Assembly: GCA_947627715.1 (NCBI GenBank)
Contig: CANQXK010000013.1
Location: 1 to 59,585 of the forward strand
Reading direction: 5' to 3'
DNA length: 59,585 nt
Source of the DNA: an uncultured Oscillospiraceae bacterium
Lineage (GTDB): Bacteria; Bacillota; Clostridia; Oscillospirales; Oscillospiraceae
Position numbers and translations under genes: made by a program. A model generated the notes under the pieces. The model did no database searches. It was not told the origin of the DNA and saw only the letters and a list, made by a program, of their open reading frames with translations. The first letter of the stretch is position 1. Every line of letters starts with the position of its first letter. Shown here one piece after another: positions 1-59,585 of this stretch.

Positions 1-77
1 TGGTCGGAGTGGCGGGATTCGAACCCGCGGCCTCTTGGTCCCGAACCAAGCGCGATACCAAGCTTCGCCACACCCCG
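1..77 (-). tRNA. tRNA-Pro (CGG)
   Basis: The minus strand folds into a complete cloverleaf: acceptor stem CGGGGTG pairs with CACTCCG, the T-loop is GGTTCGAATCC, and the anticodon loop TTCGGGA gives anticodon CGG followed by G37, as is usual for tRNA-Pro. The 3' CCA is encoded at positions 3-1. It decodes CCG, a frequent codon in this GC-rich genome. Confidence 0.96.
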
Positions 78-89
78 GCGTGCTTTCAT

Positions 90-118
90 ATTATAGTGAC
101 TGCGCGGTCAAATGTCAA
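90..118 (-). promoter_or_regulatory. Sigma-A promoter of tRNA-Pro
   Basis: On the minus strand TTGACA (118-113) and TATAAT (95-90) are separated by exactly 17 nt and sit just upstream of the tRNA 5' end at 77. Both hexamers match consensus perfectly, as expected for a stable RNA gene. Confidence 0.92.
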
Positions 119-182
119 GAAGAAAATTTCCCGCTCCCCTGCCGCCTTTTCCTTCCGGCTTTGCGGAAATCCTTCTTTTCCT

Positions 183-211
183 TTGACTTATGGGGCAAGA
201 TGTGCTATGCT
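183..211 (+). promoter_or_regulatory. Sigma-A promoter of feoAB
   Basis: TTGACT (183-188), a 17-nt spacer and TATGCT (206-211). The predicted transcription start lies near 218, downstream of an in-frame ATG at 190, so that ATG cannot be the start and the one at 244 is used. No clear Fur or DtxR operator was recognised around it. Confidence 0.8.
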
Positions 212-243
212 CTATTCAAATTCTTTTGGGAGAAGGTCTCCGT

Positions 244-2592
244 ATGACTTTACGAGAGCTCGCCATCGGCGAGACGGGGCGCATCGACGCCGTGGGCGGC
301 GAGGGCGCGCTGAGACAGCATTTTCTGGATATGGGCGTCATCCCCGGCGCGGAGGTCACCGTTGTGAAATACGCCCCCATGGGCGACCCGGTGGAGCTTC
401 GCATCCACGGCTACGAGCTGACGCTGCGGCTTGACGACGCGGGACACATCGAGGTCACCAAGCTGAACGCCCCCACGCCGGAACCCCCCGCCCCTGAGAA
501 GCGGCGGGCCAAGCAGCCGCACCCCTATTTTGGCGAACCGGGCGTCCACCACGAGAAGAGCACGGAAAATCCCCTCCCCGACGGGCACGTGCTCACCTTC
601 GCCCTGGTAGGCAATCAAAACTGCGGCAAGACCACGCTTTTCAACCGCCTCACCGGCTCCAACCAGCACGTGGGCAACTTCCCCGGCGTGACGGTGGACC
701 GCAAGGACGGCTCCATCACGGGCCACCCCGACACGCTGATCACCGACCTTCCCGGCATCTACTCCATGTCCCCCTACTCCAACGAGGAGCTTGTCAGCCG
801 GGATTTCGTGCTGAACGAGAAGCCCGACGCCATCATCAACATCGTGGACGCCACGAACATCGAGCGCAACCTCTACCTGACCATGCAGCTTTTGGAGATG
901 GACCGGCCCATGGTGGTGGCGCTCAACATGATGGACGAACTCACCGGCAACGGCGGCTCCATCGACGTAAACGCCATGGAGGCCCAGTTGGGCGTCCCCG
1001 TGGTGCCCATCTCTGCGGCGAAAAACGAGGGCGTGGACGAACTCATCACCCACGCCATCCATGTGGCCCGCTACCAGGAAAAGCCCGTCAAGGTGGACTT
1101 TTGCGCGAAGGACGCCTCCGGCGGCGCGGTTCACAGGTGCCTGCACGCGGTGGTGCATCTCATAGAGGATCACGCGGAGAACGCCGGCATCCCCGCCCGC
1201 TTTGCCTCCGCCAAGTGCATCGAGGGCGACAGCCTGATCATCGACAGGCTGGCTCTCGACGAGAACGAGCGGGAGCTTCTGGAGCACATCACCCTGCAAA
1301 TGGAGTCCGAGCGGGGGCTGGACAGGGCCGCCGCCATCGCGGATATGCGCTTCGGCTTCATCGGCCGGGTCTGCCGTGAGTGCGTGAAAAAGCCGAAGGA
1401 GAGCCGCGAGCATATCCGCAGCGAAAAGCTTGACCGCGTTCTCACAGGAAAATATACCGCCATCCCGGTCTTTATCGCCATTATGGGCCTTGTGTTTTAC
1501 CTCACCTTTAACGTGATTGGCGCGTGGCTCCAGGATCTTCTCGACATGGGGATCGGCGCCCTCTCTGCGGCCCTGGATGGGTGGATGACGCGCACCGGCG
1601 TCAACCCCGTGCTCCACGACCTTGTGATCAACGGCATCTTTGAGGGGGTTGGTTCAGTGTTGAGCTTCATGCCCATCGTGGTCACCATGTTCTTTTTCCT
1701 CTCGCTTTTAGAGGATTCGGGGTACATAGCGAGGGTCGCCTTCTTCATGGACAAGCTTCTGCGCAAGATCGGCCTCTCCGGCCGGAGCATCGTGCCGCTC
1801 CTGGTGGGCTTCGGCTGCACTGTCCCCGCCGTGATGGCGACCCGCACCCTTCCCAGCGAGCGGGACAGGAAAATGACCATCCTTCTCACCCCCTTCATGA
1901 GCTGCACGGCCAAGCTGCCCATCTACGCCTTTTTTGTCTCCACCTTCTTCCCCGGGCAGGGCGGCTTCATCATGACAGGCCTCTACCTTTTGGGCATCCT
2001 GGTGGGCATTTTGGTGGCGTTCCTCTATAAAAAGCTCCTCTTCCGGGGCGAGGCGGTCCCCTTTGTGATGGAGCTTCCCAACTACCGCTTCCCCTCCGCC
2101 CGGAACACCCTTCAGCTCATGTGGGAGAAGGCCAGCGATTTCATCCACCGCGCCTTCTCCGTGATCTTCGTGGCCACGGTGGTGGTTTGGTTCCTCCAGA
2201 GCTTTGACCTCCACTTCAATTTGGTGGCCGACTCCTCCACCAGCATCATGGCGATGCTGGCAGGGCTGATCGCGCCGCTCTTCAAGCCCCTGGGGCTGGG
2301 AGACTGGCGGATCTGCACCTCCCTCATCAGCGGCTTCATGGCAAAGGAGAGCGTCGTCTCCGTGCTGGAGGTGCTGTTCGCCTCCCAGGGCGGCGTCGCC
2401 GCGGTGGTGGACACGGTGTCCGCCGGGGCGCTTTTGGTGTTCAGCCTGCTCTACACCCCCTGCGTCGCCGCCATCGCCTCCATCCGGCGTGAGCTGGGCC
2501 GCAAATGGTCCGCCGGGGTCATCGTCTGGCAGTGCGTCCTGGCGTGGCTTTGCGCCCTCATCGCCCGGGGCGTCCTCATCCTCGTTCTCTGA
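244..2592 (+). CDS. feoB: Fused FeoA-FeoB ferrous iron transporter
   Basis: Imports Fe2+ across the cytoplasmic membrane. At 782 residues it carries a FeoA-type SH3-like domain at about 1-75 (begins MTLRELAIGE) fused to FeoB. The G domain shows G1 GNQNCGKTT at about 123-131, G3 DLPG at about 168, G4 NMMD at about 228 and G5 SAAKNEG. A helical spacer follows, then the Gate-type membrane core with LVGFGCTVPAVMATRT and a second gate segment near the C terminus. The start at 244 is chosen because GGGAGAAGG (228-236) precedes it by 7 nt and the promoter overlaps the upstream ATG. FeoA and FeoB are separate genes in many bacteria; the fusion is a known variant. No FeoC is seen. The adjoining yczE-like gene is 20 nt downstream and probably co-transcribed. 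Confidence 0.96.
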   Translation: MTLRELAIGETGRIDAVGGEGALRQHFLDMGVIPGAEVTVVKYAPMGDPVELRIHGYELTLRLDDAGHIEVTKLNAPTPEPPAPEKRRAKQPHPYFGEPGVHHEKSTENPLPDGHVLTFALVGNQNCGKTTLFNRLTGSNQHVGNFPGVTVDRKDGSITGHPDTLITDLPGIYSMSPYSNEELVSRDFVLNEKPDAIINIVDATNIERNLYLTMQLLEMDRPMVVALNMMDELTGNGGSIDVNAMEAQLGVPVVPISAAKNEGVDELITHAIHVARYQEKPVKVDFCAKDASGGAVHRCLHAVVHLIEDHAENAGIPARFASAKCIEGDSLIIDRLALDENERELLEHITLQMESERGLDRAAAIADMRFGFIGRVCRECVKKPKESREHIRSEKLDRVLTGKYTAIPVFIAIMGLVFYLTFNVIGAWLQDLLDMGIGALSAALDGWMTRTGVNPVLHDLVINGIFEGVGSVLSFMPIVVTMFFFLSLLEDSGYIARVAFFMDKLLRKIGLSGRSIVPLLVGFGCTVPAVMATRTLPSERDRKMTILLTPFMSCTAKLPIYAFFVSTFFPGQGGFIMTGLYLLGILVGILVAFLYKKLLFRGEAVPFVMELPNYRFPSARNTLQLMWEKASDFIHRAFSVIFVATVVVWFLQSFDLHFNLVADSSTSIMAMLAGLIAPLFKPLGLGDWRICTSLISGFMAKESVVSVLEVLFASQGGVAAVVDTVSAGALLVFSLLYTPCVAAIASIRRELGRKWSAGVIVWQCVLAWLCALIARGVLILVL

Positions 2593-2612
2593 TCTGTCAA
2601 GGAGGGATTTTC

Positions 2613-3278
2613 ATGAAAACCGTTGCCCGCCGCCCGGCCTGCTTCCAGCGCCCCGCGCCCTTTGGAAGGAGGCTCGCCGCCATGACTCTGGGCGTTATCA
2701 CCCAGGGCCTCGGCCTGTCCGTTCTGCGCGCCATCGACCTGGGCGTCGATCCCTGCTCCTGCCTCACCCAGGGCGTGGTGAACCTGACGCACCTGAGCTT
2801 CGGCACCTGCCAGCTTCTATGCCATCTCGTGACGTTCCTCTTCGTCATCCGCTTCGATTTGAGCCGCATCGGCTTCGGCACCGTGGGCAACATGGTGTTT
2901 TTGGGCTACATCTCCGACTTCTTCACCTGGGTGACCCAAAAGCTCCTCCCGGCGGGCGTCTTCGACTCCCCCGCCGTCCGCTGGGCGCTTCTGCTCCCGG
3001 CCCTGGCGGTGTTCCTGTGCGGCGCGTCGGTCTATATGTGCTCCGGCCTCGGCTCCTCCCCTTACGACGCCCTCCCCTTCATCATCTCCGAGCACGTGAA
3101 AAAGCTCTCCTTCCGTAAGATACGCATTCTCTGGGACATCGCCTTCACCCTGGGGGGCCTGGCCCTGGGCGGGAACGCGGGCATCGTCGCCGTGGCTGTC
3201 GCCCTCTTCTGCGGCCCCATCGTCTCCTGGGTAGGAAAGAAGCTGGAATCCACCCTCTTCTCCGTCCCCGCCCAATAA
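2613..3278 (+). CDS. YczE/YitT-like integral membrane protein
   Basis: A 221-residue protein with about five to six hydrophobic segments and the family-typical motif GLGSSPYDALP near residue 150, plus a related LGVDPCSCLTQGVVN segment near residue 43. These two similar segments match the internal duplication of YczE/YyaS/YitT-type membrane proteins, whose substrate is not established. The start is set by AAGGAGGG 6 nt upstream. It lies 20 nt after feoB and ends in a strong terminator, so it is probably the second gene of the iron operon. A role in metal handling is only suggested by position. Confidence 0.75.
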   Translation: MKTVARRPACFQRPAPFGRRLAAMTLGVITQGLGLSVLRAIDLGVDPCSCLTQGVVNLTHLSFGTCQLLCHLVTFLFVIRFDLSRIGFGTVGNMVFLGYISDFFTWVTQKLLPAGVFDSPAVRWALLLPALAVFLCGASVYMCSGLGSSPYDALPFIISEHVKKLSFRKIRILWDIAFTLGGLALGGNAGIVAVAVALFCGPIVSWVGKKLESTLFSVPAQ

Positions 3279-3292
3279 ACCAATAAAAAAGT

Positions 3293-3328
3293 GCCGGGAA
3301 AAGGGCGCGGCCCCTTCCCGGCTTTTTT
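3293..3328 (+). terminator. Rho-independent terminator after the feo operon
   Basis: GCCGGGAA-AAGGG pairs with CCCCTTCCCGGC around a short GCGCGG loop and is followed by TTTTTT. It ends the feoAB-yczE transcript. Confidence 0.9.
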
Positions 3329-3342
3329 GTGCGAAAACGCGC

Positions 3343-4002
3343 TCACTGGATGAGCTTCCCTATAAGCCCGCCGTCCACGTCCCGCAGGACAGCGCGGAGC
3401 TTGTCCACGATCCGCTCCCTGGACGCGGCGGGCTGGCGGGCATACGCCCCGGTCACGTAGTCGTACCCCAGCAGCGTCTCAGGCGCGGCGTACTTCGCCA
3501 CGCTCCAGCCGTAGGGCTTGCCGTGCCTGTCCGTCATGTAGACAAAATCGGCCACGCACAGATACGTCTGCATCTGAAGGCGCGTGATGACCGTGTCGAA
3601 GCCCTTGGCTCCGCATCGGTCCCGAAGCTCCTTTGACAAGAGCGCGCCCTCTTCATACACCGCGTCAAACACGGCCTTGTCCCGGATCGGGGCCAACCCG
3701 TCGTCAAACCGCGCGTCAAAATCGTAGCCGTCCCGGCGGTAGTTTGCCAGGTCCGGGAGCCATTCGCGGCTCACAAACCCCGCCTTCCCCCCAAAGAGCT
3801 TCCCGTAGACGCACCTACCTGAGCGGGCGATGGGTCCCTTCCACTCCCACGGCCCATCCACGGTGTCGGAGAACCAAAGCTCGCGCGGGCAGCACTCCTC
3901 CACCGAAAAGCCGGGGATGCGGTTTTTGAAAAAGGGCAGAAAGCCCGCCTCCTCCACCAGCGCCGTGATGTCCTCCGCGCTTCTGACTTCATGAAATCGC
4001 AT
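3343..4002 (-). CDS. AlkZ-related conserved protein
   Basis: A 219-residue soluble protein with no signal peptide or membrane segment. The conserved-looking core is RCVYGKLFGGKAGFVS and LANYRRDGYDFDARFDDGLA, followed by GFDTVITRLQMQTYLCVADF. I recall this pattern from proteins annotated as AlkZ-related (relatives of the YcaQ/AlkZ interstrand-crosslink DNA glycosylases), but the catalytic QxQ/QxD motif of true AlkZ cannot be identified with certainty here, so the enzymatic role is unproven. It starts 15 nt after the stop of the flavin reductase gene, with AAGGCGGCGG as ribosome-binding site, so the two form an operon. Confidence 0.6.
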   Translation of the reverse strand: MRFHEVRSAEDITALVEEAGFLPFFKNRIPGFSVEECCPRELWFSDTVDGPWEWKGPIARSGRCVYGKLFGGKAGFVSREWLPDLANYRRDGYDFDARFDDGLAPIRDKAVFDAVYEEGALLSKELRDRCGAKGFDTVITRLQMQTYLCVADFVYMTDRHGKPYGWSVAKYAAPETLLGYDYVTGAYARQPAASRERIVDKLRAVLRDVDGGLIGKLIQ

Positions 4003-4017
4003 CGTCCGCCGCCGCCT

Positions 4018-4491
4018 TTATGAGAGGATCTCCAGGACCTGCCCGATGTACATGGTGTGGGGGGCCTCGGTCTTATAAAACGCCTCCGCCACGTCTGCGG
4101 GCATGGCGGCCACGTCCATGTCCTGCCGGTAGATCTTCCGGCACACCAGCGTTTTACACGCCTCGCGGAAGGTCACGCCGTCTCCCGCGGCCACGGGCGT
4201 AAGGCCGGCCTTGCCTACCTTGTCCCCGTCCCGGCCAGAGAGGGTGCCAAGGACCGTCAGGGCCTTTCTATACTGGGCAGGATAGAAGCTGACGGTAAAC
4301 ACGTCGCTCCTCTCCAGAAAATCATGGGTGTACCGCAGCGGCTTAACATACACCGTCGCCACCGGCCTTCCCCAGAGGGTCCCAAGTCCGCCCCAGGAGA
4401 CGGTCATGGTGTTGAATCTCTCCAAATCGCCCGCCGTGACCAGCGCCCAGTCCCTGTCAAAGATGTGAAACGCATCGGCATTAAATTCCAT
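4018..4491 (-). CDS. Flavin reductase family protein (FMN-binding split barrel)
   Basis: A 157-residue protein of the flavin reductase-like family, in which a split-barrel fold binds FMN and either reduces it with NAD(P)H or uses it as a cofactor. Characteristic pieces are FNTMTVSWGGLGTLWGRPVATVYVKP near the N terminus and FTVSFYPAQYRKAL in the middle. The start MEFNADAF is preferred over an ATG eight codons earlier because AAAGGGGA lies 8 nt upstream of it, while the earlier ATG has none. It precedes the AlkZ-related gene by 15 nt. The physiological electron acceptor cannot be read from the sequence. Confidence 0.85.
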   Translation of the reverse strand: MEFNADAFHIFDRDWALVTAGDLERFNTMTVSWGGLGTLWGRPVATVYVKPLRYTHDFLERSDVFTVSFYPAQYRKALTVLGTLSGRDGDKVGKAGLTPVAAGDGVTFREACKTLVCRKIYRQDMDVAAMPADVAEAFYKTEAPHTMYIGQVLEILS

Positions 4492-4616
4492 CGCCGCTTC
4501 CCCTTTCCGCGCCATCAGATGCGCTGTGCCTATGATACACCCATTTCCGCTTTAAATCAACGGCAAACGCGAAAATTCCCCGGCCTTTTCTGACGGTAGA
4601 TTTCTTCACGCTTGTG

Positions 4617-4625
4617 TGGTATACT
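4617..4625 (+). promoter_or_regulatory. Extended -10 promoter of the GNAT gene
   Basis: TGG-TATACT (4617-4625) is an extended -10 element 43 nt upstream of the GNAT start. No good -35 is visible at 17 nt. Confidence 0.6.
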
Positions 4626-4667
4626 TAAAAATTGTTGGACAAGTCCGGGTTTTGTGCAGGTGGGATC

Positions 4668-5294
4668 ATGATTTCATTACAGCAATATTTGCTTGACCCA
4701 TGCGGGACCGCGAGTATTCCGTACTGGAAGTATACGCGCATAGCGGTGCCGCCAAATATGCTGATCGTCCATCAACGGGAGATGACTGACGATCTGCTCC
4801 TTGAATACAGGGACGAGCCGTACTTTCGGCTCTATCACGATTTGAAGAATATCAGGCATATGACGGTACAAGACGTTGAGATCGTCTCAGGCGAAGCTGC
4901 GGACGCTGAGTTTGTCCAGCTTATCAACGAAAGCTATACCGATTTAAGCGTCACCGCCGAGCAGATAGCGGGTTACCGGCACACCCCCGTCTACTGCCCC
5001 GGCTTATGGATCCTGCTGAAGGAGAAAGGGACGCAAACAGTCGTCGCCGGCGGTATAGCTGATTACGATAAAGAGATCGGCGAATTGATTTTAGAGTGGA
5101 TACAGGTCCTTCCGCCGTATCGAGGACGCGGCTGCGGCCAATTCACAGTCAATACGCTGCTCACCAAAATGCAGAATACAGCAAGATTCGCAACGGTTTC
5201 GGGAAAAATGAACGCCCTGTCTGCCCCGGAACGCCTGTATCGAAAATGCGGCTTTGCCGGAACCGATGTTTGGCATATCCTCACGAAAAAATAA
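4668..5294 (+). CDS. GNAT family N-acetyltransferase
   Basis: A 208-residue protein ending in a GNAT fold: the acceptor-side strand LILEWIQVLPPYRGRGCGQFTVNTLL holds the acetyl-CoA pyrophosphate-binding motif (R/Q)xxGxG at about residues 155-165, and APERLYRKCGFAG is the usual C-terminal motif. The N-terminal 70 residues (YLLDPCGTASIPYWK) are typical of a clostridial GNAT subgroup of unknown substrate. The start MISLQQ has a weak AGGTGG site; a TTG 36 nt upstream is in frame but has no site. Its base composition is visibly less GC-rich than its neighbours, suggesting later acquisition. Confidence 0.85.
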   Translation: MISLQQYLLDPCGTASIPYWKYTRIAVPPNMLIVHQREMTDDLLLEYRDEPYFRLYHDLKNIRHMTVQDVEIVSGEAADAEFVQLINESYTDLSVTAEQIAGYRHTPVYCPGLWILLKEKGTQTVVAGGIADYDKEIGELILEWIQVLPPYRGRGCGQFTVNTLLTKMQNTARFATVSGKMNALSAPERLYRKCGFAGTDVWHILTKK

Positions 5295-5380
5295 AGTTGA
5301 ACTACACGTTTGCCCGGACAAGCCCCTTGAGAACCGAGGGTGCGCATCTATGGCGCGGTCAATTTTCGACATTTAAAGTT

Positions 5381-5404
5381 TTCCCCGGCCAAAAGGCCGG
5401 GGAA
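5381..5404. terminator. Perfect inverted repeat between convergent genes
   Basis: TTCCCCGGCC-AAAA-GGCCGGGGAA forms a perfect 10-bp stem between the 3' ends of the GNAT gene (plus) and the collagen-like gene (minus). It has no long T-run on either strand, so it is a probable but not textbook bidirectional terminator. Confidence 0.6.
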
Positions 5405-5415
5405 GATGCGTTTGT

Positions 5416-6567
5416 TTATGCGATCTGTACGAGGAGCAGATGCGCGGAGACCGCGCCCACTCCGCCCGCCGTGGGCGTGACGGTGAGGGCCGTGGTGTTG
5501 CCGGAGGGGTTGCGGACGGAGACGGTGTCCCCGCCTGTCAGATCAAGAAGGCTCACGCCCACGATCTGAGCGGTCCCTCCGGCGCGCCCGGCCACGGTGC
5601 TGGGCTGTTCAACGCCGTTCACCGCCAGGACAAGCTGTCCCGGCTGCGTGACGCTGACCTGGAAGGCAACCAGGTACGTGCCCGTGTTGGCCACGGTGAC
5701 GGCGGTGTCGCCGGAGGCCGCCACGCCCCCGGCGGTGACGCCGGCGTTGGGAAATTCCACATCGCTCCCCGTCTGTACGGCGGCGGCGTTGTCAGGCGGC
5801 ATCAGGGCGTAAAAGTCGCCGTAGCTGGCCGCGGCCTGCGTCCCCGTGGGGAGGACGAAGTTAAAGACCGCCGCGGTGTCCGTGCCGCTGTTGCTGACGG
5901 AGGGCTGGCTTCCGGGAGCGCCGGCTGTGACCGACCCCACGGCTATGGTCGCCGCCGTCCCGGCAGGCCCCTGGGGACCCGTTACGCCCGTCGCGCCCGC
6001 AGGTCCGGCAGGGCCGGCAGGCCCCTGGGGACCCGTCGCGCCTGTTGCGCCAGCGGGGCCGGCAGGTCCGGCGGGGCCTGTCTCGCCCTGGGGACCCTGC
6101 GGCCCCTGGGGACCTACTGCGCCTGTTGCGCCAACGGGGCCGGCGGGACCGGCGGGACCTGTCTCGCCCTGGGGACCCTGAGGACCTTGGGGACCCACCG
6201 CGCCTGTCGCGCCAGCGGGGCCGGCGGGACCGGCGGGACCTGTCTCGCCCTGAGGACCCTGAGGACCCTGGGGACCCACCGCGCCTGTGGCGCCAACGGG
6301 GCCGGCGGGACCGGCGGGACCTGTCTCCCCCTGGGGACCCTGAGGACCCTGGGGACCCACCGCGCCTGTCGCGCCAACGGGTCCGGCAGGTCCCGTCTCA
6401 CCCTGGGGTCCCTGCGCCCCCTGAGGCCCCTGGGGGCCGACGGGGCCGGGGATGCCCTGGGGGCCTCTCGGTCCGGGGCAGGGACTCCCCGCGCCGCCGC
6501 AGTTGATGATATTCCCTCCGCAGCCGCCGCAGGGTTCGTTTGTATCGGGACAATTCATGGATTTCAT
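5416..6567 (-). CDS. BclA-like collagen-repeat surface protein
   Basis: A 383-residue protein with three parts: a short N-terminal Cys/Asn-rich head (about 1-30, with CGGCGG), about 58 uninterrupted Gly-X-Y triplets (about residues 32-205, many GPQ, GPA, GET and GAT), and a C-terminal globular domain of about 175 residues beginning [10 protein letters not shown], which resembles the BclA/C1q-like trimerisation domains of exosporium collagen proteins. No signal peptide or sortase motif is seen, as in exosporial BclA proteins. Thr in GAT/GET triplets could carry glycans. The ATG at 6567 is chosen because AGGAGG lies 6 nt upstream; an in-frame TTG at 6588 overlaps that site. Family placement is good; spore location is inference. 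Confidence 0.88.
5953..6474 (-). repeat. Collagen-coding tandem repeat, 81-bp period
   Basis: The Gly-X-Y block is built from a nine-triplet (27-residue, 81-bp) unit of the pattern [28 protein letters not shown], present about four times in tandem with shorter, more diverged units at both ends. Such a repeat is prone to length change by slippage or recombination. Confidence 0.9.
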
Positions 6568-6625
6568 TGAATTCCTCCTGGGCTCCAATATGAGCCTGAA
6601 CCATAATACGCCGCCGCGCGTCCAT
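6398..6625 (-). CDS. Possible overlapping small ORF upstream of and inside the collagen gene
   Basis: An ATG at 6625 preceded by GGAGG at 5 nt opens a 75-codon frame that runs out of frame through the collagen start and into its first Gly-X-Y codons. Its first half ([20 protein letters not shown] onward) reads like a charged helical protein; its second half is Arg/Pro-rich, as expected for a shifted reading of collagen codons. It could be a leader peptide coupling translation of the collagen gene, an overprinted gene, or chance. Nothing like it is recognised. Confidence 0.3.
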
Positions 6626-6674
6626 ATGTTCCTCCGTCGAAAGATAAATTTTTTGCAAATTGCAAAAATTCATA

Positions 6675-6703
6675 TTGAATCGCCGCGTGAAAAATGGTAA
6701 AAT
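6675..6703 (+). promoter_or_regulatory. Sigma-A promoter of the P-loop/DtxR operon
   Basis: TTGAAT (6675-6680), 17 nt, TAAAAT (6698-6703), giving a leader of about 140 nt before the ATG at 6848. The divergent collagen gene must be transcribed from the opposite strand nearby, but I see no comparably good promoter for it. Confidence 0.8.
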
Positions 6704-6847
6704 AATCGTAGCTGGCAGGAGGCGAAAGGAAGCGGCCTGTGAATCGGCGCGGCAGGTGCCTTGACGCTCAGCGGGCGCGGCTCCCCCGCCGGGACCGGGC
6801 GTTTTACTCCTCCGGCCGCAACCCCAAAACTGAAAGGAGTGTTCCCT

Positions 6848-7258
6848 ATGGTTAAAGTCATTATGGGACTGAAGGGTCACGGAAAAACGAAAAAGCTCAT
6901 CGATTTGGTGCGTCGCGCCTCCGATGAGGAGCACGGAAATGTCATCTGCATCGAACGCGACGAGGCGCTTCGGTACGATATTCCCATGAGCGTCCGGCTC
7001 GTCAAGCTTTCCGACTACAAGCTTACCGGCTACACCGCCCTCAAGGGCTTCCTGTGCGGTCTGTGCGCCGGGAATTACGATATTACCCACATTTTCATGG
7101 ACGGCCTTTTCAAGCTGGCCGGCACCGACTCCCTCAACGAGGCGGAGGAGTTCCTTGACTGGTGCGATTCCTTCTCCGCGCGGGAGGGCGTCAAGTTCAC
7201 CATGACCATCAGCGCCGACGAGGCCGACGCCACCGACGGGATCAAAAAGTTCTTCTGA
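6848..7258 (+). CDS. Small conserved P-loop ATPase-like protein
   Basis: A 136-residue protein starting MVKVIMGLKGHGKTKKLIDL, with a Walker A motif GLKGHGKT at residues 7-14 and a Walker B-like strand ITHIFMDGL at about 78-86. It is far too short for a PilT or RecA-type motor and has no recognisable second domain. Similar short proteins occur across Clostridia and are sometimes labelled PilT-like without evidence. Start set by AAAGGAGTG 7 nt upstream. The DtxR-type regulator follows after 38 nt, so they form an operon. Function unknown; nucleotide binding is the only supported statement. Confidence 0.75.
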   Translation: MVKVIMGLKGHGKTKKLIDLVRRASDEEHGNVICIERDEALRYDIPMSVRLVKLSDYKLTGYTALKGFLCGLCAGNYDITHIFMDGLFKLAGTDSLNEAEEFLDWCDSFSAREGVKFTMTISADEADATDGIKKFF

Positions 7259-7296
7259 GTGCGCCGGAAATTCTTCAGGGTCAGGAGGTGGAGGGA

Positions 7297-7671
7297 TTGG
7301 AAATTCACGAGTCCGGAGAGGATTACCTGGAGACCATACTTATGCTGGAAAACCGCATGGGCTATGTCCGCTCCATCGACATCGCCACCGAGATGGGCTA
7401 CTCCAAGCCCACGATCTCCATTGCCATGCGCCGTCTGCGCGAGAACGGCTACATCGACGTGGACGAGCGGCGGGACATCCATCTCACCGAGACGGGGCGC
7501 GAGGTGGCCGAGCGCATCTACGAGCGTCACGTCCTGCTCACCCAGATCCTCAAGGCCCTGGGGGTGGACGGGGAGACCGCCATGCGGGAGGCGTGCAAAA
7601 TCGAGCATGACATCAGCGCCGATACCTTTTCCCGGATCAGGAGCTTCTATGAGGAGCATATGAAACCGTGA
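7297..7671 (+). CDS. DtxR/MntR-family metal-dependent transcriptional regulator
   Basis: A 124-residue repressor with an N-terminal winged helix (SIDIATEMGYSKPTISIAMRRL) and a C-terminal metal-binding dimerisation domain, but no SH3 domain, so it has MntR length. Metal ligands by alignment from memory: Asp9 and Glu12 (MntR Asp8 and Glu11), His in YERHVLL, and EACKIEH, where MntR has Glu99-x2-Glu102-His103 but this protein has Cys-x2-Glu-His as in iron-sensing DtxR/IdeR. The start is a TTG placed 6 nt after AGGAGGTG; the GTG upstream lies inside that site. Second gene of the P-loop operon, ended by a strong terminator. Whether it senses Mn2+ or Fe2+ cannot be settled here; feoAB 5 kb away is a plausible target. 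Confidence 0.9.
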   Translation: MEIHESGEDYLETILMLENRMGYVRSIDIATEMGYSKPTISIAMRRLRENGYIDVDERRDIHLTETGREVAERIYERHVLLTQILKALGVDGETAMREACKIEHDISADTFSRIRSFYEEHMKP

Positions 7672-7677
7672 CCCGTC

Positions 7678-7711
7678 CCGCCGGAGGGCTTCTCCCCTCC
7701 GGCGGATTTTT
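7678..7711 (+). terminator. Terminator after the DtxR-type regulator
   Basis: CCGCCGGAGGG pairs with CCCTCCGGCGG (11 bp) and is followed by ATTTTT. Confidence 0.92.
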
Positions 7712-7731
7712 AAAAAGTTTCAAAATTTCTC

Positions 7732-7760
7732 TTGACAAGCGCCCCCTGCGTGGGTATAAT
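7732..7760 (+). promoter_or_regulatory. Consensus promoter of tRNA-Gln
   Basis: TTGACA (7732-7737), 17 nt, TATAAT (7755-7760): a perfect sigma-A promoter 13 nt upstream of the tRNA. Confidence 0.95.
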
Positions 7761-7773
7761 AGCACTTGCGTTT

Positions 7774-7847
7774 AGCGGGATTGTGTAAAGGTAGCACAGC
7801 GGACTCTGACTCCGTATGTGAGGGTTCGAATCCTTCTCCCGCTGCCA
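7774..7847 (+). tRNA. tRNA-Gln (CTG)
   Basis: Acceptor stem AGCGGGA pairs with TCCCGCT, discriminator G, encoded CCA at 7845-7847. The anticodon stem GCGGA/TCCGT encloses loop CTCTGAC, giving anticodon CTG. T-arm GGTTCGAATCC is standard. Confidence 0.95.
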
Positions 7848-7851
7848 TATG

Positions 7852-7888
7852 AAAAATCCAGAAGCCTATATGGCTTCTGGATTTTTTT
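7852..7888 (+). terminator. Terminator of tRNA-Gln
   Basis: AAATCCAGAAGCC pairs with GGCTTCTGGATTT around a TATAT loop, ending in seven T. Confidence 0.9.
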
Positions 7889-7892
7889 AATC

Positions 7893-7923
7893 TGTCGAAA
7901 AAGGCCATTGGCCTTTTTCGACA
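7893..7923. repeat. Perfect 14-bp palindrome bearing two Spo0A-box-like heptamers
   Basis: TGTCGAAAAAGGCC-ATT-GGCCTTTTTCGACA is a perfect inverted repeat between tRNA-Gln and the end of metH. It may end the metH transcript, although no T-run follows on the minus strand. Each arm starts with TGTCGAA, identical to the core of the Spo0A binding box. Confidence 0.7.
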
Positions 7924-7980
7924 AAGGGGAACGTGCGGGAAACTCCGCTTGATTTTTGCGAAATTCACTCTGGGGAGGCG

Positions 7981-10383
7981 TTACCCCTGCTCCCCAAAGA
8001 CCTCCGCGGCGATCCTGGCCGACTCCTGGGCGTCGCGGGAGTAGTAATCCGCCCCCACAAGCTTGGCGTACTCCGGGTTCAGAACAGCGCCGCCCACCAT
8101 CACCCGACAGCCGGCCCCCGCTTCCCGGAGCATACGGATGGTCTCCGCCATGGCCTTCACCGTGGTGGTCATAAGGGCGGAGAGGCCCACAAGCCGTATT
8201 TTCTCCCGCATTGTCACCTCCACGATAAGCTCCGGCGGCACGTCGCGCCCCAGGTCCACGACCTCATACCCGTAGTTTTGAAGGAGCATCTTCACGATGT
8301 TCTTCCCGATGTCGTGGATGTCGCCCTTCACCGTGGCAAGCAAAATCTTCCCGTGGCTCACCACCTCCCCGGACTTGGCCCGGTCCCGGATCACGTCAAA
8401 GCCCAGCTTCACCGTCTCCGCCGAGGCCATCAACTGCGGCAGAAAGAACTGCCCCTTCTCAAAGCGGTCCCCGGCGGCGTTGATGGCGGGGATCAGAAGC
8501 CCGTTCACCACCTCCATGGGCGCTTTCTCCTTCAGCGCCTCCTTCACCGCGTCCTCCATGAGCATCTTCCGCCCGGAGAGGACGATTGACGTTATGTCAA
8601 CTTCATTCCCCGCTTCGCCGGAGGGGCCTCCCCGGTCGGTAGACATAACTTTTCCACCGTCTTTGTTAACATAACTCTGATAAGACGTGGTGCGGTTAAC
8701 ATAAGTCTCAATGTACCCCTGAGCGTTCCCGTCCTGGCCGGAGAGTACCCGCCAGGCGGCTACCACGTCCATATAGCGGGCCGACAGTGGATTCAGGATG
8801 GGCAAGGTCAGCCCCTCCCCGAAGGCGGCGGCCAGGAACGCGGCGTTGAGAAGCTCCCGGTTGGGAAGGCCGAAGGAGATGTTGCTGACGCCCAGGACGG
8901 TCTTGACCTTCAGTCGCTCCGTCACCAAATGGACGGCTCTCAGGGTCTCGCGGGCCAGTTTTTGATTGGTGGAAGCCGTCATGGTGAGGCAGTCGATGAG
9001 CACGTCCTCTTTGGGGATGCCGTACTCCCCCGCCCTTTTTACGATCCTCTCCGCGATAGCCAGCCTCTCCTCCGCCGTCTCCGGGATGCCTCTCTCGTCC
9101 AGGGTCAACCCCACCACGGCGGCCCCGTATTTCTTCGCCAACGGCAGGATGGCCGACAGGCTCTCCTCCTTGCCGTTCACTGAATTGATGATCGGCTTTC
9201 CGGCGTAGACGCGGCAGGCCCGGTCGATGGCGGCGGGGTCGGCGCTGTCGATCTGCAGGGGCAGCGGCGTCACCGCCTGGAGGGCCGTCACGAGCCGCGT
9301 CAGCGTCCCCGGCTCGTCGATCTCCGGCAGTCCCGCGTTCACGTCCAGCAGCTCCGCCCCGGCCTCCTCCTGGTTGATGGCCTCGTTGAGGATGTAGTCG
9401 AAGCTCTGGGCGCGCAGGGCCTCCTTGATCTTCTTCTTGCCCGTGGGGTTGATCCTCTCGCCAATGACCGCCACGCCCCCCTCCGGGCACACCAGCCTCT
9501 GGGAGCTGGTAAACGCCGTCTTATGGGGCGTCTGCCGCTTTACAGGCGTTCTCCCGTCCATCTGCGCCCGCAGGAGCCGGATATGCTCCGGGGTGGTGCC
9601 GCAGCAGCCTCCGGCGATGGACACGCCCGCGTCCAGCATCCGCCCCACGGCCTGGGCGAACGCCTCCGGCGTCACGTGATACACCGTCTCCCCCGACGTG
9701 GCGTCCGGCAGTCCCGCGTTGGGCTGGACGATGACGGGGGCCGTCGCCCAGGCTAGCATCTCCTTAGCAAAGGGGATCGTCTCCTCCGGCCCCAGGGAGC
9801 AGTTGATGCCCACCGCGTCCGCGCCCAGGGCCGAGAGCGTCACCGCCGCCACGGCGGGGCTGGTGCCCAGGAAGGTCCTGCCGTCCTGGGCGAAGGTCAT
9901 GGTCACATAGACCGGGAGCGCGGAGTTCTCCTTCACCGCCAAAAGCGCCGCCTTGGCCTCCAAAAGGTCGGACATGGTCTCGATGAGCGCCAGGTCCCCC
10001 CCCGCCTCCACGCCGGCCAGCACCTGCTCCCGGTACAGCTCATACGCCTCGTCAAAGCTCATGGCCCCCAGGGGAGCCAGCATCGCCCCGGTAGGTCCCA
10101 GGTCCAGGGCCACGCGCTTCGCCCCGGCCTCGCGGGCAAGCCGCACCCCGGCGGCAATGACCTGCCGCACCATCTCCGCGCTTCCCAGCTTTTTGGCGTT
10201 GGCCCCGAAGGTGTTGGCCGTGATAACGTCCGCCCCGGCGGCCACATAATCGGCATGGACGGCCCGCACCACATCGGGGTCGGTGAGATTGAGAAGCTCC
10301 GGCAGAGCGCCGGGCTTCAGGCCCCGCTTTTGAAGCTCGGTGCCCATCGCGCCGTCAAACAGGATAAATCCCTCATCCCTCAC
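7981..10383 (-). CDS. metH: Cobalamin-dependent methionine synthase, short form without activation domain
   Basis: Transfers the methyl group of methyltetrahydrofolate through cobalamin to homocysteine. Domains in the 800 residues: homocysteine methyltransferase (about 1-290; zinc ligands Cys195 in GINCS and Cys260-Cys261 in GGCCGTTP), pterin-binding domain (about 300-560; GERINPTGKKK), cobalamin cap (about 590-680) and Rossmann B12 domain with the cobalt-ligating DIHDIG motif (His690). It stops there: the roughly 300-residue AdoMet-dependent reactivation domain of E. coli MetH is missing and is instead encoded by the preceding gene. Start GTG at 10383 is supported by AAAGGAGGGG 7 nt upstream and overlaps the previous gene by 11 nt. 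Last gene of metF-activator-metH. Confidence 0.96.
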   Translation of the reverse strand: MRDEGFILFDGAMGTELQKRGLKPGALPELLNLTDPDVVRAVHADYVAAGADVITANTFGANAKKLGSAEMVRQVIAAGVRLAREAGAKRVALDLGPTGAMLAPLGAMSFDEAYELYREQVLAGVEAGGDLALIETMSDLLEAKAALLAVKENSALPVYVTMTFAQDGRTFLGTSPAVAAVTLSALGADAVGINCSLGPEETIPFAKEMLAWATAPVIVQPNAGLPDATSGETVYHVTPEAFAQAVGRMLDAGVSIAGGCCGTTPEHIRLLRAQMDGRTPVKRQTPHKTAFTSSQRLVCPEGGVAVIGERINPTGKKKIKEALRAQSFDYILNEAINQEEAGAELLDVNAGLPEIDEPGTLTRLVTALQAVTPLPLQIDSADPAAIDRACRVYAGKPIINSVNGKEESLSAILPLAKKYGAAVVGLTLDERGIPETAEERLAIAERIVKRAGEYGIPKEDVLIDCLTMTASTNQKLARETLRAVHLVTERLKVKTVLGVSNISFGLPNRELLNAAFLAAAFGEGLTLPILNPLSARYMDVVAAWRVLSGQDGNAQGYIETYVNRTTSYQSYVNKDGGKVMSTDRGGPSGEAGNEVDITSIVLSGRKMLMEDAVKEALKEKAPMEVVNGLLIPAINAAGDRFEKGQFFLPQLMASAETVKLGFDVIRDRAKSGEVVSHGKILLATVKGDIHDIGKNIVKMLLQNYGYEVVDLGRDVPPELIVEVTMREKIRLVGLSALMTTTVKAMAETIRMLREAGAGCRVMVGGAVLNPEYAKLVGADYYSRDAQESARIAAEVFGEQG

Positions 10384-11065
10384 AGCCGTACCCCTCCTTT
10401 CTGAATGAACAGGTCTCGCGGTTTTCGCATCTGTCGCAGCTGGTGCCGCCGCGCCTGACGCCGGAATCCTCCGGGTAAAGCCCCAGCAGCGCCGACACGC
10501 TCTTCTTCGGCACCATCAGCATGGAATCCGTCAGCGTGATGCCAAGGCGCGTCCCCGCGTCCAGAACGCCCAGCACCTCCCGCTGCTGCTCTAAGGGGAA
10601 ATCCCCGTATCCGGGACTGTAGCGGAAGCTGGTCACAAGCCCGTGGGCGCGGGCGTACGCCTCCACCTCCCGCTGGCATACGTCCGCCACGCTCTCAATG
10701 AGCGCCGTGCACGCGGCGTTGATCAAAACCTCCTCCGTGGGAGAGCGCCTGCCCATACGCATCATCTCCCGCTCCACCTGCATCCCCAGGGTGGAGGCCA
10801 TCACCGCGCAGGCCACGGCCCCGTCCAAGTGCTTTTTGATGTCCCGCCCCCGGAGGACGACGCCCGTGCCTTCCAGCTCCGGCTGGCCCCCGGCGTCCTC
10901 CGTCAGGGGAAAGACCCGCCAGAAATAGAGGGGCTTCGCGCTCTCGGCGCACCGCCGGATGCTGCGCTCAATAAGCCCGTCCAGCTCCAGCCCGATCTCT
11001 TGCCCCCGGTGTCCCAGATAGCGCAGGACCTCGCTTTTCTCAATGGAGAACTCAGAAGCCGGCAT
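10373..11065 (-). CDS. Stand-alone MetH reactivation (AdoMet-binding) protein
   Basis: A 230-residue protein corresponding to the C-terminal activation domain of MetH, which uses AdoMet and reduced flavodoxin to rescue oxidised cob(II)alamin. The signature RYSPGYGDFPLEQQREV (about residues 150-166) contains the RxxxGYG AdoMet-binding motif, and LTDSMLMVPKKSVSALLG follows as in full-length MetH. It ends with a Cys-rich tail CDRCENRETCSFRKEGYGC (six-spaced cysteines), not part of the E. coli domain, which could bind a metal or cluster. The ATG at 11065 overlaps the metF stop by 14 nt and its own stop overlaps metH by 11 nt, so the three are translationally coupled. Confidence 0.9.
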   Translation of the reverse strand: MPASEFSIEKSEVLRYLGHRGQEIGLELDGLIERSIRRCAESAKPLYFWRVFPLTEDAGGQPELEGTGVVLRGRDIKKHLDGAVACAVMASTLGMQVEREMMRMGRRSPTEEVLINAACTALIESVADVCQREVEAYARAHGLVTSFRYSPGYGDFPLEQQREVLGVLDAGTRLGITLTDSMLMVPKKSVSALLGLYPEDSGVRRGGTSCDRCENRETCSFRKEGYGCEG

Positions 11066-11915
11066 CGCGCAGGACCCCCATCTCAAATTTCGCCACCTCA
11101 GGCTTGTTCATGGTGTAGATGTGGATGCCGCTGGCCGCCCCGGAGGAGGCAAGCTCCACGATCTGCCTCGCGGCATACTCCATCCCCGCCTTCAGGAGGG
11201 AAGCCGGGTCGTTCTCATAGCGGTTTACCATCCGTATGACGGCGGAGGGCAGGCTCGCCCCGCACAAAAAGACCATCCTGGTGATCTGGCTCTTGCCCAT
11301 GATGGGCATGATCCCCGCGTCGATGGGCGCGGTGATCCCCGCGGCCCTGGCCTTCTCCACAAAGCGGTAAAACGCCGTATTCTCAAAAAAGAGCTGGCTC
11401 AGGAAAAACTCCGCCCCGGCGTCCTGCTTCTCCCGGAGGCGCCGGATGTCCTCGTCAAAGTCGTCGCACTCCACGTGCCCCTCCGGGTAGCACCCGCCGC
11501 CCACGCAGAAGTCCGTTGTCTCCCGGAGATACCGCACAAGCTGCGCCCCGTAGCGGAAATCCCGCGTCTCGCTCCCCGGCAGCCTGTCCCCCCGGAGGGC
11601 AAAGACGTTGGAGATGCCCTGCCCGCGTATCTCCTCCACCGCCGCGTCCACATCGGCGCGGGTGGAGTTGACGCAGGTGAGATGCGCCACCGCCGGGATG
11701 CCGTACTCGCGCTGGATGATCCCCGTCAGAGCGGCGGTGTTCCGCCCGTTCCCGGACCCGCCCGCGGAGCAGGTCACGGAGATAAAATCCGGCTCCGTCC
11801 CCGCCAGCGCCTCCAGCGTCCCCCGCAGCTCCTCCACCCGCAGTTCCCCTTTGGGCGGAAAGATCTCATAGGAAATCGGCAGCTTCTTCGTCTTGTAGAT
11901 CTCTCGAATGTACAT
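11052..11915 (-). CDS. metF: Methylenetetrahydrofolate reductase
   Basis: Reduces 5,10-methylenetetrahydrofolate to 5-methyltetrahydrofolate with a FAD cofactor, supplying MetH. The 287-residue length is standard. Seen motifs: ISYEIFPPKG near the N terminus with the catalytic Glu, HLTCVN at about 85, ALRGD at about 115, and GGCYPEGH in the substrate region. Start ATG at 11915 has GGAGG 10 nt upstream; the longer frame runs back into repeat DNA and is not used. First gene of the methionine operon. Acetogenic clostridial MetFs often pair with MetV; none is present here, so this looks like the simple methionine-synthesis form. Confidence 0.95.
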   Translation of the reverse strand: MYIREIYKTKKLPISYEIFPPKGELRVEELRGTLEALAGTEPDFISVTCSAGGSGNGRNTAALTGIIQREYGIPAVAHLTCVNSTRADVDAAVEEIRGQGISNVFALRGDRLPGSETRDFRYGAQLVRYLRETTDFCVGGGCYPEGHVECDDFDEDIRRLREKQDAGAEFFLSQLFFENTAFYRFVEKARAAGITAPIDAGIMPIMGKSQITRMVFLCGASLPSAVIRMVNRYENDPASLLKAGMEYAARQIVELASSGAASGIHIYTMNKPEVAKFEMGVLRDAGF

Positions 11916-11988
11916 TGAACGCAAACCTCCAATCCTGCGCACCGTTGGGAAGGCATTTCCCCTGCCGGCCCCGTTGCGCGTTTTCAAA

Positions 11989-12098
11989 GCCTTCCCCGCT
12001 TGTGGGGAAGGTGGCCCCCGAAGGGGGCCGGATGAGGCCGATGAGCGCCACAACTCCCCTCCGGCCCTCCGGGCCACCTCCCCTCAAAGAGGGGAGGC
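11989..12098. repeat. 110-bp intergenic palindromic repeat, copy A
   Basis: Modular repeat: GCCTTCCCC...GGGGAAGGTGGC hairpin, CCCCCGAAGGGGG hairpin, GGATGAGG link, CCTCCGGCCCTCCGGG and CCTCCCCT...AGGGGAGG hairpins. It is 106/110 identical to copy B located 15 bp away. It resembles the REP-like intergenic repeats common in Oscillospiraceae genomes. Confidence 0.9.
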
Positions 12099-12112
12099 TT
12101 TTTTAATGCAAT

Positions 12113-12222
12113 GCCTTCCCCACTTGTGGGGAAGGTGGCCCCCGAAGGGGGCTGGATGAGGCCGATGAGCGCCACAGCTCCCCTCCGGCCCTCCGGGCCA
12201 CCTCCCCTCAGAGAGGGGAGGC
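12113..12222. repeat. 110-bp intergenic palindromic repeat, copy B
   Basis: Same modules and length as copy A, differing at four positions. Direct orientation relative to A, giving a tandem of two. Confidence 0.9.
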
Positions 12223-12230
12223 AATTCCCA

Positions 12231-12278
12231 CCTCATCCGTCGCCTCCGGCGACACCTTCCCCGCCCTGCGGGGAAGGC
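12231..12278. repeat. Inverted partial copy C of the same repeat family
   Basis: Read on the minus strand it starts GCCTTCCCCGC, continues GGGGAAGGTG and ends GGATGAGG, matching the head of A and B but with a different central palindrome (TCGCCGGAGGCGA). The stretch 11916-12362 therefore contains no gene: leader of metF on the minus strand, then repeats A, B and C, then a GC-rich region before alaX. Confidence 0.8.
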
Positions 12279-12362
12279 ATTGCCCTTAAAACGACCGCAC
12301 CTCCGTTGGGGCGTCCCCGGGGGTGTGTCCAGCAGGGGGTCCACCCCCCGCCGGGGGCGGCG

Positions 12363-13505
12363 TTATCTCCAATACCCCTCTATCTCCTCCCGCGTGGCGC
12401 TGACGGAGCCGCTGACCATCTCCGGCCTTCCGCCGCCGCGCCCGTGAAGGGCCTCGTTCATATCCCTTGACAGCACCCGCAGGTCGGCGCTCTTCGACGC
12501 CAGCACGTACCTGTAGCCGCTCTCATCGTCCCCGGAGAACACCGCCGCCACCGCGCACTTCTCTCGGGCGGCGCTTGCAAAGCTCTGCATCTCCCTCATG
12601 TCAAGCTCCGGCTGGAAAAATATAAGGTTCCCCTCCGTGTAAGGCTCAGCCGCCAGCTTCTCCTCAAGGAGCTGCCGCCGAAGGCCCGTCAGCTTAAACT
12701 GCGCCGCGTCCCGCTCGGCCAGCACCCGCTCCACAGCCTGCGTCACCCCGTCGCGGGGCGTGGACAGCAGCGCGGAGATGTCCGCCGCCGACCGGGCGCG
12801 TTTTACATAGTCCTCATACGCCCGGCTCCCCGCCAGCATCCGCAGACGCACGCCGTTTTTCCGGCGGATGGACTCGAAGATCTTGATAACGCCGATCTCC
12901 CCGGTGCGCTTGACGTGGGGGGCGCAGCAGGCGCACACGTCCACCCCCTCGACAGCCACCAGCCGCACGTTCTCCGTAAGCTCCAGCTTACTGCGGTAGG
13001 CGATCCGCCCCAGCTCCTCCGGCGAGGGGAACCAGGCGGTGACGGGCGCGTTCCGCCAGACAGCCTCGTTGGCCTCCCGCTCCACGTCCGAAAGCTCTCC
13101 GTCGTCCATAAACCCGTCGAAATCCACAATGACCCCGTCCTCGCCCATGTGAAAGCCCACATTGGCAAAGCCGTGCCGCTGGTGGACGATCCCGGAGACG
13201 ATGTGCTCGGCGGAGTGGTTCTGCATATTGGAAAACCGCCTGTCCCAGTCGATGGCCCCGTGGACGGCGGAGCCGGCGGGGAGCGGCCCGTCACAGCGGT
13301 GGACCACCTCCCCGTCCCACTCAAAGGTGTAGAGGACCTTCACCCGCCCCAAGGTCCCGGTGTCCGCGGGGTTGCCCCCGCCCTCCGGGAAGAAGGCCGT
13401 TTTGTCCAAAACGATCTCAAAAGCGCCCTCCCGCTCCCCGCAGGAGACCACCTGCGCGTCAAACTCCCTCACATGGGAGTCCTCATAGTAAAGCCTTCGT
13501 GTCAT
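12363..13505 (-). CDS. Alanyl-tRNA editing protein with DHHA1 domain (AlaX-L type)
   Basis: Trans-editing factor that hydrolyses mischarged Ser- or Gly-tRNA(Ala). The 380 residues contain an AlaRS-like barrel (about 1-90; FFPEGGGNPADTG), the zinc-binding editing site HSAEH (HxxxH, about 98-102) and CACCAPH (CxxxH, about 190-196), and a C-terminal DHHA1 domain ending in HGRGGGRPEMVSG. This is the editing half of AlaRS without the aminoacylation core. Start ATG at 13505 has AAGGAGAG upstream; the 26 residues before it are not protein-like. Lies 81 nt downstream of the cysteine desulfurase on the same strand and may be co-transcribed. Confidence 0.93.
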   Translation of the reverse strand: MTRRLYYEDSHVREFDAQVVSCGEREGAFEIVLDKTAFFPEGGGNPADTGTLGRVKVLYTFEWDGEVVHRCDGPLPAGSAVHGAIDWDRRFSNMQNHSAEHIVSGIVHQRHGFANVGFHMGEDGVIVDFDGFMDDGELSDVEREANEAVWRNAPVTAWFPSPEELGRIAYRSKLELTENVRLVAVEGVDVCACCAPHVKRTGEIGVIKIFESIRRKNGVRLRMLAGSRAYEDYVKRARSAADISALLSTPRDGVTQAVERVLAERDAAQFKLTGLRRQLLEEKLAAEPYTEGNLIFFQPELDMREMQSFASAAREKCAVAAVFSGDDESGYRYVLASKSADLRVLSRDMNEALHGRGGGRPEMVSGSVSATREEIEGYWR

Positions 13506-13586
13506 AAGCTCTCCTTCTTGCCCTCCCGCCGTAAGTCCCGGCAAGGACGACCGTATCGTACACCAAACAAGGCGAAAACGCAAGTC

Positions 13587-14726
13587 CTATCTCAGCTTCA
13601 CCCGCAGACTCTCCGCCGCTTCCCTCAGCTCCCTGACAAAGACGTCCGCCTCCTCCGGGGTGCTGTAGCGGCTGAGGCTGACGCGGATGGCCCCGTCGAT
13701 GACCTCCGGGGACTCCCCCATGGCCTCCAAAACGTGGCTCCTGGCCCCCTTTTTACAGGCGGAGGACTTGGAGACGCAGACGCCGTGGGCGTCTAAGAGG
13801 TTCATCAGGACCTCGCTCTTATAGCCGGGCAGGGAGATGCTGAGGATGTGGGGGGCGCGGCTCTCCCCGATGAAGCGAAGGCCGGGGACAGCCTCCAAAA
13901 GGGCGGCCTTCAGCCCCTCCTTCAACCTCTCCATCCGCGCCGCGTCCTCCAAAAACCCGGCCCTTCCCGCCCTGGCCGCGGCGGCAAAGCCAAGAATGGC
14001 GGGCATCGCCTCCGTGCCGGGCCGGACGCCGTTCTCCTGTCCCCCGCCGGTGAGAAGGCCGGGGAGGCGAAGGCCGCTCCTCACATAGAGCGCCCCGGCC
14101 CCCTTGGGTCCGTGGATCTTGTGGGAGGATACGGTGACCAGGTCTACCCCTAACCTTTTGGGCGTGAAGGGGACCTTCAAAAACGCCTGGACGCAGTCGG
14201 AGTGGACGACGATCCGGGGATCGGCCCGCTTCACCGCCGAGGCGACGGCGGCCACGTCCGTCACCGCCCCGGTCTCGTTGTTCACCAGCATCAGGGAGAC
14301 GAGGCCCGTGTCCTCCCGGAGGGCGTCCAGGACCTGCTCCACGCCCACGGCCCCGGTGCTGTCGGGCTTTAAAAAGGTGACCTCGTACCCCTGGCGCGCC
14401 AGGTCCTGCGCCGTTTTGCGCACCGCGTCGTGCTCGGCCTCACTTGTGATGATGTGCCGGAGCTTGTGCCGCTGGAGATACGCCGCGCCCCGGAGGGCCA
14501 TATTGTCCGCCTCCGTGCCGCCGGAGGTGAAGAGAAGCTCCCCCGGCGCGCACCCCAGCGCGGCGGCCACATCGGCTCTCGCCTCCCGGAGCCTCCCGGC
14601 GGCGGCCCTGCCAAGGGCGTGGCCGGAGGAGGGGTTGCCGAAGTCCTGGGTCATCGCCCCGGCCACCGCCTCCACCGCCTCCGGGCAGGGGCGGGTGGTG
14701 GCGGCGTTATCGAAATAGACTGTCAT
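13587..14726 (-). CDS. Cysteine desulfurase (NifS/IscS-like)
   Basis: PLP enzyme that takes sulfur from cysteine for clusters or thio-modification. The 379 residues start MTVYFDNAATTRP, show the TSGGTEADN phosphate-binding loop (about 70), the PLP lysine in VSSHKIHGPKG (about 200) and the catalytic-cysteine loop SKSSACKKGARS (about 320). The loop lacks the usual SGSACxSG wording, so the class (Fe-S versus tRNA thiolation) is unclear. Start ATG has AAGGAGATTTCC. It is divergent from mtaB, an Fe-S methylthiotransferase that needs clusters. No IscU or MnmA lies nearby. Confidence 0.92.
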   Translation of the reverse strand: MTVYFDNAATTRPCPEAVEAVAGAMTQDFGNPSSGHALGRAAAGRLREARADVAAALGCAPGELLFTSGGTEADNMALRGAAYLQRHKLRHIITSEAEHDAVRKTAQDLARQGYEVTFLKPDSTGAVGVEQVLDALREDTGLVSLMLVNNETGAVTDVAAVASAVKRADPRIVVHSDCVQAFLKVPFTPKRLGVDLVTVSSHKIHGPKGAGALYVRSGLRLPGLLTGGGQENGVRPGTEAMPAILGFAAAARAGRAGFLEDAARMERLKEGLKAALLEAVPGLRFIGESRAPHILSISLPGYKSEVLMNLLDAHGVCVSKSSACKKGARSHVLEAMGESPEVIDGAIRVSLSRYSTPEEADVFVRELREAAESLRVKLR

Positions 14727-14736
14727 GGAAATCTCC

Positions 14737-14765
14737 TTGATTTTAGCCGCTTCATGGGCTATAAT
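14737..14765 (+). promoter_or_regulatory. Promoter of mtaB
   Basis: TTGATT (14737-14742), 17 nt, TATAAT (14760-14765) on the plus strand. Confidence 0.85.
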
Positions 14766-14780
14766 GTCTGAACATACGGT

Positions 14781-14809
14781 ATTATACAACGAAAAAACCG
14801 ATAGGACAA
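14781..14809 (-). promoter_or_regulatory. Promoter of the cysteine desulfurase gene
   Basis: On the minus strand TTGTCC (14809-14804), 17 nt, TATAAT (14786-14781). The two divergently used promoters face one another with -10 hexamers only 15 nt apart, so both polymerases cannot initiate at once. Confidence 0.82.
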
Positions 14810-14810
14810 G

Positions 14811-16100
14811 ATGTTTATGAGGATTCACATTCACACCCTGGGCTGTAAGGTCAATCAGTTTGAGTCCGCCGCCATGGAGACCATGCTGGCCGCGCGGGGA
14901 CATGAGGTCACGGCGGAGGAGACAGGCCTGGACGCCATCATCGTCAACACCTGCGCCGTCACCGGCGAGGCCGGGCGGAAATCCCGTCAGGCCGTGCGGC
15001 ATCTGAAGGAACAAAACCCCGGCGCGCTGGTGGCGGTCTGCGGCTGCTGGAGCCAGGCCGACCCCGACGGCGCGTCCGCTTTGGGGGACGTGGTCTTTGG
15101 AAGCGGCGACAGGGCCGCCTTCGTGGAGGCGGTGGACCAGGCCCTCTCCCGGCGCGGGAGCCTTTTGCGCGTGGACGACCCCTTTGCCCGGCGCGATTTT
15201 GAGGTCCTCCCCGCCGGAAGCCCGGAGGGCCGCACCAGGGCGCTTTTGAAGATCGAGGACGGGTGCGTGAACTTCTGCTCCTACTGCATCATACCGTATA
15301 CGAGGGGCCGCGTGCGCTCCCTCCCCCTGGACCAGGTCGCCCGCGAGGCCGCGTCCCTGGCCGATGCCGGATACCGGGAAATCGTCCTCACGGGCATCGA
15401 GATTGCCTCCTACGGGGCGGACCTTGCGGAGAAGCCCGACCTATCCAACGCGGTCCGGGCCGCCGCTCAGGCAGCCCCCGGCTGCCGGATCCGTCTGGGG
15501 TCCCTTGAACCCAGGGTGGTCACGGAGAACTTCTGCCGGGCGCTCTCGCCCCTTCGGAACCTCTGCCCCCACTTCCACCTGTCCCTGCAGAGCGGCTGCG
15601 ACAGGACCCTGGCGGCCATGCGCCGCAAATACGACACCGCCCGATTTTATGAGTCCGTGTCCCTTCTGCGTTCGGCCTTCCCCAACTGCGGCGTCACCGC
15701 CGACCTCATCACCGGGTTCCCCGGCGAGACGGAGGAGGACTTTGACTGCACCCTGCGCTTCATCGAGAAGTGCCGCTTCTCCTCCATGCACGTCTTCCCC
15801 TACTCCCTCCGCCCCGGAACGGCGGCGGCGGAGATGGAACAGCTCCCCCGTGCCGTGAAGGAGGACCGCGCCCGCAGGGCCTCCGCCGCCGCGAAGCGGA
15901 TGCGGGAGGCGTTTCTGGCCTCCCAGGAAGGCGGCGTCCTCTCCGTCCTCTTTGAGTCGGAGGAGAACGGCGTATGGTCCGGCCACGCGGGAAATTACGC
16001 CCCGGTTTTGGCAAAAGGGGAAAACCTCCATAACGCTGTGGTAAATGTACAAATCACCGGCGTTTCCGGCGGGGCGCTTTGGGGAAATGTCCTCTTGTAA
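14811..16100 (+). CDS. mtaB: tRNA ms2t6A37 methylthiotransferase MtaB
   Basis: Radical-SAM enzyme converting t6A37 to ms2t6A37 in ANN-decoding tRNAs. The 429 residues have the UPF0004 N-terminal domain with three cluster cysteines (GCKVNQFES, NTCAVTGEA, CGCWSQ), the radical SAM CxxxCxxC motif in CVNFCSYCIIPYTRGR (about 149-164), and a C-terminal TRAM-like domain. GCKVNQ and NTCAVT are typical of the MtaB subgroup rather than MiaB or RimO. The initiation signal is weak (AGGACAAG); either the ATG at 14811 or the one at 14817 may be used. Stop overlaps the -35 of the serC promoter. Confidence 0.94.
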   Translation: MFMRIHIHTLGCKVNQFESAAMETMLAARGHEVTAEETGLDAIIVNTCAVTGEAGRKSRQAVRHLKEQNPGALVAVCGCWSQADPDGASALGDVVFGSGDRAAFVEAVDQALSRRGSLLRVDDPFARRDFEVLPAGSPEGRTRALLKIEDGCVNFCSYCIIPYTRGRVRSLPLDQVAREAASLADAGYREIVLTGIEIASYGADLAEKPDLSNAVRAAAQAAPGCRIRLGSLEPRVVTENFCRALSPLRNLCPHFHLSLQSGCDRTLAAMRRKYDTARFYESVSLLRSAFPNCGVTADLITGFPGETEEDFDCTLRFIEKCRFSSMHVFPYSLRPGTAAAEMEQLPRAVKEDRARRASAAAKRMREAFLASQEGGVLSVLFESEENGVWSGHAGNYAPVLAKGENLHNAVVNVQITGVSGGALWGNVLL

Positions 16101-16123
16101 TCAGAACGAAAGTTATGTATAAT
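16095..16123 (+). promoter_or_regulatory. Promoter of serC
   Basis: TTGTAA (16095-16100, overlapping the mtaB stop codon), 17 nt, TATAAT (16118-16123), 41 nt before the serC ATG. Confidence 0.85.
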
Positions 16124-16164
16124 TTATTCTGTTAAAGAAAAAGCTTCCTGAAAGGAACGTCGAT

Positions 16165-17250
16165 ATGGGTAATGAGCGAATCTACAACTTCTCCGCCGGC
16201 CCCTCCATGCTGCCCCTGCCCGTGCTGGAACGGGCGGCCTCGGAGCTTACGAATTTTAACGGCAGCGGTATGTCCGTCATGGAGATGAGCCACCGCTCCA
16301 AGGCGTATCAGGAGATCTTCGACGAGGCCAAGGCCCTCCTGCGCCGGACGCTGAACGTGCCGGAGAGCCACGAGATCCTCTTCATGCAGGGGGGCGCTAC
16401 GGGGCAGTTTGCCGCCGTAGCCATGAACCTCATGGGCAGGACGGGGCTGGCCGACTACGCCGTCACGGGGAACTTCTCCGGCCTTGCGGCCAAAGAGGCG
16501 AAGAAGTACGGGCAGGTCCACATCGCCGCCGACACCACGGAGCAGAAGCACACCGTCATCCCCCGCCAGCAGGAGCTTGACCTCAGCACCGGGGCCGCCT
16601 ACTTCCACTACTGCGCCAACAACACCATCTACGGCACCGAGTGGGACTACACCCCCAGGGCCGGCTGTCCCGTGGTGGCGGATATGAGCTCCAACCTCCT
16701 CTCAAAGCCCGTGGACGTGGCCGGGCACGGCCTCATCTACGCCGGCGTTCAGAAGAATATGGCCCCCGCGGGGATGGCCGCCGTCATCATCGACAAAAGC
16801 CTTGCCGGGAGCGAGCTTCCCTGCACGCCCACCATCCTCAGCTACAAAACCATGATTGACAAGGATTCCATGTACAACACGCCCCCCACCTACAACATCT
16901 ATATGCTCCTACTGGTGCTGCGGTGGGTGCAGGAGATGGGCGGCCTTGCGGGGATGGAGGAGCTGCGTAAAGAACGCTCCGGCCTTCTCTACGACTTTTT
17001 GGACAACTCCAGGCTCTTCACCTGCTGCGCGGACAGGTCCGCCCGCTCGAAGATGAACGTCACCTTCCGCACCGCCTCCCCGGAGCTGGACGCCCGCTTT
17101 GTGAAGGAGGCCGCCCAACAGGGCCTTGTCTCCCTGGGCGGACACCGCATCGTGGGCGGTATGCGCGCCTCCCTCTATAACGCCATGCCCGTGGAGGGTG
17201 TCAAAAAGCTCGTCTCCTTCATGGAGGCCTTCGAGCTTCAAAACAGCTGA
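16165..17250 (+). CDS. serC: Phosphoserine aminotransferase
   Basis: PLP enzyme making 3-phosphoserine from 3-phosphohydroxypyruvate with glutamate. Full length at 361 residues. Motifs: YNFSAGPSMLP at the N terminus, MQGGATGQF (about 72-80), the PLP lysine in YAGVQKNMAPAG (about 190-201), and HRIVGGMRASLYNAMP near the end. Start ATG with GAAAGGAACG. Its product pathway partner serA follows 64 nt downstream. No serB is seen here; a PHP or HAD phosphatase elsewhere in the window could fill that role but this is speculative. Confidence 0.97.
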   Translation: MGNERIYNFSAGPSMLPLPVLERAASELTNFNGSGMSVMEMSHRSKAYQEIFDEAKALLRRTLNVPESHEILFMQGGATGQFAAVAMNLMGRTGLADYAVTGNFSGLAAKEAKKYGQVHIAADTTEQKHTVIPRQQELDLSTGAAYFHYCANNTIYGTEWDYTPRAGCPVVADMSSNLLSKPVDVAGHGLIYAGVQKNMAPAGMAAVIIDKSLAGSELPCTPTILSYKTMIDKDSMYNTPPTYNIYMLLLVLRWVQEMGGLAGMEELRKERSGLLYDFLDNSRLFTCCADRSARSKMNVTFRTASPELDARFVKEAAQQGLVSLGGHRIVGGMRASLYNAMPVEGVKKLVSFMEAFELQNS

Positions 17251-17314
17251 CAGGCCTTTTTCTTACGGTGATTTTTCCCCAACAGGAATGAAAATACAGG
17301 TAAAGGTGAATCAT

Positions 17315-18490
17315 ATGGTTAAAATCAAGACGATCAACAACATCTCCCCCGCCTGCCGGTCCATCCTGGACCCCAAAAAATACGAGGTGGGCGAGGATTT
17401 CATTAACCCGGAGGTCATTTTCGTCCGGGCCTCCTCGCTTCTGGACTACCCCTTCGGCGACAGGCTCCTGTGCGTGGCCAGGGCCGGCATCGGCGTGAAC
17501 ACCATCCCCCTGGACGCCCTGGCGGAAAAGGGCGTGGTGGTCTTTAATACCCCCGGCGGCAACGCCAACGGCGTCAAGGAGCTGTTCCTGATGGCCCTGG
17601 GGATGGCCTGCCGGGACATCCTCGGCTCCATCCAGTGGGTGCTGGACTTCGACACCAAGGAGCGGGACGTCAGCGTGGTCATGGAGAAGGTCAAAAAGCA
17701 GTTTGCCGGCCCTGAGTACATGGGCAAGAAGATCGGCGTTATCGGCATGGGCAACGTGGGCCGCCGGGTGTCCAACATCTGCCAGCATTTGGGCATGGAC
17801 GTGTACGGCTACGACCCGTACCTCTCCGTGGATGCCGCCTGGGCCATCTCCAACAAGGTGGTCCGTGTGGACAGGCTGGAGGACCTTTGTGACTGCGATT
17901 TCCTGACCCTCCACGTCCCCCTCAATGACGAGACGCGGGACATGGTGGACGCGGAGTTCCTCGCCAAAATGAAGGACGGGGTGCGCATCATCAACTACGC
18001 CCGCCAGCAGGTGGTGAACGAGGAGGCCATCCGCGCCGCCCTGAACACCGGCAAGGTGGCCCGCTTCGTCACGGACTTCCCCACCAACACCCTCATCGGC
18101 ACGAAGAACGTGGTGATGACCCCCCATCTGGGCGGCACCACCTGGGAGAGCGAGGAAAACTGCGCTGTCATGGCGGCGCGTGAGGCCGTGGACTACATCG
18201 AAAACGGCAACATCACAAACTCCGTAAACTTCGGCAAGGCCGTCATGGCCCCCAGCCGTCTGGCGCGCCTTTGCGTCTTCCACAAAAACATCCCCTCCAT
18301 GATCGCCAAGATCACCGCCGCCGTGTCCGGCGCGGGGCTGAACATCGAGAACATGGTCAACGCCTCCCTGAAGGGCAGTAAAATAAGCTACACCATGCTG
18401 GAGCTGGGGGAGCAGCCGGACAAGTCCCTCACCGCCGCGGTGGCCGCCATCGAGGGCGTTGTGCGCGTGAGGGTCATCGACGCGAAGTGA
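17315..18490 (+). CDS. serA: D-3-phosphoglycerate dehydrogenase
   Basis: Oxidises 3-phosphoglycerate to phosphohydroxypyruvate with NAD+, the entry step to serine. The 391 residues match short SerA: substrate domain, Rossmann NAD site GVIGMGNVGRRV (about 142-153), catalytic region with TDFPTN, and His in MTPHLGGTTWESEEN, then a C-terminal ACT domain (about 320-391; SMIAKITAAVSGAGLNIENM) that could give serine feedback. The usual NFSRG catalytic Arg segment reads NYARQQVVNEE. Start ATG at 17315 with AAAGGTGA; an ATG nine codons earlier lacks a site. Order serC-serA is common in Clostridia. Confidence 0.95.
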   Translation: MVKIKTINNISPACRSILDPKKYEVGEDFINPEVIFVRASSLLDYPFGDRLLCVARAGIGVNTIPLDALAEKGVVVFNTPGGNANGVKELFLMALGMACRDILGSIQWVLDFDTKERDVSVVMEKVKKQFAGPEYMGKKIGVIGMGNVGRRVSNICQHLGMDVYGYDPYLSVDAAWAISNKVVRVDRLEDLCDCDFLTLHVPLNDETRDMVDAEFLAKMKDGVRIINYARQQVVNEEAIRAALNTGKVARFVTDFPTNTLIGTKNVVMTPHLGGTTWESEENCAVMAAREAVDYIENGNITNSVNFGKAVMAPSRLARLCVFHKNIPSMIAKITAAVSGAGLNIENMVNASLKGSKISYTMLELGEQPDKSLTAAVAAIEGVVRVRVIDAK

Positions 18491-18559
18491 TCCGAGAGGC
18501 GGACGAGGCAATCGAGGCGATCAGGCAGACGAGGCAGACCGCCGTGGAAAGGAGTCTCT

Positions 18560-19471
18560 ATGGACAACACCCTTCTCATCGTCAACCCCGTGTCCGGCAA
18601 AGGCCGGGTGAGGGGCATCCTGCTGGATATTCTCTCCGCCGTCTGCGCGGGCGGCGAGAGCGTGCGCGTGTGCGTCACGGAGAAGCGCGGCGACGCCTCG
18701 GATTTCGCCGAGAGGTACGGGGCGGGACTGGAGCGCGTCATCTGCACCGGGGGGGACGGGACGCTCAACGAGGTCATCTCCGGCCTTATGCGCCTTGACA
18801 CGGACGTCCGCCCGGACATCAGCTATATCCCCCTGGGCACCACCAACGACATGGCCACGTCCCTGTCCATCCCCAAGACCCCCAGGGACGCCATTGAGCA
18901 TCTCAGCGGCTACTCCCAGCGCAGGCTCCTGGACGTGGGGCAGCTGGGGCGGGACTACTTCGGGTATGTCGCCGCCTTCGGGCCGTTCACCGACGTTCCC
19001 TTCACCACGCCCCAGGCGGCCAAAAACACCTGGGGGTATCTGGCGTACCTTGTGGAGGCCCTGGGGCAGCTGCCGGACCTGACGTCCCAATCCCGCCACA
19101 CCTGCGTGCGCTACGACGGCGGGTACATCGAGGGGGATATGCTCTTGGGGTTCGTCACCAACTCCCTCACCGTGGCGGGGGGGATCGTGAAATTCGACGA
19201 GGAGAACGTCTCCCTGGACGACGGGCTTTTTGAGGTCCTGCTCATCCGAACGCCACGGAATCTGGCGGAGCTGAACGTGACGCTGGGCAACATCCTCAAG
19301 CGCAGCTTCAACTCCGACAACGTGACGCTCCTGCACACCAGCCGCATCAGCTTTTCCTTCGACCGGGAGGTCCAGTGGACCCGCGACGGCGAGGACGGGG
19401 GCATCTACAAAAACGTGGAGGTGGTCAACCACCGCCGCGCCATTCGCATCTTTGTGGGGAACAGCCTGTGA
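18560..19471 (+). CDS. Diacylglycerol kinase-family lipid kinase (YegS/BmrU-like)
   Basis: A 303-residue cytoplasmic or membrane-peripheral lipid kinase. It starts LLIVNPVSGKGR, carries the ATP-binding and catalytic GGDGTLNEVISGL at about residues 63-75 and PLGTTNDMA at about 95, the standard motifs of the DAGK catalytic domain. The C-terminal half is the usual beta-sandwich with LDDGLFEVLL. B. subtilis DgkB is the closest role model, recycling diacylglycerol from lipoteichoic acid synthesis, but YegS-type members can use other lipids. Start ATG with AAAGGAGTCT. Its stop overlaps the GTG of the next gene. Confidence 0.92.
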   Translation: MDNTLLIVNPVSGKGRVRGILLDILSAVCAGGESVRVCVTEKRGDASDFAERYGAGLERVICTGGDGTLNEVISGLMRLDTDVRPDISYIPLGTTNDMATSLSIPKTPRDAIEHLSGYSQRRLLDVGQLGRDYFGYVAAFGPFTDVPFTTPQAAKNTWGYLAYLVEALGQLPDLTSQSRHTCVRYDGGYIEGDMLLGFVTNSLTVAGGIVKFDEENVSLDDGLFEVLLIRTPRNLAELNVTLGNILKRSFNSDNVTLLHTSRISFSFDREVQWTRDGEDGGIYKNVEVVNHRRAIRIFVGNSL

Positions 19472-20241
19472 ACATACTTTGTATCGGGGACGTGGTGGGC
19501 GACAACGCCGTCGCTTTCCTTCAAAAAAAGCTGTGGGGCTTCCGAAAGCTCAAGGGCGTGGACTTCTGCGTCGTAAACGGGGAGAACGCCGCTGTGTTGG
19601 GGATCGAACCCCACCAGGCCCAGTCCCTCTTCGCCGCAGGGGCGGACGTGATCACCCTGGGCAACCACGCCTTTCAGAAAAAGAGCATCCTCCCCTTTTT
19701 GGAGGAGCGGCGGGACATCCTGCGCCCGGCCAACCTCTCCCCTCTCTCCCCCGGCGTGGGGTGGGGGGAGTTTGAAACGCCCCGCGGCACGGTGGCGGTC
19801 ATCAACCTCATCGGCCGGTGCGAGATGGATTTCGGGCCGGACAACCCCTTCTTCGAGGCGGAGCGGATCGTGAACAAGCTCTCGGCCAAAATCGTCCTTG
19901 TGGACTTCCACGCCGAGGCCACCAGCGAAAAGGCGGCTCTGGCCTGGCATCTGGACGGGCGCGTCTCCGCCCTCTGGGGCACCCACACCCACGTCCAGAC
20001 CTCCGACGGGCGGGTACTGCCCCAGGGGACAGGCTTTATCACCGACCTTGGCATGACCGGGGCGGAGAACTCCATCCTGGGCGTCCGGCCTGAGCAGTCC
20101 GTCAACCGCTTTTTGGGCGCGCCCCGCCGCACCCCCTACCTCCAGGCCGAGGGGCCGTGCAAAATGGAGGGGGCGCTTTTTGAGATCGACCCTGAGACCG
20201 GCCTGTGCCTTGGCGTGGAGGCCGTCCGGGTGAGCCAATAA
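19468..20241 (+). CDS. YmdB-type metallophosphoesterase (TIGR00282)
   Basis: A 257-residue binuclear-metal phosphodiesterase. Motifs in order: ILCIGDVVGD, VNGENAA, LGNHAFQKK, LVDFHAEATSEK and WGTHTHVQTSD supply the Asp, Asn and His metal ligands. B. subtilis YmdB hydrolyses cyclic nucleotides and affects biofilm and motility choice; the role in this organism is not known. Start GTG at 19468 overlaps the preceding stop in GTGA, with GGGGA upstream, so the two genes are translationally coupled. A consensus promoter on the other strand (20286-20258) points into its 3' end. Confidence 0.93.
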   Translation: MNILCIGDVVGDNAVAFLQKKLWGFRKLKGVDFCVVNGENAAVLGIEPHQAQSLFAAGADVITLGNHAFQKKSILPFLEERRDILRPANLSPLSPGVGWGEFETPRGTVAVINLIGRCEMDFGPDNPFFEAERIVNKLSAKIVLVDFHAEATSEKAALAWHLDGRVSALWGTHTHVQTSDGRVLPQGTGFITDLGMTGAENSILGVRPEQSVNRFLGAPRRTPYLQAEGPCKMEGALFEIDPETGLCLGVEAVRVSQ

Positions 20242-20257
20242 CCTTTCGATTGCTTTG

Positions 20258-20286
20258 ATTATAACATACTTTTCTTTGCTTGTCAA
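20258..20286 (-). promoter_or_regulatory. Perfect consensus promoter antisense to the ymdB-like gene
   Basis: On the minus strand TTGACA (20286-20281), 17 nt, TATAAT (20263-20258). Transcription would start near 20251 and run antisense into the ymdB-like gene. There is no minus-strand gene nearby to explain it. Confidence 0.75.
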
Positions 20287-20316
20287 TAGGTATTTTTAAT
20301 TATTTTTCAAATTTTT

Positions 20317-20341
20317 TCAGGGCTGGCCTCGCCGGCCCTGA
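20317..20341. other. Hairpin in the helicase leader
   Basis: TCAGGGCTGGC-CTC-GCCGGCCCTGA (11-bp stem with one T-G pair) preceded by TTTTTT on the plus strand and lacking a downstream T-run, 42 nt before the helicase start. It may be a terminator remnant or a leader structure. Confidence 0.55.
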
Positions 20342-20382
20342 CAAGTCTATACGCCGGACTTTTTTGGAAAGGAGGGGAAAGC

Positions 20383-22605
20383 ATGAGCGGAGGCAAGACG
20401 TGGACCGCCTCGATGCTGAGAGGGCGCGGGTGGACCAACGAGCTTATCCGGGAGCTTCTGCCGGAGCCGCGCCTTGTGTGGACGCGGGACGGCCGCCGTG
20501 TGCGCACCTGGAAGCGCAGCGACGTGACGGCGGCGGAGTCCACCCTGGCCTTTGCCGAGGGCCGGACGGTGAGGGCGGCCCCCGCCCCCACCCCGGACAG
20601 GGCCGCCGCGGCGTCCCTCCGGGAGCTGGTGGACGGCTCCTTCCGGCGGGAGGCGTGGGATGGATCCCCGGTCAGCCTGCTGGCGGGGCTTTTCCACAAG
20701 GCGGTGATGGCGCGGCTCGGCTCCGCCTCGGACGCGCAGTCCCGGTCGGCGGCGCAGATCCACTCCCTGCTGGGGGAGTTCCTGGCGCTGGAGGACGACC
20801 GGGCCGGGACGAAGGCGTACCCGGCGATGATGGGCTTTATCCGTTCGGGGAACTTCATCCGGCAAAACATGACGGACCCCTGGTGCGCCCGCGCGGTGGA
20901 GCGGTACCCCGCCGTGCTGCGGGCGGTCTCCCGGCGGATGCTGGACGCGCTGAACGTCCAGGAGAACAGCGCAAGCCTCACGGAGCTTCTGTGCGCCCCG
21001 GATTTCCCGTTGGGGCTTTTGTTCAGGGACGGGCTGTCCAGGGTGTGGTCGGTGTGGTACGTGCCCAGGGCCATTCGGACGAGCCTCTCCCTGCTTGTGG
21101 CGCTGAACCCCAAGGACGAGTACCCGGAGGCGCGGGCCATGCACCGGCGCTTCATCGTCCACCTGGGCGGGACCAACACGGGCAAGACCTACGCGGGGCT
21201 TGTCCGGCTCATGGAGGCCCCCACGGGGGTCTATCTGGGGCCGCTGAGGCTCCTGGCGCTGGAGGCCCAGGAGACGCTTTTGGACGCGCGGATCGACTGC
21301 TCCCTGGCCACCGGCGAGGAGGAGGACAGCCGCCCCGGGGACACCCATGTGGCCGCCACGGCGGAGAAGCTGGACCTGAAGCGGTATTTTGACGTGGCGG
21401 TCATCGACGAGTGCCAGATGATCTCCGACCCCCAGCGGGGCTACGCCTGGACGCGGGCGATCCTGGGGGTGCTCTCCCCGGAGGTGCATCTGTGCGCCGC
21501 GCCGGAGGCGGAGGCTATCCTGCTGCGCCTCATCGCCAGCTGTGGGGACGAGGTGGAGGTGGTGCGGCATGAGCGGCAGGTGCCTCTCATCCCCATGCGC
21601 TCCACCGTCTCCCCCGACAGGATCCAGCCGGGAGACGCGCTGATCACCTTCTCCAAGGTGGGAGTGCTCAGCGTGGCGGAGGAGCTCAGGTCCCACGGGA
21701 AGGAGCCGGCCATCATCTACGGCGCGCTCCCCTACTCCACCCGCCGCCGGCAGATGGAGGGGTTTTTAAACGGCGACATGAAGTACGTGGTCTCCACGGA
21801 CGCCATCGGCATGGGGCTGAACCTGCCCATCCGGCGGATCATCTTCATGGAGACGGAGAAATTTGACGGGACGGAGCGGCGGGAGCTGCGCCCCGACGAG
21901 ATCCGGCAGATCGCGGGCCGGGCCGGGCGCTTCGGGATGTACAACCGGGGCTACGTGGGGGCCACCCAGAACCTGGCCTTCATCAAGGCCGGCCTCACCG
22001 CCCCCGTGCCGCCCATTGAGAAGGCGGTGGTGGGCTTTTCTGACCTGGTCTTACAGGTGGACTTCGACCTTTTGGAGGTGCTGACGGAGTGGAACAAGAT
22101 GCCCACGGTGGAGCCTTACGTGAAGCTGGACATCTCCCGGTATATCTCCCTCATCTCCAAAATGCGCGAGCTGGGCTTCACCTTCCCCAAGGAGCTGGAG
22201 CTGCGGGCCGCCAACATCCCCTTTGACGAGACGGCGGAGGGCCTGCGGGAGCTGTTCTTTGAGCTTCTGCGGAAGGTCCAGCAGGGCGTGCCTATCCAGA
22301 TGCCGGGGCTGGGGGCGGAGCAGCCCACGCTGCCGGAGCTGGAGCTTTACTACAAGAAGCTGGACCTCTACTTCTCCTTCTGCCGGGCCTTCGACCTTGC
22401 GGTGGACGAGGACAGGCTTTACGAGACCAGGGAGGACGTGGCCGAGGAGATCAACGAGATCCTGCTGACGCGGCTGAAAAGCAACATCCGCTTCTGCGCC
22501 ATCTGCGGCAAGTCCCTGGGGCTTTATCAGAAGGGCCGGCTGTGCGACGAGTGCTACCGGCGGACAAGAAAACCCGCGCCGGTGCGGCGCGGGAGGAAGA
22601 AATAA
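20383..22605 (+). CDS. SUV3-like DExH-box RNA helicase with C-terminal zinc finger
   Basis: A 740-residue superfamily 2 helicase. After a non-homologous N-terminal 250 residues come motif I GGTNTGKT (262-269), motif II DECQ (342-345), motif V STDAIGMGLNLP (about 471-482) and motif VI QIAGRAGR (509-516). GGTNTGKT, IDECQM and QIAGRAGRFG are the wording of mitochondrial SUV3, which unwinds RNA for the degradosome. The C terminus carries CxxC-x12-CxxC (CAICGK...CDEC, about 704-725), absent from SUV3, probably a zinc ribbon. Start ATG has AAAGGAGGGG. A small conserved gene follows at 12 nt. RNA processing or decay is the likely role; no PNPase or RNase R lies next to it. Confidence 0.85.
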   Translation: MSGGKTWTASMLRGRGWTNELIRELLPEPRLVWTRDGRRVRTWKRSDVTAAESTLAFAEGRTVRAAPAPTPDRAAAASLRELVDGSFRREAWDGSPVSLLAGLFHKAVMARLGSASDAQSRSAAQIHSLLGEFLALEDDRAGTKAYPAMMGFIRSGNFIRQNMTDPWCARAVERYPAVLRAVSRRMLDALNVQENSASLTELLCAPDFPLGLLFRDGLSRVWSVWYVPRAIRTSLSLLVALNPKDEYPEARAMHRRFIVHLGGTNTGKTYAGLVRLMEAPTGVYLGPLRLLALEAQETLLDARIDCSLATGEEEDSRPGDTHVAATAEKLDLKRYFDVAVIDECQMISDPQRGYAWTRAILGVLSPEVHLCAAPEAEAILLRLIASCGDEVEVVRHERQVPLIPMRSTVSPDRIQPGDALITFSKVGVLSVAEELRSHGKEPAIIYGALPYSTRRRQMEGFLNGDMKYVVSTDAIGMGLNLPIRRIIFMETEKFDGTERRELRPDEIRQIAGRAGRFGMYNRGYVGATQNLAFIKAGLTAPVPPIEKAVVGFSDLVLQVDFDLLEVLTEWNKMPTVEPYVKLDISRYISLISKMRELGFTFPKELELRAANIPFDETAEGLRELFFELLRKVQQGVPIQMPGLGAEQPTLPELELYYKKLDLYFSFCRAFDLAVDEDRLYETREDVAEEINEILLTRLKSNIRFCAICGKSLGLYQKGRLCDECYRRTRKPAPVRRGRKK

Positions 22606-22617
22606 GGGGGTCTTTCC

Positions 22618-22839
22618 ATGCTGTTCAAAAAGAAGCGGACCGAGGCGCCGGCCTTCGACAGGACCGGGAAGGTCCCCGTTATCCGCGCCAGCATCTGTAC
22701 CGGCGAGCAGACGGCGGGCTTCCGGGACGCCGCCAGCGGGCGGTTCACGGAGGTGATGCTGGTGCGGGACCGGCGGGATGTGGAGGAGTTTTGCCGGCTC
22801 TACGGCCTTCAGGAGGAGGAGATCCGGCGGGAGTGGTGA
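22618..22839 (+). CDS. Small conserved protein of unknown function
   Basis: A 73-residue acidic/basic soluble protein (MLFKKKRTEA start; VIRASICTGEQTAGF, GRFTEVMLV, EFCRLYGLQEEEI). The last part looks like a helix often seen at the end of short Firmicutes proteins. I do not recognise a function. It has AAGGGGG as ribosome-binding site, begins 12 nt after the helicase stop and so belongs to its operon; it converges on the next minus-strand gene with 9 nt between stops. Confidence 0.7.
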   Translation: MLFKKKRTEAPAFDRTGKVPVIRASICTGEQTAGFRDAASGRFTEVMLVRDRRDVEEFCRLYGLQEEEIRREW

Positions 22840-22848
22840 GGGGTCCCC

Positions 22849-23538
22849 TCACAGGGCGAAAAGCGTCTCGATGACGTGGAAGTTCTCCCCCGGCGACTCA
22901 GGAAAGCGGAGAAAATGGCTGTCGGGGTCGGCCTCGGCCCAGCTCTCAATGGCCTCGGAGGGCCGGTCGGAGCGGCGGATATTCACCACCTCCCTGTCGC
23001 GGGGGGTCTCGAAGTAGGAGAAAAGGACGTTCTCGTGGAGGGAGATAAACTGGAACCTGTCCCCCCGCAAAAGCCCCTCCCGGACAAGCTCCTGGTGGTG
23101 TGTCACGTAGCTCATGAGCTTTTCCGGCCGCAGAAGGGCGATGCGCCCGCAGCACTTCTCCGGCGGGACGGCGCGAACGTAGTCCCCCTGGTAGACAGGC
23201 TGGTCGTGCCAGAAAACGGGGGTCATGTACGCAAAGGGCCTTTCGCCGCCGCGAAGGCGCGGCCAGCCCCTGAGATAGGGCGCAAGGGCGGAAAAGACGC
23301 TCTCAGGCAGCGCCTCCGTGAGGCTCCGGCCCGTCAGAGGCCCGTCGGTGAGGGCCTCTAAGTAGAAAAAGAGGGCGGGTCCATACCGAAAGATCCCGGC
23401 GGCTGAGAGGCTGCCGGCCTTTTTTTGTTCCCGGCACGCCTGCGCGGCGGCCCGGACCGCCGCCTCCAGCGCCGGGGGCGCGGTCCCCTCCCGGGCAACG
23501 GCCCGGAAGGATGCGCGTGTGATCCGTTTCACTTCCAT
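22849..23538 (-). CDS. Conserved hypothetical protein downstream of recG
   Basis: A 229-residue protein with no signal peptide or membrane span. Visible features: an Ala/Arg-rich N-terminal helix region, YGPALFFYLEALTDGP, FAYMTPVFWHDQPVYQGDYV, and a C-terminal LRFPESPGENFHVIETLF. The aromatic-rich centre suggests a compact alpha/beta fold. I cannot assign a family. The ATG at 23538 lies 5 nt after the recG stop with GAGGTG closely upstream; a TTG overlapping the recG stop is an alternative start. Co-transcription with recG is likely. Confidence 0.7.
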   Translation of the reverse strand: MEVKRITRASFRAVAREGTAPPALEAAVRAAAQACREQKKAGSLSAAGIFRYGPALFFYLEALTDGPLTGRSLTEALPESVFSALAPYLRGWPRLRGGERPFAYMTPVFWHDQPVYQGDYVRAVPPEKCCGRIALLRPEKLMSYVTHHQELVREGLLRGDRFQFISLHENVLFSYFETPRDREVVNIRRSDRPSEAIESWAEADPDSHFLRFPESPGENFHVIETLFAL

Positions 23539-23543
23539 GCACC

Positions 23544-25604
23544 TCAATTCAGCGTGCCCCGGTTTTTCTCCAAAAGGCGGGTGACGCTCTCCCGCAGGGG
23601 GGCGTTGTCCTCCCGCTTCAGCTCCGGGTCATCGTCCAAAAGCTCCCGCGCGGCTGTCTGGGCGGTCTTTAAAAGCTCCACGTCGGCGGCGAAGCTGGCG
23701 ATGTTCATGTCGGGAAGGCCGCTCTGGCGCGAGCCGAAGAAGTCGCCGGGGCCGCGCAGGCGCAGGTCCTCCTCGGCGATCTTGAAGCCGTCGTTGGTCC
23801 TGCAGAAGGCCCGCATACGCTCCCGCGCCGCCTCTCCCCCGGCCCCCTCGAAGAGGACGCAGTAGGACTTAAATTCGCCCCGGCCCACGCGGCCACGGAG
23901 CTGGTGGAGCTGGCTCAGACCGAAGCGGTCGGCGTTCTCCACCACCATCAGATTGGCGTTGGGCACGTCCACGCCCACCTCGATGACGGTGGTGGCCACT
24001 AAGATGTCCACGTCCCCGGCGGCAAACGCCTCCATGGCCTCGTTTTTTTCTTTGGGGCGGAGCTTGCCGTGAACAAGGGCCACGCGAAGGTCGGGGAACA
24101 CCTTCTCCGAAAGCTCCCTGGCGTACTCCTTCACGGATCTCAGCCCGTCGGGGGTCTCCTCCGTCTCCTCCACGGCGGGGCAGACGATAAAGACCTGGCG
24201 GCCCGCCTCCACCTGCTTTCGTATGAATCTGTAGATCCTCTCCCGCATGGACTCCCCCACTAAGAAGGTGTCGATGGTCTGGCGGCCTGGGGGCAGCTCG
24301 TCAATGACGGAGACGTCCAGGTCCCCGTAGAGGATCAGGGCCAGGGTGCGGGGGATGGGGGTGGCGGACATCACCAGCACGTGGGGCGCGTCCCCCTTGT
24401 CCGAGAGGGCCGCCCGCTGTTGGACGCCGAAGCGGTGCTGCTCGTCGGCGATGATGAGGCCCAGGTCGTCAAAGGCCACGCTTTCGGAGATGAGGGCGTG
24501 GGTGCCGATGACAAGCTGTGTCTCGCCGCTCCTGAGCCGGGCCTGGGCCTCCCGCTTTTGGCGGGCGGTCAGCCCCCCGGTGAGCAGGTCCAGCCGGACC
24601 CCCAGGGGCGCCAGCAGCTTTGACAGGGAGCTGAAGTGCTGCTCGGCCAAAATCTCCGTCGGGGCCATAAAGGCGGCCTGCCGCCCGTCCCTGATAACGG
24701 CGTAGGCCGCGGCGGCGGCCACCACGGTCTTGCCGGACCCCACGTCGCCCTGGACGAGCCTGGACATGGGGCGCTCGCCCCTTGTCATGTCCCCCAAGAT
24801 CTCCTCCACGGCGCGCCTCTGGGCGGCGGTGAGGGCGAAGGGAAGCGCCCTGTAGAAGGGGTCCATGTCGGGGAAGGCGATGCGCTTGCCGGCCTTTTCC
24901 CCCTGGCGGGAGCGCATGAAGGCCAGGGTACAGCTCAGGACAAAAAATTCCTCGAAGATGAGACGGCGGCGGGCCAGCTCCAGGCTCTCCGTGTCCCGTG
25001 GGAAGTGGATATTCTCATAGGCAAAGCGGGTCTGGGCCAGGCGGTACCGCTCCCGAACCGGCTGGGGGAGCTGCTCCGGCAGCTCGTCGCCGCACAGGGC
25101 CAGGCCCTGGCGCACGGCGTTAGCGATGACCCGCTGGGAGAGGCCCGCCGTCATCCTGTAGACGGGCACGATGCGGCGGGTGAAGGAGGGGGGCACGTCC
25201 TCCGCCTCCATCACCGGGTTTTGCATCTCCGGCGCGCCGATGCGGCCCCCCACCCTGCCGTAGAAGAGATAGCTCCGGCCGGGGACGAGACTGCGGCCCA
25301 CGTAGCTCTGGTTGAAGAAGGTGACGGTCATTCGGGCGGTCTCGTCCACCACCGCGCAGCGGGTGATGTCCAGCCCCCGGCGGACGCGGGCGAGCTTGGG
25401 GGGCGCGGCCACGGTGGCGCAGACGCAGCAGGTCTCCCCGAACTGGAGCTGGTCGATGCGCTTCACCGTCCGCCGGTCGTCATAGGCGCGGGGGAAGGCC
25501 ATCAAAAGGTCCCGCAGGGTGAAAATGCCCAGCTTCTCGAAGGACGCCCCGCGGGCCTCCCCCACGCCCTTGATGTATTGGATCCCTGTTTCCAGCACGG
25601 ACAC
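23544..25604 (-). CDS. recG: ATP-dependent DNA helicase RecG
   Basis: Branch-migration helicase acting on stalled forks and Holliday junctions. The 686 residues contain the N-terminal wedge/OB domain (VCATVAAPPK onward), Walker A GDVGSGKT (about 290), MAPTEILAEQH, motif II DEQHRFGV (about 387), SATPIPRT, and motif VI with ENADRFGLSQLHQLRGRVGR. Length is standard. It uses a GTG start with GGGGGCGGGAGC. Divergent from the metal exporter gene. Confidence 0.97.
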   Translation of the reverse strand: MSVLETGIQYIKGVGEARGASFEKLGIFTLRDLLMAFPRAYDDRRTVKRIDQLQFGETCCVCATVAAPPKLARVRRGLDITRCAVVDETARMTVTFFNQSYVGRSLVPGRSYLFYGRVGGRIGAPEMQNPVMEAEDVPPSFTRRIVPVYRMTAGLSQRVIANAVRQGLALCGDELPEQLPQPVRERYRLAQTRFAYENIHFPRDTESLELARRRLIFEEFFVLSCTLAFMRSRQGEKAGKRIAFPDMDPFYRALPFALTAAQRRAVEEILGDMTRGERPMSRLVQGDVGSGKTVVAAAAAYAVIRDGRQAAFMAPTEILAEQHFSSLSKLLAPLGVRLDLLTGGLTARQKREAQARLRSGETQLVIGTHALISESVAFDDLGLIIADEQHRFGVQQRAALSDKGDAPHVLVMSATPIPRTLALILYGDLDVSVIDELPPGRQTIDTFLVGESMRERIYRFIRKQVEAGRQVFIVCPAVEETEETPDGLRSVKEYARELSEKVFPDLRVALVHGKLRPKEKNEAMEAFAAGDVDILVATTVIEVGVDVPNANLMVVENADRFGLSQLHQLRGRVGRGEFKSYCVLFEGAGGEAARERMRAFCRTNDGFKIAEEDLRLRGPGDFFGSRQSGLPDMNIASFAADVELLKTAQTAARELLDDDPELKREDNAPLRESVTRLLEKNRGTLN

Positions 25605-25655
25605 GCTCCCGCCCCCTTTCGTTTAATTGTTCATATTCCTGTCCTTTTCCTGTCC

Positions 25656-25664
25656 ATTTTACCA
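25656..25664 (-). promoter_or_regulatory. Extended -10 promoter of recG
   Basis: TGG-TAAAAT on the minus strand, 52 nt upstream of the GTG; no convincing -35. Confidence 0.5.
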
Positions 25665-25694
25665 TAATTGCCGGAGAAATAAAAGAGATTTCTC

Positions 25695-25723
25695 TTGCTT
25701 ACCTGTTGAAAACGTGGTAAACT
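25695..25723 (+). promoter_or_regulatory. Promoter of the putative metal exporter
   Basis: TTGCTT (25695-25700), 17 nt, TAAACT (25718-25723). No yybP-ykoY riboswitch fits between it and the ATG at 25756, so regulation at this level is not explained. Confidence 0.65.
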
Positions 25724-25755
25724 TCTACTTTAGACACTGTTTTGGAGGCTTTTTC

Positions 25756-26613
25756 ATGGCGGATGTTTTACTGGACGCGGTTTTGGACACGCTGAAGCTG
25801 CTTCCGTTTCTCTTTGTCACCTATCTTGTGCTGGAGTTTATCGAGGAGAAGGCCGAGGAGGGGTCGCTGAAGCTGGTCCGGCACTCCGGCGTGCTGGGGC
25901 CTGTCCTTGGCTCGGCCCTGGGGCTTATCCCCCAGTGCGGATTCTCCGCCTCGGCCTCCAGCCTCTTCGCCCAGCGGCTCATCTCCGCCGGGACGCTGAT
26001 CGCGGTCTTTCTCTCCACCTCCGACGAGATGCTGCCCATCCTCATCTCCAGCGCCGTGCCGCCTCTGACCATTTTGGAGATTTTGGGCGTGAAGCTGGCG
26101 GTGGGGATGGCCGCCGGGCTTACGGCGGACAAGCTCCTGCGGCTGTGCCGCCACGAGGGGGAGCGGGTGGACCTCCACCAGCTGTGCGAGGAGGAGAACT
26201 GCGGGTGCGAGGAGCACGGCGTTTTCCTCTCCTCCCTGCTCCACACGCTGAAGATTGCGGCCTTCATCCTGATCATCAACCTCTCCCTGGGACTGGTCCT
26301 CCACTTTGTGGGCCAGGAGAAGCTCTCCGGGCTTCTTCTGGACCGGCCCGTCGTGGGGCCGGTGATCTCCGGGCTTGTGGGCCTCATCCCCAACTGCGCC
26401 GCGTCCATCCTCATCACGCAGCTCTACGTCTCCGGGGCGCTCAGCGCCGGGAGCATGATCGCGGGGCTTCTCACCGCCTCCGGGGTGGGGATGCTGGTGC
26501 TTTTCAGGATCAACCGCCGGGCGATGCGGGACAACGCGAAAATTTTGGGGTATGTGCTGGTCTCAGGCGTCGCCGTTGGGATCCTCATGGACCTTTTGGG
26601 GATCGCGTTTTGA
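25756..26613 (+). CDS. Putative manganese/arsenic exporter (PF11449, ArsP_2-like)
   Basis: A 285-residue integral membrane protein with an internal duplication: LGLIPQCGFSASASSLFAQR (about 55-74) and LVGLIPNCAASILITQLYV (about 209-227), each followed by ISAGTLIA or LSAGSMIAG. A central cytoplasmic loop HQLCEEENCGCEEHG (about 143-157) has Cys, His and Glu suited to metal binding. Such proteins are labelled arsenic efflux or putative manganese transporter. Start ATG has GGAGG 7 nt upstream; a frame beginning at 25627 is not used. It stands alone with its own promoter and terminator. Confidence 0.8.
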   Translation: MADVLLDAVLDTLKLLPFLFVTYLVLEFIEEKAEEGSLKLVRHSGVLGPVLGSALGLIPQCGFSASASSLFAQRLISAGTLIAVFLSTSDEMLPILISSAVPPLTILEILGVKLAVGMAAGLTADKLLRLCRHEGERVDLHQLCEEENCGCEEHGVFLSSLLHTLKIAAFILIINLSLGLVLHFVGQEKLSGLLLDRPVVGPVISGLVGLIPNCAASILITQLYVSGALSAGSMIAGLLTASGVGMLVLFRINRRAMRDNAKILGYVLVSGVAVGILMDLLGIAF

Positions 26614-26631
26614 AGCTCGTCCCTGTCAGTC

Positions 26632-26668
26632 AAAAATCCCGTACCGAAAGCCGGTACGGGATTTTTTT
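26632..26668. terminator. Bidirectional terminator between exporter and hydA
   Basis: AAATCCCGTACCG-AAAGC-CGGTACGGGATTT with T-run on the plus strand and matching A-run before it, so it can serve both the exporter (plus) and hydA (minus). Confidence 0.9.
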
Positions 26669-26689
26669 GCTCTGTTTTCCGAAGGGGGA

Positions 26690-28456
26690 TCAGTTGAACC
26701 GCTCTCTTGCGGCGTAGGTGGTGTGGAGAAGCTCGTGGGCGCGGTGTCCGCAAGGCTCGCCCAGGTAGTCTTTGTAGAGCTGCTGGATCTGGGTGTTGTT
26801 GTGGCTCTGGCGGACGGTCTGGCGCTCGTCCTCGCTGTAGAGGGCGGCGGAACGCTTTTGCTTGTAGGTGTCCAGGATGTCGATGTCCTCATTGGGCAGG
26901 AAGCAGGGCTTCACGTAGGGCTGGCCGCCGCCGGCCACGCAGCCGCCGGGGCATCCCATGATCTCGATGAAGGCGTACTTGGAGGTGCCGGCACGGACCT
27001 CATCCATCAGGACCTTGGCGTTCTTCATGCCGTGGGCCACGGCGACGTTGACAGTGGTGCCGCCCATGTCGATGGACGCCTCCTTGATGCCCTCAAGGCC
27101 CCGGACCTCCTCGAACTTGATAAGCTCGTGCTCCTTCCCGGTGACGGCGTGGTAGGCGGTACGGAGGGCCGCCTCCATAACGCCGCCGGTGACGCCGAAG
27201 ATGACGCCCGCGCCGGAGTACTCGCCCAGGAGGTCCTGGTCAAACTCCTCGTCGGGGAGCTTTGTGAAGTTGATGCCGCTTCTGCGGATGAGCGCGCCCA
27301 GCTCGCGGGTTGTGAGGACGCAGTCCACATCGGGAAGGCCCTCGGCGTTCTTCAGCTGGTCCCGCTCCTTCTCGAATTTCTTGGCGGTGCAGGGCATGAT
27401 GGAGACGACGAAGATGTTTTTGGGGTCCAGGCCGTTTTTCTCTGCGTAGTAGCTCTTCACGATGGCCCCGAACATCTCGTGGGGGGACTTGCAGGAGGAG
27501 AGATGGTCCAGCTGGTCCCCGTAGTAGTACTCGGCGTAGTTCACCCAGCCGGGGGAGCAGGAGGTGATCATGGGGAGAACGCCGCCGTTCTTCATGCGAA
27601 GAAGCAGCTCGTTGGCCTCCTCCATGATGGTCAGGTCCGCACCGAAGTTGGTGTCGTAGACCTTGTCAAAGCCCAGACGGTGAAGGGCGGCCACCATCTT
27701 CCCGGTGACGGGGGTGCCGATCTTCATGCCGAACTCCTCGCCCAGAGCGGCGCGGACGGCGGGGGCGGTCTGGACGACGATGTACTTGCCCTGGCGCTTC
27801 GCCTCGTCCAGCTTGCCGATCTCGGACTTCTCCATGAGAGCGCCGGTGGGGCAGACGGAGACGCACTGTCCGCACAGGATGCAGGGGGAATCGGTGAAGC
27901 TGCGGTTCTCGGCGGGGCCGACAATGGTGTTGAAGCCCCGGTTTTCAAAGCCCAGGACGCCCAGCCCGTGGGCGTTCTGGCACCGGGCGATGCAACGGCC
28001 GCACAGGATGCACTTGGAGGTGTCGCGCACGATGCTGGGGCTTATCTCGTCCACCGTGGCGGGGGTCCTGGCTCCGTCCTTCTGGACGTTGCGCGCGCCG
28101 GTGATCTGGGCGGCGTAGTAAAGCTCGCACTTGCCGTTCTTGGGGCAGGCCTGGCAGTCGGTGGAGTGGTTGGAGAGCAGCAGCTCCACGCTGGTACGGC
28201 GGGCCTGGACGGCCTTGGGGGAGGAGATGATGATCTCCATGCCCTCGCTGACGGGATAGACACAGGAGGCGACCAGTCCCCTGGCGCCGGTGGCCTCCAC
28301 GAGGCAGACGCGGCAGGAACCCTGGTTGCATTCGCCGTGGTTGAAGGTACACAGGGACGGGATCTCATAGCCGCAGCGCTTGGCGGCCTCCAGGATGGTA
28401 AGACCGGCCTCGACCTGGTAGGGATGTCCCTCGATTTTTATATTCACTAAAGACAT
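26690..28456 (-). CDS. hydA: [FeFe]-hydrogenase catalytic subunit HydA/HndD
   Basis: Catalytic subunit of a bifurcating hydrogenase. The 588 residues carry a 2Fe-2S ferredoxin domain (Cys in SLCTFNHGECNQGSCRVC and VASC), a His-ligated 4Fe-4S site HSTDCQACPKNGKC, two 4Fe-4S sites (CILCGRCIARC, CILCGQCVSVC) and the H-cluster domain with L1 TSCSPGW, L2 MPCTAKKFE and L3 MGCPGGCVAGGGQP. All H-cluster cysteines are present. Soluble and cytoplasmic, no signal. Last gene of hydC-hydB-hydA, 16 nt after hydB. Confidence 0.97.
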   Translation of the reverse strand: MSLVNIKIEGHPYQVEAGLTILEAAKRCGYEIPSLCTFNHGECNQGSCRVCLVEATGARGLVASCVYPVSEGMEIIISSPKAVQARRTSVELLLSNHSTDCQACPKNGKCELYYAAQITGARNVQKDGARTPATVDEISPSIVRDTSKCILCGRCIARCQNAHGLGVLGFENRGFNTIVGPAENRSFTDSPCILCGQCVSVCPTGALMEKSEIGKLDEAKRQGKYIVVQTAPAVRAALGEEFGMKIGTPVTGKMVAALHRLGFDKVYDTNFGADLTIMEEANELLLRMKNGGVLPMITSCSPGWVNYAEYYYGDQLDHLSSCKSPHEMFGAIVKSYYAEKNGLDPKNIFVVSIMPCTAKKFEKERDQLKNAEGLPDVDCVLTTRELGALIRRSGINFTKLPDEEFDQDLLGEYSGAGVIFGVTGGVMEAALRTAYHAVTGKEHELIKFEEVRGLEGIKEASIDMGGTTVNVAVAHGMKNAKVLMDEVRAGTSKYAFIEIMGCPGGCVAGGGQPYVKPCFLPNEDIDILDTYKQKRSAALYSEDERQTVRQSHNNTQIQQLYKDYLGEPCGHRAHELLHTTYAARERFN

Positions 28457-28472
28457 ATTCGGTCCTCCCCTA

Positions 28473-30356
28473 TTATTCCTTGATGATGGCCTTGAACTTG
28501 CAGGTGGACATACAGGCGCCGCACTTCACGCACTTTTTGGGGTCGATCTCCATGGCGGCCAGCTTTTTGCCGGGGGCCACGTAGTCCGTGCGGGTGATGG
28601 CGGAGGCGGGGCACTGCTTGGCGCACATACCGCAGCCGAAGCAGTTGTCCTTGACGATCTTGTACTGCATCAGGTTCTTGCACACGTGGGCGGGGCACTT
28701 CTTGTCCTTTATGTGGGCCTCGTACTCGTCCATGAAGTGGGTCATGGTGGAGTTGATGGGGTTGGCGGCGGTCTGGCCCAGGGCGCACAGGGAGCCGTTG
28801 CGGGTGACCTCCACCAGCTCCTTCAGGGCGTCGATGTCCTCCGGCTCGCCCTTGCCCTCGGTGATGCGGGTCAGGATCTCCAGCATACGCTTGGTGCCGA
28901 TGCGGCAGGGGGTGCACTTGCCGCAGCTTTCGTCGCAGATGAACTCCATGTAGAACTTGGCCACGTCCACCATGCAGTTGTCCTCGTCCATGACGATGGC
29001 GCCGCCGGAACCCATCATGGAGCCTTTGGCCACCAGGTTGTCAAAGTCGATGGGCTCGTCCAGATATTCCTTTGTCAGGCAGCCGCCGGAGGGGCCGCCG
29101 GTCTGGATGGCCTTGAACTCCTTGCCGCCGGGGATGCCGCCGCCGATGTCGAAGATAAGCTCCCGGAGGGTGGTGCCCATGGGGACCTCCACAAGGCCGA
29201 CGTTGTTCACCTTGCCGCCCAGGGCGAAGACCTTGGTGCCCTTGCTGCGCTCGGTGCCGTACTTGGCAAATTCCTCCCAGCCCTCCCGAAGGATATAGGG
29301 GACGCAGGCCAGGGTCTCCACGTTGTTGACGATGGTGGGGCACTGCCACAGGCCCTTCACCGCCGGGAACGGAGGCCGGGGACGGGGCATACCGCGCTTG
29401 CCCTCGATGGAGTTCAAAAGCGCCGTCTCCTCGCCGCAGACGAACGCGCCGGCGCCGAGGCGGATATGTACGTTGAAGCTGAAGTCGGAACCCAGGATAT
29501 GCTCGCCCAAAAGGCCCTCTTTGGCGGCCTGCTCTATGGCGATGCGCAGACGGCGCACGGCCACGGGGTACTCGGCCCGGACGTAGAAGTAGCCGTTCTG
29601 CGCGCCGATGGCGTACCCGGCGATGACCATACCCTCGATGACGGCCAGGGGGTTGCCCTCTAAGATGGAGCGGTCCATGAACGCGCCGGGGTCGCCCTCG
29701 TCGCCGTTGCAGACCACGTACTTCTCGTCGCCCTTCTCATTATAGGCGAACTGCCACTTGCGGCCCGTGGGGAATCCGCCGCCGCCGCGTCCGCGAAGGC
29801 CGGCCTTCAGCACCTCGTCAATGACCTCCTGACGGGTCATGGTCAGCGCCCGCTTCAGCCCCTGATAGCCGCCGAAGCCCAGGGCCTCGTTGATGTCCTC
29901 CGGGTTGATGGTGCCGCAGCCGTGAAGGGCGATGCGGTGCTGCTTCTTATAGAAGGTGATGTCGTCCTGGCGCTGGACCTTCTCGCCGGTGGAGGGGTCC
30001 ACATAGAGAAGGCGCTCCACGATCTCGTGGCCGATGAGGTCCTTTTCCACGATCTCCTCCACGTCCTCTAACTTCACCATGCGGTAAAGGGTGTCCTCCG
30101 GGAAGATCTTGCAGAAGGGACCCTGGGAGCAGAAGCCGAAGCAGCCCACCTGGTTGACGGTGACCTTGTCGTGAAGGCCCTTCTCGTCGATGACCTTCTG
30201 GAATTTCTCACGGATCTCCGCGGAGTTGGAGGAGAGGCAGCCCGTTCCGCCGCACAGAACCACGGCGCGCTTGCCCTCCTCGCCCTTGAACTTGCCCTCC
30301 AGGCAGGAGGAACAGGCGGCGATCCTCTCGTTTAAATCAGCAGGTGTCTTAATCAT
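28473..30356 (-). CDS. hydB: NuoF-like hydrogenase subunit HydB/HndC
   Basis: NADH/FMN subunit that exchanges electrons among NADH, ferredoxin and HydA. The 627 residues show an N-terminal thioredoxin-like 2Fe-2S domain (CGGTGC and CFGFC), the NuoF core with FMN/NADH glycine loop GLRGRGGGGFPTGRKW (about 190-205), a 4Fe-4S motif CGKCTPCRIG, and a C-terminal 2x[4Fe-4S] ferredoxin (CFGCGMCAKQCP, CVKCGACMSTCK). The extra N- and C-terminal domains distinguish it from respiratory NuoF. Starts 15 nt after hydC. Confidence 0.96.
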   Translation of the reverse strand: MIKTPADLNERIAACSSCLEGKFKGEEGKRAVVLCGGTGCLSSNSAEIREKFQKVIDEKGLHDKVTVNQVGCFGFCSQGPFCKIFPEDTLYRMVKLEDVEEIVEKDLIGHEIVERLLYVDPSTGEKVQRQDDITFYKKQHRIALHGCGTINPEDINEALGFGGYQGLKRALTMTRQEVIDEVLKAGLRGRGGGGFPTGRKWQFAYNEKGDEKYVVCNGDEGDPGAFMDRSILEGNPLAVIEGMVIAGYAIGAQNGYFYVRAEYPVAVRRLRIAIEQAAKEGLLGEHILGSDFSFNVHIRLGAGAFVCGEETALLNSIEGKRGMPRPRPPFPAVKGLWQCPTIVNNVETLACVPYILREGWEEFAKYGTERSKGTKVFALGGKVNNVGLVEVPMGTTLRELIFDIGGGIPGGKEFKAIQTGGPSGGCLTKEYLDEPIDFDNLVAKGSMMGSGGAIVMDEDNCMVDVAKFYMEFICDESCGKCTPCRIGTKRMLEILTRITEGKGEPEDIDALKELVEVTRNGSLCALGQTAANPINSTMTHFMDEYEAHIKDKKCPAHVCKNLMQYKIVKDNCFGCGMCAKQCPASAITRTDYVAPGKKLAAMEIDPKKCVKCGACMSTCKFKAIIKE

Positions 30357-30371
30357 AGATGCGACCCTCCC

Positions 30372-30848
30372 TTAAGCGTTCCTGTAAGAGTCCACGATGC
30401 CGGGGACATCGCTGACCTGCACCTTGGGGTAGACCTTGCCGTTGATGCTGACGGCGGGGGCGATGCCGCAGGCGCCCAGGCAGCGGAGGGCATCCAGCGT
30501 AAAGAGTCCGTCCGGGGTGGTCTCCCCGCCCTTGATCCCCAGGACCTCGGAGAACTTGTCAAAGACCTGTCCGCCGCCCTTGACGTAGCAGGCGGTGCCC
30601 AGGCAGCAGCCGACCACATACTTTCCCTTGGGCTTCAGGGAGAAGTAGGAATAGAACGTCACCACGCCGTAGATCTCGGCGACGGAGATGCCGGTCTTTT
30701 CCGAAACAAGCTCCTGGACCTCCAGGGGGATGTAGCCGTACTCGTTCTGAATGTCGCTGAGGATCAGCATCAGTGGAGTGGGCTCATTTTTGTAGCGGTC
30801 GCAGATCTCGGCGATCTGCTTCGCCGCCGTCTCGTTTAAGCGAGCCAT
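30372..30848 (-). CDS. hydC: NuoE-like hydrogenase subunit HydC/HndA
   Basis: A 158-residue 2Fe-2S thioredoxin-like subunit. The four cluster cysteines are in CCLGTACYVKGG and RCLGACGIAP (about residues 85 and 125), and the N-terminal helical region (ICDRYKNEPTPLMLILSDIQ) is typical of NuoE/HndA. It transfers electrons to HydB. First gene of the operon, with GGAGGTAATCCAT before the ATG and a sigma-A promoter 66 nt upstream. Complete HydABC set; no HydD-type gene or maturases HydEFG are in the window. Confidence 0.95.
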   Translation of the reverse strand: MARLNETAAKQIAEICDRYKNEPTPLMLILSDIQNEYGYIPLEVQELVSEKTGISVAEIYGVVTFYSYFSLKPKGKYVVGCCLGTACYVKGGGQVFDKFSEVLGIKGGETTPDGLFTLDALRCLGACGIAPAVSINGKVYPKVQVSDVPGIVDSYRNA

Positions 30849-30913
30849 ATGGATTACCTCCGTTTTCTTTCTGGGTCCAGGCTCTCCTTCCCGGACCCGT
30901 ATTGATTGTTAAT

Positions 30914-30942
30914 AGAATAACATTCTTTTCATCAAACTTCAA
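30914..30942 (-). promoter_or_regulatory. Promoter of hydCBA
   Basis: Minus strand TTGAAG (30942-30937), 17 nt, TATTCT (30919-30914), in an AT-rich pocket. Confidence 0.8.
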
Positions 30943-31196
30943 TAGTAGATTTCAGCTTTTTTATGAAGATTACGACAGTTTTTTCGTCAAGTTTCCCAAT
31001 CCCGAACCCCTCCCCTGCCGGGGGCCTCCCCGGCGGGGGCCTTCCCCTTTGCGCCAGGGTCTTTTTTTGGCGGGGAGAAAGCCCCTCCCGGCGCACGACA
31101 CAAGGCCCGGAGACTATACGCAGAGGTGCGCCCTTAGTCATTGAGGGGGGTGAAACTGCTCGACAAGCGGAAAGTCGGCTGTACGCAGCAGAACGC
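30943..31196. other. Intergenic stretch between hydC and the acetyltransferase
   Basis: Together with the hydC leader and promoter this makes a 348-nt gap. It holds a GC-rich, partly palindromic block at about 31014-31060 (CCGGGGGCC and CGGCGGGGGCC arms) and CGCCAGGGTCTTTTTTTGGCG at about 31050-31072. Short reading frames on both strands look like chance. I see no RNA gene. Confidence 0.5.
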
Positions 31197-31712
31197 TCAC
31201 TCCAAGTTCAGCTTATAATAATGGGCGTCAAACCAGGTCTCCTCCCCCCATTTTTTATAGCGCGTTTTTCTGTCCTCTGAAAACCCGAATTTGCGAAGAA
31301 GCGCCACCGACGCGAGGTTGCGATCCGCCACCTCTCCCGTGACGGACTTGCCGCCTTCCGCCTTGACCCAGCGGACGATCGCGTCGACCATTTCGGTCCC
31401 GAGGCCCTCTTTCCAATGGTCCTTTGAGACGCAATACCCGATGTCGTAATTCCCGTTTTCAGGGAATATGCAGCAGGTGCCGACAGGCGTTCGATTCTCT
31501 TTCCACTCGGCGATCAGGTAATATCCCTCCGGGTTATCCTCCATCTCATCGACACATTTGAGATATGCCTCGTCCATGTTCTCCCGGACAGGGTCGCTCA
31601 TATACCTTCCGTTTTCCCTGTCTCCCCACATAGACAGCGTAAAGTCTTTATCGGACTTCCGCCAGGAACGGAGCGTCAATCTCGGCGTTTCCAGGTTCTT
31701 GAGTAAAAGCAT
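31197..31712 (-). CDS. RimJ/RimL-type GNAT acetyltransferase
   Basis: A 171-residue N-acetyltransferase beginning LETPRLTLRSWRKSD, the opening of the RimJ/RimL (Acetyltransf_3) group. The acetyl-CoA loop reads DHWKEGLGTEMVDAI (about 108-122) and NLASVALLRKFGF is the typical C-terminal motif. Substrate cannot be inferred; members modify ribosomal proteins, antibiotics or small amines. GGAG lies 10 nt before the ATG. Less GC-rich than the hyd operon. Confidence 0.9.
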   Translation of the reverse strand: MLLLKNLETPRLTLRSWRKSDKDFTLSMWGDRENGRYMSDPVRENMDEAYLKCVDEMEDNPEGYYLIAEWKENRTPVGTCCIFPENGNYDIGYCVSKDHWKEGLGTEMVDAIVRWVKAEGGKSVTGEVADRNLASVALLRKFGFSEDRKTRYKKWGEETWFDAHYYKLNLE

Positions 31713-31770
31713 GGTGTGTTTTCTCCTTCAAATGCCGGTTTGCCGAACAGCCGCCCGTTCGGCGCTTCAT

Positions 31771-31779
31771 ATTATATCA
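31771..31779 (-). promoter_or_regulatory. Extended -10 promoter of the acetyltransferase
   Basis: TGA-TATAAT on the minus strand 58 nt upstream of the ATG; weak -35. A small hairpin CCGAAC...GTTCGG lies in the leader. Confidence 0.6.
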
Positions 31780-32007
31780 TTCAAATGCAAAGAAATCTAC
31801 TATCCGTTAAGACGGTTGATCGATTTTTTCAAAACATTTCTGCCCGTAACAAGTAGAAAACGCTCCGGCTATTTTACATCGGTTAGAGCGTTTCTATCGG
31901 TCCTATAAGCCGCCCATAAATGGCCGGGCGGTTCTGGCAATGTCGTTAAGAAAAATGCTCTACCCCAAATCGGTTTTGTAACAAAAGCGAATACGGCGTT
32001 AAATTAA
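31780..32007. other. Gene-free AT-rich stretch
   Basis: Part of a 471-nt gap (31713-32183). It contains two loose inverted repeats (GAAAACGCTC...GAGCGTTTC at about 31857-31896 and CCGCCC...GGGCGG at about 31910-31931) but no gene I can support. Confidence 0.5.
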
Positions 32008-32043
32008 AAATCATAACCCCCGGTTTGCCGGGGGTTATGATTT
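32008..32043 (-). terminator. Terminator of the zinc-ribbon lipoprotein gene
   Basis: AAATCATAACCCCCGG pairs perfectly (16 bp) with CCGGGGGTTATGATTT around a 4-nt loop; TTTTTAATTT follows on the minus strand. Confidence 0.85.
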
Positions 32044-32183
32044 GTACGGGGCGTTAATTGGATCAGTGATAGACTGAGTGCGTTTTTATAAAACTATCTG
32101 TCGGAATATTACATTTTTAATTGCAGGAACAAAGAAGGCGGTTAGTGAATCTCACGCAGAAAAAACGGCTAAATAAAATGCTA

Positions 32184-32714
32184 TTACTCTGCTTTTGTCC
32201 ACACTATACTTTGCCTTACGCGGTCACCGTACGTTGGGACTCCATATATAGTAAGCTGTATGTAGTCATTATTAAATTCATACTCATATCTTTGTGTTCC
32301 GGCGTGATCGCCCCACCTGTCTCCATTATACGAAATGACGAGGACTCTCGTTATCTGCCCTTCCTCGATCCACCATGAACCATTTCCACACCCTTCATCC
32401 ATGGAGTGAGGAAATAGGGACGGCTCAACACCACCCGTACTCCCAAGATATTCTCCCTGGCAATATCCGTTAGCATAAAATGAGTATGTATAATCTCCCC
32501 AAGTATCATCGGTAGCTGTCCATGTACCAAGAAATTTCTCTGCCTCAGAAATCGCCTTTTCAAATGGATATTCACCGCAATAGGGACAGTATTTTATGTC
32601 CTCAGGCACTTCCTTTCCGCAATTTACACAGGTTACTTTTTTTGAACACGACACGCAACAGGAAAGGAGGGCGGCGGCAAGGGTCAAAATCAGGCTCCTT
32701 TTCATACGAATCAT
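32184..32714 (-). CDS. Putative lipoprotein with zinc ribbon, unknown function
   Basis: A 176-residue protein. Residues 1-25 (MIRMKRSLILTLAAALLSCC) are a lipoprotein-type signal with a possible lipobox LLSC. Directly after it comes a zinc ribbon CVNCGKEVPEDIKYCPYCGE (CxxC-x12-CxxC, about 29-48), a short helix and a beta-rich C-terminal part with WGDYTYSFYANGYCQGEYL and WWIEEGQITRVLVISYNGD. An extracytoplasmic zinc ribbon is unusual; these ribbons are usually cytoplasmic. The start has GGGGG 7 nt upstream; an ATG three codons later is also possible. AT-richer than its surroundings. Preceded by two large hairpins and the convergent promoter locus. Confidence 0.75.
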   Translation of the reverse strand: MIRMKRSLILTLAAALLSCCVSCSKKVTCVNCGKEVPEDIKYCPYCGEYPFEKAISEAEKFLGTWTATDDTWGDYTYSFYANGYCQGEYLGSTGGVEPSLFPHSMDEGCGNGSWWIEEGQITRVLVISYNGDRWGDHAGTQRYEYEFNNDYIQLTIYGVPTYGDRVRQSIVWTKAE

Positions 32715-32733
32715 ACAACAAACCCCCAAATTA

Positions 32734-32791
32734 TTTCCGGCAGCTCCACAGGGGCGGGGATTTTCCCCGCCCCTGTGGAGCTTGCCGGAAA
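32734..32791. repeat. Very long near-perfect hairpin in the lipoprotein leader
   Basis: TTTCCGGCA-CTCCACAGGGGCGGGGA pairs with its complement ending in TGCCGGAAA around a short loop, with only one interruption. It ends 20 nt before the lipoprotein ATG and would strongly affect its mRNA. Confidence 0.85.
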
Positions 32792-32796
32792 CGCAA

Positions 32797-32832
32797 AAAG
32801 CGGTGTTGAGCGTTCAACCTCAACACCGCTTT
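32797..32832 (-). terminator. Rho-independent terminator on the minus strand
   Basis: AAAGCGGTGTTGAG pairs with CTCAACACCGCTTT (14 bp), followed on the minus strand by TTTTTGCG. It would end, or attenuate, transcription from the minus promoter at 33045-33017. Confidence 0.8.
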
Positions 32833-32873
32833 AAAAGCAAACACACAAAACCCCTAAAACAATATTTCCGCCC

Positions 32874-32902
32874 TTGAAAAAGTGCGGAGACACAGGTATA
32901 AT
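32874..32902 (+). promoter_or_regulatory. Near-consensus promoter without a downstream gene
   Basis: TTGAAA (32874-32879), 17 nt, TATAAT (32897-32902) on the plus strand. No plausible protein-coding gene follows; the nearest plus-strand gene is over 6 kb away. Confidence 0.8.
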
Positions 32903-32908
32903 AGGAGC

Positions 32909-33115
32909 GTGGTGCAGTCGTTTTGACTGTTGTGTTGAGTGGTCGTGACACTCATCGCAGGGACATGGCGGGTTGCCGCCCGCCGTGTCCTGCCCGCTTT
33001 CGCGTTTCCAATTCTTATTTTAGCGCGTTCCTTGGTGAATTGCAAGCTTTTTCCGCAAAATATATACATATCCCACAAAAAAGGCCCCCCGGTTCCAAAA
33101 GCCGGAGAGCCTTTT
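32909..33115 (+). ncRNA. Candidate structured small RNA (plus strand)
   Basis: The plus promoter would make an RNA of about 205 nt ending at the hairpin 33079-33115 (AAAAGGC...CCGG...CCGG...GCCTTTT). It contains AGTC-GTTTT-GACT, GAGTG...CACTC, and a strong stem GCAGG(G)ACATGGCGGG against CCCGCCGTGTCCTGC with one bulge. No family was recognised: it lacks the SRP core, tmRNA tag and 6S features. Confidence 0.5.
33017..33045 (-). promoter_or_regulatory. Promoter facing the plus-strand RNA promoter
   Basis: Minus strand TTGCAA (33045-33040), 17 nt, TAAAAT (33022-33017). Transcription would run from about 33010 through the same hairpins in antisense, to the terminator at 32832-32797 or on into the lipoprotein gene. 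A 33-codon frame starting MSVTTTQHNSQN with a TTLLLYLCL core lies on this transcript but lacks a ribosome-binding site. Confidence 0.72.
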
Positions 33116-33211
33116 CCCATCTCTAATCAATCCAGCTGGCGCGTGTACTAATTACCTTAACGTGAAGGAGGGGGGTTGAACTTAATGACATTGGCGGCTC
33201 AGGGACGGGTT

Positions 33212-36187
33212 TTATTCTGTTCTCAGGGCCTCCACCGGGTTCTTTCTGGCGGCCAGTCCCGACGGGACGAGGCCGGCGATGAAGGTGAGGAGCATGGAGA
33301 TGGCCACGAGGATGGCCCCCGCTCCGGCGGGGAGGACGGCGGAGAGGTCGTTCAGGCCCGTCAGGTGGTGCAAAATGAGGTTGATGGGGATGATGATGAG
33401 GAGCGACGCCATGATACCGATGACGCCGGCCCCGAAGCCCACGATGAGGGTCTCGGCGTTGAACACGCGGCTCACGTCCCGCTTGGAGGCGCCGATGGCA
33501 CGGAGGATGCCGATCTCCTTGGTGCGCTCCAGGACGGAGATATAGGTGATGATGCCGATCATGATGGAGCTGACCACTAAGGAGATGGCCACGAAGGCGA
33601 TGAGCACGTAGCTTACGGCGTTGATGATGGTGGTGACGGAACTCATGAGCAGGGCCACGTAGTCGGTGTACTCGATTTGGTCGTCCTCGCCGACCCCGGC
33701 GTTATACTGCTCGATGAGTTCGGCGATGGTGTCCTTGTCCTCGAAGGTCACCGCGTACAGGCTGACGGTGGAGGGGGACTCCACCCTGGCGTAGCCCAGG
33801 TCCTCCATGTTCTTCTCATAGTTGGAGTCGGACACCGTGGGGGGCATGAACTGCTGATAGAAGGCCACGTACTGGTCGTCGGTGAACTGGGCCGCGGCCA
33901 TCATCATGGCAAGCTGCTCCGCCGGGAGCTGGGACATCTGGGCGGTGACCTGCTGGGCGTAGGCCTCGGCCGCCATCTGGCGGATGCCCTGCCCGGCCAT
34001 CTCAAAAAGCTCCTCGTCGGACATCTGCCCGAAGTAGCTCTCCAGCTGGGAGGTGTCGGTGACGCCCATCTGCTGGGCGTAGGACCCGGTCATCATCTCC
34101 ATGAGGCTCTCGCGGGTAAGCCCGGCCATCTGCTGCTCCACGGCGGAGGTCAGGTACTCTTCCGTGGGGACGGCGGACATCTGGATGAACAGCTCCGCCT
34201 TCTCCGCGTCCGCCAGACCCTCAAAATACGCCTTGAAATCAGCGATCTTCCGGCTATCCTCAGGCTCGGCGTACTCCGGGGTCCTGAAGGGAAGGCCCGT
34301 GAACACGTCCACGGTGTCGTCGGAGAGCTGCTTCTGGACGATCTCCTGCTTCCCCGTCTCCTCCATAGCCCAGAGGGTCAGGGCGGAGGTGTAGCCGATC
34401 TGGCCGGAGACAGGGCCGGAGGCGCTGTCCTCCGTGGGGCGGACGATGCCCACCACGTGGAGGGGCAGGCCGACGCCGGCGCTGTCATAGAGGTAGCTCA
34501 TGCCGGTGTCCGTGGCGGACAGGTCCACATACGTCTCCGTCACAGGGTCCCACTGGTAGTACTCGGAGGGCAGGATGAACTTGAAGCTTGTATCGCACAG
34601 CTCCTCATAGCTCCAGCTCAGGGTCTCGGCCTCCACGGGTTCGCCGTTCATCATGGCGCGCATGGTCTCGTTCATGTCCTCGGTGGAGATGAAGCCCAGG
34701 GAGTAGAGCATCAGGTCGGAGATCTCATTGCGGCGGTCCACGAAAATGACGATCTCGTCGTAATTCTCCGGCCACTTGCCGTACAGAAGCTCGTACTGGT
34801 CCTTTGTGGCCTGGGCCACGCCCGTGCCGTCCGCTTCCGGCAGAAGCTCGTTCCAGACGTTGAACCGCTCATACATCTGGCCCATGTTGTCAAAGTAGGC
34901 GGAGTAGTCGCCGCCGAACATACTCGTCATGGCCTCCTGCATCATGGTCATGGCGTCGGACTTCACCACGTTTCCGTCCTCGTCTTTGGTGTACACGTCG
35001 AACTTGAAGTCGTAGGCGTAGTGGACGGAGGCCACGTCCATGATGCCGTTGCCGCCCTCGTCTAAGAACTTTTTAAAGGCGGTGAGGTTGTTGGTCTTGG
35101 TCTGGGCGTTCATCATGGAGCTGAGCATATCGTACATCACGGTGGCGGAGTAGACCCGGTCCGGCTCCCGCTCCTCCTCCATGGCCTCCTGCCGGGCGTT
35201 CATGAAGCCTAAGAGCATGGAGGACATATCCACGCTCTCCGCCTCGATGGTGATGGGATAGGAGGAGAGGGTGTCCTCCTGGACCTGGTCGATGTACGCC
35301 TGGAAGCCGGCGGACACGGACAGGATGAGGGCGATGCCGATGATGCCGATGGACCCGGCGAAGGAGGTGAGGAAGGTCCTCCCCTTCTTGGTCATCAGGT
35401 TGTTGAGGGACAGGGAGAGGGCGGTGAGGAAGGACATGGACTTTTTCTTCTTCTCGGTCCTGCGCTTGCGCTGCTCCTTTTTCGTCAGCGCCTGGGCCAC
35501 GGCCTCGTCCTCGTAGGGGTCGGAGTCCGCGGTGATCTTCCCGTCCAAAAGCCGGACGATGCGGGTGGAATAGGTCTCCGCAAGCTCCGGGTTGTGGGTG
35601 ACCATGATGACGAGGCGGTCCTTTGCGATCTCCTTTAAAAGCTCCATGACCTGCACGGAGGTCTCGGAGTCCAGCGCGCCGGTGGGTTCGTCCGCCAGAA
35701 GGATGTCGGGGTTGTTGATAAGGGCGCGGGCGATGGAGACGCGCTGCATCTGGCCGCCGGACATCTGGTTGGGCTTTTTATGGATGTGCTCCTCAAGGCC
35801 CACGGCGCGCAAAGCCTCGACGGCCCTTCTGCGCCGCTCGGACTTGCTGACGCCGGAGAGAGTCAGGGCCAGCTCCACGTTGGCCAGCACCGACTGGTGC
35901 GGGATGAGGTTGTAGCTCTGGAACACGAAGCCCACGGAGTGGTTGCGGTAGGTATCCCAATCCGCGTCGTTATACTCCTTTGTGGACTTCCCGTTGATGA
36001 TGAGGTCGCCCGTGGTGTACTGGTCCAGCCCCCCGATGATGTTGAGAAGCGTCGTCTTGCCGGAGCCGGACTGGCCCAGGACGGAGACGAACTCGCTCTT
36101 TCGGAAGCTGATGGAGATCCCATCCAGCGCCTGCTGGGTGAGGTCCCCCGTTATGTAGGTCTTGGTAATGTCGGTTAATTTCAGCAT
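33212..36187 (-). CDS. MacB-like ABC transporter, ATPase fused to FtsX-type permease
   Basis: A 991-residue fusion. Residues 1-225 are a LolD/MacB ATPase: Walker [10 protein letters not shown] (about 38-46), Q-loop [10 protein letters not shown], signature [15 protein letters not shown], Walker [16 protein letters not shown] basic linker ([14 protein letters not shown]) leads to the first membrane helix ([20 protein letters not shown], about 270-290), then a large extracytoplasmic domain (about 300-830, rich in Met and acidic residues) and three C-terminal helices with the FtsX motif [23 protein letters not shown]. Such transporters export peptides or respond to cell-wall stress. No two-component system is adjacent, so the substrate is unknown. 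Confidence 0.92.
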
Positions 36188-36292
36188 GGCACATCCCGTT
36201 CTTTAAAGAAATTTACACATCGTCCATTATACCCCCGCACGGCATGAAAGGGTTAACAAACTTTGAATAAATTATTTCTCTGTTCGCTGTGC

Positions 36293-36332
36293 AAAACAGA
36301 AAACCGCCCGGCGGAAAAACTCCGCCGGGCGG
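36293..36332 (-). terminator. Terminator after the solenoid gene
   Basis: Minus strand CCGCCCGGCGGA pairs with TCCGCCGGGCGG (12 bp), followed by TTTTCTGTTTT. Confidence 0.9.
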
Positions 36333-36340
36333 CGAGACAG

Positions 36341-37519
36341 TCAGAAGGTATAGACGCCGCAGCTTACGCAGACGCGCTCCGGGTCCGCGGCCGGCGCGGG
36401 CCTCTCCCCGGTGTCCAGCTCGTCCACCTCCTCCGAGACGCGCCGGACAAAGGCCGCTTGGGCGGGGGTACAGCGGACGGTGTCACAGCGGGAGAGGCGA
36501 AGGCCCTCCTCGATTTGAGCGCCTGTCAGGGCCTCGTCAAGGCGGACCTCCTCGCAGCAGCGCACGGTGACAAAGCCGTCCCGTTCAAGGAGCGCGCCGT
36601 CCACCGTGACCTTCTCCCGGTCATGTACCAGCGCCCCGCGATAGAGAAAGGCGCCGCCGCACGCGGGGTCCAGGTCGTACAGCTTCTCCTCCAGCTCCAC
36701 CGGCACGGCGGCTTCGCCTGTGACGTGCAGGTACGAAAGCTCGTCAAGGAGGGCGGCGTTCTCCCGCTCCACGGTGAGGCCGCCGTCGATATAAAGCCTG
36801 TTCCCCCGGCGCAGAAGGGCCTTTGTCAGCGTCTGCTTCCCCGTGAGGTAGACCGCGCCGTCCGGGATGACGGTCAGCTTCGCCCCAGGCGAAAGCTCCA
36901 AGACCGCCAGGGCCTTTTCTACCAGCGATTCCGGCACCGCCGCCCTCTTGCAGGCGAAGACCGCGCCGGACAGGCTCAGGGCGTCCAGCCGGGCGCTTTC
37001 GGAGACGACGACCCGGCCTGGGGTATACGTCTTTTTTCCGGCCCACAGGAGATGGGCCTGCGCCCCTAACTCCACGTTTCCGTCCACGTAGTCGTACCCG
37101 TCGGGGTAGACCTTCTCGCTGCCGGTCACCTGGACCCGGCCCGCCAGAGAACGGGGCGTGATGACGCTGCCGATGACGTGTACGGCGGCGCAGCCGTCCA
37201 GGACCGCCCCGGCCCCCTGCTTCACGGTGAGCGTCCCGGTGACGATGAGCACCGCAGGTTCCCGCGGCGGGTCCCCCGGCTCCAGGGTAAAGCTGCCTGT
37301 CCTGGACACCACCCGCGCCCCCTCCGGCACGTTGATAACGGAACCGGCGTTCAGCTCCACCCCGCAGCCCAGCAGGACGCGGTTGGCCGCGGGGGTCACC
37401 GCCAGCGCCCCGCAGTTGACACGGACCTTGCCATACCCGGCAAGCGCCTCCCCGGTGACGCCGGTGGCGTCGCACAGGCCGCAGCTGATGGTCAATGTTT
37501 TTTTCTTCAAATCGTCCAT
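36341..37519 (-). CDS. Cysteine-flanked beta-solenoid-like protein encoded with an ECF sigma factor
   Basis: A 392-residue protein without signal peptide or membrane span. Most of it is short hydrophobic beta strands alternating with turns (NVPEGARVV, LIVTGTLTV, VHVIGSVIT, VTVDGALLE), as in bactofilins or parallel beta-helices. It starts KTLTISCGLCDATG and ends RVCVSCGVYTF, so a CxxC pair sits at each end, candidates for zinc binding or redox sensing. I do not recognise the family. The ATG lies 4 nt after the sigma gene stop with GGAGTG between them. Being the only partner of the sigma factor, it may be its regulator or its output; both are inference. Confidence 0.7.
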   Translation of the reverse strand: MDDLKKKTLTISCGLCDATGVTGEALAGYGKVRVNCGALAVTPAANRVLLGCGVELNAGSVINVPEGARVVSRTGSFTLEPGDPPREPAVLIVTGTLTVKQGAGAVLDGCAAVHVIGSVITPRSLAGRVQVTGSEKVYPDGYDYVDGNVELGAQAHLLWAGKKTYTPGRVVVSESARLDALSLSGAVFACKRAAVPESLVEKALAVLELSPGAKLTVIPDGAVYLTGKQTLTKALLRRGNRLYIDGGLTVERENAALLDELSYLHVTGEAAVPVELEEKLYDLDPACGGAFLYRGALVHDREKVTVDGALLERDGFVTVRCCEEVRLDEALTGAQIEEGLRLSRCDTVRCTPAQAAFVRRVSEEVDELDTGERPAPAADPERVCVSCGVYTF

Positions 37520-37523
37520 ACGA

Positions 37524-38006
37524 TCACTCCTTATAAAGTTTTTTGAGCTTTTCCCTGGCGGATCGGAGCCGCGCCCTCACCGTGGAGGGGGGAAGGCCGA
37601 ACATCCCGCCCAGCTCCGTGGAGTTATACCCCGCGAAGTAGCGCAGATAGAAAAGCTCCCGCTCCGTCTCCGGCAAAAGGGCGATGGCCTGCCACACCTC
37701 CCCACGGGTGAAGTCCTCCTGAAAGGGCGTCTCCGGCACCTCCGCGCCGGCGCTTCTGTCCCGGCGGCGCTGGTCCAGGAAGATGTTTCGGGCGGTCCTC
37801 CGAAGCCAGGCCCAGCGGCCCCGGCCATCCAGGGCCGCCAGCAGCCGCTCATTTGCCAAGGCCCGGAGAAACGTCTCCTGGGCAATGTCCTCCGCCGTCT
37901 GCCGCCGGAGGGTCAGCCTCTCCGCAAAGTCCACAAGGCGCGTCCAGTAGGTCTCATACAGCTCCGGCGTTGGGATCAGCCCCCTCTCTTTTTCAAGCGC
38001 GCTCAC
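37524..38006 (-). CDS. ECF-type sigma-70 family RNA polymerase sigma factor
   Basis: A 160-residue sigma factor. Region 2 is seen in YWTRLVDFAERLTLRRQTAEDIAQETFLRALAN with the core-binding DIAQETF motif, followed by ARNIFLDQRRRDR (region 2.4 side). Region 4 is LLPETERELFYLRYFAGYNSTELGGMFGLPPSTVRARLRSAREKL, a standard helix-turn-helix. The start is taken as GTG at 38006; no strong ribosome-binding site is visible. Downstream solenoid gene is tightly linked; no classic membrane anti-sigma factor follows, unlike most ECF operons. Confidence 0.9.
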   Translation of the reverse strand: MSALEKERGLIPTPELYETYWTRLVDFAERLTLRRQTAEDIAQETFLRALANERLLAALDGRGRWAWLRRTARNIFLDQRRRDRSAGAEVPETPFQEDFTRGEVWQAIALLPETERELFYLRYFAGYNSTELGGMFGLPPSTVRARLRSAREKLKKLYKE

Positions 38007-38035
38007 CTGATAGACGTTTGGGCGGCGCCAGGTGT

Positions 38036-38081
38036 TGAAAAAAAATATAAAATGTCCGGGCCGTTCGCGGCGGCCCGGACA
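38036..38081 (-). terminator. Terminator of the PPi-PFK gene
   Basis: Minus strand TGTCCGGGCC pairs with GGCCCGGACA, followed by TTTTATATTTTTTTT. It lies before the sigma gene start, so the sigma operon needs its own promoter, which I could not find. Confidence 0.9.
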
Positions 38082-38138
38082 GTATACAGCGTATCGGTTC
38101 TCAAGGCTGGTCTTGAAGGGTCTTCCCTTCAGGGCCTT

Positions 38139-39368
38139 TTATGCCTCCTTGCAGTAGATGTGGTAGGGCTGGCCCTCAATGTAGATGGGGGTGAGCTCCG
38201 CCTGGATCAGGGGACGGGCGTAGTTGAGGAAGGCCGGGAGCATATCGGTGAAGTTCTCGTTGACCCACTCCAAGGGGACCTTCTTTTCCAGGTTGGCCAC
38301 CTCGGAGATGGGATGGAGCTCGGTGATGCACTGGTAGGGCTTGTTGGAGACTCTGCGGAGGGCCACCATCTCGCCGCTGTGGCCCTGGAAGGCCGCCTGG
38401 GCCGCCGCGCCGCCCACCTGGTAGGCCTCGGTGATGTCGGTGCGGCTTGTCAGATGCGACGCGCACCGCTGGAGGGTGGAGAGCTCGATGGAACGGGTCT
38501 TGGTGTCCAGGTTCCGCTCCACCTGGCCGGCCAGATACCGGGCCGTACCGGTCAGATTCTTGTGGCCGAAGGCGTCCACGCGCCGTGGATCGTCGGAGAG
38601 CTCGCAGACGTACCGCCCGTCCTCCAGCTTGACGCCCTCGGAGACGGCGATGACGATGCTGGGCTTCTTCTCCTGCATGACGCGGACCTTCTCGATGAAG
38701 CGGTCCACGTGGAAGGGCACCTCAGGCAGGCAGATCATGTCCACGCCCTCGCAGTCCTCGCCTCTCGCCAGAGCCGCGGCGGCGGTGAGCCAGCCGGCGT
38801 TGCGGCCCATGATCTCCACGATGGTCACGTACTTGGATCCGTAGACCGTGGCGTCGCGGATGATCTCCTTCATCACCACGGATATGTATTTGGCGGCGCT
38901 GCCGTAGCCGGGGGTGTGGTCGGTGACCATCAGGTCGTTGTCGATGGTCTTGGGAACGCCCATGAAGCGGATGTCGGAGCAGACGTGCTCGCCGTAGTCG
39001 GCAAGCTTGCCGATGGTGTCCATGGAGTCGTTGCCGCCGATGTACAGGAAGTACCCCACGTCCAGTTCCTCAAGGAGGGCCATGAGTTTCTTGTACGGCT
39101 CGTCGTTCTCCCGCCAGTCGGGGAGCTTATACCGGCAGGAACCCAAGTAGCTGGAGGGGGTGCGCTTCAAAAGCTCGATCTCCAGCCCGGTCTTGAATTT
39201 CTCGGAGAGATCGATGTACTTGCCCGCCAAAAGGCCCTCGACGCCGTGGAGCATCCCGTACACGTGCTCCGCGCCGCGGGCACGGGACGCCTCATAGACG
39301 CCCGCCAGAGAGGAGTTGATGACCGAAGTGGGACCGCCGGACTGACCTACCATCACGTTCTTGCTCAT
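38139..39368 (-). CDS. pfp: Pyrophosphate-type 6-phosphofructokinase
   Basis: Interconverts fructose 6-phosphate and fructose 1,6-bisphosphate, by motif with PPi as phosphoryl donor. The 409 residues begin GQSGGPTSVINSSLAG, with GGNDSMDT at about 105-112, where Asp replaces the Gly that ATP enzymes have (position 104 in E. coli numbering), and PKTIDND at about 138, with the Lys typical of PPi enzymes. IMGRNAGW is the substrate motif. The ATG has AAGGAGGC. Monocistronic with clear promoter and terminator. A second PFK with ATP-type motif lies at 47.5 kb. Confidence 0.92.
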   Translation of the reverse strand: MSKNVMVGQSGGPTSVINSSLAGVYEASRARGAEHVYGMLHGVEGLLAGKYIDLSEKFKTGLEIELLKRTPSSYLGSCRYKLPDWRENDEPYKKLMALLEELDVGYFLYIGGNDSMDTIGKLADYGEHVCSDIRFMGVPKTIDNDLMVTDHTPGYGSAAKYISVVMKEIIRDATVYGSKYVTIVEIMGRNAGWLTAAAALARGEDCEGVDMICLPEVPFHVDRFIEKVRVMQEKKPSIVIAVSEGVKLEDGRYVCELSDDPRRVDAFGHKNLTGTARYLAGQVERNLDTKTRSIELSTLQRCASHLTSRTDITEAYQVGGAAAQAAFQGHSGEMVALRRVSNKPYQCITELHPISEVANLEKKVPLEWVNENFTDMLPAFLNYARPLIQAELTPIYIEGQPYHIYCKEA

Positions 39369-39450
39369 TTTGCAGCCTCCTTGAATAAATTTGATTTGAA
39401 TATGATCAACATTTCATAAATCACGGGGCTTCCATCCCATAATTTTGTTC

Positions 39451-39479
39451 ATTGTAACATATTTCCCCGCATTTGGCAA
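39451..39479 (-). promoter_or_regulatory. Promoter of the PPi-PFK gene
   Basis: Minus strand TTGCCA (39479-39474), 17 nt, TACAAT (39456-39451), giving an AT-rich leader of about 75 nt. Confidence 0.8.
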
Positions 39480-39569
39480 CCACGTTTTTGAGGTTTTTCC
39501 CAGATTTTCATAAATAACGGCATTTTTCTGAGTCTCAATAATTTTTTATTGTTTTTCGATAATTTCTTA

Positions 39570-39598
39570 TTGACATTCAGAAATCACGGTGGTAATAT
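39570..39598 (+). promoter_or_regulatory. Promoter of the DUF2975/YozG operon
   Basis: TTGACA (39570-39575), 17 nt, TAATAT (39593-39598), only 24 nt before the ATG. Confidence 0.85.
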
Positions 39599-39621
39599 AT
39601 CCCCGAAAGGAGTTGAAAAAC

Positions 39622-40122
39622 ATGGGACAAAAAGAATTATCCCTGCTCTTAAAGATCGTCGTTGTGGTGCTGGCGGTGTTCCTTGCCCTGACCCTGGGGT
39701 TTTTCCTGCCGCCTCTGGCGCGGGAGATCTTCCTGTTCCTGGCGGAGGACCTTTCGGAGGGCGCGGCGGGGGCGCTGGCGTACTACGGGATCCCCGGCGT
39801 TATCATCCTGTCCTCCCTCCCCTGCTTTGTCTCCCTGCGGCTGGCATGGAAAATCTTCAACGAGATTGGGCGCAACAACAGCTTCTGTCTTGAAAACGCC
39901 CGCCGCCTGCGGACCATCAGTCGCCTGGCGCTGGCCGACACGGCCCTCTATCTCGTCCTCTTCAGCGTCTTTTTCGCCATGGGGGCGGCCCACCCGTCGC
40001 TGACGCTCATCTATATCGTGGTCATTCTCTTCGGTACGGCGATGGCCATCGTCTGCGCCGCCCTCAGCCATCTGACCCGGAAGGCCGCGGACTTGAAGTC
40101 CGACAGCGACCTGACCATATGA
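39622..40122 (+). CDS. DUF2975 membrane protein
   Basis: A 166-residue protein with four hydrophobic segments: about 10-30 (IVVVVLAVFLALTLGF), 50-75 (GIPGVIILSSLPCF), 105-125 and 132-155. NNSFCLENARRLRTISRLAL between helices 2 and 3 is the DUF2975 hallmark. These proteins regularly pair with a YozG-like Cro/CI regulator, as here 9 nt downstream. Function of the family is not established. Start ATG with GAAAGGAG. Confidence 0.88.
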   Translation: MGQKELSLLLKIVVVVLAVFLALTLGFFLPPLAREIFLFLAEDLSEGAAGALAYYGIPGVIILSSLPCFVSLRLAWKIFNEIGRNNSFCLENARRLRTISRLALADTALYLVLFSVFFAMGAAHPSLTLIYIVVILFGTAMAIVCAALSHLTRKAADLKSDSDLTI

Positions 40123-40131
40123 GGTGGCGGC

Positions 40132-40344
40132 ATGATCACTGTAAATCTCGACGTGATGCTGGCAAAGCGGAAGATGAGCCTGACGGAGCTGTCTGAAAAG
40201 GTTGACATAACCCTTGCCAATCTCTCCATTCTCAAGACGGGCAAGGCCAAGGCGGTGCGGTTCTCCACCCTGGACGCCCTCTGCCGGGCGCTCCAGTGCC
40301 AGCCGGGGGAGCTTTTAGAGTTCACGGAGGACCCTGACGACTGA
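40132..40344 (+). CDS. YozG-like small Cro/CI-type transcriptional regulator
   Basis: A 70-residue single-domain helix-turn-helix protein: NLDVMLAKRKMSLTELSEKV opens the fold, ITLANLSILKTGKAKAVRFSTL is the recognition region and LCRALQCQPGELLEF closes it. It probably represses its own operon with the DUF2975 gene 9 nt upstream. Start ATG with GAGGTGG. Confidence 0.92.
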   Translation: MITVNLDVMLAKRKMSLTELSEKVDITLANLSILKTGKAKAVRFSTLDALCRALQCQPGELLEFTEDPDD

Positions 40345-40404
40345 GGGACACAACGCGGGCTTGCATGGCCCGGCGGAAAGGGCCATATCCGAGAGGAGTT
40401 TGTT

Positions 40405-40890
40405 ATGAAGAAAATATTGATCCAATTGCTATGCTTTACTCTTTTTTCCTTCGTGCTGACGGCCTGTGAGGAAAAGAGGGACGAAGCCGCAAGGGTTTTG
40501 GGACTTGACTTATCGGCGGGGACAGAGATTTCCGACTACGATACCCACGGCGGCAACAGCGACGGGACCACCTGCATCGCGTACCGTTTTGAAGACAACG
40601 CCGTTCTGGATGAGATCATAAGCTCTTCGGCATGGAGCAAGTTTCCCCTTGATGATACAGTTCAGGCATTGGTTTATGGCCTGTCCGAGGGGACAACGCA
40701 CATTGGGCCTATGTTGAATGATAATGAGGGGCATCCAATCGTGCCGGAAATCCAGAACGGGTATTATCTGCTGATTGACAGGCAATATGACGCGGAGGCA
40801 GATATTTTGCACAGGTATTCATTCAACTTTACCTTGGGCCTGTACGATACCGATACCAATACCTTGTATTTCTGTACGCTGGACACGTAA
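40405..40890 (+). CDS. Putative lipoprotein of unknown function
   Basis: A 161-residue protein with a lipoprotein signal: KK, a hydrophobic stretch LIQLLCFTLFSFV, and lipobox LTAC ending at Cys21. The mature part is acidic and beta-rich (ISDYDTHGGNSDGTTCIAYRF, GYYLLIDRQ, FTLGLYDTDTNTLYFCTLDT). I do not recognise it; it resembles small exported Firmicutes proteins encoded near signalling or envelope genes. AGAGGAG precedes the ATG. Base composition is less GC-rich than its neighbours. 14 nt before the DUF4173-type gene, so co-transcribed. Confidence 0.75.
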   Translation: MKKILIQLLCFTLFSFVLTACEEKRDEAARVLGLDLSAGTEISDYDTHGGNSDGTTCIAYRFEDNAVLDEIISSSAWSKFPLDDTVQALVYGLSEGTTHIGPMLNDNEGHPIVPEIQNGYYLLIDRQYDAEADILHRYSFNFTLGLYDTDTNTLYFCTLDT

Positions 40891-40904
40891 AAAGGGAGAT
40901 TTTT

Positions 40905-42347
40905 ATGGAAAACGAAGAAAAAAAGCCCGATTTGACGGAAAAAGCCGAAATCAGCGCCCCCGCCCCGGCGGGCCAAGCCCCCTCCCCCGCGCAGGGGAAG
41001 GAGCCGGTGCGGTTTGACGTCTTTGACTGGCTGGCGGTGGCGATGGGCGTGGCGCTGGGGGCGCTGTGGTTCCGGGTGTTCTCCTTAGAGTCGCTGGTCA
41101 ACGTCCCCGGCCTTGGCGCCACGGCCTTTGTGCTGGGGGCGCTGGCCGCCGAGTGCGTATACCTCCGGGGGAAGCCGCGGCCCACCCGCGCCGGGCTTTT
41201 CCTGACGGTCTGCACGGTGCTGCTGGCCATTGCGGCGGGACTTTTCCCGGACCGGGCGGTGCGGATGCTGGACCTGGCGCTGCTGGCGTTCCTGACCCCG
41301 GCCTCGGCGCTGGCGCTGGCGGGGCGGGGCTTCCCGGCGCTGGAGGCGGCCATGGTCCGCGAGAGCGCGTGGCTCTTTCTCCCCAACCTTTTCCGGCATT
41401 TCCCCAAGCCCTTTCAGGCCCTGCGGCGGCGCAAAAAGGGGTGGAACGGCCTCTGGGTGGTGCTCTTGACGCTGCTGGTCCTGGTGCCGGTCTTTGGGGT
41501 GGTCCTGTCGCTTCTGGCCGGGGCGGATCAGGTGTTTGAGGCGATGCTGGGGGACGTGGGGGCGTTTATCCGCAGGACCGTCCTGCAATGGCGGTTCCTG
41601 TGGGACTGGCTGAAAGCCGCCGTGCTGGGGCTGATGCTCTTCTCCTTCCTCTACTCCCTGGCCCGGCCCGTCCCGGAGCGGGAGGCCGCCCCCGGAGGCG
41701 GCGGGGGCGCGTCCATCCCCTGTCTCCCCTTTATCGCCGGACTTGCGGCGCTGGACCTCATCTACGGTGTATTCGCCGTCATCCAGTTCGTGTTCCTCTT
41801 CGGCGGGGCGGAGACGGCGGCCATGCAGGGGGGCTTTGCCCAGTACGCCCGGCAGGGCTTCTTCCAGTTGGCGGCGGTGGCGGGGATCAACCTGTGCGCC
41901 GCGCTGGTCTGCTCCCTCCCTAAAGGGCGGGGCAAAAAGGCCGTGAACGCGCTGGTCTACGTCCTCATCGGCCTCACCGCCGTGATCCTGGTCTCCGCCC
42001 TCTACCGTATGTGCCTCTACATCGGCGTTTACGGGCTGAGCCTCCTGCGGTGCGGGACGCTCCTTATCATGGCGTGGATCGCCGTGGCCCTGGCGGCGGT
42101 GACGGTTCGGACCGCAAAGCCCGGCTTTCGGGTGTTCCCGGTGTTCTTCTGCGCGTTCCTCCTGTTGTGGCTGGGGTTCAATTATTGCAACATCGACGCG
42201 GTGATCGCCCGGTATAACGAGGCCGCGTACAGGCGCGGGGACATTCAGGAGTTTGACCGGGACTACGTCCGCGCTCTGGGGCCGGACGCGGCGCGAAACG
42301 CCTCCAACCCGTGGCCGGACAGGGTGCTGTTCCCCCAGGAGTGGTGA
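40905..42347 (+). CDS. DUF4173/DUF4153-type polytopic membrane protein
   Basis: A 480-residue protein with a charged, Pro/Ala-rich N-terminal tail (about 1-35) and about ten to eleven membrane helices. The C-terminal signature SALYRMCLYIGVYGLSLLR (about 365-383), followed by FNYCNIDAVIARYNEAAYRRGD, is typical of DUF4173/DUF4153 proteins. Function unknown in the family. Start ATG with AAAGGGAG. Ends with a hairpin terminator. Likely the last gene of a run beginning at the DUF2975 promoter. Confidence 0.8.
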   Translation: MENEEKKPDLTEKAEISAPAPAGQAPSPAQGKEPVRFDVFDWLAVAMGVALGALWFRVFSLESLVNVPGLGATAFVLGALAAECVYLRGKPRPTRAGLFLTVCTVLLAIAAGLFPDRAVRMLDLALLAFLTPASALALAGRGFPALEAAMVRESAWLFLPNLFRHFPKPFQALRRRKKGWNGLWVVLLTLLVLVPVFGVVLSLLAGADQVFEAMLGDVGAFIRRTVLQWRFLWDWLKAAVLGLMLFSFLYSLARPVPEREAAPGGGGGASIPCLPFIAGLAALDLIYGVFAVIQFVFLFGGAETAAMQGGFAQYARQGFFQLAAVAGINLCAALVCSLPKGRGKKAVNALVYVLIGLTAVILVSALYRMCLYIGVYGLSLLRCGTLLIMAWIAVALAAVTVRTAKPGFRVFPVFFCAFLLLWLGFNYCNIDAVIARYNEAAYRRGDIQEFDRDYVRALGPDAARNASNPWPDRVLFPQEW

Positions 42348-42386
42348 GACTTTCGCAAAAAGATAGACCTTCCGCAAAACGCAAAG

Positions 42387-42419
42387 CTCCCGTGTACCGC
42401 ATCGGTACACGGGAGTTTT
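42387..42419. terminator. Terminator between convergent DUF4173-type gene and dnaJ
   Basis: CTCCCGTGTACCG-CAT-CGGTACACGGGAG, a perfect 13-bp stem followed by TTTTC on the plus strand. Confidence 0.82.
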
Positions 42420-42436
42420 CATGTATATATAAGGGG

Positions 42437-43561
42437 TTATTTCTTCTTGCCGAATTTTCTGGGCTTTCCGGCGCCGCCGCCCAGGGTCTCGTCCAGCTTG
42501 CGGACAAGCTCCCGCTGCTCGGCGTTGAGGCTCTTGGGGACGGTGAGCGACACGGTGACGAACTGGTCGCCGCGCCCTGAGCCGTGATAATACGGGATGC
42601 CCTTGCCCCGCAGGCGGAAGGTGTCGCCGTGCTGCGTGCCCTCCGGGACGGTGAATTTCACGCTGCCGTCCAGGGTGGGCACCTCGATCTCCGCGCCCAG
42701 CATGGCCTGGGTGACGGTGATGGGGATCTCGCACAGGACGCTGTTGCCGTCGCGCTCAAAGAACTCGTGGGGCCGGATGGAGACGGTGACCAAAAGGTCG
42801 CCCGCCGGGCCGCCGTTGAAGCCGGCGTTCCCCTGCCCTCTCAGGCGGATGGTCCCGTGGTTTTGGATGCCGCCGTCGATATGGATGTTGGCGGTCCTCT
42901 GCCGGCGGACTCTCCCCTGTCCCCTGCACTTGGGGCAGGGGTCCTTGACGATCTTCCCCTTCCCGTGGCACCGGGGACACTCGGACTGCACCTGGGTCAT
43001 CCCGAAGATGCCCCGCTGGGTGCTGACGACATAGCCGGAGCCGTGGCAGTCGGGGCAGGTCTCCGCGGAGGAACCCTTGGCGCAGCCGGAACCGCCGCAC
43101 TCGTCGCACAGCTCGATGTGGTTGTAGGTCAGGCTCTTGTCGCAGCCGAAGGCGGCCTCCTCAAAGCTCAGGGAGATGCCCATGCTGATGTCCTCCCCCG
43201 GCGTGGGGGCGTTCCTGGAGCGCGCGCCGCCCCCGCCGAAGCCGAACATATTGAAAAGGTCGTCCAGCCCCCCAAAGCCTGAGAAGCCGAAGCCCCCGCC
43301 GTAGCCGCCGCTCTGCGCGCCGTAGCTGGGGTCCACGCCGGCGAAGCCGAACTGGTCGTACTTGGCCCTCTTCTCCTTGTCCGACAGGATCTCGTACGCC
43401 TCCCCGGCCTCCTTCATCCGGCGCTCGCACTCCTTGTCGCCGGGGTGAAGGTCCGGGTGGTTATCCTTGGCGATCTTGTAAAACGCCTTCTTCAGCTCCG
43501 CGTCCGTGGCAGTCTTGGGTACGCCCAGGACCTCGTAGTAATCACGCTTTTCGTCAGCCAT
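42437..43561 (-). CDS. dnaJ: Chaperone DnaJ
   Basis: Co-chaperone stimulating the DnaK ATPase. The 374 residues have the J domain with HPD (DNHPDLHPG, about 33-41), a Gly/Phe-rich region, a zinc-binding domain with four CxxCxGxG modules (CDECGGSG, CPDCHGSG, CPRCHGKG, CPKCRGQG) and the C-terminal client-binding domain. Last gene of hrcA-grpE-dnaK-dnaJ, 104 nt after dnaK, a gap with a GC-rich hairpin (GCCGCGCCGC-TT-GCGGCGCGGC) that may process or attenuate the mRNA. Confidence 0.97.
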   Translation of the reverse strand: MADEKRDYYEVLGVPKTATDAELKKAFYKIAKDNHPDLHPGDKECERRMKEAGEAYEILSDKEKRAKYDQFGFAGVDPSYGAQSGGYGGGFGFSGFGGLDDLFNMFGFGGGGARSRNAPTPGEDISMGISLSFEEAAFGCDKSLTYNHIELCDECGGSGCAKGSSAETCPDCHGSGYVVSTQRGIFGMTQVQSECPRCHGKGKIVKDPCPKCRGQGRVRRQRTANIHIDGGIQNHGTIRLRGQGNAGFNGGPAGDLLVTVSIRPHEFFERDGNSVLCEIPITVTQAMLGAEIEVPTLDGSVKFTVPEGTQHGDTFRLRGKGIPYYHGSGRGDQFVTVSLTVPKSLNAEQRELVRKLDETLGGGAGKPRKFGKKK

Positions 43562-43665
43562 GTGTCCTTGCGAAGGCCGCTTCCCCGGCCGCGCCGCTTG
43601 CGGCGCGGCTCAGGCGGCTGCTTCGCTCCTCCTTTTCGTCCCGAACCCGCTGCGGGATCAAAATT

Positions 43666-45537
<1,872 letters not shown>

Positions 45538-45746
45538 TGTTTTTTCCTCCTGTATGATAAATTGAATTTCCTATTTGATTTTTCGCGTCCGCAGACGCGA
45601 ATAAATTTAATCATTTTTCCAAGGACATGAGCCTTGGAAAAATGCCCTTACAGGTACCCGGAGTGTGCGGCCCCTGGGGCCGTGCGCGCAGGGGACCGGC
45701 AATAATCTCTTTTGGCATTGAAAGGGCAACGCCCTTTCAAGCCAGC

Positions 45747-46274
45747 TTAGTTGGCTACTTTCACCATTGAGAATCTTATGACCTTATCCCCCAGCATAAA
45801 CCCCTTCTGGAACTCCTCCACCACCTCGTTCTTGCCGTACTGCTCGTCGTCCACGTGCATCACGGCGTTGTGGAGGTTGGCGTCAAAGGGCTTTCCCACC
45901 GCCTCGATGGCGCGGATGCCCAGCTTTTCAAAGACGCTTTGGAGCTGCGTCATGGTCATCTCCACGCCCTTCATGAACGCCTCGTCCGTGCAGCCGGTCT
46001 TGATGGCCCGCTCCAAATTGTCGTACACCGGCAGAAAAGCCGTCACGGCGTCCGATTTCACTTGGGCGTACAGGGCCTCCCGCTCCCTGGACGAACGCTT
46101 GCGGTAGTTCTCGTATTCGGCGTAGATCCGCATATACTTTTCCTTCTCGGCGGCCAGAAGCTCCTCCGCCGTGGGTTCGGCAGGCTGCGCCTGCTCCTCC
46201 GGGGCCGTCCCCTTTTCGGATCCCTCCGGCTCCAGCTCCCCCTTGTCCGGGGTCTTGCCCTTTTTATCAGGCAT
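45747..46274 (-). CDS. grpE: Nucleotide exchange factor GrpE
   Basis: Releases ADP from DnaK. The 175 residues have a charged, disordered N terminus (about 1-35), a long coiled coil (EEYLLAAEK-type, about 36-90; YENYRKRSSREREALY) and the C-terminal beta domain with FDANLHNAVMHVDDEQYG and VVEEFQKGFMLGDKVIRFSMVKVAN, the GrpE signature. Start overlaps the hrcA stop by 8 nt and has GGGAGGAG. Confidence 0.97.
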   Translation of the reverse strand: MPDKKGKTPDKGELEPEGSEKGTAPEEQAQPAEPTAEELLAAEKEKYMRIYAEYENYRKRSSREREALYAQVKSDAVTAFLPVYDNLERAIKTGCTDEAFMKGVEMTMTQLQSVFEKLGIRAIEAVGKPFDANLHNAVMHVDDEQYGKNEVVEEFQKGFMLGDKVIRFSMVKVAN

Positions 46275-47346
46275 CGTTGTCTCCTCCCTTGATCATCAGT
46301 TTGCCAAAGCCCGCCGGCGGCGATCCTCCCCCGCCCAGGAGCCTGGAGAGGCCCCCCGCGATATAGGAGAGCTTTGCCGCCACGGCCGGGTAGTCCATCC
46401 TTGTGGGTCCAACCACCCCGATAAGCCCCCGCATCCCGTCCCCGGCCTCGAAGCTTGCCATCACCACGGAGGAATCCCGCAGCTCCAGCGCCGCGTTCTC
46501 AGGGCCGATGAGCACCTTCACGTCGCCGAAGTCCGGCGTGCCAGTGAGGGCCGAGATGTTTTGGGAATCGGAGAGGTAGTTGATGAGCCTGTGCGCCTTG
46601 TCGGGGTCCTGAAACTCCGGGAGCTTCAGGAGGTTCGCCTCCCCCGACACGCTCGCGCCGGAGCCTTTGGCGGTCATCAGCGTCTCGATGAGAAAGCCGG
46701 CGATAACGCTGGTCAGGCCCATGGCGTCCCCCGCCGCCCGCTCCGTGGAGGCGATGAGGTCGGAGGTGATGCGCTCCTCCGTAAGGCCGGTGAAGCTGGC
46801 GTTGAACACCGCCGAAAGCCGCCTCAGCAGCTCCTCGGTGAAGGAGAAGGGCAGATGCACCAGCTTGTTCTTCACCGTGTCGCCGGTGAGCAGCAGCACG
46901 ATGATGAAGGAGTTGGCGTCCAGCCAGATGAGGTCCACCCGCTTCACCGTCACCGGCGACATGGCCGAGATGGTCAGCGCCGGGTAGCTCGTCAGCTCCG
47001 TGGCCATCTTCCCCACGTCCGCCATCAGCCTGTCGGCGCGGCCTGAGTGGGCCTGGAGCTTCCGGGTGATCTCGTCCGTCTCGCTCTGGGAAAGCTCCCG
47101 CTCCCGCATAAGCTCGTTGACGTAGAGCCTGTAGCCCTTCGCCGTGGGCACGCGCCCGGCGGAGGTGTGGGGCTGCTCAAGGTAACCCTCCCGGTCCAGC
47201 GCCACCAGCTCGTTGCGCACGGTGGCCGAGGAGCACGTAAGCCCGGTCCGGCTGAGGACCGTCCGGCTTCCCACAGGCTCGGCGGTGTCGATGTATTCCT
47301 CCACCACCGCCCGGAGGATCCGCCTCCTGCGCTGGCTCATCTCCAT
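46267..47346 (-). CDS. hrcA: Heat-inducible transcription repressor HrcA
   Basis: Represses its own operon through CIRCE until sequestered by unfolded-protein load on GroEL. The 359 residues have an N-terminal winged helix (RRRILRAVVEEYIDTAEPVGSRTV, SSATVRNELVALDREGYLEQPHTSAGRVPT) and the HrcA ligand/dimer domain ending GVVGPTRMDYPAVAAKLSYIAGGLS. Start ATG at 47346 has GAGGGTGA 4-5 nt upstream; an in-frame ATG at 47370 lies inside the CIRCE operator and cannot be used if the operator is in the leader. Confidence 0.97.
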   Translation of the reverse strand: MEMSQRRRRILRAVVEEYIDTAEPVGSRTVLSRTGLTCSSATVRNELVALDREGYLEQPHTSAGRVPTAKGYRLYVNELMRERELSQSETDEITRKLQAHSGRADRLMADVGKMATELTSYPALTISAMSPVTVKRVDLIWLDANSFIIVLLLTGDTVKNKLVHLPFSFTEELLRRLSAVFNASFTGLTEERITSDLIASTERAAGDAMGLTSVIAGFLIETLMTAKGSGASVSGEANLLKLPEFQDPDKAHRLINYLSDSQNISALTGTPDFGDVKVLIGPENAALELRDSSVVMASFEAGDGMRGLIGVVGPTRMDYPAVAAKLSYIAGGLSRLLGGGGSPPAGFGKLMIKGGDNDA

Positions 47347-47359
47347 GATTTCACCCTCT

Positions 47360-47386
47360 TTAGCACTCATCGTTCCTGAGTGCTAA
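47360..47386. promoter_or_regulatory. CIRCE operator
   Basis: TTAGCACTC-N9-GAGTGCTAA, a perfect match to the CIRCE consensus, located between the promoter and the hrcA start. HrcA binds here. Confidence 0.98.
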
Positions 47387-47390
47387 AGAT

Positions 47391-47419
47391 AATCTACCAC
47401 TTAGGCCAGGGAATGTCAA
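47391..47419 (-). promoter_or_regulatory. Sigma-A promoter of hrcA-grpE-dnaK-dnaJ
   Basis: Minus strand TTGACA (47419-47414), 17 nt, TAGATT (47396-47391); CIRCE begins 4 nt downstream of the -10. Confidence 0.92.
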
Positions 47420-47448
47420 GAGGCAGATGCGCATTTAATAAAAATTTC

Positions 47449-47481
47449 AAAAATACGGCGGCCGGAAAAAACCGGCCGCCG
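47449..47481 (-). terminator. Terminator of the second PFK gene
   Basis: Minus strand CGGCGGCCGG-TTTTTT-CCGGCCGCCG followed by TATTTTTG. Confidence 0.9.
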
Positions 47482-47546
47482 CAGGCGTATGGACTTTTTC
47501 AATGTAGATCGGGCGTTCCGGGGAGACTGCTCCCTCCCCCTCCGGC

Positions 47547-48635
47547 TCACTCGTCGCCGAAGCTGATGCCCAGAAGCCGGGCCTCCTGGATGATGTCATC
47601 GTTGGGGTCCACCATCTTCAGCTTTCCGGCGATGTCCTTTAAGGGGACGGAGACGATCTTGTGGTTCTGGATGGCCACCAGGTCCCCGTACTTGTTCTCC
47701 TTGATGTTCAGGGCCGCCTGCGCCCCCAGGCGCGAGGAGAGCACCCGGTCATAGGCGCAGGGCATCCCGCCGCGCTGCATATGGCCGGGGACGGTGACCC
47801 GCACGTCCTTGCCGGTGGCGGCGGTGATCTGGGCCGCCAGCTCGTAGCTGACGGAGGGGTAGTTGGCCGCCAGCTCCTCTAAGGACGCCTTGCGGTCCTT
47901 CTTCTTCATATCCGCCCGCTCCTTGGAGATGGCCCCCTCGGCCACGGCCAGGATGGTGAAGTCGTGCCCGGACTCACCGCGCTCCCGGATCTTGCCGATG
48001 ACGGAGTCCAGCTTATAGGGGATCTCCGGGATGAGGATGATGTCCGCGCCGCCGGCGATGCCGGCATTCAGCGTCAGCCACCCCACCTTGTGGCCCATGA
48101 CCTCCACGATGAAGATGCGGTTGTGGGAGGCGGCGGTGGTGTGGATGCAGTCGATGACGTTGGTGGCGGTGCCGATGGCGGACTGGAAGCCGAAGGTGGT
48201 GTCCGTCCCCCACAGGTCGTTGTCGATGGTCTTGGGAAGGCCGATGACGTTCAGGCCCTCCTCGCTCAGAAGGTTCGCGGTCTTTTGGCTGCCGTTGCCG
48301 CCCAGCACCACAAGGCAGTCCAGCTTCAGCTTTTTATAGGTGTCCTTCATGGCCTTGACCTTATCAAGGCCGTTGCGGTCCGGCTCGCGGATGAGCTTGA
48401 AGGGGGTGCGGGAGGAACCCAGGATGGTGCCGCCCACGGTGAGAAGGCCGGTGAAGTCCCTGGGGGTCATGTGGCGGTACTTTTCGTAGATCATGCCCTT
48501 GTAGCCCTCTAAGAAGCCGATGATGTCCACGCCGTCCGCGCCGTAGATGGTGTAAAGCCCCTTGGCGACGCCGCGCATGGTGGCGTTCAGGGCCTGGCAG
48601 TCGCCGCCGGAGGTAAGGATGCCAACACGTTTCAT
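47547..48635 (-). CDS. pfkA: 6-phosphofructokinase, ATP-type by motif (group III-like)
   Basis: Commits fructose 6-phosphate to glycolysis. The 362 residues start RVGILTSGGDCQALNATMRG, contain GGNGSQKT (about 107-114), with the Gly expected for ATP as donor, but PKTIDND (about 132), with the Lys typical of PPi enzymes. This Gly/Lys pair occurs in group III and some long ATP-PFKs. EVMGHKVGW is the substrate motif and PGHMQRGGMPCAYDR closes the active site. Monocistronic. Confidence 0.9.
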   Translation of the reverse strand: MKRVGILTSGGDCQALNATMRGVAKGLYTIYGADGVDIIGFLEGYKGMIYEKYRHMTPRDFTGLLTVGGTILGSSRTPFKLIREPDRNGLDKVKAMKDTYKKLKLDCLVVLGGNGSQKTANLLSEEGLNVIGLPKTIDNDLWGTDTTFGFQSAIGTATNVIDCIHTTAASHNRIFIVEVMGHKVGWLTLNAGIAGGADIILIPEIPYKLDSVIGKIRERGESGHDFTILAVAEGAISKERADMKKKDRKASLEELAANYPSVSYELAAQITAATGKDVRVTVPGHMQRGGMPCAYDRVLSSRLGAQAALNIKENKYGDLVAIQNHKIVSVPLKDIAGKLKMVDPNDDIIQEARLLGISFGDE

Positions 48636-48689
48636 TGCGTGATCTCCCTTTCGATTTAAAAAGTTTGGTGGGTGCGAATCGCTGATAAC

Positions 48690-48718
48690 ATTATACCATA
48701 TCCGCCCTTCACTTTGAA
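48690..48718 (-). promoter_or_regulatory. Promoter of the second PFK gene
   Basis: Minus strand TTCAAA (48718-48713), 17 nt, TATAAT (48695-48690). Confidence 0.78.
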
Positions 48719-48776
48719 AGGGTTTTTTGTATAATTTGCAAAATTTTTTAAAAATTCGCCAAAGGCGGCTGAAATG

Positions 48777-48785
48777 TGGTATACT
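48777..48785 (+). promoter_or_regulatory. Extended -10 promoter of the SGNH hydrolase operon
   Basis: TGG-TATACT (48777-48785), 26 nt before the TTG start of the SGNH hydrolase. No good -35 is visible. Confidence 0.6.
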
Positions 48786-48810
48786 TCACCTGACATCGAG
48801 GTGAAGCGCG

Positions 48811-49497
48811 TTGATACTCTACCTGGGAGACAGCCTGACAAGAGGGATCGTGGGCTGGTCCTATATCAAATTCATGCCCGCCGGGCCGCACAAAAACGGC
48901 GGCCTGGACGGCGACACGGCCCACGGGGCCTTGCGCAGGATGCGCATCTACCGGGAGACGCCCTGGTATCCGCGCATCGATACGGTGGTGGTGGGCATCG
49001 GCACCAACGACCTTTTGCAGCCGTATCTCATGGAATACGCCCCCATCTGGCGGCTTGTGTTCGGCTGGCGCGGCGGCTGGAAGAAGTGGGCGGACGAGCA
49101 GGAGTATGAGCGCGTGATCCGCGCCATCGTGGAGACGGTCCTCTCCGACGGGAAGCGGTGCGTGCTGATGGGGCTGCCGCTGATGCAGCTTCGGGACTAC
49201 CCGCTGAAGGCGCTTCAGGCGCGAAACGCCCTTTTGGAGCGGCTGGCCGGGGAGTACGGCCTCCCCTTTGCCGACGTGATGGGGGCGGAGCTTCAGGCCG
49301 TTCCTGAGCCGAGGCGGGACTACTCCTTCGGGAGGCTGGGCCTTCGCCGCCTCGCCGACATCGTGACCATGGGGCTTTTTCCCTCCACAAAGGACGCCTG
49401 TTCCCGCCGCCGGGGGCTGGAGCTTACGGTGGACGGGGTGCATTTCAACTCCCTCTCCGGGAGTCTTGCCGCGGAGGCGGTGAAAAAATGTCTGTGA
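48811..49497 (+). CDS. SGNH/GDSL-family hydrolase
   Basis: A 228-residue esterase-like protein. Block I GDSLTRGIVG gives the catalytic Ser (about residue 8), block III GIGTND the oxyanion Asn, and block V DGVHFN the Asp-x-x-His pair near residue 213. No signal peptide, so cytoplasmic. Substrate unknown; relatives hydrolyse acyl esters or lysophospholipids. The start is a TTG with GAGGTGAAG 5 nt before. Its stop overlaps thiN by 10 nt, so it heads an operon. Confidence 0.88.
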   Translation: MILYLGDSLTRGIVGWSYIKFMPAGPHKNGGLDGDTAHGALRRMRIYRETPWYPRIDTVVVGIGTNDLLQPYLMEYAPIWRLVFGWRGGWKKWADEQEYERVIRAIVETVLSDGKRCVLMGLPLMQLRDYPLKALQARNALLERLAGEYGLPFADVMGAELQAVPEPRRDYSFGRLGLRRLADIVTMGLFPSTKDACSRRRGLELTVDGVHFNSLSGSLAAEAVKKCL

Positions 49498-50138
49498 AAA
49501 CCGCGTATCTGTTCGGCTCCGGCGAGTATGGGGAGGGCGCTCCCGCCCTTGAGCCGGGGGCGCTTGTCATCGCCGCCGACGGGGGGCTTGCCCGCCTGAA
49601 CGCCCTGGGGATCCGTCCGGGGCTGATCGTGGGGGATTTCGACTCCTACCGGGGGGCGCTTCCCGCCGGGGTGGAGACCGTCCGGCGCCCGGTGATGAAG
49701 GACGAGACGGACATGGAGCTTGCCGTCCGCGCCGCCCTGGAGCGGGGGGCCGGGCGTATCGTCCTCTACGGGGGGCTGGGGGGAAGGCTGGACCACAGCT
49801 TTGCCAACCTCCAGCTCCTGGCGATGCTGGCCCGGCGCGGCGCGGAGGGCTACCTTGCGGGGCGGGCCGAGACGGTGACGGCGGTGTGCCGGAGGGTCCT
49901 GTGCTTCTCCCCCGCCTGGCGCGGCACGGTGTCGGTGTTCGCCTACGGCGGTGCGGCGCGTGTCACGGAGACGGGCCTTCTCTATCCCCTCTCCAACGCG
50001 CGTCTTGAGGACGACCGGCCCCTGGGGGTGAGCAACGAGTTCACCGGCGCGCCCGCCCGCGTCACGGTGCACGAGGGCACGGCGCTCATCATGTGGGGCG
50101 CGGAGAACCCCGGCTTTCCACAGCTTTTGGAGGTGTGA
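49488..50138 (+). CDS. thiN: Thiamine diphosphokinase
   Basis: Transfers pyrophosphate from ATP to thiamine to make thiamine diphosphate. The 216 residues carry the TPK motifs ADGGLARL (about 30), LIVGDFDS (about 46-53), KDETDMELAV (about 71-80) and YGGLGGRLDHSFAN (about 95-108), with a C-terminal beta-sandwich domain. Overlaps the SGNH gene by 10 nt and is followed by the HAD gene after 3 nt. No TPP riboswitch was found upstream. Confidence 0.94.
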   Translation: MSVKTAYLFGSGEYGEGAPALEPGALVIAADGGLARLNALGIRPGLIVGDFDSYRGALPAGVETVRRPVMKDETDMELAVRAALERGAGRIVLYGGLGGRLDHSFANLQLLAMLARRGAEGYLAGRAETVTAVCRRVLCFSPAWRGTVSVFAYGGAARVTETGLLYPLSNARLEDDRPLGVSNEFTGAPARVTVHEGTALIMWGAENPGFPQLLEV

Positions 50139-50141
50139 CGC

Positions 50142-50777
50142 ATGACCTTTCGATCCGCCGTCTTTGATCTGGACGGCACACTCATAGACTCCATGCCCGT
50201 CTGGGACGGGGCCTGGAGGGAGTTTTGCGACCGCTACTCCCACGGGCCGGACCCGGAGGCCTACGCCATGTACAAGACGCTGACGCTGGTGACCGCCTGC
50301 GCGTACTATAAGCGCCGCTTCGGCATCGCCGCCGGGGTGGAGGCGCTGTGTGAGGAGGTCAACGGCATCGTCCGCCGGGGCTACGCCGACGTGCGGGCCA
50401 AGGAGGGGGTCCCGGAGTACCTGGAGGCCCTGACGCGCCGGGGGGTGCGCTGCTGCGTGGCCACCAACACCGCCCGGCCTCTGGCGGAGTACGTCTTGGA
50501 GCGGCTGGGGCTTTTGAAATTCATGGACTTCCTTCTCCCCTGCGCCGAGTTCGGCTCAGGCAAGGATAAGCCGGACATCTTCCTGGAGTGCGCCCGGCGT
50601 ATGGGGACGCCGCCCCGGGAGACGTGCGTTTTCGAGGACGCCCCCCACGCGCTGGGGACGGCGCGGGAGGCGGGCTTTCTCACCGTGGCGGTCTTTGACC
50701 GCTCCTACGCCGGCCAGGAGCAGGCCCTGCGGGCGCTGGCGGGGCGGTACGTCAGGAGCTTCCGGGAGCTTTTGTGA
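50142..50777 (+). CDS. HAD-superfamily hydrolase (phosphoglycolate phosphatase-like)
   Basis: A 211-residue HAD phosphatase with motif I VFDLDGTLIDS (about 7-17), motif II VATNTA, motif III KPDIF and motif IV FEDAPHAL. An alpha-helical cap lies between motifs I and II (about 20-90). Substrate unknown; could be sugar phosphates, nucleotides or phosphoserine. Third gene of the SGNH-thiN-HAD operon. Confidence 0.9.
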   Translation: MTFRSAVFDLDGTLIDSMPVWDGAWREFCDRYSHGPDPEAYAMYKTLTLVTACAYYKRRFGIAAGVEALCEEVNGIVRRGYADVRAKEGVPEYLEALTRRGVRCCVATNTARPLAEYVLERLGLLKFMDFLLPCAEFGSGKDKPDIFLECARRMGTPPRETCVFEDAPHALGTAREAGFLTVAVFDRSYAGQEQALRALAGRYVRSFRELL

Positions 50778-50814
50778 GGCGGCGGAGAGAATTTCGGGAA
50801 ATTTCACTTTCAAA

Positions 50815-50843
50815 TTGAATTTTTCTGCGGGGTCTGCTATACT
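50815..50843 (+). promoter_or_regulatory. Promoter of the PHP-rpiB-apbE gene run
   Basis: TTGAAT (50815-50820), 17 nt, TATACT (50838-50843), 33 nt before the PHP gene. Confidence 0.85.
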
Positions 50844-50876
50844 TGACCCAAAGAGTTTATCCGACGGAGGCGCTGT

Positions 50877-51695
50877 ATGCTTGCCGATTACCACACGCAC
50901 TGCCTTCCCTGGTCCCCGGACGCCGAGGCCCCCATGCGCGACATGGCGAAGGCGGCGTTGGAGCGCGGGATCACCCATCTTTGCTTCACCAACCACATTG
51001 AGAACTGCTGTCAGTCCCCTCTCTACCCGGACCAGTTCCCGCCCTTTCACGACTACGGGGCGCTGTACGCGGAGTTTCAGCGCGTCCGGGACGAGTTTGC
51101 GGGGCGGATGGACGTCCGCCTGGGGTGCGAGATCGGCTCGCCCACGTACCTTGAGGCGGAGGGGCGGGCCGTCTACGCCCAGAGCGTCTTTGACTTCGCC
51201 ATCGGGTCCATCCACAATCTGCGGGGGAAGCGGGACTTCTACTTCTACCAGTACCCCGACGACTTCTCCCTTCTGAAGCCGGAGATCGAGGAATACCTGG
51301 ACGAGAACATCGCCCTGGCCTCCTCCGGGATGTGCGACGTGCTGGGGCATCTGGGCTATATGCGCCGGTATATGGCCCGCCAGGGCAAGTGCTTTTCGCT
51401 GACGGCGTTTCGGGACCGGCTGGAGGTCCTTTTTCGCGCGTGCGTGGAGCACGGGGTGGGCATCGAGCTGAACTGCTCAGGTCTCACCGACGCCCTGGGG
51501 GGCTTCATCCCGGAGCCGGAGGTGCTGAAGCTCTACCGGCGGCTGGGGGGCGAGCTGATCACCTGCGGCACCGACGCCCACGCCCCGGCGCGGGCCGGCG
51601 TGGGGATCGCCTGCGCCCAGGCGCTTTTGAAGGAATGCGGCTTTTCATACGTGTGCCTCTACCAGGCGCACAAGCCGGAATTTATTAGGCTGTAA
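50877..51695 (+). CDS. PHP-domain phosphatase, histidinol-phosphatase-like
   Basis: A 272-residue PHP metal-dependent phosphoesterase. It opens DYHTHCLPWSPD (metal motif HxH at residues 6-8), then FTNHIEN, GCEIGS, FAIGSIHN, VLGHLGYMRRY and TDAHAPARAG, covering the trinuclear metal ligands. The layout matches HisK-type histidinol phosphatases, but no other his genes are in the window, so its substrate may differ. Start ATG with GGAGG. Followed by rpiB after 12 nt. Confidence 0.88.
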   Translation: MLADYHTHCLPWSPDAEAPMRDMAKAALERGITHLCFTNHIENCCQSPLYPDQFPPFHDYGALYAEFQRVRDEFAGRMDVRLGCEIGSPTYLEAEGRAVYAQSVFDFAIGSIHNLRGKRDFYFYQYPDDFSLLKPEIEEYLDENIALASSGMCDVLGHLGYMRRYMARQGKCFSLTAFRDRLEVLFRACVEHGVGIELNCSGLTDALGGFIPEPEVLKLYRRLGGELITCGTDAHAPARAGVGIACAQALLKECGFSYVCLYQAHKPEFIRL

Positions 51696-51707
51696 GGAGG
51701 TTCGGTC

Positions 51708-52154
51708 ATGAAAATTGCCCTTGCCAGCGACCACGGCGGCTTCCCGCTGAAGGAGGCCGTGAAGGCGCATCTTGAAGCTCTCGGCCACGAGACCGTGGAC
51801 TTCGGGACCTGGTCTTTAGAGAGCTGCCACTACCCCGTCTTTGGCGCGAAGGCCGCCCACGCCGTGGCAGACGGCGAATGTGAGCTGGGGATCGTGGTCT
51901 GCACCACGGGGATCGGCATTTCCATGGCCGCCAACAAGGTCCCCGGCGCGCGGTGCGCGCTTTGCTCCGACTGCTACAGCGCGGAGATGACCCGGCGGCA
52001 CAACAACGCCAATATGCTGGCCCTGGGGGCCTCCGTGGTGGGGACGGGGCTGGCCCTGCGGATTGTGGACGCCTTCCTCTCCGCCTCCTTCGAGGGCGGG
52101 CGGCACGCCGTGCGCGTGGAGATGCTTTCAGCCATCGAGCGCGGGGAGCTTTGA
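51708..52154 (+). CDS. rpiB: Ribose-5-phosphate isomerase B
   Basis: Interconverts ribose 5-phosphate and ribulose 5-phosphate. The 148 residues start KIALASDHGGFPLKEAV (phosphate and substrate site), contain CTTGIGISMAANK with the catalytic Cys at about 65, and HNNANMLALGA, all RpiB/LacAB signatures. Start ATG with AAGGAGG. Next gene begins 1 nt after its stop. Confidence 0.95.
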   Translation: MKIALASDHGGFPLKEAVKAHLEALGHETVDFGTWSLESCHYPVFGAKAAHAVADGECELGIVVCTTGIGISMAANKVPGARCALCSDCYSAEMTRRHNNANMLALGASVVGTGLALRIVDAFLSASFEGGRHAVRVEMLSAIERGEL

Positions 52155-52155
52155 T

Positions 52156-52365
52156 ATGGCGCGGGAAGAGGTTCGCATCTACCGCTCCCACAGGCCGCTG
52201 AAAACGGCCCTGGCCGTGATCTTTTCCGTGCTGGCGGTGCTGATCGTCCTGGCCGCCGGGATCTTCTTCGGCTTCAGGCGGTACATCGTCTACACCCCCG
52301 ACGGGGTGGAGTTGGAGGTCCCCTGGCTGGAGGAGCCGCAGGGGCGCACGGAGGGGTCCGCGTGA
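52156..52365 (+). CDS. Small single-pass membrane protein
   Basis: A 69-residue protein: basic cytoplasmic N terminus (MAREEVRIYRSHRPLK), one membrane helix (TALAVIFSVLAVLIVLAAGI, about 17-36), FFGFRR stop-transfer, then a short extracytoplasmic tail YIVYTPDGVELEVPWLEE. Unknown function. Placed between rpiB and apbE with a stop/start overlap (GTGA) to apbE, so coupled to it. Similar small proteins with the tail YTxDGVxLxxPW occur in Clostridia, to my recollection. Confidence 0.8.
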   Translation: MAREEVRIYRSHRPLKTALAVIFSVLAVLIVLAAGIFFGFRRYIVYTPDGVELEVPWLEEPQGRTEGSA

Positions 52366-53387
52366 GGCGCGGGCCGCGCCGGGCCTTCCCGGCGCTCTCC
52401 CTTGCCCTCTCCCTGCTGCTGACGGCCTTGTCCGGCTGCTCCGCCGCCCCGGCGCAGACCGCCACCATCTTCGCCATGGACACGGTGATGGAGCTGACGG
52501 CCTACGGGGAGAGGCGGTGCGTGGACGAGGCGGTGTCGGCGGTCTATGAGGCGGAGGACCGCTTCTCCGTCACAGACCCGGACAGCGACGTCGCCCGGCT
52601 CAACGCCTCCGGCGGGGGCGCGGTCAGCGGGGACACTCAGGCGCTGCTGGAGCGGGCGCTGGAGCTGTGCGCCCTCACGGACGGGGCGCTGGACATCACC
52701 GTCTACCCCCTTGTGCGGGCCTGGGGCTTCACCACGGGCCAGTACCGGGTGCCGGGGGGCGGGGAGCTTGCGGGCCTTTTGGAGAAAACGGGCTATGACC
52801 GGGTCCGGCTGGAGGACGGGACGGTTTCCCTCCCGGAGGGGAGCCTTTTGGACCTGGGGGCCGTGGCCAAGGGCTGGACGGCGGACTGTATCGCCGGGAT
52901 CTGGCGGGAGGCCGGCGTTAAAAGCGGGCTTATCAATTTGGGCGGGAACGTGATGACCGTGGGCGCGAAGCCCGACGGCAGCGACTGGACCGTGGGCATC
53001 CGGGACCCCTTCTCCCAGGAGCTTATGGGCGCTGTCCGGGTGCGGGACGCCGCCGTGGTCACCTCCGGCGGCTACCAGCGGTACTTCGAGGAGGACGGGG
53101 TGCGCTACTGCCACATCATCGACCCCAAGACAGGGCGGCCCGCCGATTCGGGCCTTGCCTCCGTCACCGTCACAGGCGCGGAGGGCGTCCTGTGCGACGG
53201 CCTCTCCACGGCGGTGTACGTCCTGGGCCTGGAGGGCGCCAAGGCCCTCTGGCGGGAGAACGGCGGCTTTGAGCTGGTGCTGGTGACGGAGGAGAGAAAG
53301 GTCTACATCACGGAGGGGCTGGAGGGGGTCTTTACCCCGGAGGGCAGCTACCAATCTACGGAAATCAAGGTGATACGGCGTGGCTAA
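52362..53387 (+). CDS. apbE: FAD:protein FMN transferase (lipoprotein)
   Basis: Covalently attaches FMN to Thr/Ser of extracytoplasmic redox proteins, such as RnfG or RnfD. The 341 residues begin with a lipoprotein signal and lipobox LSGC (Cys about 26). ApbE motifs: AMDTVMELTAYG, LDITVYPLVRAWGF, DLGAVAKGWTADCIAG, INLGGNVMTVG, and HIIDPKTGRPADSGLASVTV with the metal-binding region. GTG start overlaps the previous stop. The target protein is not in the window; no RnfG-type FMN motif gene is seen. Confidence 0.94.
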   Translation: MRRGPRRAFPALSLALSLLLTALSGCSAAPAQTATIFAMDTVMELTAYGERRCVDEAVSAVYEAEDRFSVTDPDSDVARLNASGGGAVSGDTQALLERALELCALTDGALDITVYPLVRAWGFTTGQYRVPGGGELAGLLEKTGYDRVRLEDGTVSLPEGSLLDLGAVAKGWTADCIAGIWREAGVKSGLINLGGNVMTVGAKPDGSDWTVGIRDPFSQELMGAVRVRDAAVVTSGGYQRYFEEDGVRYCHIIDPKTGRPADSGLASVTVTGAEGVLCDGLSTAVYVLGLEGAKALWRENGGFELVLVTEERKVYITEGLEGVFTPEGSYQSTEIKVIRRG

Positions 53388-53757
53388 GACGAGAACCTGG
53401 GTCATCCTCATTGTGGTGATCCTTCTGCTGTCCGGGGCCGCGTCTGTCTTTTTGTACGCCCCCCGCTCCCCTGCCGGGGGCGTTGCGCGGATCTATGTGG
53501 ACGGGGAGCTGGTGCGCAGCGTGGACCTCTCCGCCCTCTCCGGGGAGGAGCGGTTCACCGTGGAGACGGAGGGGGGCGTGAATGTGATCCTGGCGGAGGC
53601 CGGGCGCATCCGCGTGGAGTCCGCCGACTGCCCGGACCAAGTTTGCGTCCGGCGCGGGTGGCTGTCAAGCTCCCCCGCCCCCATCGTCTGCCTGCCCCAC
53701 AGGCTGGTCATCCGGCTGGACGGCGGCGGGGCCGCCGTGGATACGGAGGTGGGCTGA
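53380..53757 (+). CDS. NusG domain II-containing membrane-anchored protein
   Basis: A 125-residue protein with one N-terminal membrane helix (VILIVVILLLSGAASVFLY) and an exported NusG-II (PF07009) domain: GGVARIYVDGELVRSVDL, then CPDQVCVRRGWLSSSPAPIVCLPHRLVI, whose three Cys are typical of the family. GTG start 8 nt before the apbE stop. Its stop overlaps the next ATG. The same domain is found, as I recall, in EetA of the Listeria extracellular electron transfer locus. Confidence 0.9.
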   Translation: MAKTRTWVILIVVILLLSGAASVFLYAPRSPAGGVARIYVDGELVRSVDLSALSGEERFTVETEGGVNVILAEAGRIRVESADCPDQVCVRRGWLSSSPAPIVCLPHRLVIRLDGGGAAVDTEVG

Positions 53758-54257
53758 TGGAGCTTCGCAGACTGACAAAGGACGGGGTCCTCACCGCCGT
53801 GGCTCTGGCCATCTTCACGGTGGAGCTTCAGCTGCCGGAGCTGGCGCCGGTGCCGGGGGTGAAGCCGGGGCTTGCCAACATCGTGACGCTGGTGACCGCC
53901 TTCACCCTGGGGCCGTGGGACGCGCTGGCGGTGCTTATCGCCCGGATCGTGCTGGGCGGGCTGATCGCGGGGAATCCGGCGGCCATCCTCTACTCCCTCT
54001 GCGGCGGGCTGGCGGCGTATCTTGTGACGGTGCTGATGCGCCGTCTTGTGACGGAGAAGCAGATCTGGGTGGCCTCGGTCTTTGCCGCCATCGGCCACAA
54101 CGCCGGGCAGATCGCCGCGGCGCTGGCCGTCACGGGCACGCCCTCCCTGCTCTACTACCTGCCTGTATTGGCGGTCTCCGGGGTGATAACCGGGGCGTTT
54201 ACCGGCTTTGCCGGACAATTTGCCGTCAGGCGGCTGGGAAAGGCGCTGAGAAAATGA
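53757..54257 (+). CDS. Gx transporter family membrane protein (Hpre_diP_synt_I, PF07456)
   Basis: A 166-residue protein with about five membrane helices, starting LTKDGVLTAVALAIFTVELQLP and containing GVKPGLANIVTLVTAFTLGPWDALAVLIARIVLGGL and IGHNAGQIAAA, the signature of the family once called heptaprenyl diphosphate synthase component I. It looks like an ECF-type substrate-binding subunit. Its start overlaps the NusG-II stop (TGATG). In apbE contexts it is proposed to supply flavin outside the membrane; that is inference here. Confidence 0.88.
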   Translation: MELRRLTKDGVLTAVALAIFTVELQLPELAPVPGVKPGLANIVTLVTAFTLGPWDALAVLIARIVLGGLIAGNPAAILYSLCGGLAAYLVTVLMRRLVTEKQIWVASVFAAIGHNAGQIAAALAVTGTPSLLYYLPVLAVSGVITGAFTGFAGQFAVRRLGKALRK

Positions 54258-55000
54258 GCGTGGAAAACGAGGAGCTTTTGAAAAACAGGCTCCGGGAGCT
54301 TGCGAACCGGGCCGGGACGCGCGGCGTCTGGGTCTTTTCGGAGTTTTTGACCCTGGCCCAGCAGGACCTGCTGTCCCGGCTCCGGCTGGACTGCCCCTAT
54401 ACGCTTTTCGGGGGCCTCCCCTCCTCTGAGCGGAGGATCGCCTGTTTCGGCTCGGAGGAGCTGTGCGGGTACGTGCAGGACCCGCCTGTGACGTGCCTGA
54501 AGATCGCGCCCGTCCGGCAGCAGTTTGCCGACGACCTCACCCACCGGGACTTTCTCGGCTCCCTGATGGGGCTGGGCGTCCGGCGGGAGGTGCTGGGCGA
54601 CATCGAGGTGGTGGACAACACGGGGTATCTCTTCTGCCTTGACTCCATGGCGGGGTTCCTGTGCGACAGCCTCACCGCCGTGCGGCGCACCACGGTCACG
54701 TGTACGCCCTCGTCCCCGCCGGAGAAGCTCTCCGCCCCGCCTCCCCTGACGGAGCTGGTGGTGGCCTCGGAGCGGCTGGACGCCGCCGTGGCGGCGGTGT
54801 ACCGGCTCTCCAGGAGCCAGGCCCAGGCGCTCATCGAGGCCGGGGAGGTGTTTATCTCCGGGCGCGAGGCCAGGGGTTCCGCCCCCCTTACGGAGGGGGA
54901 CACGGTCTCCGTCCGCCACCACGGGCGCTTCCTCTACGAGGGCGTCCTCCGCCAGACGAAGAAGGGGCGGCTGCGCATCCGCGTGCGGATCTACCCCTGA
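54254..55000 (+). CDS. YlmH-family S4-domain RNA-binding protein
   Basis: A 248-residue protein with the YlmH N-terminal domain (RDFLGSLMGLGVRREVLGDIEV, about 96-117) and a C-terminal S4 RNA-binding domain (ASERLDAAVAAVYRLSRSQAQALIEAGEVFISG). YlmH binds ribosomal material and helps rescue stalled or hibernating complexes in B. subtilis. It normally lies in the division cluster ylmD-H; here it is at the end of the flavinylation genes with an ATGA overlap. Ends at a hairpin. Confidence 0.9.
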   Translation: MSVENEELLKNRLRELANRAGTRGVWVFSEFLTLAQQDLLSRLRLDCPYTLFGGLPSSERRIACFGSEELCGYVQDPPVTCLKIAPVRQQFADDLTHRDFLGSLMGLGVRREVLGDIEVVDNTGYLFCLDSMAGFLCDSLTAVRRTTVTCTPSSPPEKLSAPPPLTELVVASERLDAAVAAVYRLSRSQAQALIEAGEVFISGREARGSAPLTEGDTVSVRHHGRFLYEGVLRQTKKGRLRIRVRIYP

Positions 55001-55017
55001 CGCGCCGCCGGTACGGC

Positions 55018-55045
55018 GCGGCCCCCCGGTTTCCCGGAGGGCCGC
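55018..55045. terminator. Hairpin between convergent ylmH and MATE genes
   Basis: GCGGCCCCCCGG-TTT-CCCGGAGGGCCGC, strong stem with one mismatch, followed by TGTTTCAGTTGTTT on the plus strand. Terminator for either gene, T-run imperfect. Confidence 0.65.
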
Positions 55046-55074
55046 TGTTTCAGTTGTTTCAAATAAAGGCGGCG

Positions 55075-56466
55075 TCAGCCGTGAAGGCGCCTCAGCCTCA
55101 TGCCGGGTGCGGGATGGGGCCGGCCCAGGCGGCGGCGCAGGCGGGCGATGCACCACGCGCACGCCGGGATGAGGAAGGCGTCGGCGGCCAGCCACGCCAC
55201 CGGGGATGCGAAGCACGCCGCGCCGAAGCCCAGCTTCGGCACAAGGAAGCGCCCCATCAGCGTCCGGGCCAGCATCTCCATGACCCCGGCCAGGATGGCA
55301 AAGGGCGGGAAGCCCATGCCCTGGATGGAGAAACGCACGATGTTCACCAGCGCCAGCGGGAAGAAGAAGGCGGCGTTCACCCGGATGAACCGCGCGGCGT
55401 AGGCCGTGAGCAGCTCCACCTGGGTCTCCGCGGGGTCGATGAACCACATGGCGCACACCGGGGCCAGCAGGAGCATCAGGGCCAGCGCGGCCAGGGAGTA
55501 TACAAGGCCCATCAGCGAGCAGTCGCGCACGCCCCGGCCCAGCCGGTCCAGCTTCCCCGCCCCGGCGTTCTGGCCGCAGTAGGTGGCCATGGCCGAACCC
55601 ATGGCGTCAAAGGGACAGGCCAGAAGCTGCGTCACCTTGGACCCGGCGGTGACGGCGGCCACGCACAGGCTCCCCAGCCGGTTGACGGCGGATTGCAGGA
55701 TCACGGACCCCACGGCGGTGATGGAGTACTGAAGCCCCATGGGGACGCCCATAGCCAGCAGCTCCCGGCACAGCCGCGCATCGGGCCTTCGCTCGGCACG
55801 GGAGATGTGGAGCACCGGGAATTTGACATACACGAAGAGAAGGCACAGCGCGCCGGAGACGCCCTGAGACAGCACCGTGGCGACGGCGGCCCCGGCCACG
55901 CCCATGCGGCAGGCCAGGATGAAGGTCACGTCCAGGACGATGTTGAGGATAGAGGAGAGCGCCAGGAAGAGCACCGGCGTCCTGCTGTCCCCCAGGGCGC
56001 GGATGACGCCGGCCAAGATGTTGTAGAGGAAGGTCACGGGGATGCCCAGGAAGATCACGAATATGTACCGAAAGGAGTCCTCAAGCACGTCCTCCGGCGT
56101 GTGCATCGCCAGCAGGATCCTCCGGCACAGAAGGCACGTCGCCACGGTCATCACTAAGGCGAAGCCCGCCGAGAGGTAGGCGGCGTTGGCCACGAAGCGG
56201 CGCATTTTTTCCCGGTCGCCCGCGCCCATCTGCTGGGCCACGGGGATGGAAAAGCCGCTGCACACTCCGCAACAGAAGCCCACCACCAGGAAGCTCACAG
56301 AGCCGGTGGCCCCCACGGACGCCAGGGCCTGCGCCCCCAGGAGCTTGCCGACGATCATGGTGTCCACCATATTATACATCTGTTGAAACAGCAGTCCGAA
56401 AAGCGTGGAGACGGAAAAGCCGAAAATGAGCTTCATGGGACTGCCCTGTGTCAAATCGCGGGTCAC
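55075..56466 (-). CDS. MATE family efflux transporter
   Basis: A 463-residue, 12-helix cation-coupled multidrug or toxin exporter. N-terminal DLTQGSPMKLIFGFSVSTLFG and MYNMVDTMIVGKLLGAQALASVG are typical, and the second half repeats the pattern (GMGFPPFAILAGVMEMLARTL). The start is GTG at 56466 with GGAGGC 6 nt upstream; the longer frame begins inside the promoter -10. Substrate unknown. Confidence 0.92.
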   Translation of the reverse strand: MTRDLTQGSPMKLIFGFSVSTLFGLLFQQMYNMVDTMIVGKLLGAQALASVGATGSVSFLVVGFCCGVCSGFSIPVAQQMGAGDREKMRRFVANAAYLSAGFALVMTVATCLLCRRILLAMHTPEDVLEDSFRYIFVIFLGIPVTFLYNILAGVIRALGDSRTPVLFLALSSILNIVLDVTFILACRMGVAGAAVATVLSQGVSGALCLLFVYVKFPVLHISRAERRPDARLCRELLAMGVPMGLQYSITAVGSVILQSAVNRLGSLCVAAVTAGSKVTQLLACPFDAMGSAMATYCGQNAGAGKLDRLGRGVRDCSLMGLVYSLAALALMLLLAPVCAMWFIDPAETQVELLTAYAARFIRVNAAFFFPLALVNIVRFSIQGMGFPPFAILAGVMEMLARTLMGRFLVPKLGFGAACFASPVAWLAADAFLIPACAWCIARLRRRLGRPHPAPGMRLRRLHG

Positions 56467-56502
56467 GGCGACGCCTCCAGACTTGGGTTTTGATTCCGAC
56501 AC

Positions 56503-56531
56503 ATTATAGTCCCGCGCAGTTTGATTTTACA
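56503..56531 (-). promoter_or_regulatory. Promoter of the MATE gene
   Basis: Minus strand TGTAAA (56531-56526), 17 nt, TATAAT (56508-56503). An interrupted repeat AATCTGCA...TGCAGATT follows at about 56536-56571 between the divergent genes. Confidence 0.6.
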
Positions 56532-56661
56532 GCGCAAATCTGCATGAATTTCGTGCGAAAATTGCAGATTCTTTTGACGGATAAACGAAAGGCCGGGCGC
56601 TGGCGCTCCGGCTGCTGTTGATCCGTATTTCCGATTTTTTATAAGGAAAGGAGGCGGCGTT

Positions 56662-57369
56662 GTGGACGAGAGGCTCAGGCTGGTGGTGGCCGACGACTGG
56701 GCGGAGAGGGGCCGCGAGAGCGCCCGCGCTCTTGAGGAGGCGGGCTTTTCCGTCCTGGCCTGCGCAGGCTCGCTCACGGAGTGCTACGAGTACGCCGTGA
56801 CCTTCCCCGTGGACGCCGTGGTGGCAAATCCCCTGCTGTCCCAGCGGGAGGGGCAGGCGTTTCTGGCCCTCCTTGCCCCCGTCACCGCCCTCTTCCGCCC
56901 CGCCCTGGTGTCGGTGCAGGGGGAGTACCCGCGCCTCACCGCCGCCTTTGAATATTGGGCGGACACGGGGACCCAGTCCCTCCCGGACTTGGATGCGGCC
57001 GCCGGCGTCATCCGCCGGGTCGCCGGGGAGCGCCGGGCGGAGCGGAGCCTGACGGTGACGGGGCGGGACGTGGACTGTTTTCTCAAATGCCTGGGCTTTC
57101 GGCGGGACATCTCCGGCTACGCCGCCGCCCGGTACGCCCTCACCGGCCTGGAGGACGGCTTTTTGGCGAAGGAGCTTTACGCCGATATGGCGGTGCGCCT
57201 GCGCACCAGCCCCGTCAACGTGGAGAGGACGCTGCGCTTCGCCGTGTCCAGTGCGGTGGACGCCGTGGGCGAGCGGATGTGGAAGCTCGTCACAGGGAAC
57301 GGCGACCACTCCAATTTCAAGGCGATCATGGGGATGCGGGCGGCCCTGGAGCGGTTCACAAGGCCGTGA
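56662..57369 (+). CDS. Spo0A-like protein with degenerate receiver
   Basis: A 235-residue protein. Residues 1-120 look like a response-regulator receiver (LRLVVADDWAERGRESARALEEAGFSV with the acidic DD pair), but the phosphoacceptor position reads VDAVVANPLL, with Asn where Asp belongs, and the PLxxG that follows is disturbed. Residues 135-235 match the Spo0A C-terminal DNA-binding domain (CLGFRRDISGYAAARYAL, YADMAVRLRTSPVNVERTLRFAVSSAV). So it likely binds DNA like Spo0A without phosphorelay control. GTG start with AAAGGAGGCGG. It is a paralogue rather than the master regulator, by inference from divergence. Confidence 0.78.
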   Translation: MDERLRLVVADDWAERGRESARALEEAGFSVLACAGSLTECYEYAVTFPVDAVVANPLLSQREGQAFLALLAPVTALFRPALVSVQGEYPRLTAAFEYWADTGTQSLPDLDAAAGVIRRVAGERRAERSLTVTGRDVDCFLKCLGFRRDISGYAAARYALTGLEDGFLAKELYADMAVRLRTSPVNVERTLRFAVSSAVDAVGERMWKLVTGNGDHSNFKAIMGMRAALERFTRP

Positions 57370-57447
57370 GACCGCGCCGGATCCCGCCGCTCCCCGCGTC
57401 GGGCGGACCTCTCAGCGGGAGAATCGTAATTTTTTCTTGAAAAGGGC

Positions 57448-57476
57448 TTGACAGGGCGGGGAAAAGTGAGTATAAT
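57448..57476 (+). promoter_or_regulatory. Consensus promoter of the tRNA trio
   Basis: TTGACA (57448-57453), 17 nt, TATAAT (57471-57476). Confidence 0.94.
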
Positions 57477-57492
57477 TTCTCTTGCTTGCCAC

Positions 57493-57569
57493 GGCGGCGT
57501 AGCTCAGTTGGCTAGAGCACGCGGTTCATACCCGCGGTGTCACCGGTTCAAATCCAGTCGCCGCTACCA
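57493..57569 (+). tRNA. tRNA-Met (CAT)
   Basis: Acceptor GGCGGCG/CGCCGCT, anticodon stem CGCGG/CCGCG with loop TTCATAC, encoded CCA. The anticodon stem lacks the GGG/CCC of initiators, so elongator Met; a lysidine-modified Ile is formally possible. Confidence 0.93.
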
Positions 57570-57614
57570 TGGGTCTTGCGGGGAAACCCGCAGGACCCAC
57601 GTAAAAAAAGGTAC

Positions 57615-57689
57615 GGCCCGTTGGTCAAGTGGTTAAGACACCGCCCTTTCACGGCGGTAACATGGGTTCGAGTCCCGTACGGGTCACCA
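57615..57689 (+). tRNA. tRNA-Glu (TTC)
   Basis: Acceptor GGCCCGT/ACGGGTC, anticodon stem CCGCC/GGCGG with loop CTTTCAC, giving TTC; CCA encoded. Confidence 0.95.
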
Positions 57690-57691
57690 AT

Positions 57692-57768
57692 GGAGGCTTA
57701 GCTCAGCTGGTTAGAGCGCCTGCTTCACACGCAGGAGGTCACTGGTTCGAGTCCAGCAGTCTCCACCA
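57692..57768 (+). tRNA. tRNA-Val (CAC)
   Basis: Acceptor GGAGGCT/AGTCTCC, anticodon stem CCTGC/GCAGG with loop TTCACAC, giving CAC; CCA encoded. Last tRNA before the integrase region, so its 3' end is the likely attachment site. Confidence 0.95.
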
Positions 57769-57774
57769 AAAAGT

Positions 57775-57805
57775 CCCCCAATTTCGGTGAAATTGGGGGC
57801 TTTTT
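57775..57805 (+). terminator. Terminator of the tRNA trio
   Basis: CCCCCAATTTC-GGT-GAAATTGGGGG then CTTTTT. Confidence 0.92.
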
Positions 57806-57839
57806 ATAACTCTTTTAGCATTTTTACTTGTGGGTCGGG

Positions 57840-57876
57840 TAGTGGGTCAGGCGGCGACCCACCACCTGACCCACTA
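57840..57876. repeat. Inverted repeat next to tRNA-Val
   Basis: TAGTGGGTCAGG...CCTGACCCACTA, perfect 12-bp arms, with further GTGGGTC and GACCCAC copies inside and beside it. The clustered GTGGGTC-type words could be integrase or excisionase arm-binding sites at the element end. Confidence 0.6.
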
Positions 57877-57960
57877 CTTGAATAGCGGCTTTTCCGGGCT
57901 TCGGAGTGCAATTCGTGGGATATTATTTTCGGGTTTCCCCTATACTTTTACTCCTATATT

Positions 57961-57969
57961 TGCTATAAT
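57961..57969 (+). promoter_or_regulatory. Extended -10 promoter of the membrane protein gene
   Basis: TGC-TATAAT (57961-57969), 31 nt before the ATG. Confidence 0.65.
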
Positions 57970-57999
57970 GATCGTACTCTGATTTTACGGAGGCGTGTT

Positions 58000-58647
58000 A
58001 TGAAATACGGTGAGTCAACATTTGACATTCTTTATTTGCTCTTTGCCATTGTCTGCGGCATACTGATCCTACACCGTGCGAACAGTCACACAGGCAAGCT
58101 CATGGGTGCGGCGGCGCTGGCGTTGGGGCTGGGAGATGCTTTTCATCTCATTCCCCGTGTCCTCAACTACTTTGTGGACGCGGACTTCACTGTGGCGCTG
58201 GGCGTCGGGAAACTCGTCACCTCCGTCACCATGACCGTTTTCTATGTACTCATGTATTATATCTGGCTTGGTACCTACGGAGAAGCCGAGAAAAAGCCAC
58301 TTACCTCCGCCATATGGATTCTGGCGGCTGTCCGCATCGTCCTTTGCCTGTTCCCACAAAACAGGTGGTTGGAAAACGACAGCGGCGTACTTTGGGGCGT
58401 GATCCGCAACGTGCCCTTCGTGGCTCTCGGAGCGATCATTGTGGCGCTCTACTTCAAGTCCCGGAATAAAAACCGTCATTTCCGCCTTATCTGGCTTCTC
58501 GTCACGCTCTCCTTCCTTTTCTACATCCCCGTGGCTGTGGCGGCAGGCATCGTTCCTATCCTTGGTATGCTGATGCTCCCCAAGACCGTCTGCTATATCC
58601 TTATCCTCGCCGCTTTCTACGCCGAGGCAGTCAGAAAACAGAATTGA
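58000..58647 (+). CDS. Seven-helix membrane protein of unknown function
   Basis: A 215-residue protein with about seven hydrophobic helices (FDILYLLFAIVCGILIL, LMGAAALALGLGDAFHLIPRV, VTMTVFYVLMYYIWLG and so on). GDAFHLIPR and DAxxH-type residues inside helices are conserved-looking and could bind a metal or chromophore, but I do not recognise the family. Start ATG with CGGAGGCG. Own promoter and terminator; lies between the tRNA attachment site and the integrase, so it is probably cargo of the element. Confidence 0.8.
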   Translation: MKYGESTFDILYLLFAIVCGILILHRANSHTGKLMGAAALALGLGDAFHLIPRVLNYFVDADFTVALGVGKLVTSVTMTVFYVLMYYIWLGTYGEAEKKPLTSAIWILAAVRIVLCLFPQNRWLENDSGVLWGVIRNVPFVALGAIIVALYFKSRNKNRHFRLIWLLVTLSFLFYIPVAVAAGIVPILGMLMLPKTVCYILILAAFYAEAVRKQN

Positions 58648-58654
58648 CTGAAAT

Positions 58655-58692
58655 ATACCGGCCGACACGCCCACCAACGTGCCGGCCGGTAT
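58655..58692. terminator. Terminator between membrane protein and integrase
   Basis: ATACCGGCCG.CACG...CGTG.CGGCCGGTAT hairpin between two convergent genes, followed by TTTC on the plus strand. Confidence 0.75.
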
Positions 58693-58700
58693 TTCTATCC

Positions 58701-59585
58701 TCACATTGCCCGATTGATCACCTCCCCAATCGTTTCCGCCGCGGCCTGCTTCATCTGGGTCGTGGCGTGGGTGTAGGTGTTCAACGTGAAGCCGGCGGAG
58801 TAGTGGCCGAGGGCGTTGGACAAGGTTTTTACGTCCACGCCGTTTTTCAGAGACAAAGTTGCGAAGGTATGCCGAAGGTCGTGGAAGCGTATATGCTCCA
58901 CTCCGATGGCTTTCAGTATCTTGTCGTGGGTGTGCCGGAAGGAGTCAGGATCGAACATCGTGCCGGTTTTGGGCGACGGGAACATATAGGGGTTATCCGG
59001 GTGCTTTTCATGCTCGGCTATGAGGAGATCCACCGCATGCTGGGGTATCGCCAGAGTACGTATGGAGTTTTGCGTCTTTGGCGTGGACACCACCAGCTCA
59101 CCGTTTATGCGTGCGACTTGCTTGGTAACCGAGATCGTCCGATTCTCCACGTCCAGGTCCTTCCACAGAAGGGCCAGCAGCTCTCCCCTTCTCAGCCCCG
59201 TGGTCAACTCCAGATAGTACACCGCCAGCAGTCCACGCCTCTCCGCCTCGGCCAGATACGCCCCGATCTGCTCCTCCGGCAATATCTTCATCTCCCGCTT
59301 TTCCATTTTTGGAAGCTTGCACCCCTTGGCGGGATTCGTGAGGATCAGCCTCTCCGAAACCGCCTGTTCGAGGCAGTTGTTGAGCAGCATATGGACCCCG
59401 TGGATGACCCGGACGCTGAGGCCGTTGTCCTTGTTCTCGATGTGCTTGTACCGCTGTACCCGCCCGTTTTTGCGGAGGTCGTTGTAGAACATCTGGATTT
59501 GCAGGGTGGTAAGCTTGTCCAGCTTGATGCTGCCGATGCCGGGGATGATGTGGTTGTTGATGTAGTTGAGGTAATATGCCTTGGT
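58701..59585 (-). CDS. Tyrosine recombinase/integrase, N terminus cut by window end
   Basis: The frame is open to the window edge at 59585, giving 294 residues of a site-specific integrase. The core-binding domain is at about 1-100 (IIPGIGSIKLDKLTTLQIQMFYNDL), the catalytic domain follows: Arg in ELTTGLRRGELLALLW, His-x-x-Arg in FHDLRHTFATL, and the Tyr nucleophile in STLNTY-like FTLNTYTH near the C terminus. It is of the Tn916/phage-type with an arm domain presumably beyond the window. Oriented towards tRNA-Val, as expected for an element inserted there. Confidence 0.93.
   Translation of the reverse strand, partial: TKAYYLNYINNHIIPGIGSIKLDKLTTLQIQMFYNDLRKNGRVQRYKHIENKDNGLSVRVIHGVHMLLNNCLEQAVSERLILTNPAKGCKLPKMEKREMKILPEEQIGAYLAEAERRGLLAVYYLELTTGLRRGELLALLWKDLDVENRTISVTKQVARINGELVVSTPKTQNSIRTLAIPQHAVDLLIAEHEKHPDNPYMFPSPKTGTMFDPDSFRHTHDKILKAIGVEHIRFHDLRHTFATLSLKNGVDVKTLSNALGHYSAGFTLNTYTHATTQMKQAAAETIGEVINRAM

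Follow-up and report, generated by a model that had tools for sequence, protein, structure and literature searches.

In the repR system of plasmid pIP501, an antisense RNA induces premature termination of the leader transcript. In the pT181 repC attenuator, the countertranscript sequesters the antiterminator via kissing hairpins, and antisense attenuation is described as a means of plasmid replication control (PMC5435934, PMC8383071). Here, we examine a locus within a 59,585-nucleotide stretch of DNA from an uncultured Oscillospiraceae bacterium (contig CANQXK010000013.1, hereafter the window), for which a sequence-only reading had proposed the layout of either a type I toxin-antitoxin module or an antisense-controlled leader. 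It is the latter that we retain: the minus-strand RNA leads into a gene for a secreted protein, both promoters are conserved, and patterns of wobble pairing point to selection on both RNAs. Drawing on comparisons among relatives and on predicted folding, we consider an antisense-RNA-controlled transcription attenuator placed before the secreted-protein gene to be the best explanation, with a probability of roughly 0.7.

The locus lies in a gene-free stretch, as had been described, bounded by the end of an ABC transporter frame at 33212 and by the start of the secreted-protein gene at about 32714; the intervening frames are mechanical only, and none is plausible. Two promoters face each other about 115 nt apart, and both are kept in relatives. 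The leader promoter, TTGCAA-17-TAAAAT (33045–33017, minus strand), would start a leader RNA near position 33010, while the antisense promoter, TTGAAA-17-TATAAT (32874–32902, plus strand), would give an antisense RNA that starts near 32909 and ends near 33010. The 32714–32184 gene has the minus RNA as its 5′ leader, to the first ~100 nt of which the plus RNA is antisense. Both promoters had been called by the sequence-only reading and were borne out by a promoter scan, as was its minus-strand terminator at 32832–32797 by a terminator scan. The two promoter-like sites found in the window, set against 1.4 expected in shuffles, are not beyond chance alone; they carry weight only because they are conserved in relatives. 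The three hairpins reported for the shared core are likewise present, and both strands fold better than dinucleotide shuffles (z of −5.9 for the plus stretch 32909–33120 and −7.1 for the minus stretch 33010–32790, the outer hairpin being included in each).

One assignment had to be revised. The hairpin at 33079–33115 had been taken for the terminator of the plus-strand RNA; the scan calls it on the minus strand only (33103–33083), where it fits the end of the neighboring ABC gene, and it is probably the terminator of that gene. Inspection of the alignment by eye did not find this hairpin at the same place in L012, L013, L015, L017 and L024, and a different hairpin stands there in L010 and L021. 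A separate repeat of ~110 bp, comprising a terminator and a conserved flank, was observed at 33057–33168 of the window; it matches sequences elsewhere in the same genome and genus (L002 at G000:C2:59153-59267, L011, L030 and L031), apparently without the antisense element.

Conservation beyond this strain, on which the original proposal had been staked, was found. A BLAST search of 60 genomes, the source genome included, gave some match in 13, all from the same genus, and the 13 near-full copies, which came from nine genomes, served to build a first covariance model of the core. This model detected the element in 105 of 400 genomes and 39 of 106 genera in a scan of the family. A second model, built from 100 copies, detected it in 55 of 394 genomes and 30 of 168 genera across the order (21 genomes from the same family, 34 from other families) and in 5 of 299 genomes across the phylum, these being the source genome and four from other classes; the genome samples of the three scans overlap, and scans of more than 40 genomes ran stricter filters. 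Judged by genome labels, ten or more families of one order have the cassette. Among the matches listed in a pattern scan of named genomes were Oscillibacter, Flintibacter, Pseudoflavonifractor, Flavonifractor, Intestinimonas and Acutalibacter, and 10 of the 11 pattern-scan loci tested (10 from genomes, 1 from a viral contig) were confirmed by the model. Strains named among the carriers are Flintibacter muris DSM 110149, Pseudoflavonifractor capillosus An827, Oscillibacter sp. 1-3 and Acutalibacter sp. 1XD8-33. The pattern scan of viral contigs furnished one stretch, which was confirmed. A pattern match on a contig labelled Akkermansia (L216) gave no model match at E 0.001 and was taken as chance.

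That no known RNA family corresponds to the element is borne out by Rfam 15 at gathering scores: tRNAs aside, neither the window nor 20 representative loci were matched. Relaxing the search to E values up to 10 returned 24 matches in the window stretch, all under the gathering score, the best of them microRNA models placed on perfect hairpins. Queried by BLAST, the window element had no match in 72,556 plasmid records and none among phages. No description of such a family was retrieved by a literature search whose coverage left most subscription journals outside, and the family, of which carriers among the Oscillospiraceae and their relatives have anywhere from one copy to dozens in a genome, is apparently undescribed.

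In the model that we favor, polymerase would start at the minus promoter and a leader of ~300 nt would precede the secreted-protein gene. While the leader is free, a candidate antiterminator segment termed AT (CACTCAACACAA, 32930–32941, minus strand) would pair with the 5′ arm of the terminator (T5, 32832–32819) before the 3′ arm (T3, 32810–32797) is made; the terminator (32797–32832, minus strand) would not form, and the gene would be transcribed. A helix termed P1 would then close the read-through leader. Its 5′ strand (GGAAACGCGAAAGCGG, 32994–33009, minus strand) sits at the inferred leader 5′ end and is complementary to 32803–32787; its 3′ strand (CCGCTTTTTGCGTTTCC, 32787–32803, minus strand) runs from the base of T3 through the U-tract into the bases that follow. 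The strong promoter inside the leader would furnish an antisense RNA of ~100 nt with three hairpins, which would meet the nascent leader, probably first via the loops of the two hairpins termed C and B. By covering AT and the P1 5′ strand, the antisense RNA would free T5, the terminator would form, and the gene would be off. What computation finds is that the promoters and the terminator are conserved, that two RNA structures are under selection, that the alternative pairings covary, that the gene context is one-sided and that the loops vary; we infer that both RNAs are produced, and that the antisense RNA represses rather than activates.

The leader terminator was identified by the scan, by its conservation and by its wobble pairs. 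A qualifying hairpin with a T-run is present in 132 of 142 distinct loci, as compared to 130 of 710 shuffles, and only 5 of the 710 shuffles possess a hairpin as strong as the locus's own. Because a G-U pair becomes an A-C mismatch when read from the opposite strand, wobble pairs show which RNA is folded. Among 124 distinct cores, counted as sequences rather than independent events and with kinship ignored, 277 terminator wobbles are valid in the leader and 20 in the antisense RNA; strand-blind hairpin detection in 137 loci gave 305 and 30, respectively. The terminator search yielded no terminator in 10 of 149 loci. The pairing tests used 131 of 139 loci, after eight with a misplaced hairpin pick (L092, L098, L166, L168, L181, L183, L188 and L192) had been dropped by eye; these eight still count among the 132 loci with a terminator. 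L172 was also dropped before folding, leaving 123 distinct loci.

The AT and T5 segments change together: CTCAACAC occurs with GTGTTGAG, CCATACAC with GTGTATGG, CCTACAC with GTGTAGG, and ATGCAC with GTGCAT. The cognate AT:T5 score was 18.35, as against 14.59 (sd 0.35) when partners were permuted among loci, and cognate complementarity exceeded 1000 of 1000 permutations, whether computed on 102 pairs or on 35 AT types; control partners failed, the value for the 5′ arm of hairpin C being reached by 106 of 1000 permutations and that for hairpin D by 995 of 1000. For P1, the cognate score over 123 pairs was 28.6, and 19.4 (sd 0.4) with partners permuted; the AT:T5 and P1 permutations both ignore kinship among loci. 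Folding of the leader as it would stand before T3 is made predicted 6.58 AT:T5 pairs, with at least four pairs in 99 of 123 loci. With a T5 of the other class, the expectation fell to 1.77 pairs (at least four in 26 of 123 loci), and with a shuffled T5 to 1.19 pairs (15 of 123).

As in pT181-type control, an intrinsic terminator stands in the leader upstream of the ribosome-binding site, and an alternative antiterminator pairing that bound antisense RNA would remove is predicted. This pairing is weak, with fewer than four AT:T5 pairs, in 24 of 123 loci, which include the close relatives L007, L013, L015, L017 and L019. The predicted terminator probability over 123 loci, a comparison made without a shuffled control, rises from 0.77 in the free leader to 0.95 in the antisense-covered leader; for the window it rises from 0.26 to 1.00. 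At equilibrium, the free leader thus mostly favors the terminator, its probability falling below 0.5 in 19 of 123 loci, and the switch would have to be kinetic, with timing deciding the outcome. The wobble pairs of AT:T5 are without leader bias (60 G-U to 93 A-C) and the bias of P1 is modest (213 to 121); most of the P1 3′ strand is downstream of where transcription would terminate. Between the terminator and the start codon, the window sequence holds a long inverted repeat, hairpin F (32734–32791, minus strand), and a hairpin at this position beats all 10 shuffles in 89 of 130 loci. The base of hairpin F, UUUCC/GGAAA, overlaps the P1 3′ strand, and the hairpin may add a further alternative pairing ahead of the ribosome-binding site. 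Downstream of hairpin F, a similar motif (approximately ATACGGGCTGACCTT) recurs in L054, L058, L064, L090, L096, L099 and L102.

The direction of the switch deserves scrutiny. In L117, L121, L123, L148, L150 and L182, an AT of CCCACAC faces a T5 of GTGCAGG and mismatches it twice; in L117, L121 and similar loci, the antisense RNA pairs with T3 where AT:T5 mismatches. Departures from Watson-Crick pairing between antisense RNA and T3 are mostly G-U (224, versus 33 A-C, over 106 combinations), and antisense:T3 pairing could be part of the reason why T5 resembles the antisense RNA. These observations would suit an antisense-activated leader, in which a T5-like antisense segment pairs with T3, opens the terminator and turns the gene on. 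We consider activation unlikely. The G-U pattern of T3 is expected anyway because T3 pairs with T5, Watson-Crick pairs are more numerous in AT:T5 (857) than in antisense:T3 (690), and the antisense RNA, being fully complementary to the 5′ part of the leader, is expected to bind there first.

Turning to the antisense promoter, 126 of 142 loci have its −35 box, which the search model does not cover, against 16 expected, and 139 of 142 have its −10 box, which the model does cover; the −35 box of the leader promoter, again outside the model, is found in 84 of 142 loci where shuffles predict 19. Three hairpins follow on the plus strand: D (32915–32929), the first after the inferred antisense 5′ end; C (32937–32953), whose loop at 32942–32948 is the hypervariable candidate recognition loop; and B (32957–32993), the probable antisense terminator, with its tail at 32994–33011. 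The T fraction in the 18 nt after hairpin B is 0.46, versus 0.25 in the rest, and at least seven T are found there in 117 of 132 loci; in the window itself, 6 of the 18 are T. Because a T-rich tail is present in most relatives, hairpin B is the better candidate for the antisense 3′ end than the hairpin at 33079–33115. Counted over the same 124 cores, wobble pairs valid in the antisense RNA exceed those valid in the leader in D (79 to 6), C (157 to 21) and B (274 to 50). Changes on both sides, that is, compensatory changes, were observed at 19 of the 23 pairs of these hairpins, and their covariation score was 0.447 versus 0.170 in shuffles, in an alignment fitted to the model.

A closer search of 18 chosen genomes uncovered 29 copies in G176, 14 in G084, 13 in G377 and 10 in G376, and loops were compared among paralogs in two of these, the draft genomes G176 and G377. 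The alignments comprised 17 of 20 fetched copies for G176 (22 of the 29 found having been fetched in all) and 7 of 12 fetched copies for G377 (13 found); those left out were more divergent. In G176, the fraction of sites differing per pair is 0.65 for the C loop and 0.34 for the B loop, as compared to 0.12 and 0.21 for the two promoter spacers and 0.00–0.04 for the P1, stem and AT segments. Each of these 17 near-identical aligned copies has a C loop of its own, and the B loop is distinct in 16 of the 17; by eye, the G176 copies L319 and L326 have the C loop in common but not the B loop. The corresponding values for G377 are 0.61 for loop C, 0.51 for loop B, 0.21 and 0.28 for the spacers, 0.29 for the P1 segment and 0.03–0.14 for the stem segments, and 7 of 7 loops are distinct. 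With the promoter spacers as a rough neutral yardstick only, the greater variation of the loops suggests selection for distinct antisense recognition; the loops would give each copy its own antisense.

Loops that diversify where stems do not also bear on transcriptional interference, by which polymerase collision would be what matters and the antisense RNA itself would do little. Promoters that face each other 115 nt apart, both conserved, are as interference would have them; the explanation is improbable all the same, because interference needs neither this loop diversity nor wobble pairs in B, C and D that are valid only in the antisense RNA. A riboswitch or a protein-sensing attenuator, with the inner promoter as a side feature, would account for a structured leader with a terminator and an alternative pairing. 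That reading is quite improbable: the hairpins that would resemble a sensor, B, C and D, have their wobble bias on the antisense strand, their loops vary freely between paralogs, unlike a ligand pocket, and Rfam returned no match at gathering score.

The gene under putative control in the window (32184–32714, minus strand, start codon chosen by eye) encodes a small protein that is predicted to be secreted, possibly as a lipoprotein, and that contains a zinc ribbon (MIRMKRSLILTLAAALLSCCVSC...; Pfam Zn_Ribbon_1, E 1.6e-6). In 13 of 13 copies from the genus, the minus RNA heads to a frame with a secretion-type start, as judged by eye; the frame is interrupted in L012 and L019. A simple automatic rule detected a signal-peptide-like start downstream of 90 of 138 distinct loci, compared with 4 of 65 upstream control ORFs, and where 450 nt were available on both sides, on the leader side of 86 of 132 loci and on the antisense side of 0 of 132. 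Among the 48 of 138 loci that the rule misses, the miss stems in some from a wrong pick of the start, as in the window, and in others from a position ahead of mobile-element or unknown genes. A Pfam scan took 95 of the 138 downstream proteins; they are mostly large, diverse secreted proteins, 24 with BspA-type leucine-rich repeats and 19 with an S-layer homology domain, and proteins of these two types probably face the environment or host. In G377, the downstream frame shown belongs to a set of similar secreted proteins in 8 of 12 copies. In L004 (contig C22 of the source genome), L014 and L022, the leader promoter and the leader ends are kept ahead of similar secreted-protein genes, while the antisense promoter and the terminator are absent, by eye; this is the pattern that escape to constant expression would be expected to leave.

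Mobile-element genes were also found downstream, namely three whose products have a phage integrase domain, two for TnpB/Cas12f-like proteins and one for a serine recombinase. The leader stands ahead of the TnpB/Cas12f-like genes in L145 and L170 (Cas12f1-like_TNB and OrfB_IS605 domains), of integrase-like genes in L125, L153 and L166 (by eye), of the serine recombinase gene in L132, and of uncharacterized genes in L155, L156 and L162, where the L155 product has no Pfam match and L156 and L162 look alike. Many G176 copies are near contig ends, and L318–L337 comprise ~17–20 near-identical dispersed copies; in 8 copies with 1.8 kb downstream, the longest frame shown is without an evident signal peptide. 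Given the contig-end positions and the absence of an evident signal peptide, part of the G176 copies may be mobile, spreading on their own.

Such copies recall an invertible promoter or a MITE, the P1 strands then serving as terminal inverted repeats of a DNA element. The P1 repeats do flank the inner promoter, and the 29 copies in one genome, many near contig ends, would fit; nevertheless, this reading is very improbable, as secreted-protein starts occur on the leader side only (86 versus 0 of 132, in single assemblies), the leader promoter, which lies outside the repeats, belongs to the conserved unit, and P1 starts at the inferred RNA 5′ end. A type I toxin-antitoxin module, with which overlapping convergent RNAs and a terminator would agree, is scarcely credible with large, diverse secreted proteins mostly downstream and a small hydrophobic frame on the minus RNA that, although its string survives with changes in 6 of 13 genus copies (L006, L007, L008, L009, L019 and L020), is lost in the other 7. 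That frame, for which the sequence-only reading had noted no ribosome-binding site, runs through the −10 box TATAAT in reverse complement.

The attenuator reading would extend to the whole family. At roughly even odds, Oscillospiraceae and their relatives hold a natural library of mutually independent antisense attenuators, with loops kept diversifying and each antisense RNA addressing its own leader only. Such a library would consist of a standard cassette of promoter, leader switch and antisense RNA, present in up to dozens per genome before surface-protein and mobile-element genes, its loops diversified by selection or by an active process. If true, this would give plasmid incompatibility a chromosomal counterpart, and the expression of surface proteins could be set one gene at a time. 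That 17 near-identical copies have distinct loops suggests that a single cell already contains many independent RNA switches of natural origin, and to make such switches is a goal of RNA engineering (PMC5435934, PMC3753616). The origin of switch independence, and how these bacteria choose the surface proteins to express, are thereby opened to test.

Compared with the described systems, the locus would follow the same attenuation logic as plasmid control, here as a chromosomal cassette before BspA-type leucine-rich-repeat and S-layer-homology proteins. With pIP501 repR, it would have in common the antisense-induced premature termination of a leader; there, the gene controlled is a plasmid rep gene. 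The likeness to pT181 would lie in an antisense RNA complementary to the leader, in kissing hairpins, and in sequestration of the antiterminator, with a terminator then forming at or upstream of the ribosome-binding site. pT181 control concerns plasmid replication and one rep gene, whereas the elements described here stand on chromosomal contigs, mostly before secreted proteins, with as many as 29 copies in one genome and loops that differ among copies, and possess an extra P1 helix at the 5′ end. In the loci tested, Rfam gave no match to a pT181/pIP501 countertranscript family, and the 95 downstream proteins scanned are mostly secreted ones rather than products of a plasmid rep gene. Engineered orthogonal attenuators of the pT181 type have been made independent of one another by changed recognition hairpins (PMC3753616, PMC5435934); here, the variation is natural, and the independence is what the loops would confer. 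The family is best read as pT181-like antisense attenuation on chromosomes, with recognition loops that are individually distinct.
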